Positions 1 to 64,000 of a DNA stretch of 64,000 nt are shown in pieces. Each line of letters begins with the position of its first letter. Within the stretch, counting starts at the first letter, position 1. Location: contig NZ_NADJ01000039.1 in the NCBI RefSeq assembly GCF_002196705.1, positions 1 through 64,000 of the forward strand. The letters are read 5' to 3'. Below the pieces are notes generated by a model. The model did not search any database, was not told where the DNA came from, and worked only from the letters and a program-made list of their open reading frames with translations. Source of the stretch: Desulfosporosinus sp. FKB (GTDB taxonomy: Bacteria > Bacillota > Desulfitobacteriia > Desulfitobacteriales > Desulfitobacteriaceae). The position numbers were made by a program, and so were the translations under genes.

Positions 1-130
1 CTCAATTTTGGTAGATTTGTACGCAATCAAATTATACCAAAACCCTGTGTTCATGCGGAATTTTTATATCTGTTTGACCCAATTAAGCCGGAATTAGAGC
101 TGATTTATTAGGTGCGAAACTTCAGTACTT

Positions 131-184
131 AAAATACAAAGATGGAGAACTTACAAATTGCTAAGTTCTCCATCTTTGTATTTT
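131..184 (-). terminator. Intrinsic terminator overlapping the 3' end of comA
   Basis: A perfect 23-bp inverted repeat (131-153 and 162-184) encloses an 8-nt loop. On the minus strand it ends in a T-rich tail (TATTTTAAG). Its upstream arm is the last coding stretch of the response regulator, so the final codons and the stop lie inside the hairpin. Confidence 0.8.
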
Positions 185-834
185 AGGACAGCTTCCAAAC
201 GTGTTTTTACATTCATTTTTACAAGGATGTTACTAACATGAAAATTAACAGTTGCCACTTTAATTCCCAAAACCTCTGCAATATCCTTGTTGTGTAACCC
301 TCTTGATACTAATTCAATAATTTCACTTTCTTTAGGTGTTAGCTTTTCTCCAGGTAGTTCTACAATTTCAGCAAGAGCATGTATCCTATCACAGTTATTT
401 TCGGAAGGAAGGAAAATCTCTAAACCCTTCGAAAAATAAACTCCACTATTATAAACTTTTAGTATTCCTTGAATCATCTCCTGCACAGCACAGTCCTTTA
501 ATAAAAAACCATCAGCTCCTCTACTCATTGATTTAGTAATATAACCTTTTGGACTATACCCGGTCAGCATAATGATTTTTACTACTGGTTGAACCTTCTT
601 TATCTTGTCAATTAAGTCAGTACCACTAGCATCGGGAAGCTTAATATCCAACAGTACGACGTCGGGTTTAGATACTGAAATTAAGCTCAAACATTCTTTT
701 CCACTCTTAGCTATTCCGACTACCGAGATTCGGGGTTCAGAGGATAATAAGGAAACAGTTCCTTCCGCAAAAAGTGTATGATCGTCTACTACTAGTACCT
801 TAATCTTTAGTAGTTTTTCAAGGTTGAATGGCAC
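151..834 (-). CDS. comA: ComA-like response regulator, NarL/LuxR family
   Basis: This 227-residue protein is a two-component transcription factor, expected to be phosphorylated by the adjacent kinase. The receiver domain is at about residues 10-130, with acidic pair D17/D18, phosphoacceptor D63, T91 and K113. A LuxR-type helix-turn-helix is at about 164-220 (LTPKESEIIELVSRGL). The start is GTG at 834 behind GAGAGGAAG. It shares with Bacillus ComA, as I recall that sequence, the TGY after the receiver Thr and the LTP-E and RTEAVL-like blocks of the DNA-binding domain. It is the last gene of the comX-comQ-comP-comA operon. The family call is firm; the comA name rests mainly on the neighbours. 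Confidence 0.85.
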   Translation of the reverse strand: MPFNLEKLLKIKVLVVDDHTLFAEGTVSLLSSEPRISVVGIAKSGKECLSLISVSKPDVVLLDIKLPDASGTDLIDKIKKVQPVVKIIMLTGYSPKGYITKSMSRGADGFLLKDCAVQEMIQGILKVYNSGVYFSKGLEIFLPSENNCDRIHALAEIVELPGEKLTPKESEIIELVSRGLHNKDIAEVLGIKVATVNFHVSNILVKMNVKTRLEAVLKYKDGELSNL

Positions 835-889
835 ATCTATCTTCCTCTCATTTATAGAACACTCATAAAATTGATATGGGATAATCTTT

Positions 890-3238
890 TCAAACTATAG
901 GTATTACAGCTCTAAGAATGGTACCCTGCCCGATTATTGAATTAATTTGAAACTCACCTCCTAAATTTTCCAATCGTTCTTTCATTCCAACAATTCCAAA
1001 GTGAACACTTGTCAGTAACCAATCCTCTATTTTACTAGTATCAAACCCTTTACCAGAATCGCTCACTGTCAATTCTAACCTTGATTCCTTCATTTTAATT
1101 TGAACCTCTAACTTTCTAGAGCCTGAATGTTTTAAGGCATTTGTTATACCTTCCTGTACAAACCGAAAAGCTGCTAATTCTACTCCTTCCGCATACCGTT
1201 CTTCGCGATTCATGCCTTCAGTCTCAAGGGAAATTAGCAATAACTCGTTATGCATAATTTCTTCACATAATAATTCAATAGCAGGAACCAGACCTAAATC
1301 AGTTAACGACGGAGGACGCAGGTCATTACATATTAATCGGAGCTCAAAGTTCAAATTTTCTACTAGTTCTCGCATATGACAAATTGCTTTGTTAGCCTTC
1401 GTGTTCTCACTACAATGACACTCTTCCACTAAGTAATTTAGCCAACGATTCATGTCTAGTCCTAATTGCAAAGGCCCATCATGAATCTCGCTGGCTATTA
1501 ACTTTCTCTCTTTTTCCAGATTTCTAAACAAAGAGATATTTATTCCCTGAAGCCCCTGAGTTTTACGTTGTGCCTCGAGAGATCGTTGAGCTAAGTCATT
1601 TATTTCTTTCGACAGCTCCCGAATAACAAGTATAGTCTTAAGCCGATGAGCCATTTGACTGGAAACCAATTCAATTAACGGAAGTTCATCCGGCTCAAAT
1701 TTAACATTCGATTTGCGATGACCTAAAAATATTCCAAAAGTGTAATCGTCACTAATAACAGGAATGTAAAGTTCGGCTGAATAATCATCCGAAAGAATTT
1801 TGGGATCGAAGCTAGTTTCCAAGTCTCTTTGAAAAAATTCCTCCAACGCATTTTGTTCGTTTGGTTCTTTTAAAAATCTCCCCGAAGCCCTTTTAAGATA
1901 TCCCCCTTTACCATTCTCTACAATTATGAAAACACCCTCAATGGCCAGTCTTCGAATCATTTCTTCCATTATCAGATTTTCTTCATTAAGTATAGACAAC
2001 TGCTCATTTAGTTCAAGAATTCTATTTTTGAAAGAATTCTTGTTATTTTTAAATATGAATTTATCTAACAATTTAGTTGTTGAAAATCTTAGTACATCAA
2101 AACCTCCAAAAAAGATTATAAATAAAACCGGAGTCCAAAGATATGGCTTCAGACTAAATTTTTCTGATTCTTTTAAAGCAAAAAGCAGGTAACTTATCAC
2201 AAGACAGATAATTACTGCCGAAACGACGAATGGTATTATAATCTCTAATAGCCTTCGACTATCCGGTAAATATTTATTTACTACGGCATAATACGAGATA
2301 GCTGGAATCACTGAAACAAAAAGTGAACTAAAATGAGAATTCATAAGCGGTTGAAGTCCAAGGATAGTAGGAATTGCCGTCAGAAGAACAAATGGCAAAA
2401 AACCAACCACCATACCAATAAGTAAAATATTTACCTGATTTTTTTGCGGTTTATCTTTATGTAAACTTAATAAGGAACTTAAATTCCAAAGCGCAAAAAG
2501 ACTACCAAAGGTCATTATTGCTAGGACCAGTTTTCTTAATGCGCTGAAGGAACTTGTAATATTTGCAGATTGCAACACAGTTATTAATAAGATAAACGCA
2601 AACATCAATTTGAGAATGCGACGACCCCAGCGATTAATCTGTTTATTTTTGTCTTTTAAGAAAACCGAAATAAAATCATTAAGGTAGATGGGCACAGCCG
2701 CAAAAATCATATACTCCAATTCCCGAGCAAATAACAAATCACGGCTCGAGGCTGAAGCTAAGACGATAGCCAAGCCCGTACTCCAGTTAAACCAAAATAA
2801 CTTCCGAGCCTCGACCAGAAACGGGCGTCTTAACCAGGTAGCAAATCCTAAAAGCCAAAAAACAACCCCAAGGATTGTAAAGGGAATTTCACTTATAGTA
2901 TTCTGCAAAATTGAGGGTATAGGAATATTAATCATCTGATCAGATATACCGTTTTGCTTAAGGACTTCGAACGTTGAGGCTCCCTCTGCCTCACTCCATT
3001 TCTGAATTAAGGAATAATTTTCGGGAGCGTCTTTGTCTATTTTCACGATAACATCATCTATACGGATCCCCGATTTGTAACCTTCACCTTGAGGATCCGC
3101 GGAAATGACTTTCCATTGTCCCTTAATTTCTCTAATCTTTAGGCCAATATATGGTTGTTTCATAGCAGCAAAAAAATAAACAAGCGCTAATAAGATAAAG
3201 ACGGCACTAGCATAATAATATGCTTGCCGCCTAAACAT
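890..3238 (-). CDS. comP: ComP-like membrane sensor histidine kinase with PDZ domain
   Basis: This membrane histidine kinase probably senses the ComX-type pheromone. Counting from the upstream TTG at 3250 it has 786 residues. It has a first membrane helix (about 13-31), an extracellular PDZ-like segment (about 34-108), then roughly nine more helices to about residue 390. A GAF-like cytoplasmic region (about 405-540) follows, then a HisKA_3 domain with H590 in ASEIHDGPLQ. The HATPase has N-box FVQEGITNALKHSG and G-box DSGKGFD. B. subtilis ComP has the same architecture. The ATG at 3238 is preferred, but TTG at 3250 is possible. Either way the start overlaps the end of comQ, implying translational coupling. 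Confidence 0.85.
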   Translation of the reverse strand: MFRRQAYYYASAVFILLALVYFFAAMKQPYIGLKIREIKGQWKVISADPQGEGYKSGIRIDDVIVKIDKDAPENYSLIQKWSEAEGASTFEVLKQNGISDQMINIPIPSILQNTISEIPFTILGVVFWLLGFATWLRRPFLVEARKLFWFNWSTGLAIVLASASSRDLLFARELEYMIFAAVPIYLNDFISVFLKDKNKQINRWGRRILKLMFAFILLITVLQSANITSSFSALRKLVLAIMTFGSLFALWNLSSLLSLHKDKPQKNQVNILLIGMVVGFLPFVLLTAIPTILGLQPLMNSHFSSLFVSVIPAISYYAVVNKYLPDSRRLLEIIIPFVVSAVIICLVISYLLFALKESEKFSLKPYLWTPVLFIIFFGGFDVLRFSTTKLLDKFIFKNNKNSFKNRILELNEQLSILNEENLIMEEMIRRLAIEGVFIIVENGKGGYLKRASGRFLKEPNEQNALEEFFQRDLETSFDPKILSDDYSAELYIPVISDDYTFGIFLGHRKSNVKFEPDELPLIELVSSQMAHRLKTILVIRELSKEINDLAQRSLEAQRKTQGLQGINISLFRNLEKERKLIASEIHDGPLQLGLDMNRWLNYLVEECHCSENTKANKAICHMRELVENLNFELRLICNDLRPPSLTDLGLVPAIELLCEEIMHNELLLISLETEGMNREERYAEGVELAAFRFVQEGITNALKHSGSRKLEVQIKMKESRLELTVSDSGKGFDTSKIEDWLLTSVHFGIVGMKERLENLGGEFQINSIIGQGTILRAVIPIV

Positions 3239-4172
3239 TTTCTTCAACAAGTTTGATCATCTTTTCCTTACGATTTTCGAGAACCGGAAGCCTTTGCACC
3301 ATTTCCAGTGACTTTCTCCGGAATAGTTCATACATAACTCTACAGTAGTGAACAACCCCTTCATCTATGGCCAGTTGTTTTAAATAATCTTGTTCTTGCT
3401 TTCCAAGCCTTTGTAATCGAGTCAAGTCTCTAAACTCGTCTGCTTTTTTGCCTTCTAGAGTGTTCAGTAGATAGACAAACGGAAGCGTTTTGCGGTTGTT
3501 AACAAAATCCCTTTTCTTCTCAAAGTTTAAGAAGTCATTTAAATCGTTCCATAGTTGGCTCATAATACCCAAATTTAATCCAAACTGTTCCGATTGTAAT
3601 ACTATATCTTCCGATGCTCCTCCTAAAATTGCACCAATTTTACATGCAGAAGCTGTTAGACTACCTGACTTTCGTTTTACCAAATCAAAATAATCATCAA
3701 GGGATACTTTTTCGCGAGTGTCAAATAATGCCTCTTGAAATTGACCATCACTTGCTCTTATCCACATTTTGTTTAAGGTCTGATTAACTTCCCTGTAAAT
3801 ACGACCATCTTGTATTTGCTCGACAGCCTCACTACTCAACATACTTAAACAGATAGCCAGATTGAGAGCGTTTGCTGTAGGAATTTTACGCCAAGGTTGG
3901 TCATCATTATCCTGATCCTGAATATCATCAAAAATGTCGGCTGCCAGGGCAGCTAATTCCATAGCAATTGCACCAGGTAGTGAAACTTCAGGCACTCCAT
4001 TTATACATTCGCAATTCAACAATGTCAGATGGGCCCACCTGTAGGGTTCGCCGGCCTTACTATTAGCTTCCAAGGAAGAATACATAATATCTTGAATCTC
4101 TGAACTCAGAAGAGTTTTACATAGTAAATTGGTGATTTCAACTGTAATGCTTTGATCAAGATGATGGCCCAT
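3231..4172 (-). CDS. comQ: ComQ-like isoprenyl transferase (polyprenyl synthase fold)
   Basis: This enzyme is predicted to attach an isoprenoid to the tryptophan of the ComX precursor and help process and export it. Numbered from the alternative TTG at 4187, the first aspartate-rich motif is DDIQD (87-91) within a strongly acidic run, and the second is NDLND (214-218). These correspond to the two metal/diphosphate sites of polyprenyl synthases. The protein is about 313-318 residues, close to Bacillus ComQ. The start is unclear: ATG at 4172 lies 5 nt past the comX stop, while TTG at 4187 would overlap comX. Its position between a tiny ORF ending in DFWG and a PDZ kinase favours ComQ over a housekeeping prenyl synthase. 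Confidence 0.85.
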   Translation of the reverse strand: MGHHLDQSITVEITNLLCKTLLSSEIQDIMYSSLEANSKAGEPYRWAHLTLLNCECINGVPEVSLPGAIAMELAALAADIFDDIQDQDNDDQPWRKIPTANALNLAICLSMLSSEAVEQIQDGRIYREVNQTLNKMWIRASDGQFQEALFDTREKVSLDDYFDLVKRKSGSLTASACKIGAILGGASEDIVLQSEQFGLNLGIMSQLWNDLNDFLNFEKKRDFVNNRKTLPFVYLLNTLEGKKADEFRDLTRLQRLGKQEQDYLKQLAIDEGVVHYCRVMYELFRRKSLEMVQRLPVLENRKEKMIKLVEENV

Positions 4173-4177
4173 TTCCC

Positions 4178-4375
4178 TTATCCCCAAAAATCCAGCGGCG
4201 TAATTTCAAACGTCAAAATATCCCCGGACACCTCAAGCTTGGAAAAAACTTTTTGAATGCATGTGAATTCATTCATCCTCACTTCTTCCGATAGTACTTC
4301 CTCTTTTAACACCTCCGGGCTTTTAGGATTTTTGACTAATTTATGTACGAGCTCTGCAATCTGTTGATAATTCAT
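4178..4375 (-). CDS. comX: ComX-like pheromone precursor peptide
   Basis: This 65-residue peptide lies directly upstream of the prenyl transferase and has no signal peptide. Its N-terminal half is charged (EVLKEEVLSEEVRMNE). Its C-terminus is ITPLDFWG, with a single Trp at position 64. In the ComX family a C-terminal Trp is prenylated and the last 5-10 or so residues form the pheromone. The start at 4375 is preferred over an upstream in-frame ATG at 4432 because GAAAGGA lies about 10 nt before it and the promoter sits at 4417-4445, downstream of the longer start. Sequence similarity to known ComX cannot be shown by eye and is expected to be low. The call rests on size, the C-terminal Trp and gene order. 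Confidence 0.8.
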   Translation of the reverse strand: MNYQQIAELVHKLVKNPKSPEVLKEEVLSEEVRMNEFTCIQKVFSKLEVSGDILTFEITPLDFWG

Positions 4376-4416
4376 TTTTATAACATCCTTTCTTCGATTA
4401 TTTGATAGTTTTTGAG

Positions 4417-4445
4417 ATAATAATTGTATCAAGTTCCAATGTCAA
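4417..4445 (-). promoter_or_regulatory. Sigma-A-type promoter of the comXQPA operon
   Basis: Read on the minus strand this gives TTGACA (4440-4445), a 17-nt spacer and TATTAT (4417-4422). It lies about 42 nt upstream of the comX ATG. Two direct copies of ACTGAAA lie immediately upstream of the -35 box (listed separately). Confidence 0.75.
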
Positions 4446-4451
4446 ACACAG

Positions 4452-4477
4452 TTTCAGTAATTTTCTGCACTTTCAGT
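4452..4477 (-). promoter_or_regulatory. Paired direct repeats upstream of the comX promoter, candidate ComA site
   Basis: On the minus strand ACTGAAA occurs twice, at 4471-4477 and 4452-4458, 19 nt apart start to start (close to two helical turns). The copies sit just upstream of the -35 box, where an activator would bind. They do not match the Bacillus ComA box, so assignment to this regulator is inference. Confidence 0.4.
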
Positions 4478-4621
4478 CATATTATTTAATTCTCTTTTTT
4501 ATTTGCGTTCCCTGCAATGAAATTTGGATAATCCTGTCGAATCCGAAAATTATTCTGTAAAAACCAAAATGGAACACCTTTGATGAGATATCTCTAGAAA
4601 CAATATTGTAAAGTATCTTGT

Positions 4622-4735
4622 AGTGAACTCGTTCAGCTAAAACTGAACATCGGGGCTTCGGTGGGGGACTCTCCCTCCACCGAAGCAAGGTATGGGAACC
4701 ACTCCCACTTGTAGAAGCGGGAGTCTTATAATTGG
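4622..4735 (-). repeat. Interspersed three-hairpin repeat, copy A (short form)
   Basis: Copy A lies between the HAAS gene and comX. On the minus strand it begins near TTATCC, has hairpin 1 (CCCGCTTCTACAAGTGGG), then a stem built from GCTTCGGTGG and its complement. Hairpin 3 (GTTCAGTTTTAGCTGAAC) and a terminal GAGTTCAC follow. The layout of a hairpin near each end and a GAAGCCCC...TTCAC right end resembles IS200/IS605 elements. It encodes no credible protein. Confidence 0.7.
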
Positions 4736-4792
4736 ATAATCCTTAGTGAGCCTTAAGATTTCCATTTGGAAGAGATAAAATATATTCCTTGC

Positions 4793-5596
4793 TTATACAA
4801 TTTGCTCTTTTGAATTTCTTCCCCTTATAAAAATTGCCATAAATACCTGAGGAACCAGACACATGATAGCAATAGCTGTTAAGGCTTTAGGGACATTCTC
4901 AAACCCTCCGAAGTTACCATTTACTGCATGATTATACATAAAGCAATTAATTTGAGTACCTAACACTAGTAAAAATAGCCCAATGAAACTAGTTACTGTC
5001 CACACAAGTCCAAACTTAATGCTTCTTGTAATTCGATATAAAATAAGAAAACAAGCAATATTGACAGCTACCAATAGCAGCACGAATCTTAGGCGCGGGA
5101 ATACTTCAGATAAATAGACAGCTGTCACAATAAAACCCTGGCAATATATCACTGCTTTTCTTACATTAGTAGGAGCATAGATAAACGCAAATGAAGATTC
5201 AATAACAAACATCCCTATTAGATAAACCAGTTCTGCCAATCTTGGAATAAAAATACCGAGGACTATTTGATCTCCAAACCCAATAATTCGTAATAGGCTG
5301 TTACCCATATCAGCTGACCCTAAAACGGATAGAATTAAAATCAAACCTAACCCTATGCCAACTAAGTTTGGACGATGCGTACGGTCAAGCTGTTTTCCGA
5401 CGATAACGGGATCACCCATCTCGGCAATAGCCTTCTTAGTTGCCTCTTCCTCATCGAGTCCATCATCTACAAAGGCGCTAATTTGATCGTTAATATGATT
5501 ATTGATTTCCTCTAAAAGAGAAGACTGAATCTTCTTCCAACGTATCTGTTGGCGCACAATTTCCAAGTACTCAGGGATTATGCTAGTCTGTTGCAA
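4793..5596 (-). CDS. HAAS-domain integral membrane protein
   Basis: The N-terminal 75 or so residues form a soluble HAAS/permease-prefix-like domain (helical, with EEEATKKAIAEMGDPVIVGKQLD). About six hydrophobic segments follow to the C-terminus. Proteins of this type typically sit beside a PadR regulator, as here. They are thought to couple that regulator to membrane functions, but no specific activity can be assigned. The start is chosen at TTG 5596 because AGGAGG lies 8 nt upstream; a GTG at 5605 is possible. Either start lies inside the last codons of padR, so the two genes are coupled. Confidence 0.75.
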   Translation of the reverse strand: MQQTSIIPEYLEIVRQQIRWKKIQSSLLEEINNHINDQISAFVDDGLDEEEATKKAIAEMGDPVIVGKQLDRTHRPNLVGIGLGLILILSVLGSADMGNSLLRIIGFGDQIVLGIFIPRLAELVYLIGMFVIESSFAFIYAPTNVRKAVIYCQGFIVTAVYLSEVFPRLRFVLLLVAVNIACFLILYRITRSIKFGLVWTVTSFIGLFLLVLGTQINCFMYNHAVNGNFGGFENVPKALTAIAIMCLVPQVFMAIFIRGRNSKEQIV

Positions 5597-5927
5597 AACT
5601 TGCACCTCCTAACACTTCATTTATCGCGGCAATGTACGTTTTCCATTCTTCCCTTTTCTCATTTAAACAATTGTGGCCATTTTTCGTGATACTATAATAT
5701 TTCCGTACCTTCGCATTATCAGCAATGTCTTCATACGAAGTGACCATGTTCTTTTTCTCTAAAGTGTGGAGCAACGGATATAATGTACCGGCTTTTAACT
5801 CAAAAACATTATTTGACTTTTTCCGAAGCTCTTCAATCATTTGGTACCCATACATATCCTTTTCATCAAGCAGTCTTAAAATCAGCATGGTAGTATTCCC
5901 GGTTAAAAAACTTTTATCAATTGTCAC
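5583..5927 (-). CDS. PadR family transcriptional regulator
   Basis: This 114-residue winged-helix repressor has the PadR signature near its N-terminus (LDEKDMYGYQMIEELRKKS), followed by the wing (GTLYPLLHTLEKKNMV) and a short C-terminal dimerisation helix. The start is GTG at 5927 behind GGAGGG. It is the first gene of an operon with the HAAS-domain protein. Its promoter carries two palindromes of the same sequence, so autoregulation is likely. The inducer is unknown. Confidence 0.9.
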   Translation of the reverse strand: MTIDKSFLTGNTTMLILRLLDEKDMYGYQMIEELRKKSNNVFELKAGTLYPLLHTLEKKNMVTSYEDIADNAKVRKYYSITKNGHNCLNEKREEWKTYIAAINEVLGGASFATD

Positions 5928-5940
5928 ATTATTCCCTCCA

Positions 5941-5990
5941 TATATAGATCATCTATGCACAATTATATATAGATAATCTATATATGTCAA
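5941..5990 (-). promoter_or_regulatory. padR promoter with embedded palindromic operators
   Basis: The minus strand reads TTGACA (5985-5990), a 17-nt spacer and TATAAT (5962-5967), a perfect consensus promoter. A 21-bp perfect palindrome (5965-5985, core AGATAATCT) fills the spacer. An imperfect second copy (5944-5956, core AGATCATCT) lies near the expected transcription start. This arrangement fits repression by the encoded PadR protein. Confidence 0.8.
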
Positions 5991-6050
5991 GAAACACTAA
6001 CACAAACCTGCAGGAAATTTGAGTAAAAGTTGGAGCAAAAAAATGTTAGT

Positions 6051-6104
6051 CAAATAAGGCTATTAGTAATTACATATACGTAATGACTACAATAGCCTTA
6101 TTTG
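6051..6104 (-). terminator. Terminator after the secreted protein gene
   Basis: A perfect 14-bp stem (6051-6064 with 6091-6104) is followed on the minus strand by a run of seven T residues shortly after (about 6039-6045). An inner ATTAC/GTAAT pairing extends it. Confidence 0.75.
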
Positions 6105-6136
6105 CTTTTGTTATAAGGTAATATCATTTGAATTTA

Positions 6137-6985
6137 CTAATTATTGTACACATTGCCATCCCCATCTGCTTTGTCATATTGACCTCCACCCACTCTAGTA
6201 AATCTAAGTTTAGCGTTGCTAAACGTTTTAGAGCTTCCGTTAATCAAAAAGGAATAATATCCACTTCCTGTATAGTTTGTCGATCCCCAAACGGTATCTC
6301 CGTACCAATTAGGTTGAACTACTGCATATTGAATATTTGGGACATAACCTGAAAGCCGATCTGTTGAATATTGATGCCCTTGAAGTAATACTTGGCTATA
6401 AACTGAGTTTATATTAAACGAATTTGTACTATACAAAGTCGTATACAGCCCTGTAAATGACCAACTACACAATGAAGTAAGAGCGGCGGGGGAAATCAAA
6501 TTTTGGGAAGTAGTTACCGTAGTCGGGTTTGTATCATCTCTACCTGAAATCATGTTTTCGCCTTTTAACACCTTAAATTTGGAGTCTTCTAACGAACCAG
6601 GGGTTACTATAACTTTCCATTGCCCATTAAAATTACTAACTGTAAATGGAACTTGGGATAAGTCTCCGTTTTTAAACGTCAATTCGGTTATGTATTTCCT
6701 CGAAGTTCGCGAAAGTATTTCCTGGGTTAGAATTTTATACGACGTTAATTGTTCTGATTGGTTTTCAAGTATTTGAGAATAAAATTCCACCCTAGAGGTT
6801 GAAGATACTCTAGAATCATTTGAGAGAGATATCATCTGATTAATATCATTCTTTTGAGTAGCCAGCAAAAATGAAGATAATACACTATTTGCATCTTGAT
6901 TACTATTACTAGCTAATGCATCCACAGGCAACATAGACATTACCATCATAAGAACTACTAATACGGCACTTAACTTAATTTTCAT
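6137..6985 (-). CDS. Secreted protein of unknown function
   Basis: This 282-residue protein has a classical signal peptide: MKIK, a hydrophobic core to about residue 21 and a likely cleavage after VDALA. I recognise no family. Residues 30-130 look like an alpha+beta domain of the kind found in DUF4878/NTF2-like extracellular proteins (an ELTFKNGD...VPFTVSNFNGQWKVIV pattern); this is weak. The C-terminal half is rich in Ser, Tyr, Asn and Gly and ends GDGNVYNN. The start at 6985 has a strong GAGGGGG site. It is monocistronic with its own terminator. It could be a target of the neighbouring quorum-sensing locus, but nothing in the sequence shows this. Confidence 0.6.
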   Translation of the reverse strand: MKIKLSAVLVVLMMVMSMLPVDALASNSNQDANSVLSSFLLATQKNDINQMISLSNDSRVSSTSRVEFYSQILENQSEQLTSYKILTQEILSRTSRKYITELTFKNGDLSQVPFTVSNFNGQWKVIVTPGSLEDSKFKVLKGENMISGRDDTNPTTVTTSQNLISPAALTSLCSWSFTGLYTTLYSTNSFNINSVYSQVLLQGHQYSTDRLSGYVPNIQYAVVQPNWYGDTVWGSTNYTGSGYYSFLINGSSKTFSNAKLRFTRVGGGQYDKADGDGNVYNN

Positions 6986-7392
6986 GAAAATTCCCCCTCT
7001 TTTAATAATTAGATTACCTTTTCATTACAGCCTAAACAGTCTTAATTTTCATCCCCCTTATAAGCCTTCTTTCATACTTTTACTAAATACCTTTCAAAAT
7101 CTTGATCTTCATCTCTTTATGGTATTTGTTAATAACAAGATTATCGTTAATTTTATATTTTGTCCCTAGTAAAACTACTAGGTATGTACAATAAAATTTT
7201 TCTATTGTTTTAAAGCTAGGCTAGACATTAACTTATAGAGATGTAATGAAGAGCTCACCAAATAAAGTCCTCCATCCTTTGTTGAGTCAATATCTAATTA
7301 TTTGTTATCAAATCTTATTAAGATTTGACTCGAATTGTAAGATAATTGATAATTCCAGACATAATAATCTACGATAATTGACGACATAAAAA
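6986..7392. other. Gene-free AT-rich interval with a 10-bp palindrome
   Basis: No credible gene was found. A 21-nt palindrome (7308-7328; TCAAATCTTA and its complement around one T) is the only clear structure. The right side leads into the groEL terminator. At 7052-7032 on the minus strand a short ATG-to-TAG stretch repeats the start of the secreted protein gene (ATGAAAATTAAG), suggesting a small local duplication. Confidence 0.4.
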
Positions 7393-7433
7393 AGAGGCTT
7401 CTCAAAAGTTCAGTGAACTCATGAAAAACCTCT
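7393..7433 (-). terminator. groESL terminator
   Basis: Complementary AGAGG-type arms flank a loop, and six T residues follow on the minus strand. Two small GC-rich hairpins (around 7440-7462 and 7497-7512) lie between groEL and this site. Confidence 0.65.
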
Positions 7434-7555
7434 AATTTTCCCAATACCCCTTTTGGGTATTAATTATTTTCTCAGAAAATGTTACGCTTTTGTTACCCCT
7501 TTTAGGGGAGCTTATGCCATAAAATCGGCTTGTGTCAAGGATTACAGGCGTTTAC

Positions 7556-9211
<1,656 letters not shown>

Positions 9212-9230
9212 TTAAGTAAATGTTAATTAA

Positions 9231-9515
9231 TTAACCGAGAATAGCCAGGATATCTGCTTCTTTTAAAATCAGGTAGTCTTCACCATCATACTTAACTTCA
9301 GTACCTGCATATTTAGAATAAATGACTCTATCACCTGGTTTAACATCAAGTGCAATGCGAGTCCCTTTTTCCATTTTGCCAGGTCCTACAGCCACAACTT
9401 CGCCTTCTTGCGGTTTCTCTTTAGCCGTATCCGGCATAATGATTCCGCTCTTTGTTTTTTCTTCCATCGGGAGCGCTTTAATGACTACCCGATCTGCGAG
9501 AGGTTTAATGTTCAT
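9231..9515 (-). CDS. groES: Co-chaperonin GroES (10 kDa)
   Basis: This 94-residue heptameric lid for GroEL begins [13 protein letters not shown]. It carries the mobile loop (about residues 17-32, [16 protein letters not shown]) and the roof hairpin region. The start at 9515 follows AAGGAGGG and matches family N-termini. It lies first in the groESL operon, with CIRCE in its leader. Confidence 0.97.
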
Positions 9516-9559
9516 GAAGAAAAGACCCTCCTTAATGTTATTTGTTAGTTTATAATTTG

Positions 9560-9586
9560 TTAGCACTCGGCTTTATTGAGTGCTAA
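9560..9586 (-). promoter_or_regulatory. CIRCE operator (HrcA binding site)
   Basis: The sequence is TTAGCACTC, nine bases, then GAGTGCTAA, the exact CIRCE inverted repeat. It lies just downstream of the groES promoter, so HrcA repression with heat induction is expected. hrcA itself is not in the window. Confidence 0.97.
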
Positions 9587-9599
9587 CAATATCACTATA

Positions 9600-9628
9600 A
9601 TAATATGCAAGGGGACAGCGGAAAGCAA
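9600..9628 (-). promoter_or_regulatory. groESL promoter
   Basis: The minus strand reads TTGCTT (9623-9628), a 17-nt spacer and TATTAT (9600-9605). Transcription would start just before the CIRCE element, the normal arrangement. Confidence 0.6.
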
Positions 9629-9783
9629 CCCCCCCAAATAGCCGAATTCGCTCTTGTATCCAAATTATATCTCATTTCCTCCAATTTCCTATATAAGCCG
9701 TTTGATTATATAGCTTAGATCTTACTCGAAGACCTTTAAATCACTAGAAACTATAGTTTCCATATTATTACCATTTTATTCAT

Positions 9784-10614
9784 CTACTCCTCCGAAATTA
9801 GTTTTAATTGGCGTTGGGTTACTTCATCAAGCATAGGCCCAAGGGCTTCCCTAACTTTCTTGTGTTTTTGGTTAAGAAGGTAGATCTTAGTTTTGCCTAT
9901 TTTCAAATTGCTGTCCAGATGCTCCTTCTCAGAAAGCATATTTTCCTTCAATAAATACCGGATCAACTCTTTAACTTGAGGAATTGAGCGTCCTAAAAGC
10001 TCAGCTAAGGCTGCTCTTGCCTTTGTCGAAGCCACATAAGGTAATCGGATTTGAAGCGAACCAATAATTTGGACCCCCCGCTCCAAATCCGTTTGCGGTA
10101 GATACTCTGCTTCTGGGTTCTCATGAAACACCCATTCTAAAAGGTCGTCTCCTTCACAATAAGGCTGCAAAGAATGATGGACACTGCCGCCTACCCCAAC
10201 AACTTTAACGTCTTTACCCCAAGCTCTGATTTTGCGTAAGAGGGAAAGGAAATCGCCATCACCTGTGATTAATAAAAACAGGTCGAAGGTCGCTGTTCGT
10301 GTGAGCAAAATTTCTTGAGCTTCCAGCATCAGTTCTAAATCAGCAGCATTACGGCGCAATCCGGTACTAGCATAATTATTCTTACTAAATACATGTCTCG
10401 TGAAAACATTTGTCTTTTCAAAGTTTGTTTGAGTACGCCAAAATTCCTCACGATCAAAATTAGCATACAAATAAATAGCCTGCAAATCCAAGGCGTTTTT
10501 TTGGGCGTAGGTTTGTAAATATTGAACTAGCTGTTCCGGTGTCAGTTCATAGCCTCGTTCAAGTAAACTTGTCCAGATATTTTCGTAATCAACAAACGCA
10601 ATGGCTTTAGTCAT
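9784..10614 (-). CDS. NYN-domain (LabA/DUF88-like) putative ribonuclease with winged-helix tail
   Basis: This 276-residue protein has a PIN-like NYN fold. Conserved acidic residues are in AFVDYENI near the N-terminus, in AADLELMLEA and in LITGDGDFLSLL. These form the metal site of NYN nucleases. The C-terminal third (about 170-250) resembles a winged-helix domain, suggesting nucleic-acid binding. The start at 10614 (MTKAIAF) follows AAAGGTG; an upstream GTG at 10626 is possible. It stands alone between groES and the molybdenum cofactor genes, so its substrate is unknown. Confidence 0.8.
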   Translation of the reverse strand: MTKAIAFVDYENIWTSLLERGYELTPEQLVQYLQTYAQKNALDLQAIYLYANFDREEFWRTQTNFEKTNVFTRHVFSKNNYASTGLRRNAADLELMLEAQEILLTRTATFDLFLLITGDGDFLSLLRKIRAWGKDVKVVGVGGSVHHSLQPYCEGDDLLEWVFHENPEAEYLPQTDLERGVQIIGSLQIRLPYVASTKARAALAELLGRSIPQVKELIRYLLKENMLSEKEHLDSNLKIGKTKIYLLNQKHKKVREALGPMLDEVTQRQLKLISEE

Positions 10615-10756
10615 TGTTATCATCACCTTTCAAGCCACCTCTGTGATATCATACGCTAAATCCTGGACAAGAGTGACAAGCAAAGGGATAAAGTTAAAGA
10701 GCTTTCACAAGACTGTGCAAGCCCTTAACTCTAAGACGTTATCCTATTTAGTTTTC

Positions 10757-11254
10757 TTATTTATCGGGAGTGGCACATTCACTCGCTTCTCCCTTGAGAA
10801 TTTGAATACCATGCGGCAAAGCCGAAGAAATTGCAGTAAAACATTCGCGAACAGCCTTAGGACTTCCAGGCATATTGATAATAAGAGTTCGCTTTCTGAT
10901 TACAGCCACAGCCCTGCTTAGCATTGCTTTTGGAGTCGCTTTTAAACTTTCTTGACGCATCACTTCCGCTATGCCCGGTACTAACCGATCAGCAACAGCC
11001 AGTGTTGCTTCAGGTGTGACATCTCGAGGAGAAAAACCAGTACCGCCGGTCGTCAATATCAAATCCAAGTTAATTTCATCGGCCCACAAACACAAGGTTT
11101 TTTCAAGGAGCAATTGATCATCTGGAAGCACTGCATATTCAACAACCTCCCAACCCATTTCTCGAACCATCTCTTTTAAGGCGGGACCTGAATGATCTTC
11201 TCGTTCTCCGCGTGAGCCTTTATCACTTGCCGTAATTATTCCAACCCTTACCAC
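10757..11254 (-). CDS. mog: MogA/MoaB-family molybdopterin adenylyltransferase
   Basis: This 165-residue protein has the MoCF/MogA fold with the signatures ITASDKGSRGEREDHSG and TTGGTGFSPRDVTPEAT. The family adenylylates molybdopterin before molybdate insertion. It is last in the moaA-moaC-MOSC-mog operon. The GTG start at 11254 shares one base with the MOSC stop, so translation is coupled. MoaB and MogA subtypes cannot be separated reliably by eye. Confidence 0.9.
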   Translation of the reverse strand: MVRVGIITASDKGSRGEREDHSGPALKEMVREMGWEVVEYAVLPDDQLLLEKTLCLWADEINLDLILTTGGTGFSPRDVTPEATLAVADRLVPGIAEVMRQESLKATPKAMLSRAVAVIRKRTLIINMPGSPKAVRECFTAISSALPHGIQILKGEASECATPDK

Positions 11255-11694
11255 TATTCTATCACCTCAATAGTATCCCCTACACGAACTGCTCCGCCTT
11301 CCAGTAAGCGAATAAAAATCCCTTCCTTGGGCATGACACAATCTCCCGCTTGATAGTAGATTGCGCATTTAGAGTGACATTCTTTGCCGATTTGAGTTAC
11401 TTCGCCAATACTTGTTGCACCTATTTTTAACTTTGTGCCGATGGGAAGCGAATATAATTCCAACCCTTCCGTCGTTAAGTTCTCAGCAAAATCTCCGGGA
11501 CCAACGTCCAACCCTTTGTCCTGCATGGTTTTGATGCTTTCCATACCTAACAAACTGACCATTCGGTGCCAATTCCCGCCATGAGCATCGCCTTCTAGCC
11601 CAAAACCGACCTTTAAGATTCCCTCACCTATATTTTTTTTACGCATTCCTTTTCGTTCACTAACGCAGACTGCAACAATTTTACCCACCTTCAT
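11254..11694 (-). CDS. MOSC-domain protein
   Basis: This 146-residue, single-domain MOSC protein has the HGGNWHRMVSLL and GDFAENLTTEGLEL motifs. A Cys-containing GKECHSKCAIYY stretch resembles the cysteine used by molybdenum cofactor sulfurases. MOSC proteins bind or modify molybdenum cofactors or handle sulfur; the exact reaction is unknown. Placement between moaC and mog supports a cofactor role. Confidence 0.85.
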   Translation of the reverse strand: MKVGKIVAVCVSERKGMRKKNIGEGILKVGFGLEGDAHGGNWHRMVSLLGMESIKTMQDKGLDVGPGDFAENLTTEGLELYSLPIGTKLKIGATSIGEVTQIGKECHSKCAIYYQAGDCVMPKEGIFIRLLEGGAVRVGDTIEVIE

Positions 11695-11807
11695 CGTCTC
11701 TCTTTCCCTGAATGTTCCATTTTACTCGCCCTTTATAAGAAGAACCTGACCAATATGATATTTATAATTGTTTAGCTTCTTATTGTACCTCTTGTTCTTG
11801 CCTTTGA

Positions 11808-12278
11808 TCAACGCACATAATGACCACTTTTGCCGCCCTGTTTTTCTACCAAGTAGATTTCTCCAATCGTCATGGATTTATCAATGGCTTTACACATATC
11901 ATAGATGGTCAAGGCGGCAATACTCACAGCCGTCAGGGCCTCCATTTCAACTCCTGTTTTTCCTTGAACTTTTACAATCGCTTCAATCTCAACTTCTCCC
12001 GGGTCTTTCAAATTGAAGCTCAGTTTAGCACCTGTTATTCCCAAAGGATGACACATGGGAATTAGCTGGGAAGTCTGTTTGGCCGCCATAATTCCTGCAA
12101 CCTGGGCAACTGCCAAGACATCTCCTTTAGCAATACCCCCGCTGCGAATTCGATCTAAAGTCTCTTGCTTCATCTGGACACTTCCATGAGCTACTGCAAC
12201 TCGAGAAGTTTCTGCTTTATCACTGACATCGACCATGCGGGCACGCCCTTGTTCATCAAAATGAGTTAAATCGTTCAT
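11808..12278 (-). CDS. moaC: Cyclic pyranopterin monophosphate synthase MoaC
   Basis: MoaC converts the MoaA product (3',8-cyclo-GTP) to cyclic pyranopterin monophosphate. The 156-residue protein has IPMCHPLGI and [25 protein letters not shown], the conserved active-site blocks. The start at 12278 is three bases beyond the moaA stop, with GGAGG inside the end of moaA. Confidence 0.97.
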
Positions 12279-12281
12279 CCT

Positions 12282-13253
12282 CTAACCTCCGATTTGAGAC
12301 ATAATACGCTGGCCTTGCAGAGCTTCTTCATTCATATGATGCTCAGAAGGCTTACGCCATACTGCTTGGGCAACTATATCCAACAGATCTTGATCTGAAC
12401 TGCCATTTCGCAGCGCTTCCCGCAAATCAATTTCTAATTTACTATGCAAACACGGCCTGAGTTTGCCGTCAGGTGTTAAACGTATGCGATTACAGGTACT
12501 GCAAAAATGGCGACTTAAAGCGCTGATAAACCCAATACTTCCTTTAAAGTCACGGAGCTGGAAGTATTCTGCCGGTCCCCCGCCTAAAATCTCTTTTGAA
12601 GGAACATATTGCTTAATTCCTAACAATTCTTTCATCTCTTGTATAGGAACAAAATCACTTCGTCTTTCGGAACTCGAGCCAATCGGCATGAGTTCTATGA
12701 AACGGATATGAATGGGATACTGCTTGGCTAGTGTTAAAAAACCAGGCAGATCTTGAGTATTAAAATCACGGACAACGACAACATTAACTTTTACCGGTTT
12801 CAGCCCAGCTTCAAGAGAACGGAAAATTCCTTGGATCACCTTCGAAACATCTCCGCCGCGTGTAATCTCAGCGAACCGCTCAGGATTCATCGTATCCAAA
12901 CTAATATTTACACGCCGTACACCTGCAGCTTTTAAATCAAAGGCCATTTCAGAAAGCAACATTCCATTGGTGGTAAGCATTAAATCATCAACTCCGGGGA
13001 TTTGTGATCCTTTGCTCAGGAACTCCAGAATCCCTCTGCGGACAAGAGGTTCTCCCCCGGTGATGCGAAAACGATGAAACCCCAGCTGCGTACTAAGCCT
13101 CATTAAGCGAAGAATTTCTTCAAAAGTAAGGATGTCCTCATGAGGCATCCATGCTACGCCTTGACTTGGCATGCAGTACTTACAGCGGAGATTACATCGA
13201 TCAGTTACGGAAATCCTTAGATAGTCAATTTGTCTTTGAAATTGATCCTGCAT
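12282..13253 (-). CDS. moaA: GTP 3',8-cyclase MoaA (radical SAM)
   Basis: This enzyme performs the first step of molybdenum cofactor synthesis. The 323-residue protein has the radical SAM cluster motif CNLRCKYC (C20, C24, C27) and the C-terminal second [4Fe-4S] site CSTCNRIRLTPDGKLRPC. The arginine-containing end of MoaA is less standard here (RIMSQIGG instead of a GG tail with extra residues). It is first in its operon, behind a long structured leader, with GAGGGGG before the ATG. Confidence 0.96.
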   Translation of the reverse strand: MQDQFQRQIDYLRISVTDRCNLRCKYCMPSQGVAWMPHEDILTFEEILRLMRLSTQLGFHRFRITGGEPLVRRGILEFLSKGSQIPGVDDLMLTTNGMLLSEMAFDLKAAGVRRVNISLDTMNPERFAEITRGGDVSKVIQGIFRSLEAGLKPVKVNVVVVRDFNTQDLPGFLTLAKQYPIHIRFIELMPIGSSSERRSDFVPIQEMKELLGIKQYVPSKEILGGGPAEYFQLRDFKGSIGFISALSRHFCSTCNRIRLTPDGKLRPCLHSKLEIDLREALRNGSSDQDLLDIVAQAVWRKPSEHHMNEEALQGQRIMSQIGG

Positions 13254-13259
13254 AAAATC

Positions 13260-13480
13260 CCCCTCTTATTATTACAAGATAAATAAAAAAAACCACGGTC
13301 TGTAAACAACCGGGGGATTATTTCCTCCTGTCAACAGACTCCTTTCCAATGGGAGATATTACAGTTTCCCGTAATACCCGAGTGTCTTAAAACACTTGTC
13401 TGGTTCCCATAGCCTTTGCCTTAGGAAAGCCAGCTTCGGAGCATTCAAAATTTTTCAAACCTTCATACCATGAAAAACCA
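13260..13480 (-). ncRNA. Structured leader upstream of moaA, candidate molybdenum cofactor riboswitch
   Basis: Nearly 240 nt separate moaA from the next gene. The minus-strand RNA shows several helices: a GTGTTTTAAGACAC hairpin, a GTATTAC/GTAATAT hairpin, and CTGG...CCAG around GGCAAAGGC. Its 3' end has a short CGGT/ACCG stem followed by eight T residues (13285-13315), a terminator. An upstream GTCTGTTGAC can pair with GTTTACAGAC of that stem, a possible antiterminator. A Moco riboswitch is the natural candidate before moaA; I could not verify its consensus. Confidence 0.5.
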
Positions 13481-13662
13481 TAACTAATGAATCGTTATAA
13501 GTTGTCCAATTGCAACACTTATTATATTACGTATTCCTTATACTTTTCGAGATAAGACACCAAAATCCTCTATATTTTTCAGTATCAGATTTAAAGAAAA
13601 AAGGATTTAGATTTGTCTTAAAATATTGTAAACTAGAGTTAACAGGGTACGAGGAGGTACAC

Positions 13663-14448
13663 ATGACTAAGGAAATAGTAACTCATACCATTTTAAAAGC
13701 CAGCGGCCTTCAGCTCGAAGAGGTTGAAGACTGTATAGTCCAAGAAATTCCCTTGACCGTTCACTACAACGGGGAAGAAATTGCTACCCTTTTATGTTCT
13801 CCTTCACAAACCGAAGAACTAACCTTAGGTTTTTTACTCAATGAGGGCTTTATCCAAACTCCCAATGACGTCTATGAACTTCGCCAGGACCCTGCTGATC
13901 ATTTAGTATGGATCGAAGGTAAACCATGCCTCTTGCAAAAGGAACTTATGAGCAAACGTTTTGTTTCAGCTTGCTGTGGAAAAAGCCGAGCTTCATTTTG
14001 CTTCGCTAACGATGCGCTTATGGTTAAACCGCTCGTCTCAACTTATCGTATTTCTCTTGAAGAAGCCTACAAATACGCCGGTTTTTTGCAGAACCATCTT
14101 CCGCTTTTTCAAGCAACCGGAGGAGTCCACAGCGGTGGGGTAGGACATCAAGGCGAAGTGATCTTAACCAGTTACGACATCGGCCGCCATAACGTTTTTG
14201 ACAAATTAAACGGCAGTGCCTTTCGCTCCGGATTACAGCTTGAAAACCATGTTATTTTCTTTAGCGGCCGAGTATCTTCTGAAATTCTTTTAAAAGTTGC
14301 TAAAATGAAAGTTCCCATTCTCATCGCACGTGGTGCCCCAACTGATATGGCCTTATCTCAGGCCGCTGCCTTAAACATTACTGTCATTGGCTTTGCACGG
14401 GAACAGCGCTTGAATATCTATACCTGTCCCGAACGAGTTATCATTTAA
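13663..14448 (+). CDS. fdhD: FdhD sulfurtransferase for formate dehydrogenase
   Basis: FdhD transfers sulfur from a cysteine desulfurase to the molybdenum bis-MGD cofactor of formate dehydrogenase. The 261-residue protein has the Cys pair in VSACCGKSR (C104, C105) and the conserved GGVHSGGV and YDIGRHNVFDKL blocks. ATG 13663 is chosen over an ORF beginning at 13510 because AGGAGG lies 8 nt before it and family N-termini align. It is the only plus-strand gene in the module and converges on mobA, whose 3' end it overlaps by 8 nt. Confidence 0.93.
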   Translation: MTKEIVTHTILKASGLQLEEVEDCIVQEIPLTVHYNGEEIATLLCSPSQTEELTLGFLLNEGFIQTPNDVYELRQDPADHLVWIEGKPCLLQKELMSKRFVSACCGKSRASFCFANDALMVKPLVSTYRISLEEAYKYAGFLQNHLPLFQATGGVHSGGVGHQGEVILTSYDIGRHNVFDKLNGSAFRSGLQLENHVIFFSGRVSSEILLKVAKMKVPILIARGAPTDMALSQAAALNITVIGFAREQRLNIYTCPERVII

Positions 14449-15052
14449 GGATATTTAACCATTCCTGCGGAGTATTCACATTACAAAAAACATCATCTAA
14501 ACCCGAAAAACTCGTTAGTTCAGTTTCTTCCACATATTTTATGGAACATGCAGAGAACAAATCGGTAATCTTGAGGCGACCGGCCTCAAGATTTTTTTTA
14601 ATTTCCGGCAGGCAGTTCCGATGATAAAAAGCATGGAGAGGATGAATTACTGACTGAAACCGTGGAACTACGACATCATAGTCTGGTGCCCAACGAAACA
14701 GAAAGCGGATAAGCTCTCCTTGCAGAAAAGGCATATCACAAGCGACAAAAAAAACAGAGGGGTTGTCTGCAGCTTTCAAACCCTGATAAAGTCCTGCCAA
14801 TGGTCCCTGATCACGATGTTCATCTTGAATAACCGAAAAATTGTAGTCCTTATAAAGTTCCGGCTCATTACTGCTGATTAGGACTTCGGAAAAGGTATCT
14901 TCCAGAACGTCTAGAGTACGTTCCACAAGAGGCTTCCCTTCTAATTCCAAGAACGCTTTATTCTTCTTCATGCGCGAGTTTTTTCCTCCGGCCAGCAAAA
15001 CTCCCGTCGCCTCGAGCTTAGGAAGCCGTTTTATGGTGTCTTGAAGTATCAT
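14441..15052 (-). CDS. mobA: Molybdenum cofactor guanylyltransferase MobA
   Basis: This enzyme adds GMP to molybdopterin to make MGD, the cofactor form needed by the adjacent formate dehydrogenase. The 203-residue protein has the nucleotidyltransferase motif GVLLAGGKNSRMKKNKAFL and the metal-binding FFVACDMPFL. It starts at 15052 behind GGGGG. It lies just downstream of fdhA in the same orientation and may be co-transcribed with it. Confidence 0.93.
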   Translation of the reverse strand: MILQDTIKRLPKLEATGVLLAGGKNSRMKKNKAFLELEGKPLVERTLDVLEDTFSEVLISSNEPELYKDYNFSVIQDEHRDQGPLAGLYQGLKAADNPSVFFVACDMPFLQGELIRFLFRWAPDYDVVVPRFQSVIHPLHAFYHRNCLPEIKKNLEAGRLKITDLFSACSIKYVEETELTSFSGLDDVFCNVNTPQEWLNILK

Positions 15053-15142
15053 TTTCTCAAAGCCCCCTTGTACGAAGGTTTACTTTCTGGTGAACAATTG
15101 AAAAAGGGCCTTCGCTAAATACGAAAGCCCCTTTAGTATTTA

Positions 15143-17821
15143 CTAGAGTTTTGAAACTTTTACACCACAGACCTTATACTCATAGGTCTTAGTGACTTTG
15201 TCGTAAGCTCCATTAGTTAAAACATTGGTCGGCGATCCTGCATAGTGAAGAGTCATAAAAAGCATGCCCGCAGGCACCCGTTCAGTTACCTTAACCTTCG
15301 TATTAAGTTCTCCCCGGCGAGATGCTACTTTTACAACGTCACCATCACTGATTCCTATTTGCTTAGCATCAATAGGATTGAGCTCTGCTAATTCCTCCGG
15401 TGAGTTCTTAATCAACCCTTCAGAACTTTGCGTAAATACATTATAATGCGAAAGTTTCCGTCCTGTGTTGAGAAGGAGAGGGTACTCCTTGTCAGGTTGT
15501 TCATGAGGCAGCTGATTTTCACAAGGAACGAAAAGCCCTTTGCCTCTATTAAATTTTCCTTTATGCAGGAACTTAGTCCCAGGATGATCCGCAGTTGGGA
15601 CCGGCCATTGCAGTCCTTGAGTTCCCAGGCGCTCATGGGATATTCCGGCAAATTGAGGCGTTAGCTGGGCAATCTCTTCCATAACTTCTGCTGACGATGC
15701 GTAGGGGAAAGGATAACCCATTCGATTTGCCAGTTCGCAGATGATTTCGCCATCAGGTTTAGCGTTCCCTAAGGGTTTTATGGCCTGATTTACCATCTGG
15801 AACCGGCGCTCGGTATTAGTAACAGTTCCTGTCTTTTCGGCAAAACTAGCACCTGGCAGAACCACATCGGCCAGCAGTGCTGTTTCCGACAGGAAAATTT
15901 CCTGCACAACGAGGAAGTCCAAAGCTTTTAAGCCTTTGCGGACATGATTAGCATCCGCATCCGTCATTACAGGATCTTCACCCATGATATACAAAGCACG
16001 CAGTTGTTTGTTCACCGCAGCGTCAAACATATCAGGAATCATAAAGCCCGGATTCGGATCAAGGGGAACTCCCCAAGCGGCCTCAAACTTTGCTCTCACC
16101 TCTGGATTACTAACCTGTTGATAACCGGGATAAACATTGGGCAAAGCTCCCATGTCACAGGCACCCTGAACGTTATTTTGCCCGCGCAGCGGATTAACTC
16201 CTGTAGATTCCTTGCCTATATGCCCTGTAAGCATGGAGAGATTTGCCAGACTCAAAACATTATCTGTACCGCAGGAGTGCTCAGTAATTCCTAAAGTATA
16301 GAAAATCTGTGCCCGTTCGGCAGTTGCATAAATCCTTGCTGCTTCCTCGAGTTGTTCTGCCGGCACACCGGTAATCTGGCTGGTGTACTCGGGGGTATAT
16401 TTCTGAAGGGTTTCTTTGAGTTTTTCAAAACCTTCCGTACGTTCTGCAATGAACCCACGATCTTCCCAGCCCTTGGCAAGAATAATGTGCATAATCCCGT
16501 TAACCAGAGCAATATCCGTCCCTGGGCGAAGTCTTAGCCATACATCTGCCTGTTCAGCCAAATCAATGCAGCGTGGGTCTACTACAATTAGTTTTGCGCC
16601 TTTAGCTAATGCTTGCCTCATCTTCGTCCCAATGACCGGATGAGCCTCCGTTGTATTCGAACCGATAACAAACATAACCTCGGCATTTGGAATTTCGTTG
16701 ATAGAATTTGTCATAGCACCTGAGCCGAATGAAGTGGCCAGACCGGCCACTGTGGGAGCGTGTCAGGTCCTGGCGCAGTGATCAACATTATTCGTTCCGA
16801 TCACCGCGCGCATAAATTTTTGCATTAAATAATTTTCTTCATTAGTACAATGTGCTGAACTTAAAGCTGCAAGAGCATTAGGCCCATAAGCATCCTTAAT
16901 TTCGCGAAATTTCGAAGCAACTAAATCTAAAGCCTCATCCCATTCCGCCGGAACTAAGACGCCATCCTTTCGGATAAGCGGGGTCGTTACGCGTCTGGAG
17001 CTATAAATCATATCCATCCCAAAACGGCCTTTTACACAAAGAGCCTTGCCATTTACAGGAGCTTGCGGGTTCGATGTTACACCAATGACCTGACCATCTT
17101 TAACATTCAGGTCAAAGTTACATCCCACACCACAAAACGGACAAGTCGTTTGAACTTTAGTGACTTCCCAAGGACGTCCTTTCCCAGCCATTTGTTTTTC
17201 CGTCAGTGCACCCACGGGGCATACTGAAACACAAGAACCACAAAAATCACAATCCGATTCGTTGAGGGGTATATTATAGGCGGGACCTACCTGAGTGTTA
17301 AATCCGCGGAAGGAAAAGTCTAACCTGCTTTTTCCTTGGATTTCTGTACAAGCCTTGATACATTTCCCGCACAAGATACATTTATTAGGATCTCTAATGA
17401 TGAAAGGATTTGCATTATCCACAGGAAGGTCGCGTTTTTCCCCTGCGAAAACGTCACCTTTTACTCCATACTCATAAGCATATTCTGCTAAAGAACAATT
17501 CCCCATTTTTTCACAGGTCATACAATCTAAAGGATGATTGGCAACTAATAATTCTAAAATCGTTTTACGTGCCGCGCGAACCTTTGGATTTTGCGTCTCA
17601 ATTTTCATGCCTTGTGCCACTTGGGTAACACAAGAGGGAGGAAGATTCCTCATTCCTTCAATTTGAACTACACATAAACGACAAGCACCAGAAGGGGTAA
17701 GCTCCGGATCATGACACAACGTAGGAACAGGAATATTGTTCATGCGGCAGGCTTCAAGCACAGTTGTTCCTTTGGGAACGCTTACTTCACGGCCGTCAAT
17801 AGTTATTGTAAACCACTCCAA
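15143..17821 (-). CDS. fdhA: NAD-type formate dehydrogenase catalytic subunit, selenocysteine-containing (UGA readthrough)
   Basis: This one gene of 892 residues is interrupted only by an in-frame TGA at 16763-16765. The context HCART-U-HAPTVAGLA matches the selenocysteine site of formate dehydrogenases, giving U353. The N-terminus carries a [2Fe-2S] site (C36, C47, C50, C64), a His-Cys cluster (H96, C100, C103, C109), two ferredoxin clusters (C148-C158, C191-C201) and the catalytic-domain [4Fe-4S] (C227, C230, C234, C262). The molybdopterin domains follow. The TTG start at 17821 has AGAGGAG upstream. With NuoE- and NuoF-like partners it should link formate oxidation or CO2 reduction to NAD(P)H, possibly with ferredoxin. 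Automated annotation would split it in two. Confidence 0.95.
16733..16765 (-). promoter_or_regulatory. SECIS element directing selenocysteine at the fdhA UGA
   Basis: Eleven bases after the TGA a perfect 7-bp stem AGTGGCC/GGCCACT (16745-16751 with 16733-16739) closes a GGTCT loop. The SelB-binding loop of E. coli fdhF also contains GGUCU. Position and loop fit a bacterial SECIS. Confidence 0.93.
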
Positions 17822-17878
17822 AGTGTTTCACTCCTCTCAGTATATCTATCATAGCGATATTGAAAACGCAAACCCAGA

Positions 17879-19669
17879 CTACGAACGGCTTACTGCTCCA
17901 AACTTACATTTATCCATACAAGTACCGCACTTAATACATTCATCTTGGTTAATAACATATGGAGTATTCTTATCGCCTTTGATGCAGTTAGCCGGACAGT
18001 TTTTGGCACAAAGACTGCATTTTTTACACTTATCGGCATCAATTGAATAACTCAATAACGCTGAACAGACATGTGCGGGACACTTATGCTCTAAAATATG
18101 GGCCTCAAACTCATGTCTGAAATATTTGAGCGTTGCCAGTACAGGATTTGGGGCATTCTGGCCTAAGCCGCAGAGGGATGTTTCTTTGATCGTTAAGGCT
18201 AGATTCTCTAAGGTGTCGAGATCTTCAATTTTCCCTTCGCCTTTCGTGATTTTGTCCAGAATGTCGTACATCCGCTTATTGCCTTCGCGGCAGGGGGTGC
18301 ATTTTCCACAAGATTCTTTCTGGGAAAAGTTTACGAAGAAACGGGCAATGTCGACCATACACGTCGTCTCATCCATAATGACAAGTCCGCCCGAACCGAC
18401 CATTGCTCCAGCATTGGTCAAGGTTTCATAATCTACGGATAGATCGAGCATGTTCTCAGGCAAGCATCCGCCTGAGGGGCCTCCAATCTGCACAGCCTTG
18501 AAGGCTTTGCCGTTCTGGATTCCACCCCCAATATCAAAGATAATCTCCCGTAATGTTGTTCCCATTGGAACTTCAACCAGACCTGTATTATTTACTTTTC
18601 CGGTCAGAGCAAAAATTTTCGTCCCTTTGCTCTTCTCCGTTCCAAATTGAGCATACCACTCTGCTCCATGACGGATGATATGCGGAATATTAGACCAGGT
18701 TTCAACGTTATTAATATTTGTCGGTTTCCCCCATAAACCGCTCACAGCCGGAAAGGGCGGCCGAACACGCGGCATTCCGCGCTTGCCCTCGATGGAAGCC
18801 ATCAGCGCTGTCTCTTCACCGCAGACAAAGGCTCCTGCACCGGCAAATACTTTCAAGCGGAAATTGAAGCCGGAATTAAAAATATTGTCTCCCAAAAAGC
18901 CCGCTTCTTCAGCCTGCTTAATAGCTATACTGAGATGTTTAATAGCCAAAGGGTATTCCGCACGGCAATAAACATAACCTTCATCAACACCCATTGCATA
19001 AGCTCCAATGAGCATTCCTTCAATAACGGAATGCGGATCACCTTCAAGAACGCTGCGATCCATGAAGGCCCCCGGATCTCCTTCATCGGCATTACAAATT
19101 ATATATTTTTTGTCACTCGGCGTTTGTTGACAGAAACTCCATTTTAAACCTGTTGGGAATCCTGCACCACCTCGTCCACGCAATCCGGATTTTTTAACTT
19201 CTTCAATGACGTCGTTCGGTTTCATCTCTTTGAGCACTTTTTCAAGGGCTTTATAACCGTCGCGAAGCGTATAATCTTGAATACGCTGGGGATCAATAAC
19301 CCCGCAGTTTTTCAGGACAATTCGATGTTGTTTCGCGAAAAACCGGATGTCGGACATTTTGGTCACGGGTTTTTGAGTTTCTGTGTCTAATAATAATAAA
19401 CGTTCAACCCTTTCACCTTTCATAACATCCGAAGCAACGATTTCTGCAATATCTTCTCCTTGAACACGAGTATATAGGACATGTTGAGGTTCGATAACAA
19501 TAGTTGGTCCTTTTTCACAGAAACCTTGGCATCCTGTACCGACAATAGTTACAGTCTCTTCCAGCCCTTGACGCTTTATTTCCTCTTTTAAAATATCAAT
19601 GATCGGAAGTGCCCCAGAAGAAGCACAACCTGTTCCTGCACACACTAGAATCTTTTGATTCTCAGCCAT
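17879..19669 (-). CDS. NuoF/HydB-like NADH-binding subunit of formate dehydrogenase
   Basis: This 596-residue flavo-iron-sulfur subunit carries NAD(H) and FMN. In order it has: an N-terminal thioredoxin-like [2Fe-2S] domain (CAGTGCASSG and GTGCQGFCEKGP); the Nuo51 FMN/NADH fold (GLRGRGGAGFPTGLKW and NADEGDPGAFMDR); a [4Fe-4S] site (ESCGKCTPCREG); and a C-terminal two-cluster ferredoxin domain (CKKCSLCAKNC and CIKCGTCMDKC). This layout is that of HydB and FdhB subunits in bifurcating or NAD-linked enzymes. It lies between the NuoE-like gene and fdhA. Confidence 0.95.
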   Translation of the reverse strand: MAENQKILVCAGTGCASSGALPIIDILKEEIKRQGLEETVTIVGTGCQGFCEKGPTIVIEPQHVLYTRVQGEDIAEIVASDVMKGERVERLLLLDTETQKPVTKMSDIRFFAKQHRIVLKNCGVIDPQRIQDYTLRDGYKALEKVLKEMKPNDVIEEVKKSGLRGRGGAGFPTGLKWSFCQQTPSDKKYIICNADEGDPGAFMDRSVLEGDPHSVIEGMLIGAYAMGVDEGYVYCRAEYPLAIKHLSIAIKQAEEAGFLGDNIFNSGFNFRLKVFAGAGAFVCGEETALMASIEGKRGMPRVRPPFPAVSGLWGKPTNINNVETWSNIPHIIRHGAEWYAQFGTEKSKGTKIFALTGKVNNTGLVEVPMGTTLREIIFDIGGGIQNGKAFKAVQIGGPSGGCLPENMLDLSVDYETLTNAGAMVGSGGLVIMDETTCMVDIARFFVNFSQKESCGKCTPCREGNKRMYDILDKITKGEGKIEDLDTLENLALTIKETSLCGLGQNAPNPVLATLKYFRHEFEAHILEHKCPAHVCSALLSYSIDADKCKKCSLCAKNCPANCIKGDKNTPYVINQDECIKCGTCMDKCKFGAVSRS

Positions 19670-19680
19670 CCCTTAACCCC

Positions 19681-20163
19681 CTACTCGTATTTGGCCAATA
19701 TCCCGGCTATCTTCTCCGGCAGCAATCGTCCATGAACCTCATTATTGATGGATATTACCGGGGCAAGTCCACAGGCTCCAATACAGGCTACGATTTCCAA
19801 CGTAAAACGTCCGTCTTCCGTTGTCGCGCCGTCTTTAATTTTTAATTCCTTTTCCAAAGTTTCTAATACTTTGGCTCCCCCGCGAACATGACAGGCCGTT
19901 CCCATACAAACATTAATCAGGTTGCGTCCTACAGGAGTTAAGCGGAACTGGGCATAAAATGTTACCACACCATAAATCCTGGATAACGGTATACGGGTCG
20001 CTTTGCTAATGTGTTTAAGAACGTGAGCAGGCAAGTATCCATAGACTTCTTGAGCTTCTTGTAAAATCGGGATCAAAGGCCCCTTTTCGCTTTGATACTT
20101 GGCAATAATTTCATCCAATTTGATCTCTTTAGGATCGACGAGATCCTCACACGCAGTGCACAA
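19681..20163 (-). CDS. NuoE/HydC-like [2Fe-2S] thioredoxin-fold subunit
   Basis: This 160-residue subunit has the [2Fe-2S] ligands in CMGTACHVRGG and CIGACGLAP and the N-terminal helical segment typical of NuoE (LIPILQEAQEVYGYLP). TTG at 20163 follows AGGGGG and is the likely start. It is the first gene of the formate dehydrogenase operon and passes electrons between the NuoF-like and FdhA subunits. Confidence 0.94.
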   Translation of the reverse strand: MCTACEDLVDPKEIKLDEIIAKYQSEKGPLIPILQEAQEVYGYLPAHVLKHISKATRIPLSRIYGVVTFYAQFRLTPVGRNLINVCMGTACHVRGGAKVLETLEKELKIKDGATTEDGRFTLEIVACIGACGLAPVISINNEVHGRLLPEKIAGILAKYE

Positions 20164-20174
20164 ATAAATACCCC

Positions 20175-20780
20175 CTATTGTTTCCTAGATTCAAAATGGT
20201 AAACATTCTTTTCAGTTATTAACATGGTCATTTTAACATCATGATCATCCACAGGGACTTGATCAATGACTTGACATTCAAAACCTATAGCAATTCGGGG
20301 TACGGTCGGCTTGATCCGCATAAAAAACCGATCATAATAGCCTCCTCCGTATCCCAAACGATTCCCCTGCAGATCAAAGCCTGCACCGGGCACAAGGATT
20401 AAATCAATCTCTGAAGGCTCTGTTTCACCAAGCTTCAATTTAGGTTCACGAATTCCCCAAAGTCCCGGTTCAATATCCTCGCTGAGATTGCGTACTTCAA
20501 TTGACAGAAGTATCCCTTGAGGCGCACAACGAGGCAAGATAAGTCGTTTTTTCATGGCAAGGGCAGCCTCAGCTAAGCCCGTGGTCTCTGCCTCATCGCG
20601 AAAATTAAGAAACAGCATGACAGTCTGAGCCTGTCTATAGTCTGATAAGGCCAAAACCTTCTCCTGAATTAAACGGCTCTTGTCAGCTCTTTCTTTCTCC
20701 CCCATACTTCCGCGCTGGGCTAAACAGGATTTGCGTATGATACCCTTTTGCAATGATGTCTCCTTACTCATCTCTTGCAC
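20175..20780 (-). CDS. 5-formyltetrahydrofolate cyclo-ligase
   Basis: This enzyme converts 5-formyl-THF to 5,10-methenyl-THF using ATP. The 201-residue protein has the basic N-terminal block, the LPRCAP region and the signature LVPGAGFDLQGNRLGYGGGYYDRF. It starts at GTG 20780 or ATG 20771. It lies 11 nt upstream of the formate dehydrogenase operon in the same direction, which fits a one-carbon metabolism context. Confidence 0.93.
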   Translation of the reverse strand: MQEMSKETSLQKGIIRKSCLAQRGSMGEKERADKSRLIQEKVLALSDYRQAQTVMLFLNFRDEAETTGLAEAALAMKKRLILPRCAPQGILLSIEVRNLSEDIEPGLWGIREPKLKLGETEPSEIDLILVPGAGFDLQGNRLGYGGGYYDRFFMRIKPTVPRIAIGFECQVIDQVPVDDHDVKMTMLITEKNVYHFESRKQ

Positions 20781-21060
20781 TGCCTTTCGGTAAAATCACA
20801 TGTTTATTAGAAATATTCGATCAATAGCGGCAAACTCCTTCTTCTAAATTTTAATTTTTATTATGTATAGTTAGAATTTTTAAATTATCATTATACCAAA
20901 ATATTGAGCTATAGAATTCATGAATATTTGATGATATACAGCATAATACGATGGTTTTCTACATTAATCAGACAATTGCGCTAATTAATTCTAGAATTAA
21001 AGTTTAACTATAAATGTTTTATTGAGCTTGCATTATTTCGAAGTTGTTCACATTTTTTCA
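20781..21060. other. AT-rich gene-free segment beside the DnaA-box cluster
   Basis: No ORF of substance is present. The segment is very rich in A and T, and the DnaA-box cluster lies directly to its right. It could act as an unwinding region or simply hold the promoter of the cyclo-ligase gene. Confidence 0.35.
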
Positions 21061-21111
21061 ATCTATACGGACATGTTTAGGAAAAGTCTTAACGTTTTTT
21101 AACACACATTT

Positions 21112-21286
21112 TTATCCACAGCCTAATCCCCAGTTTAACTGCCTTCCCGGAAAGTTATCAACATTATCCACAGGGTCTGTGGGTAACTTTATCCCAACTG
21201 TCCACCTTTATCTTAAAACCCTCAACCCGCTATCTATACTTATCTACAGACTTATTCACATTATCCACAGTTTTACCTTATCCACA
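21112..21286. promoter_or_regulatory. DnaA-box cluster next to tsaD (gcp)
   Basis: Four exact TTATCCACA boxes lie at 21112, 21164, 21261 and 21278. Near matches are at 21155 (TTATCAACA), 21240 (TTATCTACA), 21252 (TTATTCACA) and 21178 (TTACCCACA on the minus strand). That is eight sites in 175 bp, nearly all in one orientation. No dnaA or dnaN is nearby, so this is more likely a DnaA-titrating cluster than the chromosomal origin. Confidence 0.75.
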
Positions 21287-21325
21287 GCACCTTACTGCCA
21301 AGGATATTTTTCTTTCAAAAGAATA

Positions 21326-21366
21326 CGAAACAAAGCGAGGAAATCTAACGTCCTCGCTTTGTTTCG
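21326..21366 (-). terminator. Terminator of the tsaEB-rimI-tsaD operon
   Basis: A perfect 16-bp stem (CGAAACAAAGCGAGGA and its complement) with a 9-nt loop is followed on the minus strand by TATTCTTTT. It lies about 35 nt past the tsaD stop. Confidence 0.85.
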
Positions 21367-21399
21367 TCGAATTCATTTTCATTTAAACCACAATAATCA

Positions 21400-22434
21400 C
21401 TATAGCGACTTTAAATTTAGTCCTGGAACTGCATTCAATGTCCAAGGTGCAGCGTCTCCTGCGAGGAAATGATAGTAGCCAGCCGCGGCAATCATTGCCC
21501 CATTGTCTGTGCAAAACACCGGTGAGGGATAAACTAAACGTACTTTTTGCCGGGATAACTCATACTCAAGAGATTCCCTTAATAAACGATTTGCTGCAAC
21601 TCCACCCGCTAAGAGAAGCGTTTTAACCCCAGTCTGCTGAAGAGCAAGCAGTGCTTTGTGAACTAGAACGTCAACAACTGCTTGCTGAAAAGAAGCCGCT
21701 AAATCAGGGACATTTAAGGTTTCACCCCGCATACGGGCAGAATTCAAAGCATTCAAAACAGCTGACTTCATTCCGCTGAAACTAAAATCCAAACTTCCAG
21801 GCTCTAACATGGCGCGCGGAAATTTAAACGCTTGCTCATTACCGTCTTGAGCAGCTTTTTGAATCTGAGGTCCTCCTGGATAACCTAAACCCAAAGCTCT
21901 GGCCACTTTGTCCAGAGCCTCACCTGCCGCGTCATCCCGAGTATATCCCAAAACTTCGTATCTCCCATGATCTTTAAATACAATAAGATGCGTATGTCCT
22001 CCAGAAACCAGAAGGGCCAAAAGAGGAAATTCCAGATCTTGATGTTCCAGGAAATTGGCATAAATATGCCCTTCCAAGTGGTTTATCCCTAACAGAGGAA
22101 TTCCGGCGGCATAAGCCATAGCTTTGGCACCGGAAACGCCCACCAGCAGAGAACCCACGAGTCCTGGTCCATAAGTTACCGCAATCGCTGAAAGATCTTT
22201 AAACCCAACGCTGGCCTCGGCTAATGCCTGTTCCACTACCGGACGGATATGAAGGCTATGCTCGCGGGAAGCTATTTCCGGTACCACGCCTCCATATTTC
22301 TGATGAGTCACAATTTGGGAAGAAATAATATGGCTGCGTAAGTTTACCCCATCAACTAAAACAGCGGCAGAGGTCTCATCACAGCTCGTTTCAATGCCTA
22401 AAATAGTAATCTGCTTCTCCTGACTCACCGTCAT
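21400..22434 (-). CDS. tsaD: tRNA N6-threonylcarbamoyladenosine transferase TsaD
   Basis: TsaD transfers the threonylcarbamoyl group to A37 of ANN-decoding tRNAs. The 344-residue protein has the ASKHA start GIETSCDETSAAV, the metal motif HLEGHIYANFL, the LLVSGGHT block and LLAGGVAANRLLR. Its ATG overlaps the rimI stop (ATGA). Older literature calls it gcp. Confidence 0.97.
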   Translation of the reverse strand: MTVSQEKQITILGIETSCDETSAAVLVDGVNLRSHIISSQIVTHQKYGGVVPEIASREHSLHIRPVVEQALAEASVGFKDLSAIAVTYGPGLVGSLLVGVSGAKAMAYAAGIPLLGINHLEGHIYANFLEHQDLEFPLLALLVSGGHTHLIVFKDHGRYEVLGYTRDDAAGEALDKVARALGLGYPGGPQIQKAAQDGNEQAFKFPRAMLEPGSLDFSFSGMKSAVLNALNSARMRGETLNVPDLAASFQQAVVDVLVHKALLALQQTGVKTLLLAGGVAANRLLRESLEYELSRQKVRLVYPSPVFCTDNGAMIAAAGYYHFLAGDAAPWTLNAVPGLNLKSL

Positions 22435-22895
22435 CGTTCATCACTCCTCCCCAATTCCGCCCACATAATCAAGGCATCCTCCCCCGTGTCTGCATAATAG
22501 CCTTTGCGGACCCCTGCTGCGCTGAAACCCATGCGCCTGTATAAATCCTGGGCTGGATAATTAGAGACGCGTACTTCGAGAGTCATCCGATCCATGCCTA
22601 AATTAACCATCTCGTTCATCACAGAACGCATCAAAAATTCTCCCCTGCGTTGACCCCGATAGTCAGGAGAAATAGCAATATTCGTGATATGTCCTTCATC
22701 AAGAATGAACCATAGTCCCATATACCCGATCACTCGGCCATCCAACTCCAGACAACGATACTGGGCATATTCGTTGTCTTTAAGTTCTGCCGCAAAGGCT
22801 TGTAACGACCAGGGAGTTGAAAAGGAAGCATGCTCGATTTCCATAATAGCTTCAAGATCTTCCATACGCATTGGACGCACCAATCCTTTATTCAT
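22431..22895 (-). CDS. rimI: Ribosomal protein alanine N-acetyltransferase RimI
   Basis: This 154-residue GNAT acetyltransferase has the acetyl-CoA loop ISPDYRGQRRGEFLM and the RimI-like VRVSNYPAQDLYRRMGF. It is expected to acetylate the N-terminus of S18 or related targets. It overlaps tsaB upstream and tsaD downstream, the standard order of this cluster in Firmicutes. Confidence 0.92.
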   Translation of the reverse strand: MNKGLVRPMRMEDLEAIMEIEHASFSTPWSLQAFAAELKDNEYAQYRCLELDGRVIGYMGLWFILDEGHITNIAISPDYRGQRRGEFLMRSVMNEMVNLGMDRMTLEVRVSNYPAQDLYRRMGFSAAGVRKGYYADTGEDALIMWAELGRSDER

Positions 22896-23613
22896 GGTTC
22901 TCTCCTTTGCGCGCCCGCTCTTTTTTGGCCCAATTGACCTCGGCCTCCGAAAAACGTATATAAAAGGGTTCTACCTTTTCGCCTGCACCAATCTCTTGCC
23001 AGCGTCTCCATACCTCTTGGGCCGCATAAGCCCCCCTTGGTAAGCTTAAATAATCCGGCAGGACAATAGCTCTGTCCCCAAGGGCAGCTTCAATTTCTTG
23101 TTTGGCTTTTCCGGCAGCATCTCCGATAAAACAAATCCGCTGCTTAAGTTCCTTTAACTGTTCCAAACATTCGCTGATTGAAAGGGCTTGTGGAGCCATT
23201 AGGCACTCTGCAGAAGCACTTTCCGCTGTCCAGCGATAGCGGGCTGTATACCACTCATTCTTTCGTGCATCCAATATGGGTACTATATCTTCGTCTCTCC
23301 CCCAGCCAGCCCAGGCGAGAGCATCGAGGGAAAGTATCCCTGCCAACGGCAATTTCAAGACCTGTGCCAACCCTTGGGCTGTAGCGATGCCAATCCTTAT
23401 CCCGGTAAATGAACCCGGTCCTCTCACAACACCTATTAACTCCAGTTGAGACAGTGTCCAAGCAGCAGCAGCAAAAAGCTGGTCCAGCATTGGAATAATT
23501 CGTTCTGAATGGGTCTTTGAGGTATGTAAGAAACCCTCAGCAACGACCTTTCCATCTTCGGCTAGGGCAATGGCACTCACTTTTGTTGTTGTATCTATGG
23601 TTAAGTATTTCAT
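22888..23613 (-). CDS. tsaB: TsaB, t6A biosynthesis partner of TsaD
   Basis: This 241-residue TsaD paralogue is needed for t6A formation. It begins with a degenerate ASKHA motif (MKYLTIDTTTKVSAIALA) and has GPGSFTGIRIGIATAQGLA. Its ATG overlaps the tsaE stop codon by one base. Family members lack the metal site of TsaD, as here. Confidence 0.95.
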   Translation of the reverse strand: MKYLTIDTTTKVSAIALAEDGKVVAEGFLHTSKTHSERIIPMLDQLFAAAAWTLSQLELIGVVRGPGSFTGIRIGIATAQGLAQVLKLPLAGILSLDALAWAGWGRDEDIVPILDARKNEWYTARYRWTAESASAECLMAPQALSISECLEQLKELKQRICFIGDAAGKAKQEIEAALGDRAIVLPDYLSLPRGAYAAQEVWRRWQEIGAGEKVEPFYIRFSEAEVNWAKKERARKGENHE

Positions 23614-24113
23614 TAGGATCCCCCAAGCTTTCCTTCCTTAGAGTGAATCATGGCTGTAATCCGTTGTTCCCAATTCCCTTCATTGACATGAAAGACAATT
23701 TCCCTAGGCTGTTCCCCGCTCCCAAGGATCTTAACGTCCAGGCGATTTTCCGGCAAATAATCCTCAGCAATTTCCGGCCATTCAATTAAACAAATAGAAT
23801 CCCCTGAAAACGATTCCTCAACACCGATCACTTCAGCTTCGTGAGGATGCTGCAAACGGTACAAATCCATATGAACTAAGTGAATCTGAGTTCCTTGACA
23901 TTGGCCTTCGTATTCATGAATTAAGGTAAACGTCGGACTGGCCATCGGTCTCGTGACCCCTAACCCTTCGCCGATTCCTTGAGCAAAGGCAGTTTTTCCG
24001 GCGCCCAAATCCCCAATTAAGGCAAGGACATCGCCGGGCAGCAAGTACGCTGCTAAATATTTTCCCCAATTTTTAGTTTGTTCAGCTGTCACACTCGTTA
24101 CTTTATAATCCAT
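23613..24113 (-). CDS. tsaE: TsaE, ATPase for t6A biosynthesis
   Basis: This 166-residue P-loop protein has Walker A (GDLGAGKTAFAQG), the SPTFTLIHEY switch and LIEWPEIAEDYLP. It drives turnover of the TsaBD complex. The start is placed at ATG 24113 because AGGAAGG precedes it and the upstream in-frame extension has no family features. It overlaps the amidohydrolase stop by 11 nt. Confidence 0.95.
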   Translation of the reverse strand: MDYKVTSVTAEQTKNWGKYLAAYLLPGDVLALIGDLGAGKTAFAQGIGEGLGVTRPMASPTFTLIHEYEGQCQGTQIHLVHMDLYRLQHPHEAEVIGVEESFSGDSICLIEWPEIAEDYLPENRLDVKILGSGEQPREIVFHVNEGNWEQRITAMIHSKEGKLGGS

Positions 24114-25287
24114 TACCAGCCTTCCTCGCTTCCGGACAGACCATCTTCCCGTCGATAATGACATAGTGAGGACGCGCACCCAATTGAAAGGGATGTTCAT
24201 CCCAAACAACAATATCAGCGTCTTTACCAACCTCTAAAGAACCGATACGATCAGCAACACCGAGGATTTCCGCCGCATTAATGGTGATGGAACGAAGAGC
24301 ATCTTCCTTATCCATTCCTGCTTTGTGAGCCAGAGCAGCACACAAAGGAAGCTGTTCTATGGGGGTAACTGAGTGATCGGTCATAATAGCTACTTTAACT
24401 CCTGCTTTAGTCAAGATTCCCGGAGTTTGGAAAGATTTATCCTTTAATTCAACTTTCGAGCGGTTTGTCAAAAGGGGACCAACCACCGCAGGATACCCCA
24501 ACTCAGCCAACTCTTCGGCAATTTTGTGACCTTCCGTACAATGTTCAATAACTAAATCAACGTCAAATTCCCGAGCAATACGAATTGCCGTCATAATATC
24601 ATCCGCCCGATGGGCATGAGCGCGCAAGGGAATTTCCCGCTGAATGACCTTCATAAGCACTTCCAGGCCCAAATCCCTCTCCGGAAGTTTATCCGGATCT
24701 TTTTTCCCATCCTCAAGCTTACCCTTATATACTTGAGCATCAACTAAAGCTTGACGCAGGAGTGCTGCCGTGCCCATCCGGGTCATGGGCATTTTCTTTT
24801 GTTCACCATAAACCATTTTAGGGTTCTCGCCAAAAGCAATTTTTAAACCTGCAGGATCTCTTACAACCATTTTATCGACAATTTTACCTGCCGTCTTCAT
24901 GACTACTCCCGTTCCGCCAATAACATTACCGCTGCCGGGGCCGGTAAAGACAGCTGTAATCCCGCCTAAGCGGGCATCGCGAAAGCCTTCGTCCTCAGGA
25001 TTAATACCATCAATGGCCCGCATATCCGGTGTCACCGGATCGGTCATTTCATTAAAGTCTTCTCCCTCCCAGCGGTAGATCTCTTCCCCAATACCTACAT
25101 GACAGTGAGCATCAATCATACCGGGCAAAACGAGACATCCGGAAGCATCGATCACCTCAGCATCCCCGGGAACTTCCAATGTTTCTCCGAGAGCCGCAAT
25201 TTTCGATCCCTCGATTAATAGATCCCCCACGAAATCACGCCCTGCCATCGTATAAATCCGGCCGTTTTTTATTAGAAGTTTCCTCAT
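24103..25287 (-). CDS. Amidohydrolase, imidazolonepropionase/dihydroorotase-like
   Basis: This 394-residue metal-dependent hydrolase has the DAHCHVG motif near residue 60, further His residues in LRAHAHRADD and IEHCTEGH, and the late catalytic Asp in IMTDHSV. The C-terminal block SLEVGKDADIVVWDEHPF is typical of the superfamily. The substrate is unknown. It ends inside tsaE and starts inside the transporter gene, so it appears to be in one transcript with t6A genes although unrelated in function. Confidence 0.9.
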   Translation of the reverse strand: MRKLLIKNGRIYTMAGRDFVGDLLIEGSKIAALGETLEVPGDAEVIDASGCLVLPGMIDAHCHVGIGEEIYRWEGEDFNEMTDPVTPDMRAIDGINPEDEGFRDARLGGITAVFTGPGSGNVIGGTGVVMKTAGKIVDKMVVRDPAGLKIAFGENPKMVYGEQKKMPMTRMGTAALLRQALVDAQVYKGKLEDGKKDPDKLPERDLGLEVLMKVIQREIPLRAHAHRADDIMTAIRIAREFDVDLVIEHCTEGHKIAEELAELGYPAVVGPLLTNRSKVELKDKSFQTPGILTKAGVKVAIMTDHSVTPIEQLPLCAALAHKAGMDKEDALRSITINAAEILGVADRIGSLEVGKDADIVVWDEHPFQLGARPHYVIIDGKMVCPEARKAGNGL

Positions 25288-26161
25288 TCTTTCTGTTCCT
25301 CCAATTTAATAATAAAATTCCCGCTAAAACAAATCCCCCGCCAATCCACTGGGTCATGGTGGGAAATTCCTTTAAAAAAATTGCAGCTAACACAAACGTC
25401 ATAGGCAATTCAAAGGTACTCAAAATAGCGGCCTGATCAGAGCCAAGACGTTCAATGCCCAACAACGTCATATAAAAAGGAATGATTGAGGCAATAGTAG
25501 CCAGCAAAAGGCCTAATTCCCAGATGTGCACATTCTGCCAAGGAATGCTCATAATTTCTCCCTTCGAGACAATGAGCAGGGAAACAGCACATACCCACTG
25601 GCTAAAACACATGGCCGCTAAGGGTGACACTTCAGCCAGCACAACCTCTCCCACAAGATTGAAAACCGCGTAACCTATTGCCGCCGCTAAACCCAAGAGA
25701 ATACCAGCCCAAGCCACTCCACTGACACCCGAAAATATCCCGCTGGCCAACGTCGTCCCGCCTAAGGTCAAGCAGAGAGCTGCCAATTCCTTACGACCGA
25801 TTCGCTTGTGCCATAAAAAGACTCTCGCCGCAAGAACTAAGGCCGGATATAGATAAAGAAGAAGTATAGCTACAGAAACGGGCAGGAATATAAGCGCGTA
25901 AGCATACAACAAGCTTGTTCCCATTGTTCCCACGACACCCTGGAGCAGCAGCCAGCCAAACATCCGTAAAGAAATTTTGAAAATCTCCCGTTTAAAGATA
26001 ACTGTATAGCTAAAGAGGAGAATAGCTGCTACCCAAGATTGTAACGCAATGACTTGGATTGGGCCAAGTCCAAGGCTGTAAGCCCCTTTCAAGAGAATAG
26101 ACATACAAGCATATCCAGTTCCAGCTGTTAGGACAGCACCTACTCCCTGCCAACGCTGCAT
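25235..26161 (-). CDS. EamA/DMT-family transporter
   Basis: This protein of about 308 residues has ten predicted membrane helices in two EamA repeats and short polar linkers. The second repeat contains YMTLLGIERLGSDQAAILSTFELPMTFVLA, typical of drug/metabolite exporters. ATG at 26161 behind AGAAGG is preferred over GTG 26176. Its last 17 codons overlap the amidohydrolase start. The substrate is unknown. Confidence 0.88.
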   Translation of the reverse strand: MQRWQGVGAVLTAGTGYACMSILLKGAYSLGLGPIQVIALQSWVAAILLFSYTVIFKREIFKISLRMFGWLLLQGVVGTMGTSLLYAYALIFLPVSVAILLLYLYPALVLAARVFLWHKRIGRKELAALCLTLGGTTLASGIFSGVSGVAWAGILLGLAAAIGYAVFNLVGEVVLAEVSPLAAMCFSQWVCAVSLLIVSKGEIMSIPWQNVHIWELGLLLATIASIIPFYMTLLGIERLGSDQAAILSTFELPMTFVLAAIFLKEFPTMTQWIGGGFVLAGILLLNWRNRKNEETSNKKRPDLYDGRA

Positions 26162-26255
26162 TTGAACCTTCTGCACTGAAGACGGCCCTCATTTCTATCA
26201 AAGTTAACCAACTGCCACCCTATAGCAAGGTACTTTGGGGATCAAGCCCGGCCTT

Positions 26256-28430
26256 TTAGGCTAGGGATGCATTAGGCAAAAGGTCCTTCATGGAAAGGCT
26301 CACCCGTTCCCTCTCCTTATCAATCCCCAGGACACGAACTTTGACAATATCTCCTACAGACACAACTTCCATCGGATGTTTAATATAGTTATCACTTAAC
26401 TGAGAAATATGAACAAGTCCGTCGTGTTTAACTCCAATATCCACAAAGGCACCAAAATCCACCACATTGCGAACGGTTCCTTCTAAGATCATGCCTTCCT
26501 TGAGGTCCTCTAAGTGAGTGACATCCCGCCGCAGCAACGGTCGGGGCAAATCTTCCCGTGGATCTCGTCCCGGTCTTTGCAGAGCATCTAAAATATCGCG
26601 AACTGTCGGTACCCCAGCGCCAAATTCTTCGGCCAATTCCTCAGCTGTTAGTTCGGCGAGTTTCTGACGAACTTCTCTAAGTTGATCCTTTAAATCCTGA
26701 GGCGTATGACCAACCTTTTTTAAAATGTTTTCCGCCAGCTGATAGGATTCCGGATGAACCGGCGTATTTTCCAGAGGATTTTCCCCATCGGGCAGACGAA
26801 TAAACCCGGCACATTGGATAAATGTTTGGGCACCAAGGCGGGGTATTTTTTTCAGTTGGTCTCGTGACTTGAATTTCCCATTCTCGTCGCGCCAGGCAAC
26901 AATGTTTTTCGCCACTGCCGGTTTCAGCCCGGCTACGTATTGAAGCAGAGAAGCCGAAGCAGTATTCAGATCAACACCAACGCCATTCACACAGGTTTCC
27001 ACAACTCCATGGAGAGATTCCTCCAACCGCTTGGGCTGAACATCATGCTGATACTGACCCACACCAACGGCCTTGGGTTCAATCTTAACCAGCTCAGCTA
27101 AAGGATCTTGAAGCCGTCGGGCAATGGAAACCGCACTCCGCAAAGAAAGATCAAAATCAGGAAATTCTTCGCCGGCCAATTTCGAAGCGGAATAGACAGA
27201 AGCCCCCGCCTCGCTGACTAAAATAAATTCGGCAGTTATTCCCTCTTCCTGAATCATTTCCGCTACAACTTCTTCCGTTTCCCTCGAGGCTGTGCCATTG
27301 CCTATAGCAATGATATCGACTGCGAATTCTGTAATCGCCTTTTTTAAAGCAACTTTTGATTCTTCACGCTGCCTTTTCCCGGTATGGGGGTAAATTACTC
27401 CCACCTTCATAAGTTTTCCCGTCTCGTCAACAACGGCCCACTTACATCCGGTCCGGAATCCCGGGTCAAGACCTAAAACTATTCTACCGCGGACGGGAGG
27501 CTGAAGCAGAAGCTGCCGAAGGTTGGCGGCAAACACTTTTATCGCTTGCTCCTCAGCATGAGAGGAAAGCTCTGTCCGTATCTCTCTTTCAATAGAAGGT
27601 TCTATTAAGCGTTTATAAGAATCTGCGGCCGCCCTTTGAACATATTCGGCGCAAGGGCCGGTTTTTACATAACGAATACCAATAAGCCGTTGGATCGTTT
27701 CCAAGGGAGCCTCAATTTTCACGGTTAAAAACTCTTCAATCTCGCCCCGATTAAGGGCCAAAATCCGATGGGGAGGAATCTTACGAACTGGTTCACGGTA
27801 TTCATAGTACATTTCGTAGGCAGAGCGTTCCTTACCCTTTTTAGCCGACGCTGCAGCAACCACATCAGCGATTCGCCAGGTTTCTTCACGTATCTGCTTA
27901 CGCAAACCAGCATCATCAGCTATAAGCTCGGCGATAATATCCATGGCACCATTCAAAGCATCTTCGACCGTAGTGACGTTTAATTCATCATTTAGATACT
28001 TCTCAGCCTCTCCCTGAGGGTCAACGCGAACTCCGGGATATTGGAGAAGAAGCCATGAAGCTAAAGGTTCCAAACCTTTCTCTTTAGCCACAGTGGCCCG
28101 TGTCCGACGTTTCTGCTTATAAGGCCGATAGAGATCTTCGACGTCCTGAAGTACTGTCGCGGCAGTAATTTGAGCCGACAGTTCGTCGTTAAGTTTTCCT
28201 TGTTCATCAATAAGCCGCAGGACCTCGGCTTTCCGCTGTTCCAAGCGTCGTAAATAATCTAACCGTTCAACAATATCACGCAATACATTTTCATCAAGTT
28301 CCCCGGTAACCTCTTTACGGTAACGAGCTATGAAGGGAATCGTATTTCCGCTATCCAATAAGTTGACTGCTTCTTGCACTTGTGTCTGCTTTAATCCAAG
28401 TTCTTTAGCAATAACTTGACTAAAATTCAA
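26256..28430 (-). CDS. tex: Tex-family RNA-binding protein (YqgF, HhH and S1 domains)
   Basis: This 724-residue cytoplasmic transcription accessory protein has, in order: the N-terminal helical Tex region, a YqgF-like RNase H fold around residues 320-450 (VLGLDPGFRTGCKWAVVD), helix-hairpin-helix repeats (VGVDLNTASASLLQYVAG and IPRLGAQTF) and a C-terminal S1 domain (VVDFGAFVDIGVKHDGLVHIS). The length is normal. TTG at 28430 with GGGAGG is the likely start. It is monocistronic. Confidence 0.95.
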   Translation of the reverse strand: MNFSQVIAKELGLKQTQVQEAVNLLDSGNTIPFIARYRKEVTGELDENVLRDIVERLDYLRRLEQRKAEVLRLIDEQGKLNDELSAQITAATVLQDVEDLYRPYKQKRRTRATVAKEKGLEPLASWLLLQYPGVRVDPQGEAEKYLNDELNVTTVEDALNGAMDIIAELIADDAGLRKQIREETWRIADVVAAASAKKGKERSAYEMYYEYREPVRKIPPHRILALNRGEIEEFLTVKIEAPLETIQRLIGIRYVKTGPCAEYVQRAAADSYKRLIEPSIEREIRTELSSHAEEQAIKVFAANLRQLLLQPPVRGRIVLGLDPGFRTGCKWAVVDETGKLMKVGVIYPHTGKRQREESKVALKKAITEFAVDIIAIGNGTASRETEEVVAEMIQEEGITAEFILVSEAGASVYSASKLAGEEFPDFDLSLRSAVSIARRLQDPLAELVKIEPKAVGVGQYQHDVQPKRLEESLHGVVETCVNGVGVDLNTASASLLQYVAGLKPAVAKNIVAWRDENGKFKSRDQLKKIPRLGAQTFIQCAGFIRLPDGENPLENTPVHPESYQLAENILKKVGHTPQDLKDQLREVRQKLAELTAEELAEEFGAGVPTVRDILDALQRPGRDPREDLPRPLLRRDVTHLEDLKEGMILEGTVRNVVDFGAFVDIGVKHDGLVHISQLSDNYIKHPMEVVSVGDIVKVRVLGIDKERERVSLSMKDLLPNASLA

Positions 28431-28555
28431 AATCCTATTTCCTCCCTAACTATGCTCATCATCAATGATGTTAATGGTTTTTATTATATAACATGTTCCA
28501 TATAATGGAAAGCAAAGGCTGAAACTTCATTGACATGTTAAGTAAACTATGTAGC

Positions 28556-29731
28556 TTAAGCCTCTGTCAGCCTATGCCGCAAATAATTTTGAATACGCTG
28601 AACAGCCTCTTCCAGAACGCTGTCGTCTTGAACCATGGCTATGCGCACATACCCTTCGCCATACTCTCCGAAGGCCACTCCCGGTACCACGATGACCCCC
28701 GCTTCTCGGGCTAACTCCCTGGCAAAGGATACCGAATCCTGCCTGGTCGGAACCGGAGCCCAAATAAACATGGAACCCTGAGGCAGCGGCATCTTCCAAC
28801 CCGCACGAGCGCAGCCTTCTACCAAAAGATCTCTTCGTCTCTGATAAGCCCGCCGATTCTCGTCTATGGAACTTTGAGGTAGACTGAGTGCGGCTGCCCC
28901 CATTCTCAAGATTGGCCCAAATACCCCATAATCAATATTGGATTTAAGTTGTGAAAGGGTACCAATAACTTCTGCCTTTCCCACTGCAAAGCCCAAACGG
29001 ACTCCCGCCAGATTATAAGTTTTAGAAACAGAATGAAATTCTATACCCACATCTTTAGCACCGCGCGCTTGTAAAAAGCTTACCGGCCGATAGCCTTCAA
29101 AGGCCAATTCCGAATAAGCGGCATCATGACAAATAAGAAGATCATAGGTTTTAGCAAACTCCACAACATCTTCGAAGAAGGAAAGAGGGGCCACCGCGGC
29201 CGTTGGATTATTGGGGTAATTTAAAAACATAAGTTTAGCTCTTCGCGCCAAGTCGGGATTAATTGCTTGGAGATCCGGCAGGTAGCCATTCTTCTCCTCC
29301 AGCGGCAGAGGAACCTTCTCTCCGCCTGCCAGCAACAGACCGGCCGTATAAATAGGATAACCTGGATCAGGTATAAACGCTAAATCACCGGGGTTAATAT
29401 AGGCTAAAAAAATATGAGCCAGTCCATCCTGGGAACCCATTAAGGGCAATACTTCAGAGTCTGGGTCTAAAGAAACCTCAAACCGTTCTTGATACCATCG
29501 GGCACAAGCCTGGCGAAATTCTCCAGTCCCACGGGTTAACGTATAACCATATTGAGTTTCCTCAAGAACTGCCTGACTGAGAATCTGGCGAAGTTCCTCA
29601 GCCGGAGCCCGATCAGGGCTTCCTATACTCAAATTGATTAATGATTTGCCCTCTTGCTCTAACGTCTTCTTTAAATTATCCATTTCCGTAAAAACTGAAG
29701 CACCAAGCCCAGCCAAACGTTTTGCAGGCAT
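28556..29731 (-). CDS. Class I/II aminotransferase, LL-diaminopimelate aminotransferase-like
   Basis: This 391-residue fold-type I PLP enzyme has the Schiff-base lysine in HSVSKTYNLAGVRLGFAVG, the NYPNNPTAAV motif and the Asp of ICHDAAYSELAF. The family includes LL-diaminopimelate and other amino acid aminotransferases, so the substrate is not certain. It starts at 29731 with GGAGTG upstream. Confidence 0.9.
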   Translation of the reverse strand: MPAKRLAGLGASVFTEMDNLKKTLEQEGKSLINLSIGSPDRAPAEELRQILSQAVLEETQYGYTLTRGTGEFRQACARWYQERFEVSLDPDSEVLPLMGSQDGLAHIFLAYINPGDLAFIPDPGYPIYTAGLLLAGGEKVPLPLEEKNGYLPDLQAINPDLARRAKLMFLNYPNNPTAAVAPLSFFEDVVEFAKTYDLLICHDAAYSELAFEGYRPVSFLQARGAKDVGIEFHSVSKTYNLAGVRLGFAVGKAEVIGTLSQLKSNIDYGVFGPILRMGAAALSLPQSSIDENRRAYQRRRDLLVEGCARAGWKMPLPQGSMFIWAPVPTRQDSVSFARELAREAGVIVVPGVAFGEYGEGYVRIAMVQDDSVLEEAVQRIQNYLRHRLTEA

Positions 29732-29887
29732 ACTATCACTCCATTCTCTATTAGATAACCATCGTTTTTTAATAAATCACCCTAAGGCCGCTGCAAAACT
29801 GTTAAGCGAAAATAAATTTGGCCTCTAAACATTGTATCATGTTTATTTGTCATTATTTGACCAAATTTGTAACTAATTTGTCTAAAA

Positions 29888-29915
29888 AGCCCCTGCTGAC
29901 AGACAGCGGGGGCTT
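29888..29915 (-). terminator. Terminator after the cyclophilin gene
   Basis: A 12-bp GC-rich stem AAGCCCCTGCTG/CAGCGGGGGCTT (one wobble) is followed on the minus strand by T residues. Confidence 0.85.
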
Positions 29916-29932
29916 AAAAGTATAGTCAGGTT

Positions 29933-30628
29933 TTACTTCTTAATAACTTCGGGATCACCGTAGTTTACACCGAAGGTATCCACTGTAACACTTTTCATCA
30001 CTTGATTTTGCAGCGATTTATCCGCTTGATCCCTCTGAGTATTGACAATTTTATCGACTTCATCCATCCCGCTCGTCACTTTTCCAAAAGCGGCGTAATT
30101 ACCGTCTAAACTCGGTGCCGCTGCGACCATGATAAAGAATTGCGAACCGGCTGAATTAGGATCATCAGTCCTGGCCATGGACAGAACTCCCCGCGTATGT
30201 TTCAAGTCGTTTTTAAAACCATTATTGGTAAACTCTCCTTTAATACTATACCCCGGACCGCCGCTTCCATTACCGCTCGGATCTCCTCCTTGAATCATAA
30301 ACCCTGGGATAACTCTATGAAAGGTTAGACCATTATAAAAACCTTTTTTTACCAAAGAAATAAAGTTTTTCACCGTGTTAGGCGCAATGTTCGGATAGAG
30401 TTCAGCTTTAATCACTCCCCCGTCAGCCATTGTTATGGTCACGACAGGGTTGTTCTTATTATTTGTTGTTGGCACAGGTGCGGAAGAAGACGTTGAATTG
30501 GGGGCAGTTTGACTATTTTTCGTTGACCCTTGTGACGCAGAGTTGTTTGTCTGTATCCCACAGCCAAGGATTACAAAAATCACCGTGAGTAAACATAGCA
30601 ACATGCTTAGTTTTTGAACCTTTTTCAT
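29933..30628 (-). CDS. Cyclophilin-type peptidyl-prolyl isomerase lipoprotein
   Basis: This 231-residue exported protein has a lipoprotein signal with lipobox ILGC (Cys at about residue 23), a Ser/Thr/Asn-rich linker, and a cyclophilin domain from about residue 60 (FHRVIPGFMIQGGDP and GSQFFIMV). It is expected to be anchored outside the membrane and catalyse proline isomerisation of secreted proteins. Confidence 0.94.
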   Translation of the reverse strand: MKKVQKLSMLLCLLTVIFVILGCGIQTNNSASQGSTKNSQTAPNSTSSSAPVPTTNNKNNPVVTITMADGGVIKAELYPNIAPNTVKNFISLVKKGFYNGLTFHRVIPGFMIQGGDPSGNGSGGPGYSIKGEFTNNGFKNDLKHTRGVLSMARTDDPNSAGSQFFIMVAAAPSLDGNYAAFGKVTSGMDEVDKIVNTQRDQADKSLQNQVMKSVTVDTFGVNYGDPEVIKK

Positions 30629-30801
30629 GCGAAATCGTCCTCCAAAAAATTATCAGATATCTTTGTCCATCCATTAAGCAACCCAGGCTCAATGAGGAAA
30701 CTCCCACATAATCCTAGCATATCCTCGTTAAAATACCAAATCAGGCTTAAATGTCTACATAATGAGTACGAGTAATGTACTGTTTATAATGAGCAAAAAA
30801 T

Positions 30802-30839
30802 GACCGTTGCCTGCAACTAGTGAGTTTTTGGCAACGGTC
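30802..30839 (-). terminator. Terminator of the efflux operon
   Basis: A 10-bp stem GACCGTTGCC/GGCAACGGTC is followed on the minus strand by ATTTTTTG, just beyond the ABC permease stop. Confidence 0.85.
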
Positions 30840-30853
30840 CCACTGTAATACCC

Positions 30854-31993
30854 TTAGTCTAAATTCTTTTTGAACTTTTTCGAAGCCACTGCCAACAAAA
30901 TCACGGCGAATAAACATAAGGCCAAAGTATCTTGCCAAAGAAACTGGAGTCCTACTCCTTTGAGAAATATCCCTCTGACAATCTCTAAAAAATACGTTAA
31001 AGGAAGTAATCCGCCCATTAATTGCAGCAATTTAGGCATTGTCTCCCTTGGAAAAACGAACCCTGACAGAAGAATAGACGGCAAGATTAAGATAAAGGTC
31101 ATTTGCATAGCCTGAAGCTGTGTCTTGGCAATACTGGAGATAAGGAGTCCAATCGCTAAAATGGTGAATAAAAAAATTGTCGACAATAGGACCAACAAAG
31201 GAATACTTCCCATAGGCATAACTCCGAACCAAAATATGCCTGTTACCAAAATTAAGGAAAGGGAAACGAATCCGATCAAGACGAAAGGCAAGAGTTTGCC
31301 CAAAAGAAGTTCCAGGGAACGTATCGGCGTTACAATTAATTGTTCCATAGTACCGCGTTCTTTCTCACGGACAATAGAGAAAGAGGTTAACATTGCGATC
31401 ACATTTTGCAGGATCAGGCCAATCAATGCTGGTATATTAAAATTTCTCGACTTCATATCCGGGTTATACCAGACTCTCGTCTCAATATCAAGGGGTAACG
31501 TCGTTCCTCCGGAAATCCCCATGGCGGCCAAACGTTGACTTTGTAATTGCAGAGATTTATCGAAGCCCAGCATTTGTACAGCCGAGGTGACTGCCCGGGC
31601 GACCGTAGGATCGGAACCATCAACCAAAACCTGAACCGTTGCCTGCTGCTCTTGCAATTGTTTGCCAAAATCCGGCGGAATAATCACGGCAGCCCGTGCT
31701 TTACCGCTGTCCAAATAATTCTCAATCTGCTTATATCCGGAAACATAATCATCGGGATCCATATATTGAGTATTGCGCACAGAAGACACAAAATCTCTGC
31801 TTTCCTGGGTTTGGGATTGATCCCAAACCACTGTCGGAAGGTGCTCAACATCAGTATTAACAGCATAGCCAAATAAGAGCAGCATTCCGAGGGGCATAGC
31901 GACAGCCATAATTAAACTGGCGCGATCTCGCCGGATATGAATAAATTCCTTTTTTAAAACCGCTAAAAAGCGGGTCCATGAAAATCGCAGCAT
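30854..31993 (-). CDS. ABC-2 type permease
   Basis: This 379-residue permease has one N-terminal helix (about 27-45), a large extracytoplasmic domain, then five to six helices (TM region from about 185), with the ABC-2 signature REKERGTMEQLIVTPI. It ends with a basic tail. It follows the ATPase gene by one base and probably forms an exporter with it and the HlyD-like protein. Confidence 0.92.
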   Translation of the reverse strand: MLRFSWTRFLAVLKKEFIHIRRDRASLIMAVAMPLGMLLLFGYAVNTDVEHLPTVVWDQSQTQESRDFVSSVRNTQYMDPDDYVSGYKQIENYLDSGKARAAVIIPPDFGKQLQEQQATVQVLVDGSDPTVARAVTSAVQMLGFDKSLQLQSQRLAAMGISGGTTLPLDIETRVWYNPDMKSRNFNIPALIGLILQNVIAMLTSFSIVREKERGTMEQLIVTPIRSLELLLGKLLPFVLIGFVSLSLILVTGIFWFGVMPMGSIPLLVLLSTIFLFTILAIGLLISSIAKTQLQAMQMTFILILPSILLSGFVFPRETMPKLLQLMGGLLPLTYFLEIVRGIFLKGVGLQFLWQDTLALCLFAVILLAVASKKFKKNLD

Positions 31994-32766
31994 CAGCCTG
32001 CCCCTCCACTTCCAGCCTTTGTATTACGAGGATCCTCCGAGGCCTCACGTTCTACATAATAGATAAAGAGGTCATCCAAGGTCTCTTTTCCTTCTCGTTG
32101 TTTCATCTCCTCAGGGGTGCCAAAGGCAATCAATCGTCCATAAAATACAAAACCCAAATAATCACAGGAAGCTGCTTCATCCATATAATGGGTGCTAACT
32201 AAGATTGTCATGCCTTCTTTGGCCAGCTGATGGATAATATCCCAAAAAATTCGACGTGAAACAGGATCTACACCGGCAGTCGGTTCATCCAAAACTAATA
32301 ATTGGGGACTATGCAGCAACGCACAGGCCAAAGCTACTCGCTGCTTCCAGCCGCCGGAGAGAGAGGAAACTAACTGGGAAGTTCGTTCACCCAGACCAAT
32401 TCGTTCGATAACCCGATCTTTCTGAGCAGCGGCCTCTTTTCCCCGCAAATTGTACACCCCGGCATAAAAAGCAAGGTTTTCAGCAACGGTTAAATCATCG
32501 TAGAGACTAAATTTCTGGGACATATAGCCGATGCGCTGCTTAATATCCTCAGGTTGGCTCTTAACATCAAAACCCAAGACCGTAGCCTTCCCGTCGGAAG
32601 GCACCAGAACTCCGCACAACATGCGGATAGTGGTCGTCTTACCCGCCCCATTAGGACCCACAAAACCCATTATGGCCCCTTGAGGAATTTGAAAAGTGAC
32701 ATCCTGAACAGCCGTATACGTGCCAAATCGTTTAATTAAACCTTGGCAATCTATTGCCAGACTCAT
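31993..32766 (-). CDS. ABC transporter ATP-binding protein
   Basis: This 257-residue nucleotide-binding subunit has Walker A GPNGAGKTTT, signature LSGGWKQR, Walker B LLVLDEPTAG and the switch His in VSTHYMDEA. The gene lies between the membrane fusion protein and permease genes of the TetR-linked operon, the YbhF/YbhS-like order for drug efflux. Confidence 0.95.
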   Translation of the reverse strand: MSLAIDCQGLIKRFGTYTAVQDVTFQIPQGAIMGFVGPNGAGKTTTIRMLCGVLVPSDGKATVLGFDVKSQPEDIKQRIGYMSQKFSLYDDLTVAENLAFYAGVYNLRGKEAAAQKDRVIERIGLGERTSQLVSSLSGGWKQRVALACALLHSPQLLVLDEPTAGVDPVSRRIFWDIIHQLAKEGMTILVSTHYMDEAASCDYLGFVFYGRLIAFGTPEEMKQREGKETLDDLFIYYVEREASEDPRNTKAGSGGAG

Positions 32767-32780
32767 TATCTCTCACTCCT

Positions 32781-33797
32781 CTAATCCAGGGTCACATCAG
32801 CAGGCATACCTGCCTTTAGTTGGTCTCGACCTTGGGTGATGATGATTTTGACTGCATAGACCGTAGTCGTCCGTTCTTCCTTAGTCTGAACATCTTTGGG
32901 CGTAAACTCAGCCTGGGTACTTATATATTGAATCTGTCCTTTGAAGGTTTTATTAGGGTAGGAATCTACCGAAATACTGGCTGTGCCGCCTACTTTAACC
33001 TTGTTAAGCTTTGCTTCCGGAACATAGATTTTGATCCACAGGTCATTAGAATCGAGTAAACTAATTAACGTCGAGCCCGTATTGACCACTTGCCCAAGCT
33101 CAACTTGTTTATAGAGCACTTGTCCGTCTATCGGACTCGTTATCGTAAATTTGCTGAGATTCAATTCCGCCGTTTCGACAGATTGGGCTGCCATATCGAC
33201 AGCTGCTTTTTGAGCCTGAATGGTCGGTTGAGTATAACCTGCCTGAGCTTGATCCAGGCTTGCCTGAGCTGCATTTACATTGGCTTGAGCAGCTTCATAC
33301 TGAGCCTTGAGGGTATTGTATTTGTTTTGTTGGGTATCCAGGTCCTGTTTGCTTATAGCCCCGTTTTGATAAAGTTTTTGATCATTCGCCAGGTTATTTT
33401 CCTCTAATTGAAGACTCGGAGCCAAAGCCGCAGCATTATCCTTGGCTTGTGCCAGAACAGATTCCAATCGGCGCAGTTCTTCTGCCCTAGTCCCTCCCAA
33501 TAGATCATTGAGTTTCGCCTGGGCCTGAGTCTGTTGACTCTTAGCGGTCTCCAAGGAAATCTTAGCCTGACTGTCATCGAGCTTGGCAATGACATCTCCC
33601 TTTTTAACCATTTGCCCTTCTTGTACCTTCAGCTCAACAATCTTGCCTCCCAGCTCCGGCTGAACCGGAATTTCCGTCCCTTCAATAGTTCCCGAAAAAA
33701 CATCTTGATCCTGAGGATGATTAAGATAAGAATTTCCCCAGACCGAAACGGCTATTAGACCTATGATTACGATGACTGCCAGCAACTTTTTCTTCAT
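32781..33797 (-). CDS. HlyD-family membrane fusion protein
   Basis: This 338-residue protein is anchored by an N-terminal helix (about 5-20). It has the biotinyl-lipoyl-like strand VQPELGGKIVELKVQEGQMVKKGDVIAKLDD split around a long coiled coil (about 80-210), then the C-terminal beta-barrel. It is the first gene of the efflux operon. In a Gram-positive cell it would act as an accessory of the ABC exporter outside the membrane. Confidence 0.93.
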   Translation of the reverse strand: MKKKLLAVIVIIGLIAVSVWGNSYLNHPQDQDVFSGTIEGTEIPVQPELGGKIVELKVQEGQMVKKGDVIAKLDDSQAKISLETAKSQQTQAQAKLNDLLGGTRAEELRRLESVLAQAKDNAAALAPSLQLEENNLANDQKLYQNGAISKQDLDTQQNKYNTLKAQYEAAQANVNAAQASLDQAQAGYTQPTIQAQKAAVDMAAQSVETAELNLSKFTITSPIDGQVLYKQVELGQVVNTGSTLISLLDSNDLWIKIYVPEAKLNKVKVGGTASISVDSYPNKTFKGQIQYISTQAEFTPKDVQTKEERTTTVYAVKIIITQGRDQLKAGMPADVTLD

Positions 33798-33845
33798 TCC
33801 TTCTTCTCCTGACTCTAGTTAACTCTTCTCTTCCTGAAACGTTTT

Positions 33846-34001
33846 AGTAAACTCGTTCAGCTAAAACCGAACATCGGGGCTTCGGCGAAAGCGCCTAGCC
33901 TATAACAAATGCTATCGCGCTGAAGGATGGACTTTACCCCCACCGAAGCAAAGTATGGGAGCCGCTCCCACTTAAAAGAAGTAGGAGTCTTACGACGGGA
34001 T
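33846..34001 (-). repeat. Interspersed three-hairpin repeat, copy B (long form)
   Basis: Copy B lies between the HlyD and TetR genes. It has the same ends as copy A, with an internal segment of about 50 nt (GAAAGCGCC...TGCTATCGCGCTGAAGG) shared with copy D. The terminal GAGTTTAC differs by one base from GAGTTCAC of other copies. Confidence 0.7.
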
Positions 34002-34007
34002 AAACGA

Positions 34008-34628
34008 TTAACTGTCTGACCGCACTAACCCATGGAGAAAAAGCTCAGCAATATGGTCGGCTGCCTCGTCGATGGTACTTTCAGGAGATAAATTAGGAAA
34101 CAAGAAACCAAAGACCCCATAAAACATAGCCATCCCCATAAAACTCCGCATCGTTGGTATAAAGGGCAAAGGCTTAAACAACCCCTGGGCAATTCCTTTG
34201 TCAAACCAGGGCTTAACTAGACCTATCCCCGGACCCAGAATTCCATGAAACAGTGCTTCCCGTACTTCGGAATGATACTGGGCCTCGGCAAACATTAAAC
34301 GAAACAGCCCGGCATTTTCCTGCATCAGCTCCAAACGATTCTTAAGAAAACAGCGAAAAAATTCTTCCGGACTGCTCTCTCGTTTCTCTTGGTCTAAAAC
34401 GATTAAACCTTCAACAATTTTCGGTTCTAAAACCGCCGTCAACAATTCCTTCTTCGTGGCAAAATGCCGAAAGATAGTTCCTTCAGCTACCCCTGCTTGG
34501 CGGGCAATTTCAGCTGTGGTAGCCCCTTTATAGCCATTTTCCGAAAACACTTTAAGGGCCGCTTCTAAAATATCCTGCCGCCTTTCTTCTACAGTTTTTT
34601 TGGTGCGAACTCTTTGATTTTTGCTCAT
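34008..34628 (-). CDS. TetR-family transcriptional regulator
   Basis: This 206-residue repressor has an N-terminal helix-turn-helix (TTAEIARQAGVAEGTIFRHFATKKELL, about 38-64) and a variable ligand-binding C-terminal domain. It is divergent from nothing and lies upstream of the HlyD-ABC genes, separated by repeat B. It may control its own gene and the exporter. The inducer is unknown. Confidence 0.92.
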   Translation of the reverse strand: MSKNQRVRTKKTVEERRQDILEAALKVFSENGYKGATTAEIARQAGVAEGTIFRHFATKKELLTAVLEPKIVEGLIVLDQEKRESSPEEFFRCFLKNRLELMQENAGLFRLMFAEAQYHSEVREALFHGILGPGIGLVKPWFDKGIAQGLFKPLPFIPTMRSFMGMAMFYGVFGFLFPNLSPESTIDEAADHIAELFLHGLVRSDS

Positions 34629-34697
34629 ATCCGCTGCTTATTACTCCTTTTATTAAAATTTGAAAAAGTTAGTTTTATTTAAATGTTATACTTCTAA

Positions 34698-34711
34698 TGA
34701 GTGATTACTCA
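34698..34711 (-). promoter_or_regulatory. Candidate TetR operator
   Basis: TGAGT-GATT-ACTCA is a short perfect inverted repeat about 70 nt upstream of the tetR start. It lies downstream of a possible promoter with TTGACA on the minus strand at about 34748-34753. TetR autoregulation is plausible but unproved. Confidence 0.4.
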
Positions 34712-34759
34712 CTTATTTTTTATTATATAGTATCATAAGTTTTGACTTTGTCAATCTCA

Positions 34760-34985
34760 AAATTTTAATAGTAAATCAATCATCCAAATATTCCCATACG
34801 AACCACTGGCCATGACGCGCTAAGCAGACGAGCCTATCGCCAAACTGCAGCTCATTAAGCGTACCCCCGCAGTGTGGATTGGCCGAGTGTCCCTGAACCA
34901 AGGACGGTAAGACTAAAGTACCCCTAAATATAGATATTTATCCAAATTTTATCTGGATTATCGACGAATTAATGCTATTATTGAA
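34760..34985 (+). other. Unassigned leader with higher GC content upstream of the ssuA-like gene
   Basis: No ORF is credible. The segment 34800-34925 is noticeably richer in G and C than its flanks and contains short complementary blocks (GTCC...GGAC, ACTGC...GCAGT, CCACTGGCC...GGCC). It matches no riboswitch I recognise. Confidence 0.3.
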
Positions 34986-35024
34986 CTAGTGCCTTTAAGA
35001 ACAAGGCAAAAACAACGAAGTAGG

Positions 35025-36050
35025 ATGGTGATTACTACGGTTCGGTCTAAATCCATAGTTATAATTCTCTTAAGCTTTCTCTTTCTTGTCAGCGCAACAA
35101 TTCTCAGCGGTTGTTCCGCTGCGAAACAAACGACAAGCAATACCACCGCGAAAAAGCCCCAAGTAATCAATGCCTCTTATGTCAGTCGGCCTATTAACGT
35201 TCCATCTATTGTCGCCAAGAATAAACAGCTTTTTGAACAAGAGTTTTCTAAAGACGGTATTAAGTTTCAGTGGCACGATCTTTCAGACCCGAGCAATCAA
35301 CTCGAAGCCCTGGCCTCCAAGTCTCTTGATTTCGCCAATAGTCTCAACTATGTCTCGGTAATTTTAGCAAAAGCTCACGGGAATGACCTTAAAATTATTT
35401 CCGCCTATTCCCGCTTTCCCAAAGGAATCAGTCTTGTCGTCAACCCTCGGGAAAACATTAAGACAATTCAAGACCTCAAAGGGAAAAAAATTGCTCTGCA
35501 AAAAGGAACCATGCTGCATGAGATGTTAATTAGAGCCCTGACGCAGGCAAACTTAACTGCTGAAGATCTGGAAATTGTCGACATGGATTCCACTGCGGGA
35601 GCGGCTGCATTAGCCTCAGGTCAGGTCGATGCCACCATACTTCCGGAACCCCTGCTCACCAAGGCTGTTGCGGCCGGCAAGGCAAAGAAATTAATATCTG
35701 CGGAAGGCTTAATCCCAGGCTTATCCGTTATTGCCGTACGCAGTGATTTTGCAGCAGCATATCCAGATATTGTTAAACGCTATTTAACCGCCCATCAATC
35801 CTCGCTTGATTGGACCCAATCCCATCTTAGCAATGCCTTAGCTCTTGCCGCCAGCGAAAACAAAATGAGTCTCCCGGCTGTGAAGGCTCTATACCCTGAA
35901 TTTTCCTTCGCCATGGGTCTTGATCAAGTAAAAAGTGACTTGTTAAAATCCGCAGAATTTTTGCAGAGCCAAGGGATGATTAAACCGAATGTTGATCTCA
36001 ATAAACTTGTTAATGATTTAGTAGATCCAGACTTCCTGCCCGCCAAGTGA
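35025..36050 (+). CDS. ABC transporter substrate-binding lipoprotein, SsuA/NMT1-like
   Basis: This protein of about 341 residues is predicted to be lipid-anchored outside the membrane, with a hydrophobic signal and lipobox ILSGC. The mature part is a two-lobed binding protein of the NMT1/SsuA class (LKGKKIALQKGTMLHEMLIRAL; GQVDATILPEPLLTKAV). It likely binds sulfonates, taurine or a similar small organic anion. The start is uncertain: ATG 35025 has only a close AGTAGG, and a GTG at 34989 is possible. Confidence 0.85.
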   Translation: MVITTVRSKSIVIILLSFLFLVSATILSGCSAAKQTTSNTTAKKPQVINASYVSRPINVPSIVAKNKQLFEQEFSKDGIKFQWHDLSDPSNQLEALASKSLDFANSLNYVSVILAKAHGNDLKIISAYSRFPKGISLVVNPRENIKTIQDLKGKKIALQKGTMLHEMLIRALTQANLTAEDLEIVDMDSTAGAAALASGQVDATILPEPLLTKAVAAGKAKKLISAEGLIPGLSVIAVRSDFAAAYPDIVKRYLTAHQSSLDWTQSHLSNALALAASENKMSLPAVKALYPEFSFAMGLDQVKSDLLKSAEFLQSQGMIKPNVDLNKLVNDLVDPDFLPAK

Positions 36051-36090
36051 TGAATCTTCATTCCCTTCATCCAGAGGAGACCGATTTGCT

Positions 36091-36885
36091 ATGACTAACG
36101 TCTTTAAAAAAACAATTATGGCCTTGCTGCTCCCCTTTGTCCTTGTTCTTGTTTGGGAATTATTCAGTCAGATGGGCTGGCTCAATAATTACCTTCTTCC
36201 CCCTCCCTCCGGAATTATGGACCAGCTTTTTGCCCTTGCCCATAATGGGACGTTGTTAAACCATTTAAGCGCTAGCCTCTACCGCGTTGGCTGCGGTTTT
36301 GGTCTGGCGTTTTGTCTTGCCCTTCCCTTAGGCTTCTTGTTAGGTCTGGTACCTAGAGTCCAAGATTACTTATCTCCCTTCTTAAACTTCTTGCAGCAGA
36401 TTCCTGCTATCGCCTGGATACCCATGTTCATTCTTTGGTTGGGGATTGATGAAACATCTAAAATCTCCATTATCACCTATTCTGGTTTTTTTCCCATATT
36501 TCTGAACACTATGCATGGTATTTCCAATACAGACTCTAAACTGAAAGAAGTAGCTTCAACCTTCGGTCTCTCACCCTGGCAAATTATTGTCAGAGTCTAT
36601 CTCCCCTCTGCTGCGCCTTCTGTCTTTGTAGGAATGAGACTTGGTCTGAGCTTTTGTTGGCGTTCATTGGTTGCTGCAGAACTTCTTGGGGCCTCCAAGG
36701 GAATTGGTTACCTCATTCAGGAAGGACGAGAATTAGCTCAACCCGATCTAATGCTTGCGGGAGTCTTGATGATTGGGATCACCGGCTTATTTTTGGATTT
36801 TGTATTTCTACGTCTGGAAAAGACGCTCTTACCCTGGCGGAATACACAAGAGAGACGCGAGGTACCCAAATGGCAGCCTTTTTAA
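36091..36885 (+). CDS. ABC transporter permease, SsuC-like
   Basis: This 264-residue permease has six predicted helices and the EAA loop (EVASTFGLSPWQIIVRVYLPSAAPSVF). It lies between the binding protein and ATPase genes, with GAGGAG upstream. It is expected to form the channel of a nitrate/sulfonate/taurine-type importer. Confidence 0.92.
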   Translation: MTNVFKKTIMALLLPFVLVLVWELFSQMGWLNNYLLPPPSGIMDQLFALAHNGTLLNHLSASLYRVGCGFGLAFCLALPLGFLLGLVPRVQDYLSPFLNFLQQIPAIAWIPMFILWLGIDETSKISIITYSGFFPIFLNTMHGISNTDSKLKEVASTFGLSPWQIIVRVYLPSAAPSVFVGMRLGLSFCWRSLVAAELLGASKGIGYLIQEGRELAQPDLMLAGVLMIGITGLFLDFVFLRLEKTLLPWRNTQERREVPKWQPF

Positions 36886-37625
36886 AACTCAAAGAAATCA
36901 GCAAGAATTATACAATAGGTTCCAAACAAATTTGGGCCTTAAGGGACCTTAGCTTTGAAGTTACCTCTGGGGAACTGATTTGCATTATTGGCAAAAGCGG
37001 CTGTGGAAAAACAACCCTTCTCAGGATCATCGCCGGGCTGGAAAAACAAACTTCAGGAGAGATCATTCTTAATGGCCAGGCTCTTAAGGATACAGGAAGG
37101 GAACGAGGAATGGTGTTCCAAGAACCCCGCCTATTTCCTTGGCTGACCTTAGAGGCGAATATTGCCTTCGGCATAAGAGGACGTATGTCTAGGGAATTAG
37201 AATATAAAACTGTTGCCGACCTCATGGAAATGGTTGGACTTAAGGGTTTTGCCAAAGCTTGGCCCAGCCAATTATCAGGCGGTATGGCTCAAAGGGCCGC
37301 TATTGCCCGCGCCCTGGCAGTAGATCCCGCGATCTTACTCTTAGACGAACCCTTCTCAGCCCTCGACGCCCTGACTCGTACTAAACTACAGACAGACTTC
37401 CTTCATTTGTGGCAAAGGACTCAGAAGACTTGTATCCACGTTACCCATGATGTGGATGAAGCGTTAACTCTCGGCCAGAAAATCATGATCATGCATTCAA
37501 ATCCAAGCAGAGTCGGGGACATCATTTCTTTGCCTTTTCCTTATCCCCGCTCTCTGGAAGACCCGGAACTCAGAGCCATAAAACAACGTGTATTATCCCT
37601 GTTTATTGCTGATTCTGCTGACTAA
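36870..37625 (+). CDS. ABC transporter ATP-binding protein, SsuB-like
   Basis: This 251-residue ATPase has Walker A GKSGCGKTT, signature LSGGMAQR, Walker B ILLLDEPFSALD and the switch His in THDVDEA. ATG 36870 (MAAFLKLKEISKNY) is chosen because it aligns with the family and has GAGG upstream; the longer in-frame ORF would run inside the permease gene. It overlaps the permease by 16 nt. Confidence 0.93.
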   Translation: MAAFLKLKEISKNYTIGSKQIWALRDLSFEVTSGELICIIGKSGCGKTTLLRIIAGLEKQTSGEIILNGQALKDTGRERGMVFQEPRLFPWLTLEANIAFGIRGRMSRELEYKTVADLMEMVGLKGFAKAWPSQLSGGMAQRAAIARALAVDPAILLLDEPFSALDALTRTKLQTDFLHLWQRTQKTCIHVTHDVDEALTLGQKIMIMHSNPSRVGDIISLPFPYPRSLEDPELRAIKQRVLSLFIADSAD

Positions 37626-37701
37626 CAAAAAAGCTTGACAAAATATGCTGCTCGGCAAATGTGACTCCGGTTTCTAATTAACTTTGTAAAAGGGTATTAA
37701 A

Positions 37702-37742
37702 AAGCAACCAACAAGCCGCTTAAGGCGATCTGCTGGTTGCTT
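37702..37742 (+). terminator. Bidirectional terminator between ssuB-like and ilvD genes
   Basis: A 12-bp stem AAGCAACCAACA/TGCTGGTTGCTT encloses an inner GCC-rich loop, with T residues on both sides. It can serve the ABC operon on the plus strand and ilvD on the minus strand. Confidence 0.75.
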
Positions 37743-37757
37743 TGCTTTTAATTGTGC

Positions 37758-39428
37758 TTATTGCTTAGGAAGTTCTAAAACCGCGCCTCTGTTGCCGGAA
37801 GTAACCATTCCGGCATAACGAGCCAGGAATCCGGTCGTAATTTTGGGTTGTCTCGGCTCCCATTTAGCTCTGCGCTTTGCCAGTTCATCCTCACTTAGGT
37901 TAACGTTAATTTTATTGGCCATAATGTCAATTTGAATAATGTCTCCATCCTCGATTAAGGCGATATTTCCCCCAACCGCTGCTTCAGGAGAAACGTGACC
38001 GATGGCTGCACCCCGCGTTGCACCACTGAAACGTCCATCAGTAATTAGAGCAACACTCCCCCCAAGTCCGCTGCCCATAATAGCAGAGGTCGGATTTAAC
38101 ATTTCTCTCATTCCCGGACCACCCTTCGGTCCTTCATAGCGAATGACAACCACATCACCGGCAACAATCTTACCTGTCATAATGGCCTGCATAGCATCCT
38201 CTTCGCAGTCAAAGACTCTGGCCGGTCCTTCATGTTTTAACATATCAGGGGCAACTGCGGACCGTTTAACGACACAGGAATCGGGAGCCAGGTTACCTTT
38301 TAAGACAGCAATCCCTCCTGTTTTGCTGTAGGGATTTTCAGCAGGTCTAATGACCTCTGTATTCTTGTTAATGCAGCCATCAATATTCTCGCCAACGGTC
38401 TTACCAGTACAGGTGATCAAATCCGTTTTGAGCAAGCCGAGTTTGTTAACTTCATTCATTACCGCATAAATACCGCCTGCCTCATGGAGTTCTTCGATGT
38501 AGGTATGACCGGCAGGCGCAAGATGGCAGAGATTCGGAGTCCGGTCACTAATTTCATTAGCGATATCTACGTTTAATTTAATACCACATTCATGGGCAAT
38601 GGCCGGAAGATGCAGCATACTATTCGTACTGCAGCCCAGAGCCATATCGAGGGTCAAGGCATTTCTAAAAGCATCTTCGGACATGATGTCTCTCGGACGA
38701 ATGTTCTTTTTCAGGAGCTCCATAATCTGCATCCCAGCATATTTAGCAAGCTGAATCCTCTCAGAATAAACCGCCGGGATCGTTCCATTGCCTCGAAGTC
38801 CCATCCCTAATACTTCTGTTAAACAGTTCATGCTGTTAGCGGTATACATGCCGGAACAAGAGCCACAGGTCGGGCAAGCTTTATTTTCATATTCCAGTAA
38901 TTTTTCCTTGGAAATTTTCCCTGCTTGAAATTCACTAACGGCTTCCGAAACACTGGAAAAACTTGTTTTCTGCCCATCAACAATTCCTGCCAGCATTGGC
39001 CCGCCGCTGACAAAGATGGTTGGTATATTCAACCGAGCTGCAGCCATCAACAATCCGGGAACGTTCTTATCACAGTTTGGAACCATAACCAAGGCATCAA
39101 AGGCATGAGCCAGGGTCATCGCTTCAGTAGAATCAGCGATTAATTCTCGAGTGACAAGGGAGTACTTCATTCCTTGGTGTCCCATGGCAAGTCCGTCGCA
39201 GACAGCAATTGCCGGGAAAACAAGAGGAGTGCCTCCGGCCATAGCGACACCCAGCTTGACCGCATCTACGATCTTGTCCAGATTCATATGCCCCGGAACG
39301 ATATCATTCTTCGAACTGACAATACCAATTAACGGCCTTTCCATTTCCTCATTAGTTAAACCTAAGGCATGAAACAAGGCACGATGAGGCACAGTCTTTG
39401 TTACTGCATCACTATTCATTTTGAACAC
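37758..39428 (-). CDS. ilvD: Dihydroxy-acid dehydratase IlvD
   Basis: IlvD dehydrates dihydroxy acids in valine, leucine and isoleucine synthesis. The 556-residue protein has Fe-S ligand motifs [10 protein letters not shown] and [18 protein letters not shown], and the C-terminal [19 protein letters not shown]. It is monocistronic. No T-box or leucine-rich leader peptide was found in its short upstream region, only a strong promoter. Confidence 0.97.
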
Positions 39429-39454
39429 CTCTCTCTTTTAGGTTGTGTAATATC

Positions 39455-39483
39455 ATTATATCTTGCATGATGTCTAATGTCTA
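39455..39483 (-). promoter_or_regulatory. ilvD promoter
   Basis: The minus strand reads TAGACA (39478-39483), a 17-nt spacer and TATAAT (39455-39460). A short direct repeat, TAGACAT, overlaps the -35 box. Confidence 0.7.
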
Positions 39484-39525
39484 TTGGCGAAATAATACTT
39501 CTCGAAAATTCTTTTTGTCTACCAT

Positions 39526-39582
39526 TAAGCAAGGTATGAGAACAACTCCCACTTGCAGAAGTGGGAGTCTTACGATTTGATA
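39526..39582 (-). repeat. Interspersed repeat, copy C (truncated, left part only)
   Basis: Copy C keeps only the hairpin CCCACTTCTGCAAGTGGG and the adjoining AAGCAAGGTATGAG part, matching the high-coordinate half of copies A and B. The GTTCAGC hairpin and GAGTTCAC end are lost. Confidence 0.6.
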
Positions 39583-39611
39583 AATCTCAGAAAACAAGTT
39601 CGAAACTATGT

Positions 39612-40298
39612 TTAATCTTCCACAAATCCAAAACCTCTCATGGCATGAATAATATGCAGCTTCATAGCAGTTTTGGCTCCCTCAGCATCTCGAGCTGCTA
39701 AAAATTCCATAATTATGCGATGGTCATTTAGCGTATTGCGAATCATTTCTTCATTGGTATCCGACAAAGGGACCCCTTTGTTGATAGCTTGGTAAAGAAC
39801 CGGCATCAGTTGATTCATAAACTCATTATGGGTCGCTTTAGCAATGGCCTGATGAAAGGCCTGTTCAACTTCAGTTCGATCTTCTTTTTTAATGATCAGT
39901 TCTTCTTCTAACTTGCCATAATACAAAATTCGCTCAAGTTCTTTATCAGTCGCACGTTTTGCGGCATAATAAGCCGATTGCGGTTCAAAAATGAGCCGCA
40001 TTTCGTAGAGATCTTGGATATCTGGTTTAAATGCGGAAAGCTCTTTTAATCCATAAGCCTTATTTAAATCCAGGTTATCTTTGACATAAGTTCCCTTACC
40101 ACGCTGGATTTCCAAGACATTATGAGCGATTAAGATGCGAATAGCTTCCCGCAGTGTCGTACGGCTCACTTGTAATTTACCCGCAAGCTCATTCTCATTG
40201 GGAAGCTTATCCCCTATTGAAAATTTTTTGTCGATAGTAATCATTGCCAGAATGTCTTCCGCGACATCCTCCGCTAAGCTTCTGCCATCCCTAGCCAT
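39612..40298 (-). CDS. GntR/FadR-family regulator with FCD domain
   Basis: This 228-residue protein has an N-terminal winged helix (GDKLPNENELAGKLQVSRTTLREAIRIL, about 27-54) and a C-terminal all-helical FCD domain (MRLIFEPQSAYYAAKRAT and FHQAIAKATHNEFM). ATG 40298 with AAAAGGAGG fixes the start. The FCD family binds small carboxylates or metals. The target is unknown; ilvD is the nearest metabolic gene. Confidence 0.92.
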   Translation of the reverse strand: MARDGRSLAEDVAEDILAMITIDKKFSIGDKLPNENELAGKLQVSRTTLREAIRILIAHNVLEIQRGKGTYVKDNLDLNKAYGLKELSAFKPDIQDLYEMRLIFEPQSAYYAAKRATDKELERILYYGKLEEELIIKKEDRTEVEQAFHQAIAKATHNEFMNQLMPVLYQAINKGVPLSDTNEEMIRNTLNDHRIIMEFLAARDAEGAKTAMKLHIIHAMRGFGFVED

Positions 40299-40375
40299 CG
40301 TCTGCCTCCTTTTCAGAAAAATCCGGTCATCTTGCCGAGAAACTTCTCTCAAAAAATGGCCGCTGCCTGATTCAG

Positions 40376-40557
40376 CAGTGAACTCGTTCAGCTAAAGCTG
40401 AACATCGGGGCTTCGGTGACGAAAGTGTCCAGTGGACACTTTCGCCGAAAGCGCCTAGCCCATAACAAATGCTATCGCGCTGAAGGATAGACTCTACCCC
40501 CACCGAAGCAGAGAACGGGGACCACCACTTATAGAAGTGGGAGTCTCAAGACTGGAT
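40376..40557 (-). repeat. Interspersed three-hairpin repeat, copy D (longest form)
   Basis: Copy D is full length with all three hairpins. It contains the internal segment of copy B plus an extra GTGTCCAGTGGACAC palindrome. Its high-coordinate end lies inside the 3' part of the YkgJ-like gene and supplies that gene's last codons and stop. Confidence 0.75.
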
Positions 40558-40900
40558 CAAAGTCCTTCCAGGTAAAATCTACCGACAAAATACCGATAGG
40601 ATCTTCTGTAGCAACCCAGTTTAACTCTTTAGAAGCTTCCGGTTTTCTAAAACAAATTAAATTTTTATAATGTCCAAAGGCACGGCATATAGAAGGCCTC
40701 GCTTTACGAATTCCGCAAATATCCTTATCCAGATCATAGAAAATGCAAGTTCCAAAATAACGCTTTTGTTTTTTTAGCTCTGATCGTCTTGTCTCCGGCA
40801 TTAACTTAAGAGCTGTTTTTATGGACTTAAGATCTTGTATTGTGATGGGAACAGGACCACAGCATAATCCCCGACACTCTTTACAGGGCAAACTTTCCAT
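40529..40900 (-). CDS. YkgJ-family cysteine-cluster protein
   Basis: This 123-residue protein has an N-terminal cluster CKECRGLCCG and further Cys at CIFYDLDKDICGIRKARPSICRAFG, the pattern of the YkgJ (UPF0153) zinc- or iron-chelating family. The function is unknown. The last nine residues (DPVLRLPLL) and the stop are encoded by repeat copy D, so the original C-terminus was replaced or the gene was extended by insertion. Confidence 0.85.
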   Translation of the reverse strand: MESLPCKECRGLCCGPVPITIQDLKSIKTALKLMPETRRSELKKQKRYFGTCIFYDLDKDICGIRKARPSICRAFGHYKNLICFRKPEASKELNWVATEDPIGILSVDFTWKDFDPVLRLPLL

Positions 40901-40947
40901 GTAGTAAAACCACCTAACTATATGCGCTATTATTTTTAACTACCGGA

Positions 40948-42099
40948 CTACTTAAACTTAATCGTGATATCTACAATTTCTGGTGTATTTCCCAACCTAA
41001 TCGGCGGACCCCAGGTTCCATATCCTGAGGAAACGATGAGTTGAAAGTTTCCTTTTTTAAGGTAGCCCCAATCGTCTTCAAAAATTCGACGGGTAATTAA
41101 GCGAATCGGAAACAACTGTCCTGCATGAGTATGACCTGACAGCTGTAGATCAACCCCTTGCTGAACTGGTTCCTCCAATTGTAATGGTTGATGATCCATA
41201 ACAATAATAGGCAGAGAATGATTAACTCCCTGGAGCAAGGTTTGCAGAGATTTTCTCTGAACCCCATTATATCGAGATCCGGATCGATCATCCCTTCCAA
41301 CTAAATAAAAGCTTCCATCAATTTCCTGACTGCTGTCCTTCAATACTCTTACACCTGCTGCATCCAAATATTTGACGGCTTCTTCAGTATTTCCTCCAAT
41401 ATACTCATGATTGCCCAACACTGCAAAGGCCCCATACTGGGCTTTTAGTTTTTCGAAGGCCTCCGTCATTTCCTGCTTATTAACCGCTTCAACATTCTCG
41501 TCAAATACGTCTCCAGCAAACAATACCAGGTCAGGATGCAATTGATTAATCATCCCAACCATCTTGGTCAGATAACTATTATGGATAATCGTTCCGAGAT
41601 GAATGTCCGATACCATCACAACATGCAATTGTTTTAGAGGTCCCGCCTGTTTGGCTATTGTAATATCATAATGATTTATGCGCGGGTTTCGCGCATTCCA
41701 GGCTCCGAAGCCTACAATTCCCAGCACAAGAACGAAGATTGCCAATCCAAAAGCAGGATTTAGGCTTTCCTTCAGAGGAATAAGATGGAAAATATGGTTT
41801 ACTAAACGCAAGAGGTCTATGGCAGCAATGATTAATAAAAAGTAAAACATAAAGGCCATCCAATAGGCCCCAATTAGATTTAACCCTTCGTAAAGCCCCT
41901 GAGGCAGAAATTTTTGCAGAAAGCGGGCAATTAAATAGGACAATGAAATCAGCCCAAAGACAAGCCAATAGGCTTTATAAGGAATAAAGGGGATATAGCT
42001 AAATAAAGCCTGCCAGCCACGCAGGCCAATATAATAATTAATTCCTCCATAGACAAGAAAAAAAACAACTCCTATTAAAATGAAAAATGGATTAAACAT
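40948..42099 (-). CDS. Membrane-anchored metallophosphoesterase (YkuE-like)
   Basis: This 383-residue protein has five N-terminal membrane helices (to about residue 145) and then a calcineurin-like phosphoesterase domain. Its metal-binding motifs are VMVSDIHLG, FAGDVFDEN, LGNHEYIGG and LSGHTHAGQLF. The active site is expected outside the membrane. ATG 42099 (MFNPFF) is preferred over an upstream in-frame ATG that lacks a site. The substrate is unknown. Confidence 0.9.
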   Translation of the reverse strand: MFNPFFILIGVVFFLVYGGINYYIGLRGWQALFSYIPFIPYKAYWLVFGLISLSYLIARFLQKFLPQGLYEGLNLIGAYWMAFMFYFLLIIAAIDLLRLVNHIFHLIPLKESLNPAFGLAIFVLVLGIVGFGAWNARNPRINHYDITIAKQAGPLKQLHVVMVSDIHLGTIIHNSYLTKMVGMINQLHPDLVLFAGDVFDENVEAVNKQEMTEAFEKLKAQYGAFAVLGNHEYIGGNTEEAVKYLDAAGVRVLKDSSQEIDGSFYLVGRDDRSGSRYNGVQRKSLQTLLQGVNHSLPIIVMDHQPLQLEEPVQQGVDLQLSGHTHAGQLFPIRLITRRIFEDDWGYLKKGNFQLIVSSGYGTWGPPIRLGNTPEIVDITIKFK

Positions 42100-42209
42100 T
42101 TGAACACTTTCACCCCCGATTTTATAACTATAACACATGGTTTACATTTAATGAACTTGCTGTACAAAATCACTTCATTCATGTTATTATTAGAATAAAC
42201 TAAATAGTT

Positions 42210-42380
42210 AAGAATAAGTGATCCCTTCCTGAGGGAAAAGGATTGAAAAGGAAAGTCAGTTAAAGGCTGACGCGGTGCCCGCCACTGTAAAAGGGAATCA
42301 ATTCACACAATGTCACTGGGACAAACCTGGGAAGACGTGAGTTGATAATGATCTTGAGCCAGGAGACCTGCTTATTCTTA
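42210..42380 (+). ncRNA. Cobalamin riboswitch
   Basis: The leader of the nikT-type gene contains the conserved core GCCCGCCACTGTAA (about 42277-42290) and the B12 box AGCCAGGAGACCTGC (42357-42371). A terminator hairpin follows 55 nt later. Adenosylcobalamin binding should reduce expression of the downstream cobalt transporter and cobK. Confidence 0.95.
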
Positions 42381-42434
42381 AGCCAAACTGCCTACGGGAA
42401 TGTTAGGGGGTATATTTGTATTATCTTTATCTTT

Positions 42435-42468
42435 AAGCCCTTCTCTTAGCAGGAGGGCTTTTGGTTTT
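42435..42468 (+). terminator. Expression-platform terminator of the cobalamin riboswitch
   Basis: AAGCCCT...AGGGCTT forms a stem followed by TTTGGTTTTG. It sits between the B12 box and the nikT-like start, so transcription attenuation is the likely mechanism. Confidence 0.75.
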
Positions 42469-42511
42469 GTCTGAGATCATAAATTACTTCACTGGTTAGG
42501 AGAGAGAGCCT

Positions 42512-43534
42512 ATGAATAACACCGCCAAACGTATTTGGAATCGTCATCGCTGGCTTCCTTATGGTGTTTCCGTCACTGGTATACATTTTCTGGGTATAAT
42601 CATGCTGCTATTAAATATAAAACAATTTCCTCAGTTACTGGGATTTGCTTTTCTCGCCTATACCTTAGGCCTGCGTCATGCCTTTGATGCGGACCATATT
42701 GCGGCTATTGACAATACAGTGCGCAAAATGATCCAACAAGAACAAGATCCTATGGGAGTCGGTTTTTTCTTCTCGATTGGTCATTCAACCGTTGTTTGTA
42801 TCATGTCCATCGTTACTGCTGTTTCTATGCATTGGGCACAACAAAACATCCCTCAAATACAAAATTTCGCCAGCATAATAGGGACCGCAGTTGCCGGAGG
42901 ATTTCTTTTACTTATAGGGTTGTTTAATCTTTACATTTGGTTTGATATCTTTGGCTTTTTCAAGAAAATGCGTCAAGGTGAATTTGACGAAGAAAACCTT
43001 GATGAACTCTTATTGAATCGAGGATTCGTAACCCGCTTTTTTAAACCTCTCTATCGGTTTATAAATAAAAGTTGGCATGTTTATCCTTTAGGCTTTCTCT
43101 TCGGGCTTAGTTTTGATACAGCTTCGGAAGTTGCATTACTCGCCATTTCTGCTACACTCGGTACTAAAGGCATGCCCATGACAGCAATTCTTTCTCTGCC
43201 TGTTATATTTGCAGCAGGCATGAGTTTAATGGATACAGCAGACGGGGTTTTTATGACGACAGCATATCATTGGGCATTTTCTACCCCTCTGCGTAAAATC
43301 TATTATAATCTTTCGGTTACAGGTTTATCAGTTATTGCCGCCCTCGTTATTGGGATTATTGAACTCGCTCAAATACTGTCAACCAAGCTGGGTTATCATA
43401 GCAGTTTTTGGGTCTGGATCCAAAGTCTCAACTTTGGTTCTATCGGCTACATACTTGTCGGCCTTTTCGTTATTACTTGGGCAGTTTCTTATATCGTATG
43501 GAAAGTTATGGATTTAGAAAATTGCCTGAACTAA
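42512..43534 (+). CDS. NiCoT-family nickel/cobalt permease
   Basis: This 340-residue, eight-helix transporter has the family signature LGLRHAFDADHIAAIDN and the second motif FGLSFDTASEVALL. Because a cobalamin riboswitch controls it and cobK follows, cobalt is the likely main substrate; nickel cannot be excluded. The start at 42512 has GGAGAGAG upstream. Confidence 0.95.
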   Translation: MNNTAKRIWNRHRWLPYGVSVTGIHFLGIIMLLLNIKQFPQLLGFAFLAYTLGLRHAFDADHIAAIDNTVRKMIQQEQDPMGVGFFFSIGHSTVVCIMSIVTAVSMHWAQQNIPQIQNFASIIGTAVAGGFLLLIGLFNLYIWFDIFGFFKKMRQGEFDEENLDELLLNRGFVTRFFKPLYRFINKSWHVYPLGFLFGLSFDTASEVALLAISATLGTKGMPMTAILSLPVIFAAGMSLMDTADGVFMTTAYHWAFSTPLRKIYYNLSVTGLSVIAALVIGIIELAQILSTKLGYHSSFWVWIQSLNFGSIGYILVGLFVITWAVSYIVWKVMDLENCLN

Positions 43535-43576
43535 TTGCCCCTTCAAGCTATTGCTCACTAACGGAGGTTAACAAAC

Positions 43577-44305
43577 ATGATTGTTCTTTTGGGGGAATCT
43601 CCAGCAGCACGTGAATTAAATATGCAATTAACAGCTAGAAAAATTGATGTTATTCAGAGACAATACTGGTCTGAAGAAACTCCCTTGCCGTCTCATCCTG
43701 CATTAGTTGTTGATGCTAGTCACCCTTCTATGAGTACTAAGTTCAGTTCCTTGCGACGCTGGTGCGAGGAACTGAACATTCCTTTTATCCGCTTAGAGCG
43801 GCCGGAAACCAAAATTCCCTCCAGCCCCTTAATTTTTCCCGTCTATGATTGGGAAGAAGCACTAGTTCTGCTTGAACAACGTATTAATACCCTGCGCAAG
43901 CAAAAAGGCCATACAATTACCGTCTTTATTACAACAGGAAGCCATCAGCTTCTAACAATTACCAGTAGTTCTTTTGCCCAATCGGTACGTCTCGTGGCAA
44001 GAATTTTACCCGAAGGACATTTGGTACAAAAATGTCGGGAAGCCGGTTTGCATCCTCGGGATATTGTGGCCATGCAAGGCCCATTTTCCAAAGAAATTAA
44101 TAAAGCCCTTTTTAAGTTTTACAGCGCAGATATTGTTCTCACACGAGACAGTGGTCTTGCCGGAGGAACAGACACAAAGATTTCAGCAGCTTTAGAGCTC
44201 GGGTTGGATATTGTTCTGGTCAGAAAAGCTAAAACCAATAATGGTTTAACCGTAAACAGCCCTCAAGAACTACTTAATTGGCTGGATCAAAAACTTCCCA
44301 GCTAA
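43577..44305 (+). CDS. cobK: Precorrin-6A / cobalt-precorrin-6A reductase
   Basis: This NAD(P)H-dependent reductase reduces the corrin ring in cobalamin synthesis. The 242-residue protein has the N-terminal nucleotide-binding start MIVLLGESPAARELN, VVDASHPS, an ILPEGHLVQKCREAGLHPRDIVAMQGPFS core and DSGLAGGTDTKISAALELG. It is second in the riboswitch operon, 42 nt after the permease. Anaerobic (CbiJ) and aerobic (CobK) types cannot be told apart here, but CbiJ is more likely in an anaerobe. Confidence 0.9.
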   Translation: MIVLLGESPAARELNMQLTARKIDVIQRQYWSEETPLPSHPALVVDASHPSMSTKFSSLRRWCEELNIPFIRLERPETKIPSSPLIFPVYDWEEALVLLEQRINTLRKQKGHTITVFITTGSHQLLTITSSSFAQSVRLVARILPEGHLVQKCREAGLHPRDIVAMQGPFSKEINKALFKFYSADIVLTRDSGLAGGTDTKISAALELGLDIVLVRKAKTNNGLTVNSPQELLNWLDQKLPS

Positions 44306-44442
44306 AAGCTCACTAAACGTATTACCACAACTTTTGAACCTGTAAAGAAAGTTCTGCTTCTCTAAGCCTTAGCGAAGGTGAACCGTTGGTTGCACTTCGG
44401 CCAGAGGAAAGCATTTTACCGAAGGTTATCATTTCTGACAGA

Positions 44443-44492
44443 ATAACAAATCGGTCTGCCAATGATTGTCCATCAGCAGGCCGATTTGTTAT
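44443..44492 (+). terminator. Hairpin after cobK, probable terminator
   Basis: A 17-bp stem (ATAACAAATCGGTCTGC and its near-complement, one wobble) encloses a 16-nt loop; CTTTTTG follows a few bases later. It lies 138 nt past cobK. T content directly after the stem is low, so assignment is moderate. Confidence 0.5.
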
Positions 44493-44558
44493 AGGAGACT
44501 TCTTTTTGTTAAATGGTTTCTTGTTTAGTGCCATGATAATGGTAATACTAACCCGAAC

Positions 44559-44858
44559 CTAACGGCTTTCCAGATCTTGTTTTCTGCTTTGGAATTCGGT
44601 GGAATCAATCTCTCCTCGTGCATAACGTTCACGCAGTATATCCAGAGCGCTATTATGGGTGCTAAATCCTTGTGACTGGACTCTTGACCTACTGCGCCGG
44701 AAGAGATAGACAGCCAGTAAAATAATAACGATTCCAAATATCAAAGGCATAAAAAAGCCCATCATCCCCATCCCGTAGCCGCCATAACCGCCATAGCCTC
44801 CGTAACCATAACCACCATTACCCCAACCGCCCATCATGCGTCCCCAACCACTCATCAT
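44559..44858 (-). CDS. SHOCT-domain membrane protein with Gly/Tyr-rich N-terminus
   Basis: This 99-residue protein has an N-terminal Gly-Tyr-Met-Trp-rich segment (residues 3-33, GYGGYGGYGGYG), one membrane helix (about 34-52) and a C-terminal SHOCT motif (ALDILRERYARGEIDSTEFQSRKQDL). Such proteins are widespread but uncharacterised. It is downstream of a second small SHOCT gene, in the same direction. Confidence 0.8.
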   Translation of the reverse strand: MMSGWGRMMGGWGNGGYGYGGYGGYGGYGMGMMGFFMPLIFGIVIILLAVYLFRRSRSRVQSQGFSTHNSALDILRERYARGEIDSTEFQSRKQDLESR

Positions 44859-44922
44859 GTAAATTCCTCCTTCAAATTTAGCACATTAAAAATGTGATTA
44901 TTTACCATACGAACTCGAAATC

Positions 44923-45150
44923 TTATTCCTGATTGGTCTTTTCAAGAGAAACAGTTTGTTTGCGCCCGCTTAGCCCTGCTTTACGTTCAAAATACTCCTC
45001 TCGATTAATCTCGCCGCGTGCGTAGCGTTCATCCAAGATATCCAAAGGATTACGGGTATGGGCAGGATGATGCCCCCCAAACAACTCTCCGGAATGTGAT
45101 TCTTTATAGATAAAATAAGCAATAATCAATAAAATTATTAAGCCAAACAT
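44923..45150 (-). CDS. Small SHOCT-domain membrane protein
   Basis: This 75-residue protein has one N-terminal membrane helix (MFGLIILLIIAYFIY) followed by a SHOCT motif (PLDILDERYARGEINREEYFERKAGL). It resembles the neighbouring SHOCT protein in its C-terminal half, so the two probably arose by duplication. The function is unknown. Confidence 0.8.
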   Translation of the reverse strand: MFGLIILLIIAYFIYKESHSGELFGGHHPAHTRNPLDILDERYARGEINREEYFERKAGLSGRKQTVSLEKTNQE

Positions 45151-45547
45151 CGTTAATCCCCCTTTACTTTATATTTTAGGCCTAAGCCATGTTTAAACTG
45201 GAACCTATGAACATTTAGTCTCGATTTTATCTTGCCCAATTTTCCTTCTTTAACAACTAAGCCTTTTTAAAATATTTTCCCTGGTTTTCAGACCTCCTCA
45301 GAATTTGTTAGACTCTTTGCTTTTAAGACTTAGGGATATTCTGCATTTTCTATGACTTAAGTTTAAACGTATAATACGATATTCTCGTGAAAAACTTGTG
45401 AATTTCTTATGAATAAAAATTCGTTTGACAATGTAACAAATCTGCTTTAAACTATGCAAGAGCTGACATTGAGTTTGCGTTCTAAAACGCATCCGAAAAT
45501 GGGAAAAATGCCTGCTATGGACGGCAAGCTAATAGCTTGTTTGCCAG
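45151..45547. other. Gene-free interval upstream of the small SHOCT gene
   Basis: No gene is supported. It contains a short palindrome CAAGCTAATAGCTTG (about 45523-45537) next to the long 29-bp inverted repeat. The rest is AT-rich and unremarkable. Confidence 0.4.
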
Positions 45548-45606
45548 GTATTTTTCAAAAATGAGAGAGGGAAGCAGTGCTTCCCTCTCTCATTTTTGAA
45601 AAATAC
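45548..45606. terminator. Perfect 29-bp inverted repeat, bidirectional terminator candidate
   Basis: Arms 45548-45576 and 45578-45606 match without a mismatch around a single G. TTTTT-containing ends flank an AGAGAGGGAAGCA core. It lies 30 nt past the stop of the glutamine amidotransferase gene. It may terminate transcription from either side, but a cruciform of this perfection is unusual. Confidence 0.65.
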
Positions 45607-45636
45607 GTCATAAGCTTATCTCTTTTAAATAAATCC

Positions 45637-46353
45637 CTATTCGGCAATACATGCTTCAATAAATCCGCAGAATAGAGCACGACTATGTTTCTCAGCTCCG
45701 GGCATACTTTCTGGATGCCACTGAACCCCCAGGCAAAATTTGGCATCTGTCTTTTCAATTCCCTCAATGATACCATCTACCGCCTGGGCATTGACCTGAA
45801 AGCCTGGAGGAATCTCACGGACGGCTTGGTGATGGAGACTATTGACATCGATGCCCGTATCTTTCAACAGCGTAAAAAGCAAAGACGTTTGCTTTACTTC
45901 AATACTATGCCATGTGTATTGACGGGGCGCAGTTTGTTTATGTTGGATTGCTTCCGGATACTGACTTGGAATATCCTGATAGATTCTCCCCCCGGCCGCA
46001 ACTGCTAAAACCTGAATCCCTCGGCAAATTCCTAAAAGAGGCAAATCCAGCTGCAAAGCCACTTCCGTCAGCAGCAGCTCGCTAAAATCCCTTTCAGGAA
46101 AGCAAGCTCCAACTCCTCGCTGAGGATTTTCTTTTAAATAAGCAGGAGAAATGTCCCCTCCACCTGTTAATAACAAACCATCAATAAAATCTAAAACCTC
46201 TCGGCTTTCTTCACCATTCTGAACCGGCGGCAGAATAATCGGAGTTCCTCCAGCGTTTCGAATGCTTTCAACATAAAAGGCCCGCGGAAACGTCTTTAAT
46301 TCTTCAGAATAATGTGCAGCAGTAATTCCTATCACAGGTCGTTGTCTTCCCAT
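45637..46353 (-). CDS. Class I glutamine amidotransferase, peptidase C26 (PuuD-like)
   Basis: This 238-residue protein has the nucleophile in LLGICRGIQVLAVA, the catalytic His-Glu region in VQWHPES and the family blocks LLLTGGGDISPAY and NSLHHQAV. It would hydrolyse gamma-glutamyl amides such as gamma-glutamyl-GABA. No putrescine genes are nearby, so the exact substrate is open. It ends beside the long inverted repeat. Confidence 0.92.
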   Translation of the reverse strand: MGRQRPVIGITAAHYSEELKTFPRAFYVESIRNAGGTPIILPPVQNGEESREVLDFIDGLLLTGGGDISPAYLKENPQRGVGACFPERDFSELLLTEVALQLDLPLLGICRGIQVLAVAAGGRIYQDIPSQYPEAIQHKQTAPRQYTWHSIEVKQTSLLFTLLKDTGIDVNSLHHQAVREIPPGFQVNAQAVDGIIEGIEKTDAKFCLGVQWHPESMPGAEKHSRALFCGFIEACIAE

Positions 46354-46434
46354 TATTCTTAATCTCCCCTCTAAGAATACAAAAACAGCGTCGGTTCATC
46401 GCCGCTACGCTGCCTCGTGTTCAAAAACAATTTT

Positions 46435-46785
46435 CTATATATCAGCCAACCCTAGACTAATCTCAATGGCTTGATCCACCCTAAGCATCACTTCTTCATC
46501 GAGAACTGTCACTTTCTCCTTCAGGCGACTTTTATCGATGGTTCGGATTTGTTCGGTAAGAATGACGGAGTCTCGCTCTAGACCACTGCGCCGAGCTCTT
46601 ACTTCAACATGTGTAGGTAACTTTGCCTTTGCTATTTGTGATGTGATCGCTGCAATTATTGTGGTCGGGCTGAATTGATTCCCTATGTCGTTTTGAATCA
46701 CGAGGACCGGACGAGTTCCTCCCTGTTCAGAGCCGACAACGGGGTTAAGTTCTGCGTAATAAATTTCCCCGCGCTTTATGATCAT
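46435..46785 (-). CDS. ndoA: EndoA (MazF/PemK-family) mRNA interferase toxin
   Basis: This 116-residue toxin closely resembles B. subtilis EndoA ([52 protein letters not shown]). It cleaves mRNA at specific short sequences. The start at ATG 46785 overlaps the antitoxin stop (ATGA), and the residues upstream in the longer ORF are not conserved. Confidence 0.95.
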
Positions 46786-47060
46786 CTCCGACACTCCACC
46801 ATCGATTCTTCATAGTACTCTAACACTTCTTGTTCCGTTGAGAACAGTTCTCTTGCTATTGACAGATTCAACTGCGCCATTTCGATATAACCTTTGCGCA
46901 TTTGTTCCTGAATTCCTTTTTTTCGACGTTCATGAAGAATGCTGTTGAGTGCTTCTCGGATAAATTCACTGCGATTACGTTTCTCCACCGTGACGATCCC
47001 GTCCACTTCTGCAAGCAAACTCTCCGGCAAACTGATCATAATCCGCTTACTCTCTGCCAC
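46782..47060 (-). CDS. ndoAI: EndoAI-type ribbon-helix-helix antitoxin
   Basis: This 92-residue antitoxin has an N-terminal ribbon-helix-helix ([34 protein letters not shown]). The C-terminal part ([20 protein letters not shown]) binds the toxin, matching B. subtilis EndoAI in length and order. GTG 47060 with GGGGGTG is preferred over TTG 47087, which would sit almost on the transcription start. Confidence 0.93.
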
Positions 47061-47098
47061 ATTAGCACCCCCAAGTCTTTTAGCCAAAGCTATACTCT

Positions 47099-47128
47099 AT
47101 TATAGACAATAATACAAAAAAGTGTCAA
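47099..47128 (-). promoter_or_regulatory. Promoter of ndoAI-ndoA
   Basis: The minus strand reads TTGACA (47123-47128), an 18-nt spacer and TATAAT (47099-47104). Both hexamers are exact consensus, about 40 nt upstream of the GTG start. Confidence 0.85.
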
Positions 47129-47308
47129 CGAACTTGAAGAGTAATTAAGCCAAATCACCGCGAAAATAGAACCATTTTGGCATGTAAATTATGGTAAACC
47201 ATGACATTAAGCAATTTTTGCTAATAAATCATTGAATCTATAGATAGTATACCAGTATAGCATGCTTGATATACTCATTTTTGTTCAAAATCGATGAACA
47301 GCCGAAAT

Positions 47309-48091
47309 CTATGCTTGCTTCAAAAGCTTATTAACCACCGTTTTATGGGCAAGGGTTTCCAAATAATCATCAAGTTCTGTCAAGCAACTGTCGAAACCTC
47401 GTCTGATCAGGGCAAGCTGCAGTAAAAGATCCGTAAGATGTGGATTCTTCGGCAAGAGAGGACCGTGCAAATAGGTACCGAAAACATTACGGTATCGAAC
47501 CCCTTCCGTCCCATCCTGATCATTGTTGCCGTGTCCTACCGAAACTTTTCCCAATGGGCTAACCCCTTTGCCGAGATACGTTTTACCTGAGTGGTTTTCA
47601 AAACCGACTAATGTCCTTAATTTAAGCTCAGAATTATTCCGGACAAAATTGTCCTCTGAGTCAATTTTTAAAGTGGTTGGGTGTAATTCAGCAACAACAT
47701 TTCCAATTAAACGTTTAGTACCGGCAATTGTCCAAAGATCAAGTATTCCTAATCCGGGAATTTTCTCTCCACTGGCCATTTGATAATAGTTCCCCAGCAT
47801 TTGATATCCGCCACAAATACCTAAAACTACCAGGCCATTTTCAATTGCTTGGCGCAGATCATTTTCTCTGCGCATTAAATCCTGCACCAGTATACTTTGT
47901 TCCCGGTCTGAGCCGCCTCCGAGAAAAAGAATATCCATCCCCGTAAAATCAAGGCTTTCTCTTAAGGAAACTTTTTGGATTTCGGGTTCAATCCCTCGCC
48001 AACGACAGCGTGCAGCTAAGGCTAAAATATTACCTCGGTCTCCATAAAGATCGAGCAAATCCGGATAAAGATGACAAATCGTTAGCTTCAT
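47309..48091 (-). CDS. gatD: GatD, lipid II isoglutaminyl synthase glutaminase subunit
   Basis: This 260-residue CobB/CobQ-like glutaminase supplies ammonia to MurT for amidating the D-Glu of lipid II. The nucleophile is in VLGICGGYQMLG and the catalytic His lies in YLHGPLL. Its ATG overlaps the murT stop (ATGA), the usual gene arrangement. Confidence 0.95.
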   Translation of the reverse strand: MKLTICHLYPDLLDLYGDRGNILALAARCRWRGIEPEIQKVSLRESLDFTGMDILFLGGGSDREQSILVQDLMRRENDLRQAIENGLVVLGICGGYQMLGNYYQMASGEKIPGLGILDLWTIAGTKRLIGNVVAELHPTTLKIDSEDNFVRNNSELKLRTLVGFENHSGKTYLGKGVSPLGKVSVGHGNNDQDGTEGVRYRNVFGTYLHGPLLPKNPHLTDLLLQLALIRRGFDSCLTELDDYLETLAHKTVVNKLLKQA

Positions 48092-49494
48092 GTTCTGGCC
48101 CCCTCCTTCCGGGTTCTGTCCTCAATAACTGTCAAGCCCGCTTTCTGCTGTTGTTCGGCCAATAATTCACGCAAAGTAAAAAGCAAGGTGTATGTAGGCA
48201 ATATGAAAACTGTCTCATCTCCCTGACGGCCTTGCTGCAGCAAATTGACAGCCGCAGGTAAGGAATGTTCAATTACAAGTTTCTCTTCAGGAATTCCCGC
48301 ATATTTAAGCCGCAGGGCCATATCTTCTGCGCGAAGTCCACTGCAAATTATATGTTGTATCCGTTCCTCCCGCGTTCCTAATCGTTCAAAGTCAACATCC
48401 CAAAGCCAAGAGATATCCCGGCCATCAGCTGCTAAATCATTAATTCCTATCATAATCCTTAATGGTTTGTCCGCACTAAGAATCGTTTGAATAACTTGGT
48501 TAAACCCTGTTGGATTTTTAACAAGAGTTAAGGTAACCTCTCCTCCCGTGAGGCCGAAGCGTTCCATACGCCCGGCTTGAGGAATAAACTCTCGTAATCC
48601 TTTAGCAATCAGACCATCCTCTATTCCAAGCTGGCGCGCTGCAGTTAACGCGGCTAATGCATTATAGAGATTATAATAACCTTGCAAAGAGGTAGAAAAG
48701 GCAGCAGCATCCACCTGAAAGTTTAGCAGATCGTCCTCGGCAAATACATTTTGCGCTAAAACATTAGGCTCAGGGCGATGAAATCCGCACCCCTGGCAGT
48801 GATAGATTCCCAACTGCCCATAATGAAAGAGGGAATACTTAAGTTCAATACCACACGCGGGACAAAACTTAGCTTCCCTGGTTTCATGACTCTCAAGACA
48901 ACTATCAGGTGTTGATTCAACACCATAAAAGCAGGTTCGCGCAGAACCCGATCCAAATTGAGCCACTAGTGGATCATCGGCATTAAGAATGAGCAGGGTT
49001 TCTGGAGATAATGATTCCTTTACCAAATGCACAGTAGTATCCAATTCACCATATCGATCAAGCTGATCACGAAAGAAATTTGTCACAATTGCCAAACTGG
49101 GAGTTACTTGTTCACAGAACTTAGGCACAGTGGCCTCATCAACCTCTAACAAAGCGAGCTTGGTGCTTGAGGAACCATTCCATTGAGTGTTCTGCAGCAA
49201 AGCGCCGGTAATACCTGTAACAAGATTTGCTCCGGCTTGATTAAAGGCAAAGGATTTCCCCGCCTCGCGCAAAATACTCGCTAATAGATTAGCCGTAGTT
49301 GTTTTACCATTAGTACCGGTGATGATCACGATTCCTTCCGTATAGGAGGCGGATAAATGTTTCATAATCTCCGGGGCAATCTTCTGGGCAATTTTTCCTG
49401 GTAATGTTGTTCCTTTTTTTCCGCTGACTTGCAAACCTATTGTGATGAGTTTACCTACCCACAAGGCAACCCAAAAACGCCATGTCCGTTTCAT
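48088..49494 (-). CDS. murT: MurT, lipid II isoglutaminyl synthase ligase subunit
   Basis: This 468-residue Mur-ligase-like protein has the P-loop IITGTNGKTTTANLLASIL and a four-cysteine zinc ribbon (FCPACGIEL and CQGCGFHRP), diagnostic of MurT. With GatD it amidates lipid II for cross-linking. ATG 49494 behind AAAGGAG is chosen; the longer ORF to 49554 adds a poorly conserved start. Confidence 0.96.
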   Translation of the reverse strand: MKRTWRFWVALWVGKLITIGLQVSGKKGTTLPGKIAQKIAPEIMKHLSASYTEGIVIITGTNGKTTTANLLASILREAGKSFAFNQAGANLVTGITGALLQNTQWNGSSSTKLALLEVDEATVPKFCEQVTPSLAIVTNFFRDQLDRYGELDTTVHLVKESLSPETLLILNADDPLVAQFGSGSARTCFYGVESTPDSCLESHETREAKFCPACGIELKYSLFHYGQLGIYHCQGCGFHRPEPNVLAQNVFAEDDLLNFQVDAAAFSTSLQGYYNLYNALAALTAARQLGIEDGLIAKGLREFIPQAGRMERFGLTGGEVTLTLVKNPTGFNQVIQTILSADKPLRIMIGINDLAADGRDISWLWDVDFERLGTREERIQHIICSGLRAEDMALRLKYAGIPEEKLVIEHSLPAAVNLLQQGRQGDETVFILPTYTLLFTLRELLAEQQQKAGLTVIEDRTRKEGART

Positions 49495-49576
49495 AGTTAC
49501 TCCTTTAATTGTTGTCCTATTCATTTTAGCACGCTTATTTGTATTATCAACCAAAATGATATCCCGGCAAACATTT

Positions 49577-49618
49577 TCAGTGAACTTGTTCAGTTAAAGC
49601 TAAACATCAGGGCTTCGT
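49577..49618 (-). repeat. Interspersed repeat, copy F (truncated, right end only)
   Basis: Copy F keeps only the terminal part: a GTTCAGTTAAAGCTAAAC-type hairpin and AGGGCTTC. It corresponds to the low-coordinate end of copies A, B, D and E. It lies just upstream of murT and has several base changes. Confidence 0.55.
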
Positions 49619-49922
49619 AATATAGAACGTATACAACCTAAAGTCATACTTTCTGCTCAGGAAAATGCATTTTCCATAGATCAGTGATGCCGCTTAACGA
49701 TAGAGGTCCGATAGTGTAAAAAGGGAATCGCAACAAACAAAAATGAGTTTGTTGCAATTCCCTCGTTTCTCAACAAACAATATAACTATAATATAACTAC
49801 GATTACTATGCAGCCTGCTTTTAGGCTTTATGTATTTATAGTTCTATGTGTTTTATGTTTATGTGTTATGTATCAATATATTATTGTATATTTTGTATTT
49901 CTTTTATATATATATTAGCAGC
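49619..49922. other. Gene-free interval with terminator and TA-rich tract
   Basis: A 17-bp stem (49722-49763) forms the terminator of the small membrane protein gene. From about 49790 to 49920 the sequence is a T- and A-rich stretch with repeated TTTATG and TATGT motifs. No gene was seen. Confidence 0.5.
49722..49763 (-). terminator. Terminator after the 85-residue membrane protein gene
   Basis: A 17-bp stem (AGGGAATCGCAACAAAC and its near-complement) with an 8-nt loop is followed on the minus strand by TTTTTAC. Confidence 0.8.
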
Positions 49923-50180
49923 TTAAAACGCTTTAAAACCATTAATACTCTGATTCACTAACATATCTAACAATGGGCCCAAAACGAAACTGAGAAACAA
50001 GCGAAATCCTTCAGCAAGCACCAAAGTCACGCCAAATCTTAAGAGAATTCTCCTGAATCGGGACGTCGAACGGCGTAAGATTCCGTCATAATCCAGGACT
50101 CCAGCAGCACTCCAGCCAAGTATCAGGCAAAGCATGAAAAAAGCATAACTCATCCAAGTTGTCAGATCCAAAGAGGCCAT
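49923..50180 (-). CDS. Small membrane protein of unknown function
   Basis: This 85-residue protein has two likely membrane segments (about 10-28 and 48-72) separated by a basic stretch (RRSTSRFRRILLRFG). The basic linker suggests it faces the cytosol. I recognise no family. It is monocistronic, with its own terminator, next to murT. Confidence 0.6.
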   Translation of the reverse strand: MASLDLTTWMSYAFFMLCLILGWSAAGVLDYDGILRRSTSRFRRILLRFGVTLVLAEGFRLFLSFVLGPLLDMLVNQSINGFKAF

Positions 50181-50270
50181 GACACTCCCCCCTTGCCAGA
50201 ACTTATGTGTCAGCTAAGAGTTTTATACCGGTAAAAACCTTATTTACTCAAAACAAATGTGACTCTTTAT

Positions 50271-51518
50271 TTATAACGTTTCTCTTTGATCTTCTTTAAG
50301 AAAATTAACCAGGTCAAAATTTTCATTAAACAATTGTTCCTGAAAATTACTAACATCTATTTCCTTTTCCATGAGTTCTAAAATGCTCCCGGCACCGTTT
50401 ACCTTATTTAAGGCTGTATACCCAACAATTCTTCCCTCCCTTAAAATGGCTTTACGATAATTCTCGGGAGATGTAGACTCTATTAATTCAACAAACTCTT
50501 CTCCTCCAGGTTTCAAAATGCCGGCAGTGATCATAGGCAAATCAAAAAAGCCAATGGAATTCATCGTAAAACTGCCGCAATAGGATCTAACGCTGCCGCT
50601 CATATTCAAACCGGCATTAAAGCCTTGCTTATAAGCATTGGCTAATATAGGGAATACCCTCCGCTGCCGATAAATAGTATCATATCCTTCGGCAACATTA
50701 CCGGCAGCATAAACATCTGCCACACTCGTTGCCATATGCTCATCCACAAGTATTCCACGGTTAACTTGAATCTGTGTATCTTTAACTAAATCAATATTTG
50801 GACTTACCCCAAGGGCAAAGACAACTTGCCCGCATTTAAGAGTTGTTCCATCTTGAAAAGATACTCCCAGCACCTTCCCTTTCCTTCCTATAATTCCCGT
50901 AATTATGGTATGAAGAAAGAACTTTATTCCATGGTCTTCTAACTTTTTTTGAACGAGATAGGCAGCGGGCTCATCTAGAACGGTGTTTAAAACCTGACCG
51001 GCAAGTTCGACCACTGTAACATCAACCCCACACTTGATTAAAGCCTCTGCAGCCTTCAAGCCTGTCAGTCCTGCACCGATAACTGCAATTCGTTTTCCCG
51101 GTGCCAATGCTTTTTCCAAGCCCAGGACGTCATCCCATTTAATAAAAGTATGCACGCCTTTTAAATCACAGCCAGGTATTTTAGGCATGATGGGTTTTCC
51201 GCCAGTAGCCAGCATCAAGCGATCATAAGGAATAGTTTCTCTCGATTCCAGAACTACAAGTTTATCTTCAAGTTTTAACGTGCTAACTCGTTCACCAAGC
51301 CTGGGGGCAAGATCCAACCGCTGATAATAATCCTTGGGGCGATAATACGTTTTAGAAACAGGCAGCTTTTCGGAAAGATAAAGGGAAATCAGAGGCCGTG
51401 AATATGTATGGTAAGACTCGTCCGAAATTAATGTAATCCTACCATTTGTATCGGCGCTGCGAATCCCTTCAACAGTTCCGATAGCCGCCGCCGAATTTCC
51501 CACAATAACATAATTCAT
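50271..51518 (-). CDS. FAD-dependent pyridine nucleotide oxidoreductase
   Basis: This 415-residue protein has an N-terminal FAD-binding motif (VIVGNSAAAIGTVEGI), a second dinucleotide motif (IAVIGAGLTGLKAAEAL) and a late FAD block (VADVYAAGNVAEGYD). It resembles rubredoxin reductases and the NAD(P)H-binding half of nitrite reductases. No active-site cysteine pair is visible, so it is not a thioredoxin-type enzyme. The electron acceptor is unknown. Confidence 0.88.
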   Translation of the reverse strand: MNYVIVGNSAAAIGTVEGIRSADTNGRITLISDESYHTYSRPLISLYLSEKLPVSKTYYRPKDYYQRLDLAPRLGERVSTLKLEDKLVVLESRETIPYDRLMLATGGKPIMPKIPGCDLKGVHTFIKWDDVLGLEKALAPGKRIAVIGAGLTGLKAAEALIKCGVDVTVVELAGQVLNTVLDEPAAYLVQKKLEDHGIKFFLHTIITGIIGRKGKVLGVSFQDGTTLKCGQVVFALGVSPNIDLVKDTQIQVNRGILVDEHMATSVADVYAAGNVAEGYDTIYRQRRVFPILANAYKQGFNAGLNMSGSVRSYCGSFTMNSIGFFDLPMITAGILKPGGEEFVELIESTSPENYRKAILREGRIVGYTALNKVNGAGSILELMEKEIDVSNFQEQLFNENFDLVNFLKEDQRETL

Positions 51519-51631
51519 TCGCCGTTACCTCCTCTTTCCCCTCAAAGACTCATCAGTAAGATAAGCACCTTGTAATCCCAAATCTTCTATTTCTATTATT
51601 CAAGGTGAGGATTTATGAATCTATAAATCTA

Positions 51632-51752
51632 CAGTGAACTCGTTCAGCTAAAGCTGAACATCGGGGCTTCAGATGGGGACTCTACCCCACCTGAAGTTAA
51701 CGAAGGACCCACCCCCACTTATAGAAGTGGGGGGCTTAAAAACCGGACAAAA
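51632..51752 (-). repeat. Interspersed three-hairpin repeat, copy E (short form)
   Basis: Copy E is complete: CCCACTTCTATAAGTGGG, then a stem based on CTTCAGATGGGG, then GTTCAGCTTTAGCTGAAC and GAGTTCACTG on the minus strand. It lies between the oxidoreductase gene and gltD. The middle stem has diverged on both arms in a compensatory way (GGTGGGG to AGATGGGG). Confidence 0.72.
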
Positions 51753-51753
51753 A

Positions 51754-51782
51754 TCCCCCAAACTAATTTTCAGTCTGGGGGA
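51754..51782 (-). terminator. gltBD terminator
   Basis: A 7-bp stem TCCCCCA/TGGGGGA is followed on the minus strand by TTTTTG. It lies directly beside repeat copy E. Confidence 0.7.
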
Positions 51783-51844
51783 AAATATTATTGAATAATT
51801 AATAGTCCGCGGCCACACGGATGCTTGTTGGAAAATGAAATCGC

Positions 51845-53326
51845 CTAGATAACACTTTTGCCCATGAGATATTTATCAACTTCTCGAGCAGCAAGCTTAC
51901 CTTCCTGGATTGCCCAAACAATGAGACTCTGACCTCTTCTCATATCACCTGCGGTAAAGACCTTCTCTACATTCGTCTCAAAAACTTCGTAATCCGCTTT
52001 TATATTACTCCTGGAATCTCTCTCCAGTTTAAGTTCGGCGGGAATGGTATCTTCCGGACCCAAAAAGCCCATAGCCAGAAGTACGATGTCAGCTTTCCAC
52101 ACTTTCTCACTGCCTGGCACTTCCTGAGGCACCATTCTTCCAGAATCATTCTTAACCCAGGTGATCTCTACAGTATGAACCTCTTTGACTTCTCCATTCT
52201 CATTCCCAACGATTTTTTTAGTCGAAATGAGATAATTTCTAGGGTCCTTTCCATAGAGATTTATGGCCTCTTCCTGACCGTAATCAACTTTAAGCTTAAG
52301 CGGCCATTCCGGCCATGGATTTGATGCTTCTCTACGTTTTTCAGGAGGTTCAGGCATAATTTCAAATTGCTGAACACTCTTGCAGCCGTGTCGCAGGGAG
52401 GTGGCCACACAGTCGGTCCCTGTATCCCCTCCGCCAATGATAATAACATCTTTGTCTTTAGCGTTTATATAACTGCCGTCTTGGAGCTTGGAATCAAGAA
52501 GACTCTTGGTATTTGCTTTCAGGAAATCTACCGCATAGTAAACTCCCTTTAAATCATTGCCCTCAACATTGAGTCCCCGTGCTTTGGTAGCTCCGGCACA
52601 GAGTATAACCGCATCATATTGGTTCACTAGTTCCTGAGCAGGGATATCCTTGCCCACCTCAGTATTCAAAATAAATTGAATTCCCGAAGCCTTCATCAAC
52701 TCAAGACGCCGTTCCACGACTCGTTTATCAAGCTTCATATTGGGAATGCCATACATCATCAGTCCGCCGGCCCTGTCGTTCCTTTCATAGACGGTTACAT
52801 CATGTCCAACAGCATTTAAATAATAGGCTGCCGACATCCCTGACGGGCCTGAGCCGACAATGGCAATCTTCTTTCCTGTCTTTTTAGCGTTTTTGGGACG
52901 AACCCATCCTTCTGCGAAAGCCCTTTCAATAATTTCATACTCAATACTATTAACGGTCACAGGTTCCAGAATATAGCCTTCTGTGCAAGCGCCTTCGCAA
53001 GGTGCCGGGCAGACTCTTGAGGTGAATTCCGGGAAAGGGCTGGTGCGCGTCAGTCTTTTATATGCCTCTTCCCATTGACCTTTATAAACCAGCTCATTCC
53101 ACTCAGGAATAAGATTATGCAAAGGGCACCCTGAAGCCATTCCGTTGAGCAGAACTCCACCCTGACAGAAAGGGACTCCGCAATTCATACATCTCGCTCC
53201 CTGAGTTTTAATAACCTCAGAGTCCTGATGAAGCCGCATTTCCTCCCAGTCTTTAATTCTATCTTCAGGAGAACGTTTTTTTGGATTTATTCTTTCATAC
53301 TCTAAAAACCCAGTCGCTTTTCCCAT
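51845..53326 (-). CDS. gltD: Glutamate synthase small subunit GltD
   Basis: This 493-residue FAD/Fe-S subunit passes electrons from NADPH to the large subunit. It has N-terminal cluster cysteines (CMNCGVPFCQGG and CPLHNLIPEW), the FAD site IAIVGSGPSGMSAAYYL and NADPH site VIIIGGGDTGTDCVATSL. The start is taken at ATG 53326 (MGKATGFLEYER), which matches the family; ATG 53347 is possible. It follows gltB by 29 nt. Confidence 0.96.
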   Translation of the reverse strand: MGKATGFLEYERINPKKRSPEDRIKDWEEMRLHQDSEVIKTQGARCMNCGVPFCQGGVLLNGMASGCPLHNLIPEWNELVYKGQWEEAYKRLTRTSPFPEFTSRVCPAPCEGACTEGYILEPVTVNSIEYEIIERAFAEGWVRPKNAKKTGKKIAIVGSGPSGMSAAYYLNAVGHDVTVYERNDRAGGLMMYGIPNMKLDKRVVERRLELMKASGIQFILNTEVGKDIPAQELVNQYDAVILCAGATKARGLNVEGNDLKGVYYAVDFLKANTKSLLDSKLQDGSYINAKDKDVIIIGGGDTGTDCVATSLRHGCKSVQQFEIMPEPPEKRREASNPWPEWPLKLKVDYGQEEAINLYGKDPRNYLISTKKIVGNENGEVKEVHTVEITWVKNDSGRMVPQEVPGSEKVWKADIVLLAMGFLGPEDTIPAELKLERDSRSNIKADYEVFETNVEKVFTAGDMRRGQSLIVWAIQEGKLAAREVDKYLMGKSVI

Positions 53327-53355
53327 TGTAAGTCCCACCTTAATCATATAGTCCT

Positions 53356-56300
53356 TTAATTTTTAAAATGTTCTTCGAACGCTGCCATCAAGGCTTCTTC
53401 ACCGCTTAAGCCCGCCTTGTGAGCCTTATCAATGTTTTGAAGCATACGTTTGTAATCTTTAGGTATTACTTTGGTGAATCTCTGAGCATAACCTGTCCAA
53501 TCCAGAAGAATGTTCTTGCCTAAGGGGCTGCCGGTGTACTCAACATGTTTTTCAATCATGCTCTTGATTTCATGCATTTCTTCCTCAGATTCGATCGTTT
53601 CCAGTAACACCATCGATTTATTACAGTATATTTCGTCAAAGTCCAGAATATATGCTACCCCGCCGGACATCCCTGCCGCAAGGTTCCTTCCTGTTTTACC
53701 CAGGATAACGACTTTACCGCCTGTCATATATTCACAGCCATGATCGCCTACTCCCTCAACAACTGCTTTAACCCCGCTGTTTCTTACACAGAACCTTTCC
53801 CCGGCAATCCCATTGATATAGGCTTCTCCCGAAGTAGCTCCATATAAGGCCACATTGCCGATCAAGATGTTTTCTTCAGGCTGGAAGTTTGACGCTTTGG
53901 GGGGATAGACGATAATTTTACCGCCGGAAAGTCCTTTGCCTAAATAGTCGTTGGCATCTCCCTCCAACTCTAAGGACATACCCTTAGGAATAAATGCTCC
54001 AAAGCTTTGACCGGCCGAACCCACAAAGGTTAATTTGATTGTGTCTTCCGGCAGCCCGTTTTCACCATATCTCTTGGAGATTTCACTTCCAACAATGGTT
54101 CCGACAACCCGGTCTACATTATTGATTTTCAATTTCGCCCGAATCGGTTTCTGGTTTTCCAACGCAGGTTTGCACATTCTGAGGAGCTTTTTAATATCCA
54201 GCGATTTCTCCAGCATATGATTCTGCTTTTGAGTATTAAACCGGCCGACATCAGCCCCGGCATAGGGTTGATAAAGAATTTGAGACAAATCAAGATTAGC
54301 GGCTTTCCAATTTTTTATAATCTCTTTGGTCTTTAGTCTGTCCGTGCGTCCGACCATTTCGTCGACAGTCCTAAATCCTAATTTCGCCATAATTTCACGC
54401 ATTTCTTGAGCAACAAACCGCATAAAGTTCTCAACGTATTCAGGCTTACCATTAAAGTTCTTCCTTAATGTTTTATCCTGAGTAGCGATTCCGACGGGAC
54501 AGGTGTTAAGATTGCACACCCTCATCATGACACATCCGATAGCGATAAGAGGTGTCGTCGAAAATCCATATTCTTCGGCCCCAAGCATCGCAGCGATCAC
54601 AACATCCCTGCCTGTAAGCAGCTTGCCGTCAGTTTCAACAACTACCCTGTCTCTCAGCTTATTGAGTACTAAGGTTTGATGAGTCTCAGCCAATCCCAGT
54701 TCCCAGGGAAGACCTGCATTTTTGATGCTGGTTCTTGGTGAAGCTCCCGTCCCTCCATCATAACCGCTGATCAGAATGACGTCTGCTTTTCCTTTTGCCA
54801 CCCCGGCAGCAATAGTTCCAACGCCAACTTCCGAAACAAGCTTGACACTAATTCGTGCCTCTTTGTTGGCATTCTTCAAATCATGGATCAGCTCAGCCAA
54901 ATCTTCGATAGAATAAATATCATGATGGGGCGGCGGTGAAATAAGATCAACACCCGGCGTAGAATGTCTGACTTTGGCTATCTCCGGATAAACCTTTCGT
55001 CCCGGAAGCTGGCCGCCTTCACCGGGTTTAGCTCCCTGAGCCATTTTTATCTGAATTTCTTTAGCATTAGCAAGATAGTTGCTGGTCACACCGAAACGTC
55101 CTGAGGCAACCTGTTTGATAGCACTGTTCTTGGAGTCGCCATTAGGCATCATCGTAAACCGTTCGAGATCCTCTCCGCCCTCACCGGTGTTGCTTTTCCC
55201 GCCCAGCCTATTCATGGCAATGGCTAAACATTCGTGTGCTTCTTTGCTGATAGAACCGTAGGACATCGCCCCGGTCTTAAACCTTTTGACAATGGAATCA
55301 ATAGATTCTACTTCTTCAACAGGAATTGTATCTCCAGAATTTACTTTAAAGTCAAGGAGATTTCTTAAGGTATAAATTCCCTCTTCAGTAATCTTTTTCG
55401 AGAAATCCTTATAGAGAGAGTAGTTCCCTTCCCGGCATGCTTTCTGAAGCGTATAGATTGTTTCCGGGTTGTAAAGATGGATTTCTCCATCATCCTTGCA
55501 CTGGAAGTACCCGCCAACTTCGAGAGTGTCCGTGTAAGGGGAGTTTTCAAGATAAGCACTTTCATGCCGCATCTGATTTTCTAAAGCAATTTCTTCCAAA
55601 CCAATTCCTTCAACTCTTGAAGGAGTGGATGTGAAATACTTTTCGATAAGATCCTTTCTCAGACCCACTGCCTCAAAAATCTGAGCGCCGTGATAACTTC
55701 GCATCGTAGAAATGCCCATCTTGGTAAGGACTTTGAGAATACCCTTGACAGAAGCCTTGATATAGTTCTTTTTAGCTTCTTCATAACTCAGTCCATCCAA
55801 TAAACCTCTCTCAGCAAGATCCTTAAGAGTCTCGTAGGCGAGATAGGGGTTAATGGCCGTAACACCATAGCCAATAAGAGTACAGAAATGATGAACTTCC
55901 CTGGGTTCACCTGATTCAAGGACAATACCGATATTAGTCCTTATTTCTTTGCGAATCATATGATGGTGAAGTCCGGAGGACGCTAAAAGAGCAGGAATAG
56001 CAGCAAATTCTTTACTAACCCCTCGGTCAGAGAGAATAATAATATTAGCTCCTTCACTGATCGCTTGATCGGCTTTCCGGAAGACTTTATCCAAAGCCTT
56101 TTCCATAGCTTTTGAGCCCTCGGAAACATTATATAATATTGAAATGGTTACTGCTTTTAACTTGTCATTATTAAGAGCCTTAATTGTATTTAACTGTTCA
56201 TTGGTTAAGATGGGGTGTTCCAAGGCCAGGCTGGCAGAGTTTCTTTGGTCCGGATCCAATAGGTTTCCTGTATCCCCAAGAAGAATACTGCCGGAAGTAA

Positions 56301-57918
56301 TAATCTCTTCTCGGATACCGTCAATTGGAGGATTAGTAACCTGAGCAAACAGTTGTTTGAAATAAAAATATAACATTTGCGGTTTCTCAGATAACACCGC
56401 CAGAGGAGAATCCATGCCCATTGCCCCCACGGGATCAACGCCTTGTATCGCCATAGGCTCCATAGTTTTGGTAAGATCCTCAAAGGTATAGCCGAAAGCT
56501 TTCTGGAGTTTAATCAGGTTCTCCGATACCTTTTCTTCCTCTGTCTTTACAACAGGCAAATCGCTGAGCCGAACGATATGACGTTCATTCCATTCTTTAT
56601 ATGAATGTAAAGACGCCACACTGCTTTTAATTTCTTCATCCGAGATAATTCTTTTCGCTTCTGTATCAATAAGCAGCATCTTTCCCGGTTCCAGGCGGCC
56701 TTTATATTTAACATTTTCAGGTTTAATGTCTATGACTCCCACTTCAGAAGCCAGGACTACCTTATCATCATTTGTTACGTAATAACGTGAAGGCCGAAGA
56801 CCGTTTCTATCCAGAACACCGCCAACAACAACACCATCCGTAAACGCCATCGCAGCCGGACCATCCCAGGGTTCCATAAGGAAGTCATTAAACCTGTAAA
56901 AATCCTTTTTCGTCTCAGACATTAAATCGTTCTTCTCCCACGGTTCGGGAATCATCATCATCACCGAATGAGGCAGTGATCTTCCAGTGAGATGGAGAAA
57001 TTCAAGACTATTGTCAAACATCGCCGAGTCACTGCCAGATTCATCAATAATAGGGAATACTTTAGAAAGATCGTCAAACAGAGGAGAATCAATACATTTC
57101 TGTCTCGCCTTCATCCAGTTAACATTGCCCCGAATGGTATTAATTTCTCCGTTGTGAACGAGATACCGATTGGGATGGGCCCTCTCCCAGCTTGGAAACG
57201 TATTGGTGCTAAACCGCGAATGGACCATAGCCAAGGCCGAGGCAAAATCCAGATCCGAAAGATCAAGATAAAAATTTCTAAGTTGTTCTGCCGTAAGCAT
57301 GCCTTTATAGACGATGGTCTTCGAGGAAAGGCTGGAGATATAAAACGTTCCACCCTTATCCTCACACATCGGAACGATAACTTTTTCTGCCCGTTTTCTA
57401 ATAACGTAAAGTTTCCGTTCAAAATCCATTTGATCCGTGATTGCTGAATCCTTAGCTATGAAAACCTGAATAAATCTAGGCATAACAGCCTTTGCTCCTT
57501 CACCGATAGTCGTCATATCGATGGGAACTTCTCTCCAGCCTAAAATTCTTTGACCTTCTTCTAAAACAATCTTTTCAAAGGTTTCCATCTGAGTTTTTCG
57601 AAAGTCTTCGTATTTATGAGCAAAAATCATACCTACGCCGTAGCTGCCTTTTGCCGGCAAATCAAAGCCCAGAACCTCACATTCTCTTTTGAAGAAATCA
57701 TGAGGAATCTGGATTAAGATCCCTGCGCCGTCGCCGGTATTTTCATCGGCACCGCTTGCCCCTCTGTGGCTTAAGTTTTCCAGAACTGTTAAAGCCTCTT
57801 CAACGATGGTATGAGACCTCTCCCCTTTGATATTAACAACGAATCCCATACCGCATGCATCATGTTCTAACGCGGGATCATAAAGTCCCTGCTTATTTGG
57901 TAAACGATAGTTTTGCAT
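53356..57918 (-). CDS. gltB: Glutamate synthase large subunit GltB
   Basis: GltB forms two glutamates from glutamine and 2-oxoglutarate. The 1,520-residue protein has a class II glutaminase domain that becomes active when Cys in DACGMGFV is exposed after removal of a short propeptide. A central FMN/Fe-S synthase domain follows ([20 protein letters not shown] and [19 protein letters not shown]). It ends in the GXGXG beta-helix domain. ATG 57918 behind AAAGGGTGGG is preferred over GTG 57927. Confidence 0.97.
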
Positions 57919-58207
57919 AATACCCACCCTTTATGGACTTCAATTTAATTAATAATTTTAACATAAAATGTTCAATAGCATCATTACAGTTTTAAGAAAA
58001 GTTGTTAGTACTATATAACAATCCTTTCCTGAGTGTAATTTATATTTTAGCATATTCAAGTCATTAGAATAACCCATAATTTTTTATGTATTATGTATTT
58101 TTATTGAAACTTTGTTTTTCTATGTGGAATTATGCCATTATAATTCCTTTTATACCTATTTGTCCCAGAGCATACCTTCGTTTAGGAGGTTGCTCCGAAA
58201 AAGGCAA

Positions 58208-58232
58208 AAGGCTCACTTTCGAGGTAAGCCTT
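58208..58232 (-). terminator. Terminator after the ClC channel gene
   Basis: AAGGCT/AGCCTT arms with further pairing inside are followed on the minus strand by T-rich sequence (TTTTGCCTTTTTC). It lies just beyond the ClC stop. Confidence 0.65.
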
Positions 58233-58266
58233 CTGCACTTTCTTAAACTTTCATTCACTAATTAAA

Positions 58267-59850
58267 TTACAATTCACAACTTCCGACCAGCGGATTTAAA
58301 GCATCATTAATTTTAGAGACTTTGTCATCATTTGTCAGAATAACTAAATAATCACCTGGGTAAATCACGGTGTCCCCTTTGGGTATAATCTCCTCTTCTC
58401 CCCGTTTAACGGCTACAAGCAAACAATGAGCCGGCCATTTAATCTCTTTAATTTGTTTGCCATCCAACATAGATCCCATACAGACGGCAAATTCTAAGAT
58501 TGATTTGGTTTTTTCATTGCCGATTATTTTGTGATGCCCTTCTTTGTGCAGGAACTTTTCAAGTAAGGATTCATAAATGGGTTTAGAACCCAAAAAGTCT
58601 GCTACGATATAAGCTGTTATGCATACCACAGATAGGGAAAGCAAATGAGTAAACGATCCCGTCATCTCAGTAATCAAAATTGTCCCTGTGATAGGGGCTC
58701 TAACGATAGCAGTAAAATACCCCGCCATAGCAAGAATGATAAAATTATTGACATACGTGCTATTAAGATGAAAGAGGTCGACAACAGCCAGCCCATAGAT
58801 ATTTCCTATAATTGCCCCAATCGCAAGAAGCGGAAGAAAAATCCCGCCCGGTGCCCCCGATCCATAACAAATCATTGTGAAGAAAAACTTGGCGACTATC
58901 AGAACGACTAAAAGTTTCAGCGTAAAATTACCCTGCGCAACAAGGGCGGTAATCAACTCGTGGCCTCCGCCCAAAACCTGCGGCAGGAAAAAGCCTAAAA
59001 CTATGGATACCAGCAAAGGGATAATGACCCAAAATGTCTTAGGCAGCCAGCGTTGCCCGGCATAGAGATCCTGGGTCTTGAGCAGAGTTACATTGAAGGC
59101 AACACCTAAAACACCAATAATAATTCCCAAAATTATTATAAAAAAATAATAATGCAAAGGAAAATCGTGCAAGTTGGTAAAATTCAGAACCGGTTTTAAA
59201 CCAAAAAATTCGCTCGTGACAAAATCTGCAGATAAGGCCGCAGATAAAGCCGGCAGCAATATTAAGGGGGAGAAGTTTTTGTGAACCTCTTCCAAGGCAA
59301 ACATAACACCTGCCAAAGGCGCACTGAAGGCCGCTGCAAGTCCTGCGCTGGCTCCGCTGGTGATTAGATATTTCTCTTCTATTTTAATTCGCTTCAGTAC
59401 TTTGCTGAAACCTTGTCCGACAGCCGCCCCTAATTGAACGGATGGACCTTCTCGACCCATAGAAAGTCCGGCTCCGATCGCTAAAACTCCGCCTATGAAT
59501 TTCCCAATGATAACTTTCCACCAGGTCATGGAGAGCTTTCTTAACAAAACCCCTTCAACTTGAGGGATACCACTCCCGCTTATCATAGGTTCATTCTTGA
59601 CTAACAAACCAACAATATAGCCAATCAAAATCAGAACTCCCACCCAAACAGGAAGGAGCACTGGTTTGGCAATGATCGCATTATAAATTTGAGTTAATAA
59701 AACTCCTGCCCGTTCAAGAAGGAATCGGTATAGCACTATGATAAACCCGGTAATGATTCCAATACCCAATCCTTCATAGACTAATTTCAACCTGAAACTA
59801 CTCCAATGTAATAAGCTATTATGAGTACTATGTTTATTACTGCTAGTCAT
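58267..59850 (-). CDS. ClC-family chloride channel/transporter with C-terminal RCK_C (TrkA-C) domain
   Basis: This 527-residue membrane protein has the ClC motifs GSGIPQVEG, GREGPSVQLGAAVG (gating Glu), and GAPGGIFLPLLAIG. A cytoplasmic RCK_C domain forms the tail (about 440-527, with VIYPGDYLVILTNDDKVSKI). It likely exchanges chloride for protons or conducts chloride. Fusion to RCK_C suggests control by a small ligand. ATG 59850 with GAGGAG is chosen over the upstream Met cluster. Confidence 0.92.
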   Translation of the reverse strand: MTSSNKHSTHNSLLHWSSFRLKLVYEGLGIGIITGFIIVLYRFLLERAGVLLTQIYNAIIAKPVLLPVWVGVLILIGYIVGLLVKNEPMISGSGIPQVEGVLLRKLSMTWWKVIIGKFIGGVLAIGAGLSMGREGPSVQLGAAVGQGFSKVLKRIKIEEKYLITSGASAGLAAAFSAPLAGVMFALEEVHKNFSPLILLPALSAALSADFVTSEFFGLKPVLNFTNLHDFPLHYYFFIIILGIIIGVLGVAFNVTLLKTQDLYAGQRWLPKTFWVIIPLLVSIVLGFFLPQVLGGGHELITALVAQGNFTLKLLVVLIVAKFFFTMICYGSGAPGGIFLPLLAIGAIIGNIYGLAVVDLFHLNSTYVNNFIILAMAGYFTAIVRAPITGTILITEMTGSFTHLLSLSVVCITAYIVADFLGSKPIYESLLEKFLHKEGHHKIIGNEKTKSILEFAVCMGSMLDGKQIKEIKWPAHCLLVAVKRGEEEIIPKGDTVIYPGDYLVILTNDDKVSKINDALNPLVGSCEL

Positions 59851-59887
59851 ATAATTTCTCCTCATCATCATTACGTGAAAGCTCTAA

Positions 59888-61006
59888 CTAATCATTCCCT
59901 GTGAGATCGAGATAAATTCTCGGGACTCGCTTGGAAATCCCACAAACGACTTCATAACTTATTGTTCCCAGCCATTCTGCCATCTCCGTGGCCGTTATTT
60001 GTTCATAACCGTCTTTCCCCAAAATCGTAACCACATCACCAACTTTTACGCCCTGAATCTTGGTAACTTCAAGCATGGTTTGGTCCATGCAAACCCTGCC
60101 GATAATTGTTGAGCGGCGCCCTTGAATCAGCATTTCCCCATAATTCGAAAGTGCCCTTCTCAGTCCATCCGCATATCCCAAGGGAATGGTTGCGACTGTT
60201 GTTGGATAGGCCGCCTGAAAAGTGCGTCCATAGCTTACAGTTTCCCCGGTTTTGATTTTTTTCACATGAGTTACTTTGGCCTTCCAAGACATTACCGGTT
60301 CTAAGCCGACATTACCTCCCACTTGGGAAGACGGAACCAGCCCGTATAAACTTATACCAGGGCGAACAAGTTCAAAATGAGCCTCCGGAAATTGCAGAAT
60401 GGCTGCACTGTTAGCAGTATGTCTAATGGGAATTTTCAATCCCGCCTTTTCAAGCTTATCATAGAGAAGCTGGAATCGTTTGAGCTGCTGTCTCGCGAAG
60501 GTCAGATCTTTTTGATCGGACGTTGCGAAGTGAGTGAAAATACCTTCAATAAATAAATTGGGTAAGGCAGCAACCTTCATGATTTCAGAAACATCGGTAT
60601 CTCGAAATCCGATTCGGCCCATTCCCGTATCGATTTTTAAATGTAATCTTGCCCTGCGATTAAATTTTACAGCCGCTTCGGAAAGAGCACGTGCCTGGGA
60701 CAAATGAAAAATTGCCGGTATTACATCCTCTTTAACAAAGGCCTCCCACTGATCACTTTCCGGTGCCCCAATGACCATAACATCGAGCTCAGGAAATGCC
60801 GCTTTTAATTCTAAGGCCTCTTCCAAAATTGCCACACCAAAACGCTTGGCCCCACAACTCATCAGGGTCTTCGCCACCGGAATTGCACCATGCCCATATG
60901 CATCTGCTTTAACTATGGGCATCATTTCACTTTGTGTATACGTCTGAAGTTTGTAATAATTTTCTTTTAATGCCTGCAAATTCACTTCAGCCCAAACCTG
61001 TCGCAT
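59888..61006 (-). CDS. alr: Alanine racemase
   Basis: This 372-residue PLP enzyme supplies D-alanine for the cell wall. It has the PLP lysine K33 (IVKADAYGHG), RPGISLYGL and the catalytic tyrosine in LGYADGLRR. It starts at 61006 behind AGGAGGAG. It follows nnr and acpS, the usual Firmicutes order. Confidence 0.96.
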   Translation of the reverse strand: MRQVWAEVNLQALKENYYKLQTYTQSEMMPIVKADAYGHGAIPVAKTLMSCGAKRFGVAILEEALELKAAFPELDVMVIGAPESDQWEAFVKEDVIPAIFHLSQARALSEAAVKFNRRARLHLKIDTGMGRIGFRDTDVSEIMKVAALPNLFIEGIFTHFATSDQKDLTFARQQLKRFQLLYDKLEKAGLKIPIRHTANSAAILQFPEAHFELVRPGISLYGLVPSSQVGGNVGLEPVMSWKAKVTHVKKIKTGETVSYGRTFQAAYPTTVATIPLGYADGLRRALSNYGEMLIQGRRSTIIGRVCMDQTMLEVTKIQGVKVGDVVTILGKDGYEQITATEMAEWLGTISYEVVCGISKRVPRIYLDLTGND

Positions 61007-61030
61007 AATTGATCTCCTCCTCTATCCTTT

Positions 61031-62602
61031 TTAGCCCAGCTTCAATTCTAGAGAGCGCCGTACTTTAGGCAACTGGTCTGCAACTTCAGAGGCCAAAAAG
61101 CCAGACCAACCATACTCTTCGGCCAGATCATCTGCAGCTTTCCCATGTAAATAAACACCTAAGCAAGCGGCCTCCAGAGGTGATACACCTTGGGCCAACC
61201 AGGCCAGAATACTTCCAGTAAGAACATCACCGGTACCCCCTGTCCCAAGTCCGGGATTTCCGGTTGGGTTAAAAAAGGCGCGCCCATCCGGTGAAGCAAC
61301 AATAGTCACTGAACCCTTTAGTACCACAACGGCTTCCCACTCAGCAGCTTTTGTCAACGCTAAATCCAAGCGGTTGCTCTCGACATCGGCAACAGTGCAT
61401 TGACATAGCCTTGCCATTTCGCCGGGATGTGGGGTAAGTATCAGCGGTCCGCGTCCATTTCTGACTTCAATCAGGCTAAGTTCTCCTGCCAATAAATTTA
61501 AAGCATCGGCATCCAGGACAACTGGACAGCTTATCGTTCTTAATATTTCCTCAAGAACAAGCACAAATCCAGGATTTTGGGCAAGTCCCGGGCCGATAGC
61601 CAAGGCCTGAGCCTTTTCTGCCTGCCTTGCTATTGCCTCCCAAGATTCTTCGTTAAGACTATCCTGTCCCTGGGCAGGCCAAACAGTCGCCTCTGTGATA
61701 CTGGCATCTACATCTTCCGCAATTCCTTGAGGGGTAACGATTTGCAGTAAGCCTATGCCGCTGCGCAAAGCACCCCGCCCGGCCAGAACAGCTGCACCGC
61801 TCATTCCTTTGGACCCTGCGACAAGTATACCTTTACCATGAGTTCCTTTGTGTCCTTTAAAGTGGCGAATGGGAAGCATCTCTCTTATTGTATCATCGGT
61901 TAAAACATATGTAGAAATACTCTCATCCTCCAGAAACGCTTCCGGAATAGAAATCGGATCAACGGCAACTCGTCCGCAATAATTCGGGCCTTCTCCTAAA
62001 AAAAGGCCCCACTTCGGCAGCCCAAACGTAACTGTTATTTGGGCGCGAATAGCTGTCCGATAAACCTTGCCCGTATTGGCTTCAACCCCACTGGGAATAT
62101 CGACGGACACTACACAGGCCGAAACATTGTTCACCTCATTAACATATTCTTCGATCAAACTCGGTAAAGCTCCGCGCAGGCCTATGCCATAAAGAGCATC
62201 GACAATAACATCAGCTTGAGCCAAAGCAAAACGTGCCACAAGCCGCTGCTTTTCTCCTTCGATAACAAAGAGTTTACCTGTCGTACCTTGGAAAAGGCGC
62301 AAATTAAGAGCAGCATCTCCTTTGAGCTGCTCTGTCCCGGCAAATAATAAGACCGTCACATCCATCCCTTGCAACACTAAATGACGGGCAACGGCCAAGC
62401 CATCTCCACCGTTATTCCCCTTACCTACTAAAATTACCGCTTTTAAGCCAGACAAATCTCCTTCATTCTGAACAAGACAACGACGGATTTCCTCCACAAC
62501 AGCCCAAGCTGCGTTCTCCATTAAGAGCATACTTGGTATGCCATATTGTTGAATAGCCCGTTCTTCAATCTGCCGCATTTGTTCAGTGTTGACCACGCGC
62601 AC
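61031..62602 (-). CDS. nnr: Bifunctional NAD(P)HX epimerase/dehydratase (Nnr)
   Basis: This 523-residue repair enzyme has an N-terminal YjeF_N epimerase domain (LVGKGNNGGDGLAVARHL near residue 65 and VSVDIPSGV). The C-terminal dehydratase domain of the ribokinase-like fold has ILTPHPGEMARL and GTGGTGDVLTGSILAW. Together they restore damaged NADH and NADPH hydrates. The start is uncertain between GTG 62611 and GTG 62602; GAGGTG favours 62602. Confidence 0.94.
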   Translation of the reverse strand: MRVVNTEQMRQIEERAIQQYGIPSMLLMENAAWAVVEEIRRCLVQNEGDLSGLKAVILVGKGNNGGDGLAVARHLVLQGMDVTVLLFAGTEQLKGDAALNLRLFQGTTGKLFVIEGEKQRLVARFALAQADVIVDALYGIGLRGALPSLIEEYVNEVNNVSACVVSVDIPSGVEANTGKVYRTAIRAQITVTFGLPKWGLFLGEGPNYCGRVAVDPISIPEAFLEDESISTYVLTDDTIREMLPIRHFKGHKGTHGKGILVAGSKGMSGAAVLAGRGALRSGIGLLQIVTPQGIAEDVDASITEATVWPAQGQDSLNEESWEAIARQAEKAQALAIGPGLAQNPGFVLVLEEILRTISCPVVLDADALNLLAGELSLIEVRNGRGPLILTPHPGEMARLCQCTVADVESNRLDLALTKAAEWEAVVVLKGSVTIVASPDGRAFFNPTGNPGLGTGGTGDVLTGSILAWLAQGVSPLEAACLGVYLHGKAADDLAEEYGWSGFLASEVADQLPKVRRSLELKLG

Positions 62603-62636
62603 TTCTTTCACCTCGCTTTTCCTTTGTCCCTTTACC

Positions 62637-62993
62637 CTAACTCAAGATCGCAAAGGCTATAGCTTGGGTTCGGTTATGGGACAAACTCACCCTAATTTGC
62701 GAACCCCCTCTTTCCTTAAGCAAAGTCATTGCTTTGTAACTAAGAAGGACAAGAGGCTCGCCGCTTGGTTCTGTCATAATTTCGACATCATGCCATGAGA
62801 GACCTCTTAGACCTGTTCCTAATGTTTTTAGGACAGCCTCTTTAGCAGCGAAACGTGCCGCATAGCTTTGTATCCCCTTGCCTATTAGACTTTCTCGTTC
62901 TTGTCTCGTAAAAAGTCTTTCTGTTAATCCGGGTTGACGTTCCAAAGCCTTCGCCACTCGTTCAATTTCGATAATATCTACACCAGGATACAT
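62637..62993 (-). CDS. acpS: Holo-[acyl-carrier-protein] synthase AcpS
   Basis: This enzyme transfers 4'-phosphopantetheine to acyl carrier protein. The 118-residue protein has GVDIIEIERV, the conserved FAAKEAVLKTLGTGLRG and VSLSHN motifs. It starts at ATG 62993 with GGGG upstream; a GTG at 63011 overlapping the regulator stop is an alternative. Confidence 0.95.
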   Translation of the reverse strand: MYPGVDIIEIERVAKALERQPGLTERLFTRQERESLIGKGIQSYAARFAAKEAVLKTLGTGLRGLSWHDVEIMTEPSGEPLVLLSYKAMTLLKERGGSQIRVSLSHNRTQAIAFAILS

Positions 62994-63007
62994 GACTCTA
63001 CCCCATA

Positions 63008-63610
63008 TCACATAATTAACTCTTGTAATCTCATTTGTCCTTCTGCTGATCCTGCAGCCAGTAAAACATCCTCGGCGCGCAGGACAAAGCTCGCTTCGGG
63101 GGAAAACTGTTCCAACCCATCTCGCACAACAGCAATTATCGTTGTCCCTGTACGTTCTCGAATCCTTAATTCACGTAAAGTTTTCCCGACAGCTGGAGAT
63201 TTTTTGCCCACTTCAATCTCACCTACGTCTAACCAGCGCGACATAATGCGGTCTACGTATCCTTGCAGCTTATTGAGATGGCTTTCTATTTTCAGATCAT
63301 TTTCCCGTCTCTGATCCATCAGTTTCTTGAGATCTTCGAGAAAGATCTGGATTTCTCCTTTTTGATTAAACGATCTTACGAATTTCTCTGCCATTGCTTT
63401 CGAGGTAACGGTGATTCCTACCCCTTGGTTAACAATAACAACACCCACATTTTGCAGAATAGCAATTGCTCTGCGGACTGTTTCCGGAGAAACGTTATAA
63501 CGGCCCGCTAATGTTGAGCGGCCATGGATTTTTTCTCCTTCGTGATACTCTCCCATCATGATAGCATGAGCAATGTCCATGGCTATCTCTTGATAACGAG
63601 CTTGTTCCAA
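63008..63610 (-). CDS. GntR-type regulator with C-terminal RCK_C domain (BusR-like)
   Basis: This 200-residue protein has a GntR winged helix (about 5-70, GRSTLAGRYNVSPETVRRAIAIL), a coiled-coil linker (about 83-122) and an RCK_C/TrkA-C domain (about 127-200). The same order occurs in BusR, a cyclic-di-AMP-responsive repressor of osmolyte uptake in lactic acid bacteria. Cyclic-di-AMP binding here is inference. TTG 63610 with GGGGTGG is the start. It shares the RCK_C type with the nearby ClC protein. Confidence 0.88.
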   Translation of the reverse strand: MEQARYQEIAMDIAHAIMMGEYHEGEKIHGRSTLAGRYNVSPETVRRAIAILQNVGVVIVNQGVGITVTSKAMAEKFVRSFNQKGEIQIFLEDLKKLMDQRRENDLKIESHLNKLQGYVDRIMSRWLDVGEIEVGKKSPAVGKTLRELRIRERTGTTIIAVVRDGLEQFSPEASFVLRAEDVLLAAGSAEGQMRLQELIM

Positions 63611-63676
63611 CTTCTTTCCACCCCTTAAACTATATAATCTATTATAACATAGCCAACTTCAGGAGGCATCATGCTC

Positions 63677-63705
63677 TTGACAACTAACAACTCTGGTGAT
63701 AGTAT
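63677..63705 (+). promoter_or_regulatory. Promoter of the KamA-like gene with overlapping inverted repeat
   Basis: TTGACA (63677-63682), a 17-nt spacer and TAGTAT (63700-63705) form a promoter. AACTAACAAC (63682-63691) and GTTGTTAGTT (63709-63718) are perfect 10-bp arms flanking the -10 box, a candidate operator. An extended -10 (TGTTATAAT) for the divergent regulator lies at about 63641-63649 on the minus strand. Confidence 0.6.
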
Positions 63706-63767
63706 TAGGTTGTTAGTTCGAAGCACACTTCGATATCGTCTTTCTATACTGCAGGGAGGGAATCTTG

Positions 63768-64000
63768 ATGGCCGTACAATTGAACAATCCGCCGGATACG
63801 AATCGTCAATTTTCGCTACGGCGAGCAACTGAGCTTAAACAGAAGATTGCCCCTTATCTTGAAAAATGCCACTCGATCCCTACAGGTTTTTCAAGTGCTG
63901 TGCTGATTCAACAACGTCGTAATCACATCTTAAATTATTTTAAGGCATCAGATCAAGACTGGGAGAATTGGCACTGGCAAATAAAACATCGTATCCAAAA
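63768..64000 (+). CDS. KamA-family radical SAM aminomutase-like protein (N-terminal fragment)
   Basis: The frame from ATG 63768, behind GGGAGGG, stays open to the window edge (77 codons). The product resembles the N-terminus of lysine 2,3-aminomutase-like proteins, notably ENWHWQIKHRI, which corresponds to the conserved W-D-W-x-WQ-x-R block. The radical SAM cysteines would lie beyond the edge, so the family call is tentative. It is divergent from the GntR-RCK_C gene. Confidence 0.55.
   Translation, partial: MAVQLNNPPDTNRQFSLRRATELKQKIAPYLEKCHSIPTGFSSAVLIQQRRNHILNYFKASDQDWENWHWQIKHRIQ

Follow-up and report, generated by a model that had tools for sequence, protein, structure and literature searches.

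The window, i.e., the whole stretch of 64,000 nucleotides from Desulfosporosinus sp. FKB analyzed here, begins with the first base of a contig (contig 33 of genome G000). Its minus strand carries, between bases 4375 and 151, a tightly packed comX-comQ-comP-comA cassette. Gene calls and Pfam searches confirmed the presence of the four genes named in the initial annotation of this DNA, which had also described them as overlapping or nearly so: the gap between the comX stop and the comQ ATG is 5 nt, the comP gene overlaps the comQ gene by 8 nt, and comA (GTG start) begins 55 nt past the comP stop. An alternative, longer comQ starting with TTG at 4187 would overlap comX. The features of the locus are as follows.

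130–185, minus strand: terminator-like hairpin at the operon end (inverted repeat 130–153 / 162–185)
151–834, minus strand: comA-like gene of a NarL-family response regulator, 227 aa (Response_reg, GerE)
890–3238, minus strand: comP-like sensor histidine kinase gene, 782 aa; sensor half matching canonical ComP, ten helices in the model
2927–3142, minus strand: predicted extracellular PDZ-like domain of ComP, residues 33–104 (AlphaFold2 strands; Pfam PDZ_2 at E = 0.12 only)
3231–4172, minus strand: comQ-like tryptophan prenyltransferase gene, 313 aa, ATG start (ComQ clade 100/98; AlphaFold2 pLDDT 91.7)
3543–3548, minus strand: pseudo-SARM Asn209-Asp210 of ComQ, invariant in 24 relatives (DD in housekeeping paralogues)
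3915–3929, minus strand: first Asp-rich motif of ComQ, DDIQD, residues 82–86 (D82, D83 and D86 invariant in 24 relatives)
4178–4375, minus strand: comX-like propeptide gene, 65 aa, ATG start, end PLDFWG (33 orthologues)
4184–4186, minus strand: Trp64 codon, predicted prenylation site; sole Trp of the peptide, kept in 33/33
4386–4391, minus strand: ribosome-binding site AAAGGA of comX, read directly (AAGGR kept in relatives)
4417–4445, minus strand: sigma-70-type promoter-like TTGACA-17-TATTAT (11/12 matches; not evidently conserved in aligned relatives)
4489–4513, minus strand: sigma-H-like promoter AGGGAAC-N14-GAAT (pattern shared with relatives)
4535–4541, minus strand: TTCGACA, Spo0A-box-like, of putative function, ~28 nt upstream of the sigma-H-like −35

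On the window, Pfam detected polyprenyl_synt in Q (70 bits), HATPase_c and a weak HisKA_3 in P, and Response_reg and GerE in A, the last two bearing out the NarL-type regulator of the initial annotation; X matched no Pfam family. The contig stops 150 bases downstream of comA. The hairpin at the operon end has perfect 24-nt arms and an 8-nt loop, overlaps the 3′ end of comA (RNA fold z −8.4), and probably terminates the transcript.

The peptide gene had been described as ending in DFWG, and this matches the C-terminus PLDFWG of its product. By searching related genomes with tblastn and reading their ORFs, we collected 33 X loci (window included) from 27 genomes, in all of which X was located directly upstream of Q. 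The Trp was the next-to-last residue (−2) in 31 of these peptides and the last (−1) in two, and nearly all of them had a Pro four residues N-terminal to it. With 65 aa and a next-to-last Trp, the window X falls within the bounds of ComX (50–75 aa, Trp no farther than 5–10 residues from the C-terminus). The dN/dS of the window X against its nearest relative was 0.12 (medians of two subgroups, 0.30 and 0.40), and substitutions between relatives fell mostly at codon position 3; these patterns indicate that X evolves under purifying selection. The orthologues and the dN/dS values rule out a chance ORF, so that the earlier claim of a real peptide gene at 4178–4375 stood.

In hhalign comparisons, the X profile matched canonical ComX with 88.7–92.7 percent probability, whereas 30 column-shuffled controls did not exceed 3.4; judged by profile comparison, X is homologous to ComX. 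In two other Bacillota (G166 and G378), the X peptides matched both kinds and carry the NGKASLG-type stretch of canonical ComX. The Pfam ComX model (PF05952) did not match the window X at E values up to 10 and matched one of 17 X relatives, at E 0.14 only; in B. subtilis, used as a control genome, it likewise stayed below its own cut-off. No Pfam match to an NHLP leader was obtained in the window X or in 16 relatives. By analogy with ComX, prenylation is predicted at Trp64.

The Q protein was analyzed in a tree of 61 proteins, comprising 34 X-first Q, 14 canonical ComQ (among them those of Bacillus safensis, Lysinibacillus and Natronobacillus) and 13 housekeeping synthases, including those of its own genome. 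X-first Q and canonical ComQ together were split from the housekeeping FPP, GGPP and heptaprenyl synthases with a support of 100/98, and Q thus passed the grouping test proposed for it earlier. All ComQs compared share a first motif DI[FLMY]DDx[QE]D and ND at the pseudo-SARM. The initial annotation had proposed two Asp-rich motifs; the first, DDIQD, is a true DDxxD, but the second is NDLND, the pseudo-SARM of ComQ. Q therefore shows the ComQ combination of a DDxxD FARM and an NDxxx pseudo-SARM on a trans-prenyl-synthase fold. ComQ requires NDxxx or GDxxx at the second motif, and an N-to-D change nearly abolishes its activity (PMC5331326). In Foldseek searches, the AlphaFold2 model of Q matched trans-prenyl synthases and the Trp prenyltransferase Ord1 (PDB 9v4g–9v4i), which was among the closest solved folds (TM 0.78–0.82, ~20 percent identity) and is a farnesyltransferase of free tryptophan (PMC13290415). 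From the tree and the ND motif, we infer that the window Q is a ComQ-like peptide Trp prenyltransferase.

The N-terminal sensor half of the kinase matched canonical ComP in hhalign (99.5 percent, E 5e-23) and is, by this profile comparison, homologous to it; a ComP-type sensor half was absent from every other kinase of the own genome. Of the PDZ-containing, multi-spanning kinase described in the initial annotation, the AlphaFold2 model retained ten membrane helices and, between helices 1 and 2, a beta-rich domain (residues 33–104), but the PDZ assignment itself stayed under the Pfam cut-off. Together with HisKA_3 and HATPase_c, the ten helices and the outer PDZ-like loop make up a ComP architecture. 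Bacillus ComP has a ten-helix topology with a PDZ domain modelled at the corresponding place (PMC9620489), and the PDZ-like domain is a candidate for the pheromone-binding part of the window ComP. In the kinase-domain tree, X-first and canonical proteins grouped together against the other NarL-type systems of the host (95/92), and in the regulator tree the window ComA fell with canonical ComA against eight NarL-type regulators of its own genome (94/91). In pairwise comparison, the window regulator scored 119 bits with some of the genome's unrelated NarL regulators and ≤80 with canonical ComA, which leaves it a putative ComA orthologue; its grouping and that of the kinase domain with the canonical kinds emerged from the trees and would have been missed by pairwise scores alone. 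Bit scores had hinted at a swapped back end, i.e., a kinase domain and regulator from another two-component system, but the trees lent this no support.

The window departs from the canonical order comQ-comX-comP-comA in that X precedes Q, as had been noted at the outset. This order is conserved: X-Q-P-A was found at 31 of the 33 loci (the window and 30 related ones, counting L047, whose contig ends before A, L141 with an unrelated ORF between P and A, and L069 with a split comP), and X-Q-A-P at the remaining two (G166 and G378), where the kinase is shorter than in X-Q-P-A loci. The X-first hosts belong to Desulfosporosinus (D. metallidurans, D. fructosivorans, D. nitroreducens, D. lacus and D. 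acididurans), to its family and order, and to a few other Bacillota; they include MAGs of the Peptococcaceae and Desulfitobacteriaceae and one Bacillota MAG without finer classification. Eight searched genomes (G010, G011, G013, G014, G025, G036, G069 and G020, the last counted from X-P-A seen) contained a canonical Q-X-P-A locus with a PF05952 ComX, and in six of them it was co-resident with an X-first locus. In the trees of P and A, X-first and canonical proteins each formed a clade of their own. In the Q tree, the canonical proteins formed a clade, while the X-first set may be paraphyletic (single clade p-AU 0.42).

Compared with ComQXPA of the Bacillus subtilis group, the window locus has the same Trp-bearing propeptide, DDxxD and NDxxx motifs in ComQ, ten-helix PDZ ComP, NarL-type regulator and compact operon. 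It differs in gene order (X-Q-P-A instead of Q-X-P-A), in an X outside the PF05952 model with its Trp at the next-to-last residue, in a ComQ identity of ~30 percent, and in host lineage. The canonical loci of Desulfosporosinus and Syntrophobotulus occur in the same hosts; their PF05952 ComX lies between Q and P, and their ComQ is ~30–33 percent identical to the window Q. The initial annotation had mentioned surveys listing comQXPA outside Bacillus; a census from 2014 reports the system for both Desulfosporosinus and Syntrophobotulus (Dogsa et al. 2014, PMC4008528). Hence, its presence in an anaerobe of the Clostridia had been published before. The same census describes a conserved gene order with comX between comQ and comP (PMC4008528), and in the literature searched, which covered part of the subscription papers, we found no previous description of an X-first branch. 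Based on these sequence comparisons, X-first ComQXPA is a distinct and widespread branch that is missed by Pfam's ComX model.

Upstream of comX, the single promoter proposed initially corresponds to TTGACA-17-TATTAT, which stands as a match to the consensus, but the relatives instead share the sigma-H-like motif farther upstream; the sigma-H consensus behind this label is one that we presume. AGGRWW-N15/16-GAA(A)T was found 5′ of comX at 13 of the 33 loci (shuffles: mean 1.0, max 4), a related AGGAAT-N11/13-GTCAAA at 10 further loci (mean 0.04), TTCGACA in 9/33 upstream regions (mean 0.34, max 3), and TTCGACA with AGGRA at a distance of 18–30 nt in 8/33 (mean 0.02), counts that speak for conservation and not for function because the related sequences are non-independent. 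If the assignment is right, the sigma-H-like motifs suggest that the operon is switched on as cells enter stationary phase, which partly also holds for comX of B. subtilis. A longer, 32-nt upstream element was considered as an operator repeated across the genome that would reveal a regulon; this was rejected, since the element occurs only once in the own genome.

In eight Desulfosporosinus loci/genomes, which belong to one subgroup, the cassette is surrounded by an exopolysaccharide gene cluster, with all genes on the same strand. Upstream of the cassette lie genes for a Wzz chain-length determinant and a ParA/CapB-type tyrosine kinase, and downstream those for a CapD/EpsC-type dehydratase, a DegT aminotransferase, a sugar transferase, a PglD-type acetyltransferase, an SDR, a Wzy-type ligase and a glycosyltransferase. 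This arrangement suggests that the exopolysaccharide cluster is the likely target of the system in the embedded subgroup. The window copy does not lie inside such a cluster, as shown by its neighbors (a PadR regulator, a HAAS-domain protein, a secreted protein and GroEL) and by the polysaccharide cluster of the own genome (contig 35), which contains no com genes. No linked exporter or protease gene was found at the locus, and Bacillus comQXPA likewise has none (PMC4008528).

Taken together, we are confident that the locus is a quorum-sensing operon of the ComQXPA type and belongs to a separate branch in which the genes run X-Q-P-A. Very probably, the operon serves to produce a peptide signal, to modify it with a lipid and to perceive it, as is the case for ComX in Bacillus subtilis; we infer prenylation, processing, secretion, sensing and targets from the sequence. 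ComQ would bind the 65-aa propeptide and transfer a polyprenyl group to the next-to-last Trp, and the C-terminal stretch of X would be cut and released, as in Bacillus. At high cell density, the released peptide would bind the outer PDZ/membrane part of ComP, which would then phosphorylate the NarL-type regulator encoded by the adjacent gene and thereby alter the transcription of target genes.

X could also be a prenylated RiPP with another job, e.g., as an antimicrobial, whose production or response is controlled by the two-component system. A precedent is PalP-PalX-PalQ of Paenibacillus alvei, a RiPP cluster of kinase, precursor and Trp prenyltransferase (PMC10853753), which resembles the window locus in its precursor with a C-terminal Trp, its trans-prenyl-synthase-like Trp prenyltransferase, its histidine kinase and a precursor listed ahead of the enzyme, and an antimicrobial role has been suggested for PalX-like peptides. 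By its description, however, this cluster is set apart by true SARM aspartates (D200/D204), three genes and an NHLP leader, for which X has no Pfam match. Moreover, X, Q and the sensor part of ComP share ancestry with their counterparts in the ComX system, which goes beyond mere analogy, and no recurrent transporter or immunity gene was found near X-first loci. We therefore regard this explanation as unlikely.

It is extremely improbable that Q makes prenyl diphosphates for membrane lipids or quinones and adjoins a two-component system and a short ORF by chance. Its fold and Pfam family are indeed those of polyprenyl synthases, but a housekeeping role is largely ruled out by its position with ComQ in the tree and by the ND that replaces DD at the second motif, in ComQ a mark of peptide prenylation; in addition, separate FPP/polyprenyl synthases are encoded elsewhere in the same genome, and in 27 genomes the four genes are kept side by side. 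Broken copies do occur among the relatives, i.e., a locus with frameshifts in G045 (L068), second copies in G378 (L149) and, with a split comP, in G004 (L069), and an orphan Q in G038 (L055). For the window locus, decay to a non-functional copy is nevertheless very improbable, as its four genes are intact, the active-site residues and the Trp are retained, and X is under purifying selection.

For the ComQXPA branch proposed here, a further-reaching scenario is possible, if short of probable: X-first loci may represent an independent and perhaps more ancient version of Trp-prenyl signalling that gave rise to the Bacillus order; they may run in parallel to the canonical system in some anaerobes and serve as a quorum switch for exopolysaccharide in the Desulfosporosinus subgroup. 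To our knowledge, prenyl-peptide signalling is biochemically known almost only from Bacillus. The X-first loci would add a second branch in strict anaerobes, including sulfate reducers, with 33 natural peptide-enzyme pairs and new enzymes for the Trp prenylation of peptides. Surveys built on the Pfam ComX model or on a comX-after-comQ order overlook most of these loci. Genomes with co-resident loci offer a chance to study how cross-talk is avoided between two homologous pheromone systems per cell, and the embedded cassettes provide a direct genetic prediction for the control of biofilm polymers in Desulfosporosinus.

In eight Desulfosporosinus genomes, the comX-comQ-comP-comA-like (X-Q-P-A) cassette is surrounded by an exopolysaccharide biosynthesis cluster (loci L161, L162 and L163; also L058-L062 and L064-L066). 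In UBA5188 (L063), an additional comA-like regulator gene (1977-2669) lies immediately 5' of comX. Upstream of comX, the window contains the following features:

4793-5927, comX strand: PadR-type regulator, then a HAAS-domain membrane protein
5990-5962, comX strand: perfect promoter of the PadR-type regulator (TTGACA-17-TATAAT)
6137-6985: secreted protein of 282 aa, which has no family in Pfam

Other gene orders were also observed. Genome G378 carries the variant X-Q-A-P locus twice (L148 and L149, ~15 kb apart), and in the second copy both the ComQ-like prenyltransferase and the NarL-type regulator genes are broken and no comX was recognized. Two Lysinibacillus loci, L098 (1796-5726) and L099 (1792-5726), have the order comP-comA-comQ, near which no comX was recognized; this is a further arrangement besides X-Q-P-A, X-Q-A-P and the canonical Q-X-P-A.

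Genes for small secreted proteins are located 3' of comA in five X-Q-P-A loci of related genomes (L052, L069, L046, L051 and L067), and those encoded in L052 are relatives of those encoded in L069. The small secreted proteins of these five loci are candidate targets of the X-Q-P-A system.

Follow-up and report, generated by a model that had tools for sequence, protein, structure and literature searches.

DnaA is the protein that starts chromosome replication. The origin, oriC, is made of DnaA boxes and an unwinding element with DnaA-trios, and is usually found at dnaA. The cluster of boxes described here, next to tsaD in Desulfosporosinus sp. FKB, belongs to the already known class of extra-oriC DnaA-box clusters. 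In Bacillus subtilis, a strain from which six such clusters have been removed initiates early (see the reviews PMC5295017 and PMC13220808). The weight of these clusters is debated, since a strong effect is seen only when all six have been lost (PMC5295017). The region downstream of gcp (that is, tsaD) and ydiF is region 4, a strong one, among the DnaA binding regions of the in vitro study of Smith and Grossman (2015); it counts among the extra-oriC clusters and has 10 predicted sites, with a Kd of 0.15 µM for ATP-DnaA and 0.33 µM for ADP-DnaA, and at 55 nM the preference for ATP-DnaA is 16-fold (PMC4447404). An earlier note on the Desulfosporosinus DNA had pointed to a B. subtilis DnaA-box cluster near gcp, and B. 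subtilis DnaA does bind this region in vitro. In Escherichia coli, datA has boxes pointing in the same direction at optimised intervals, in an intergenic site downstream of genes, while in the cores of the DARS elements box I stands head to head with box II and ADP-DnaA is preferred (PMC5742627).

We think that the tsaD cluster is probably an ancestral extra-oriC DnaA-binding locus, the positional ortholog of the B. subtilis gcp-ydiF cluster, which sequesters the initiator and restrains initiation. Its position after tsaD, its polarity and its fixed spacing are found across much of the Bacillota. Within an incomplete search of the open-access literature, this deep, polar and spaced conservation appears to be undescribed so far.

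The DnaA boxes and their surroundings

The window, i.e., the whole stretch of 64,000 nucleotides that was analysed, was searched for DnaA boxes, defined as TTATNCACA with at most one mismatch. Eight boxes, five exact and three with one mismatch, are packed into the 175 bp from 21112 to 21286; the earlier note had seen the same eight sites but counted four exact boxes, one too few. From one box to the next, the intervals measure 43, 9, 14 (this one reaching the inverted box), 62, 12, 9 and 17 bp. Box 1 (TTATCCACA, exact, 21112-21120, plus strand; column conservation in the genus 0.94) stands 43 bp before box 2 (TTATCAACA, one mismatch, 21155-21163, plus; 0.97), which is the first member of an abutting pair completed by box 3 (TTATCCACA, exact, 21164-21172, plus; 0.98). 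Box 4 (TTACCCACA, one mismatch, 21178-21186; 0.95) is inverted, lying on the minus strand, and its spacing of 14-15 bp is held across most of the order. Box 5, in the outer arm (TTATCTACA, one mismatch, 21240-21248, plus; 1.0), comes 12 bp before a second abutting pair formed by box 6 (TTATTCACA, exact, 21252-21260, plus; 0.99) and box 7 (TTATCCACA, exact, 21261-21269, plus; 0.96), and box 8 (TTATCCACA, exact, 21278-21286, plus; 1.0) is the closest to tsaD. In a density scan at 180 bp the cluster scores 13 and the rest of the window at most 3; the same scan never gave a score above 4 in 60 simulated windows. The tsaD-side cluster is thus by far the densest DnaA-box cluster within the window. 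One further box with one mismatch (TTGTTCACA, 21044-21052, plus) lies outside the conserved stretch, and its membership in the array is not supported by the conservation of the sequence.

The cluster sits inside the intergenic region 20781-21399, which extends all the way from the gene for 5-formyltetrahydrofolate cyclo-ligase (20175-20780, minus strand; Pfam PF01812) to tsaD (21400-22434, minus strand; Pfam PF00814). A perfect 17-bp inverted repeat at 21325-21367, between tsaD and the cluster, is probably the transcription terminator of tsaD, although it escaped a strict scan for terminators. No structured RNA was matched in Rfam between 20000 and 22500. Inside the 34-bp gap that separates box 1 from the pair there is a GCCTTGTTC-like stretch (21137-21150), partly conserved in the genus, to which another protein could bind.

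The AT-rich segment that had been pointed out beside the cluster is indeed there: the flank at 20781-21111 is 74% AT, compared with 57% for the window. A DnaA-box cluster adjoining such a segment could be taken for a secondary or former replication origin that has gone unrecognised. However, the AT-richness is typical of the genus (a mean of 73% in the 150 bp beside box 1) and inconstant across the order (47-76%). The genome also has its standard oriC cluster at rpmH-dnaA-dnaN on contig C25, with a box geometry unlike that of the tsaD cluster, and no DnaA-trio-like run was found in the tsaD cluster, where the best match was 3/6 against 4/6 at dnaA-dnaN, by what is a weak test. With an oriC of different geometry elsewhere and no trio-like run here, an origin next to tsaD was rejected as extremely improbable; the earlier note had already rated it the less likely reading, and the presence of dnaA with its own box cluster on contig C25 agrees with that. 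An extra-oriC locus that binds DnaA is the reading we keep.

Position, polarity and spacing across the Bacillota

Within the genus the array is nearly constant. The tsaD gene was found in 59 of 60 relatives, and most of the same-genus loci carry the same array beside it, with spacings that shift by only 1-2 bases. Across 24 members of the genus, mean column conservation is 0.97 in the boxes, 0.70 between them and 0.53 outside (Mann-Whitney p ~4e-22). In the sister families of the order a core is kept, consisting of box 1, 42-45 bp, the abutting pair, 14-15 bp and the inverted box; the outer arm has often shrunk or disappeared, and the spacer between the boxes is unalignable across the order. 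The unit of pair and inverted box occurs once in the 5.1-Mb genome of the strain, with up to three mismatches allowed. A looser, sequence-only profile built from the core, called R1, finds a second, related site in the same genome, on contig C30. The R1 element is present in all 29 genomes of the genus, and by hand comparison 24 of the 28 genomes in which tsaD was located have it no farther than about 5 kb from that gene; in the other four (G004, G013, G023 and G024) it is on a contig other than that of tsaD.

This pattern bears on the idea that the boxes are there by chance, or were simply inherited, without any function, in a slowly evolving intergenic region. All copies near one gene could conceivably share such an inheritance. 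But the sequence between the boxes has diverged, to the point of being unalignable across the order, while the boxes and their spacings have been kept, and unrelated loci show the same spacing again. The recurrence of the 43-9 or 12-9 spacing at such loci supports a functional geometry. Chance or ancestry without function is therefore strongly disfavoured, and we give it next to no credence beside a conserved locus for DnaA binding.

Beyond the order, R1 has matches with E ≤0.01 in 337 of 398 genomes spanning the phylum, the weaker of which include other DnaA-box clusters. Among the genomes listed in both the match and the tsaD tables, which were compared by hand, at least 45 have an R1 match after tsaD, nearly all of these being within 2.3 kb of the gene and on the opposite strand. 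A census of the 3' flank of tsaD was made in 90 genomes, each standing for one family except that two families contributed two genomes each, and dinucleotide shuffles provided the expected numbers of boxes. The first 600 bp after tsaD contain 363 boxes with up to one mismatch, against 62 expected, and 169 exact boxes, against 2.7 expected. The abutting pair is found on the strand opposite tsaD in 45 of the 90 (0.03 expected) and on the sense strand in none. Box 1 accompanies it at 42-45 bp in 26 genomes, and 21 genomes have a box 12 bp from it, arrangements that the shuffles never produced; among the same-strand offsets from the pair, -12 recurs in 21 families and -42 to -44 in 23. As to polarity, the strand opposite tsaD carries 317 of the 363 boxes and the sense strand the other 46, and at 30 of the 90 loci, where 600 bp on each side of the gene were compared, there are 19 boxes upstream and 123 downstream. 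Some of the census genomes were picked with the knowledge that they had an R1 match, and the figure of 50% may for this reason be somewhat high; the enrichment and the polarity are too strong to be accounted for by this choice. Several families have no such cluster.

The gene on the far side of the cluster changes from lineage to lineage, being cyclo-ligase-like, murC-like, lgt-like, radical-SAM-like or a convergent ydiF-like ABC-F gene (outside the window these names were read from the sequence, with no family search behind them), and tsaD is the constant neighbour. In the Bacilli the cluster sits between two converging gene ends. These observations speak to a local role, in which bound DnaA acts as a repressor or activator of an adjacent gene, as it does at some B. 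subtilis clusters. At other sites in B. subtilis, DnaA does regulate genes (PMC4447404), and the cyclo-ligase gene of the window has a promoter-like match (21061-21032, minus strand) close to box 1. On the other hand, promoter-like matches are at the level of chance (4 vs 2.9), and a next gene that varies from family to family, and runs convergently in the Bacilli, leaves no shared promoter to control. As the far-side gene is inconstant, control of one neighbour is unlikely as a general role; a promoter or operator was rejected in that capacity, and a local transcription element seems improbable to us. The DnaA-binding locus that we favour is tied to tsaD itself: one gene, one strand and one spacing over much of the phylum point to selection on the arrangement as such.

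The link to B. subtilis was examined with a B. subtilis TsaD sequence that served only as a search probe; it retrieved 80 loci, mostly from named Bacillaceae. The Bacillus comparison covers B. spizizenii, whose TsaD is 99% identical to the probe, and sister species, B. subtilis 168 not being among the loci read. Between gcp and ydiF of B. spizizenii, on the strand opposite gcp, there are boxes at 191, 148 and 139 (spacings 43 and 9), and then at 117 and 108 (spacing 9); the layout in the sister species largely matches. The window and these Bacillus loci have in common the 43-9 spacing of box 1 and the abutting pair, and the rest of the array differs. Judged from these close relatives, B. subtilis gcp-ydiF resembles the window in its place after tsaD, in having most of its boxes on the opposite strand from that gene, and in the box 1-43-pair arrangement. 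It differs in its neighbour, the convergent ydiF, whereas the window has a co-directional cyclo-ligase gene, and the outer arm and the inverted box 4 of the window form a layout unlike that of gcp-ydiF. The earlier note had supposed that the position might be conserved between Bacilli and Clostridia, and had proposed a comparison of the tsaD intergenic region across Firmicutes. In that comparison the cluster does recur in related genomes: it follows tsaD in about half of the 90 family representatives, and in the B. subtilis group it stands at gcp-ydiF with its 43-9 spacing unchanged. That polarity and spacing are fixed goes beyond what that note had seen.

Possible roles in the control of initiation

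By analogy with the B. subtilis clusters, we infer a function in the control of initiation, with titration of DnaA as the probable activity in Desulfosporosinus sp. FKB; initiation would be restrained by titration or, less surely, by ATP hydrolysis of the datA kind. In the mechanism we have in mind, DnaA on boxes of the same direction would form an ordered, head-to-tail oligomer that favours ATP-DnaA, and this oligomer would keep the initiator away from oriC, delaying or limiting re-initiation. Since the locus mostly lies in the half of the chromosome nearer the origin, its copy number should climb during replication and make it a larger sink for DnaA. By a hand count, tsaD is in the origin-proximal half in 30 of 42 complete or near-complete genomes; its distance from dnaA ranges from about 8 to 47% of the chromosome, a spread that excludes a fixed distance from the origin and leaves a tendency. 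Since B. subtilis shows a strong effect only when all six clusters are gone, the tsaD cluster by itself may have little influence. What its conservation offers to the debate on extra-oriC clusters is a set of precise targets for mutation, namely the 43-bp interval and the abutting pair, as well as a prediction of DnaA-bound loci in many unstudied species.

Simple titration has no need of a fixed spacing. The spacing therefore hints at something more than titration, and makes an activity of the oligomer, for instance ATP hydrolysis as at datA, a serious alternative. Here a DnaA oligomer of uniform direction would trigger ATP hydrolysis, going beyond the storage of ATP-DnaA, with the 34-bp gap perhaps bent by an HU-type protein; a bending protein in this constant gap between box 1 and the pair is speculation on our part. 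The boxes of the cluster do have a fixed spacing and a common direction. Like datA, it is intergenic, downstream of genes, and made mostly of same-direction boxes at constrained intervals, save for the one inverted box in its core, which counts against the comparison. The preference for ATP-DnaA known at the B. subtilis counterpart region (PMC4447404) is a further likeness. The neighbour genes are different from those of datA, and the likeness of the window cluster to it is one of architecture. It also speaks against this alternative that B. subtilis is without IHF (PMC13220808) and has, according to a 2026 review, no known regulator of the nucleotide state of DnaA. We regard hydrolysis triggered at the cluster as a tentative proposal, rather unlikely as things stand. 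The same doubtful standing applies to its broader form, in which the phylum-wide and architecturally fixed tsaD element, together with a second one at comFC/hpf, would act in the datA manner, an oligomer of ATP-DnaA inactivating the initiator. If true, the tsaD element would be a regulator of nucleotide state, of the very kind that the 2026 review calls unknown for B. subtilis.

DARS1 and DARS2 are also extra-oriC boxes with conserved spacing and position, and the inverted box kept by the window and its order could recall their head-to-head cores. In the census, however, no opposite-strand offset from the pair recurs across families, and a DARS-like head-to-head arrangement was rejected as a general rule. 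The tsaD cluster has mostly same-direction boxes, and its B. subtilis counterpart favours ATP-DnaA. Given the head-to-head core and the ADP preference of DARS, it appears to be a poorer analogy than datA. The sequestering locus remains our preferred account of the cluster.

Other clusters with related spacing

The R1 profile also revealed a second recurrent cluster, located in many families between comFC, often together with a zinc-ribbon gene, and either hpf or a gene for an amino-acid transporter or amino-acid-binding protein. Its spacing of box 1, 43 bp and pair is the same as in the tsaD cluster. It was seen in the genome of the strain itself (L098, C30:137455-137535) and at L206, L208, L210, L212, L214, L220-L223 and L309-L311, the neighbour genes having been checked with Pfam in two of the loci. 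In complete genomes of the genus this cluster lies ~104-137 kb to the left of oriC, and it is missing from the top-20 list of DnaA binding in B. subtilis.

A third cluster, with spacings of 43, 32, 12 and 9, is found in the family of the window between argH-like and nicotinate phosphoribosyltransferase-like genes (L211, and also L306, L307 and L308, which are ~275-306 kb from dnaA). Two genomes belonging to one family have DnaA-box clusters between genes for ribonuclease J and an L,D-transpeptidase-like protein (L217 and L224). In one genome (G226), the dnaA-dnaN interval (L112) shows that oriC itself can have the 12-9-14(inverted) spacing otherwise seen at extra-oriC clusters.
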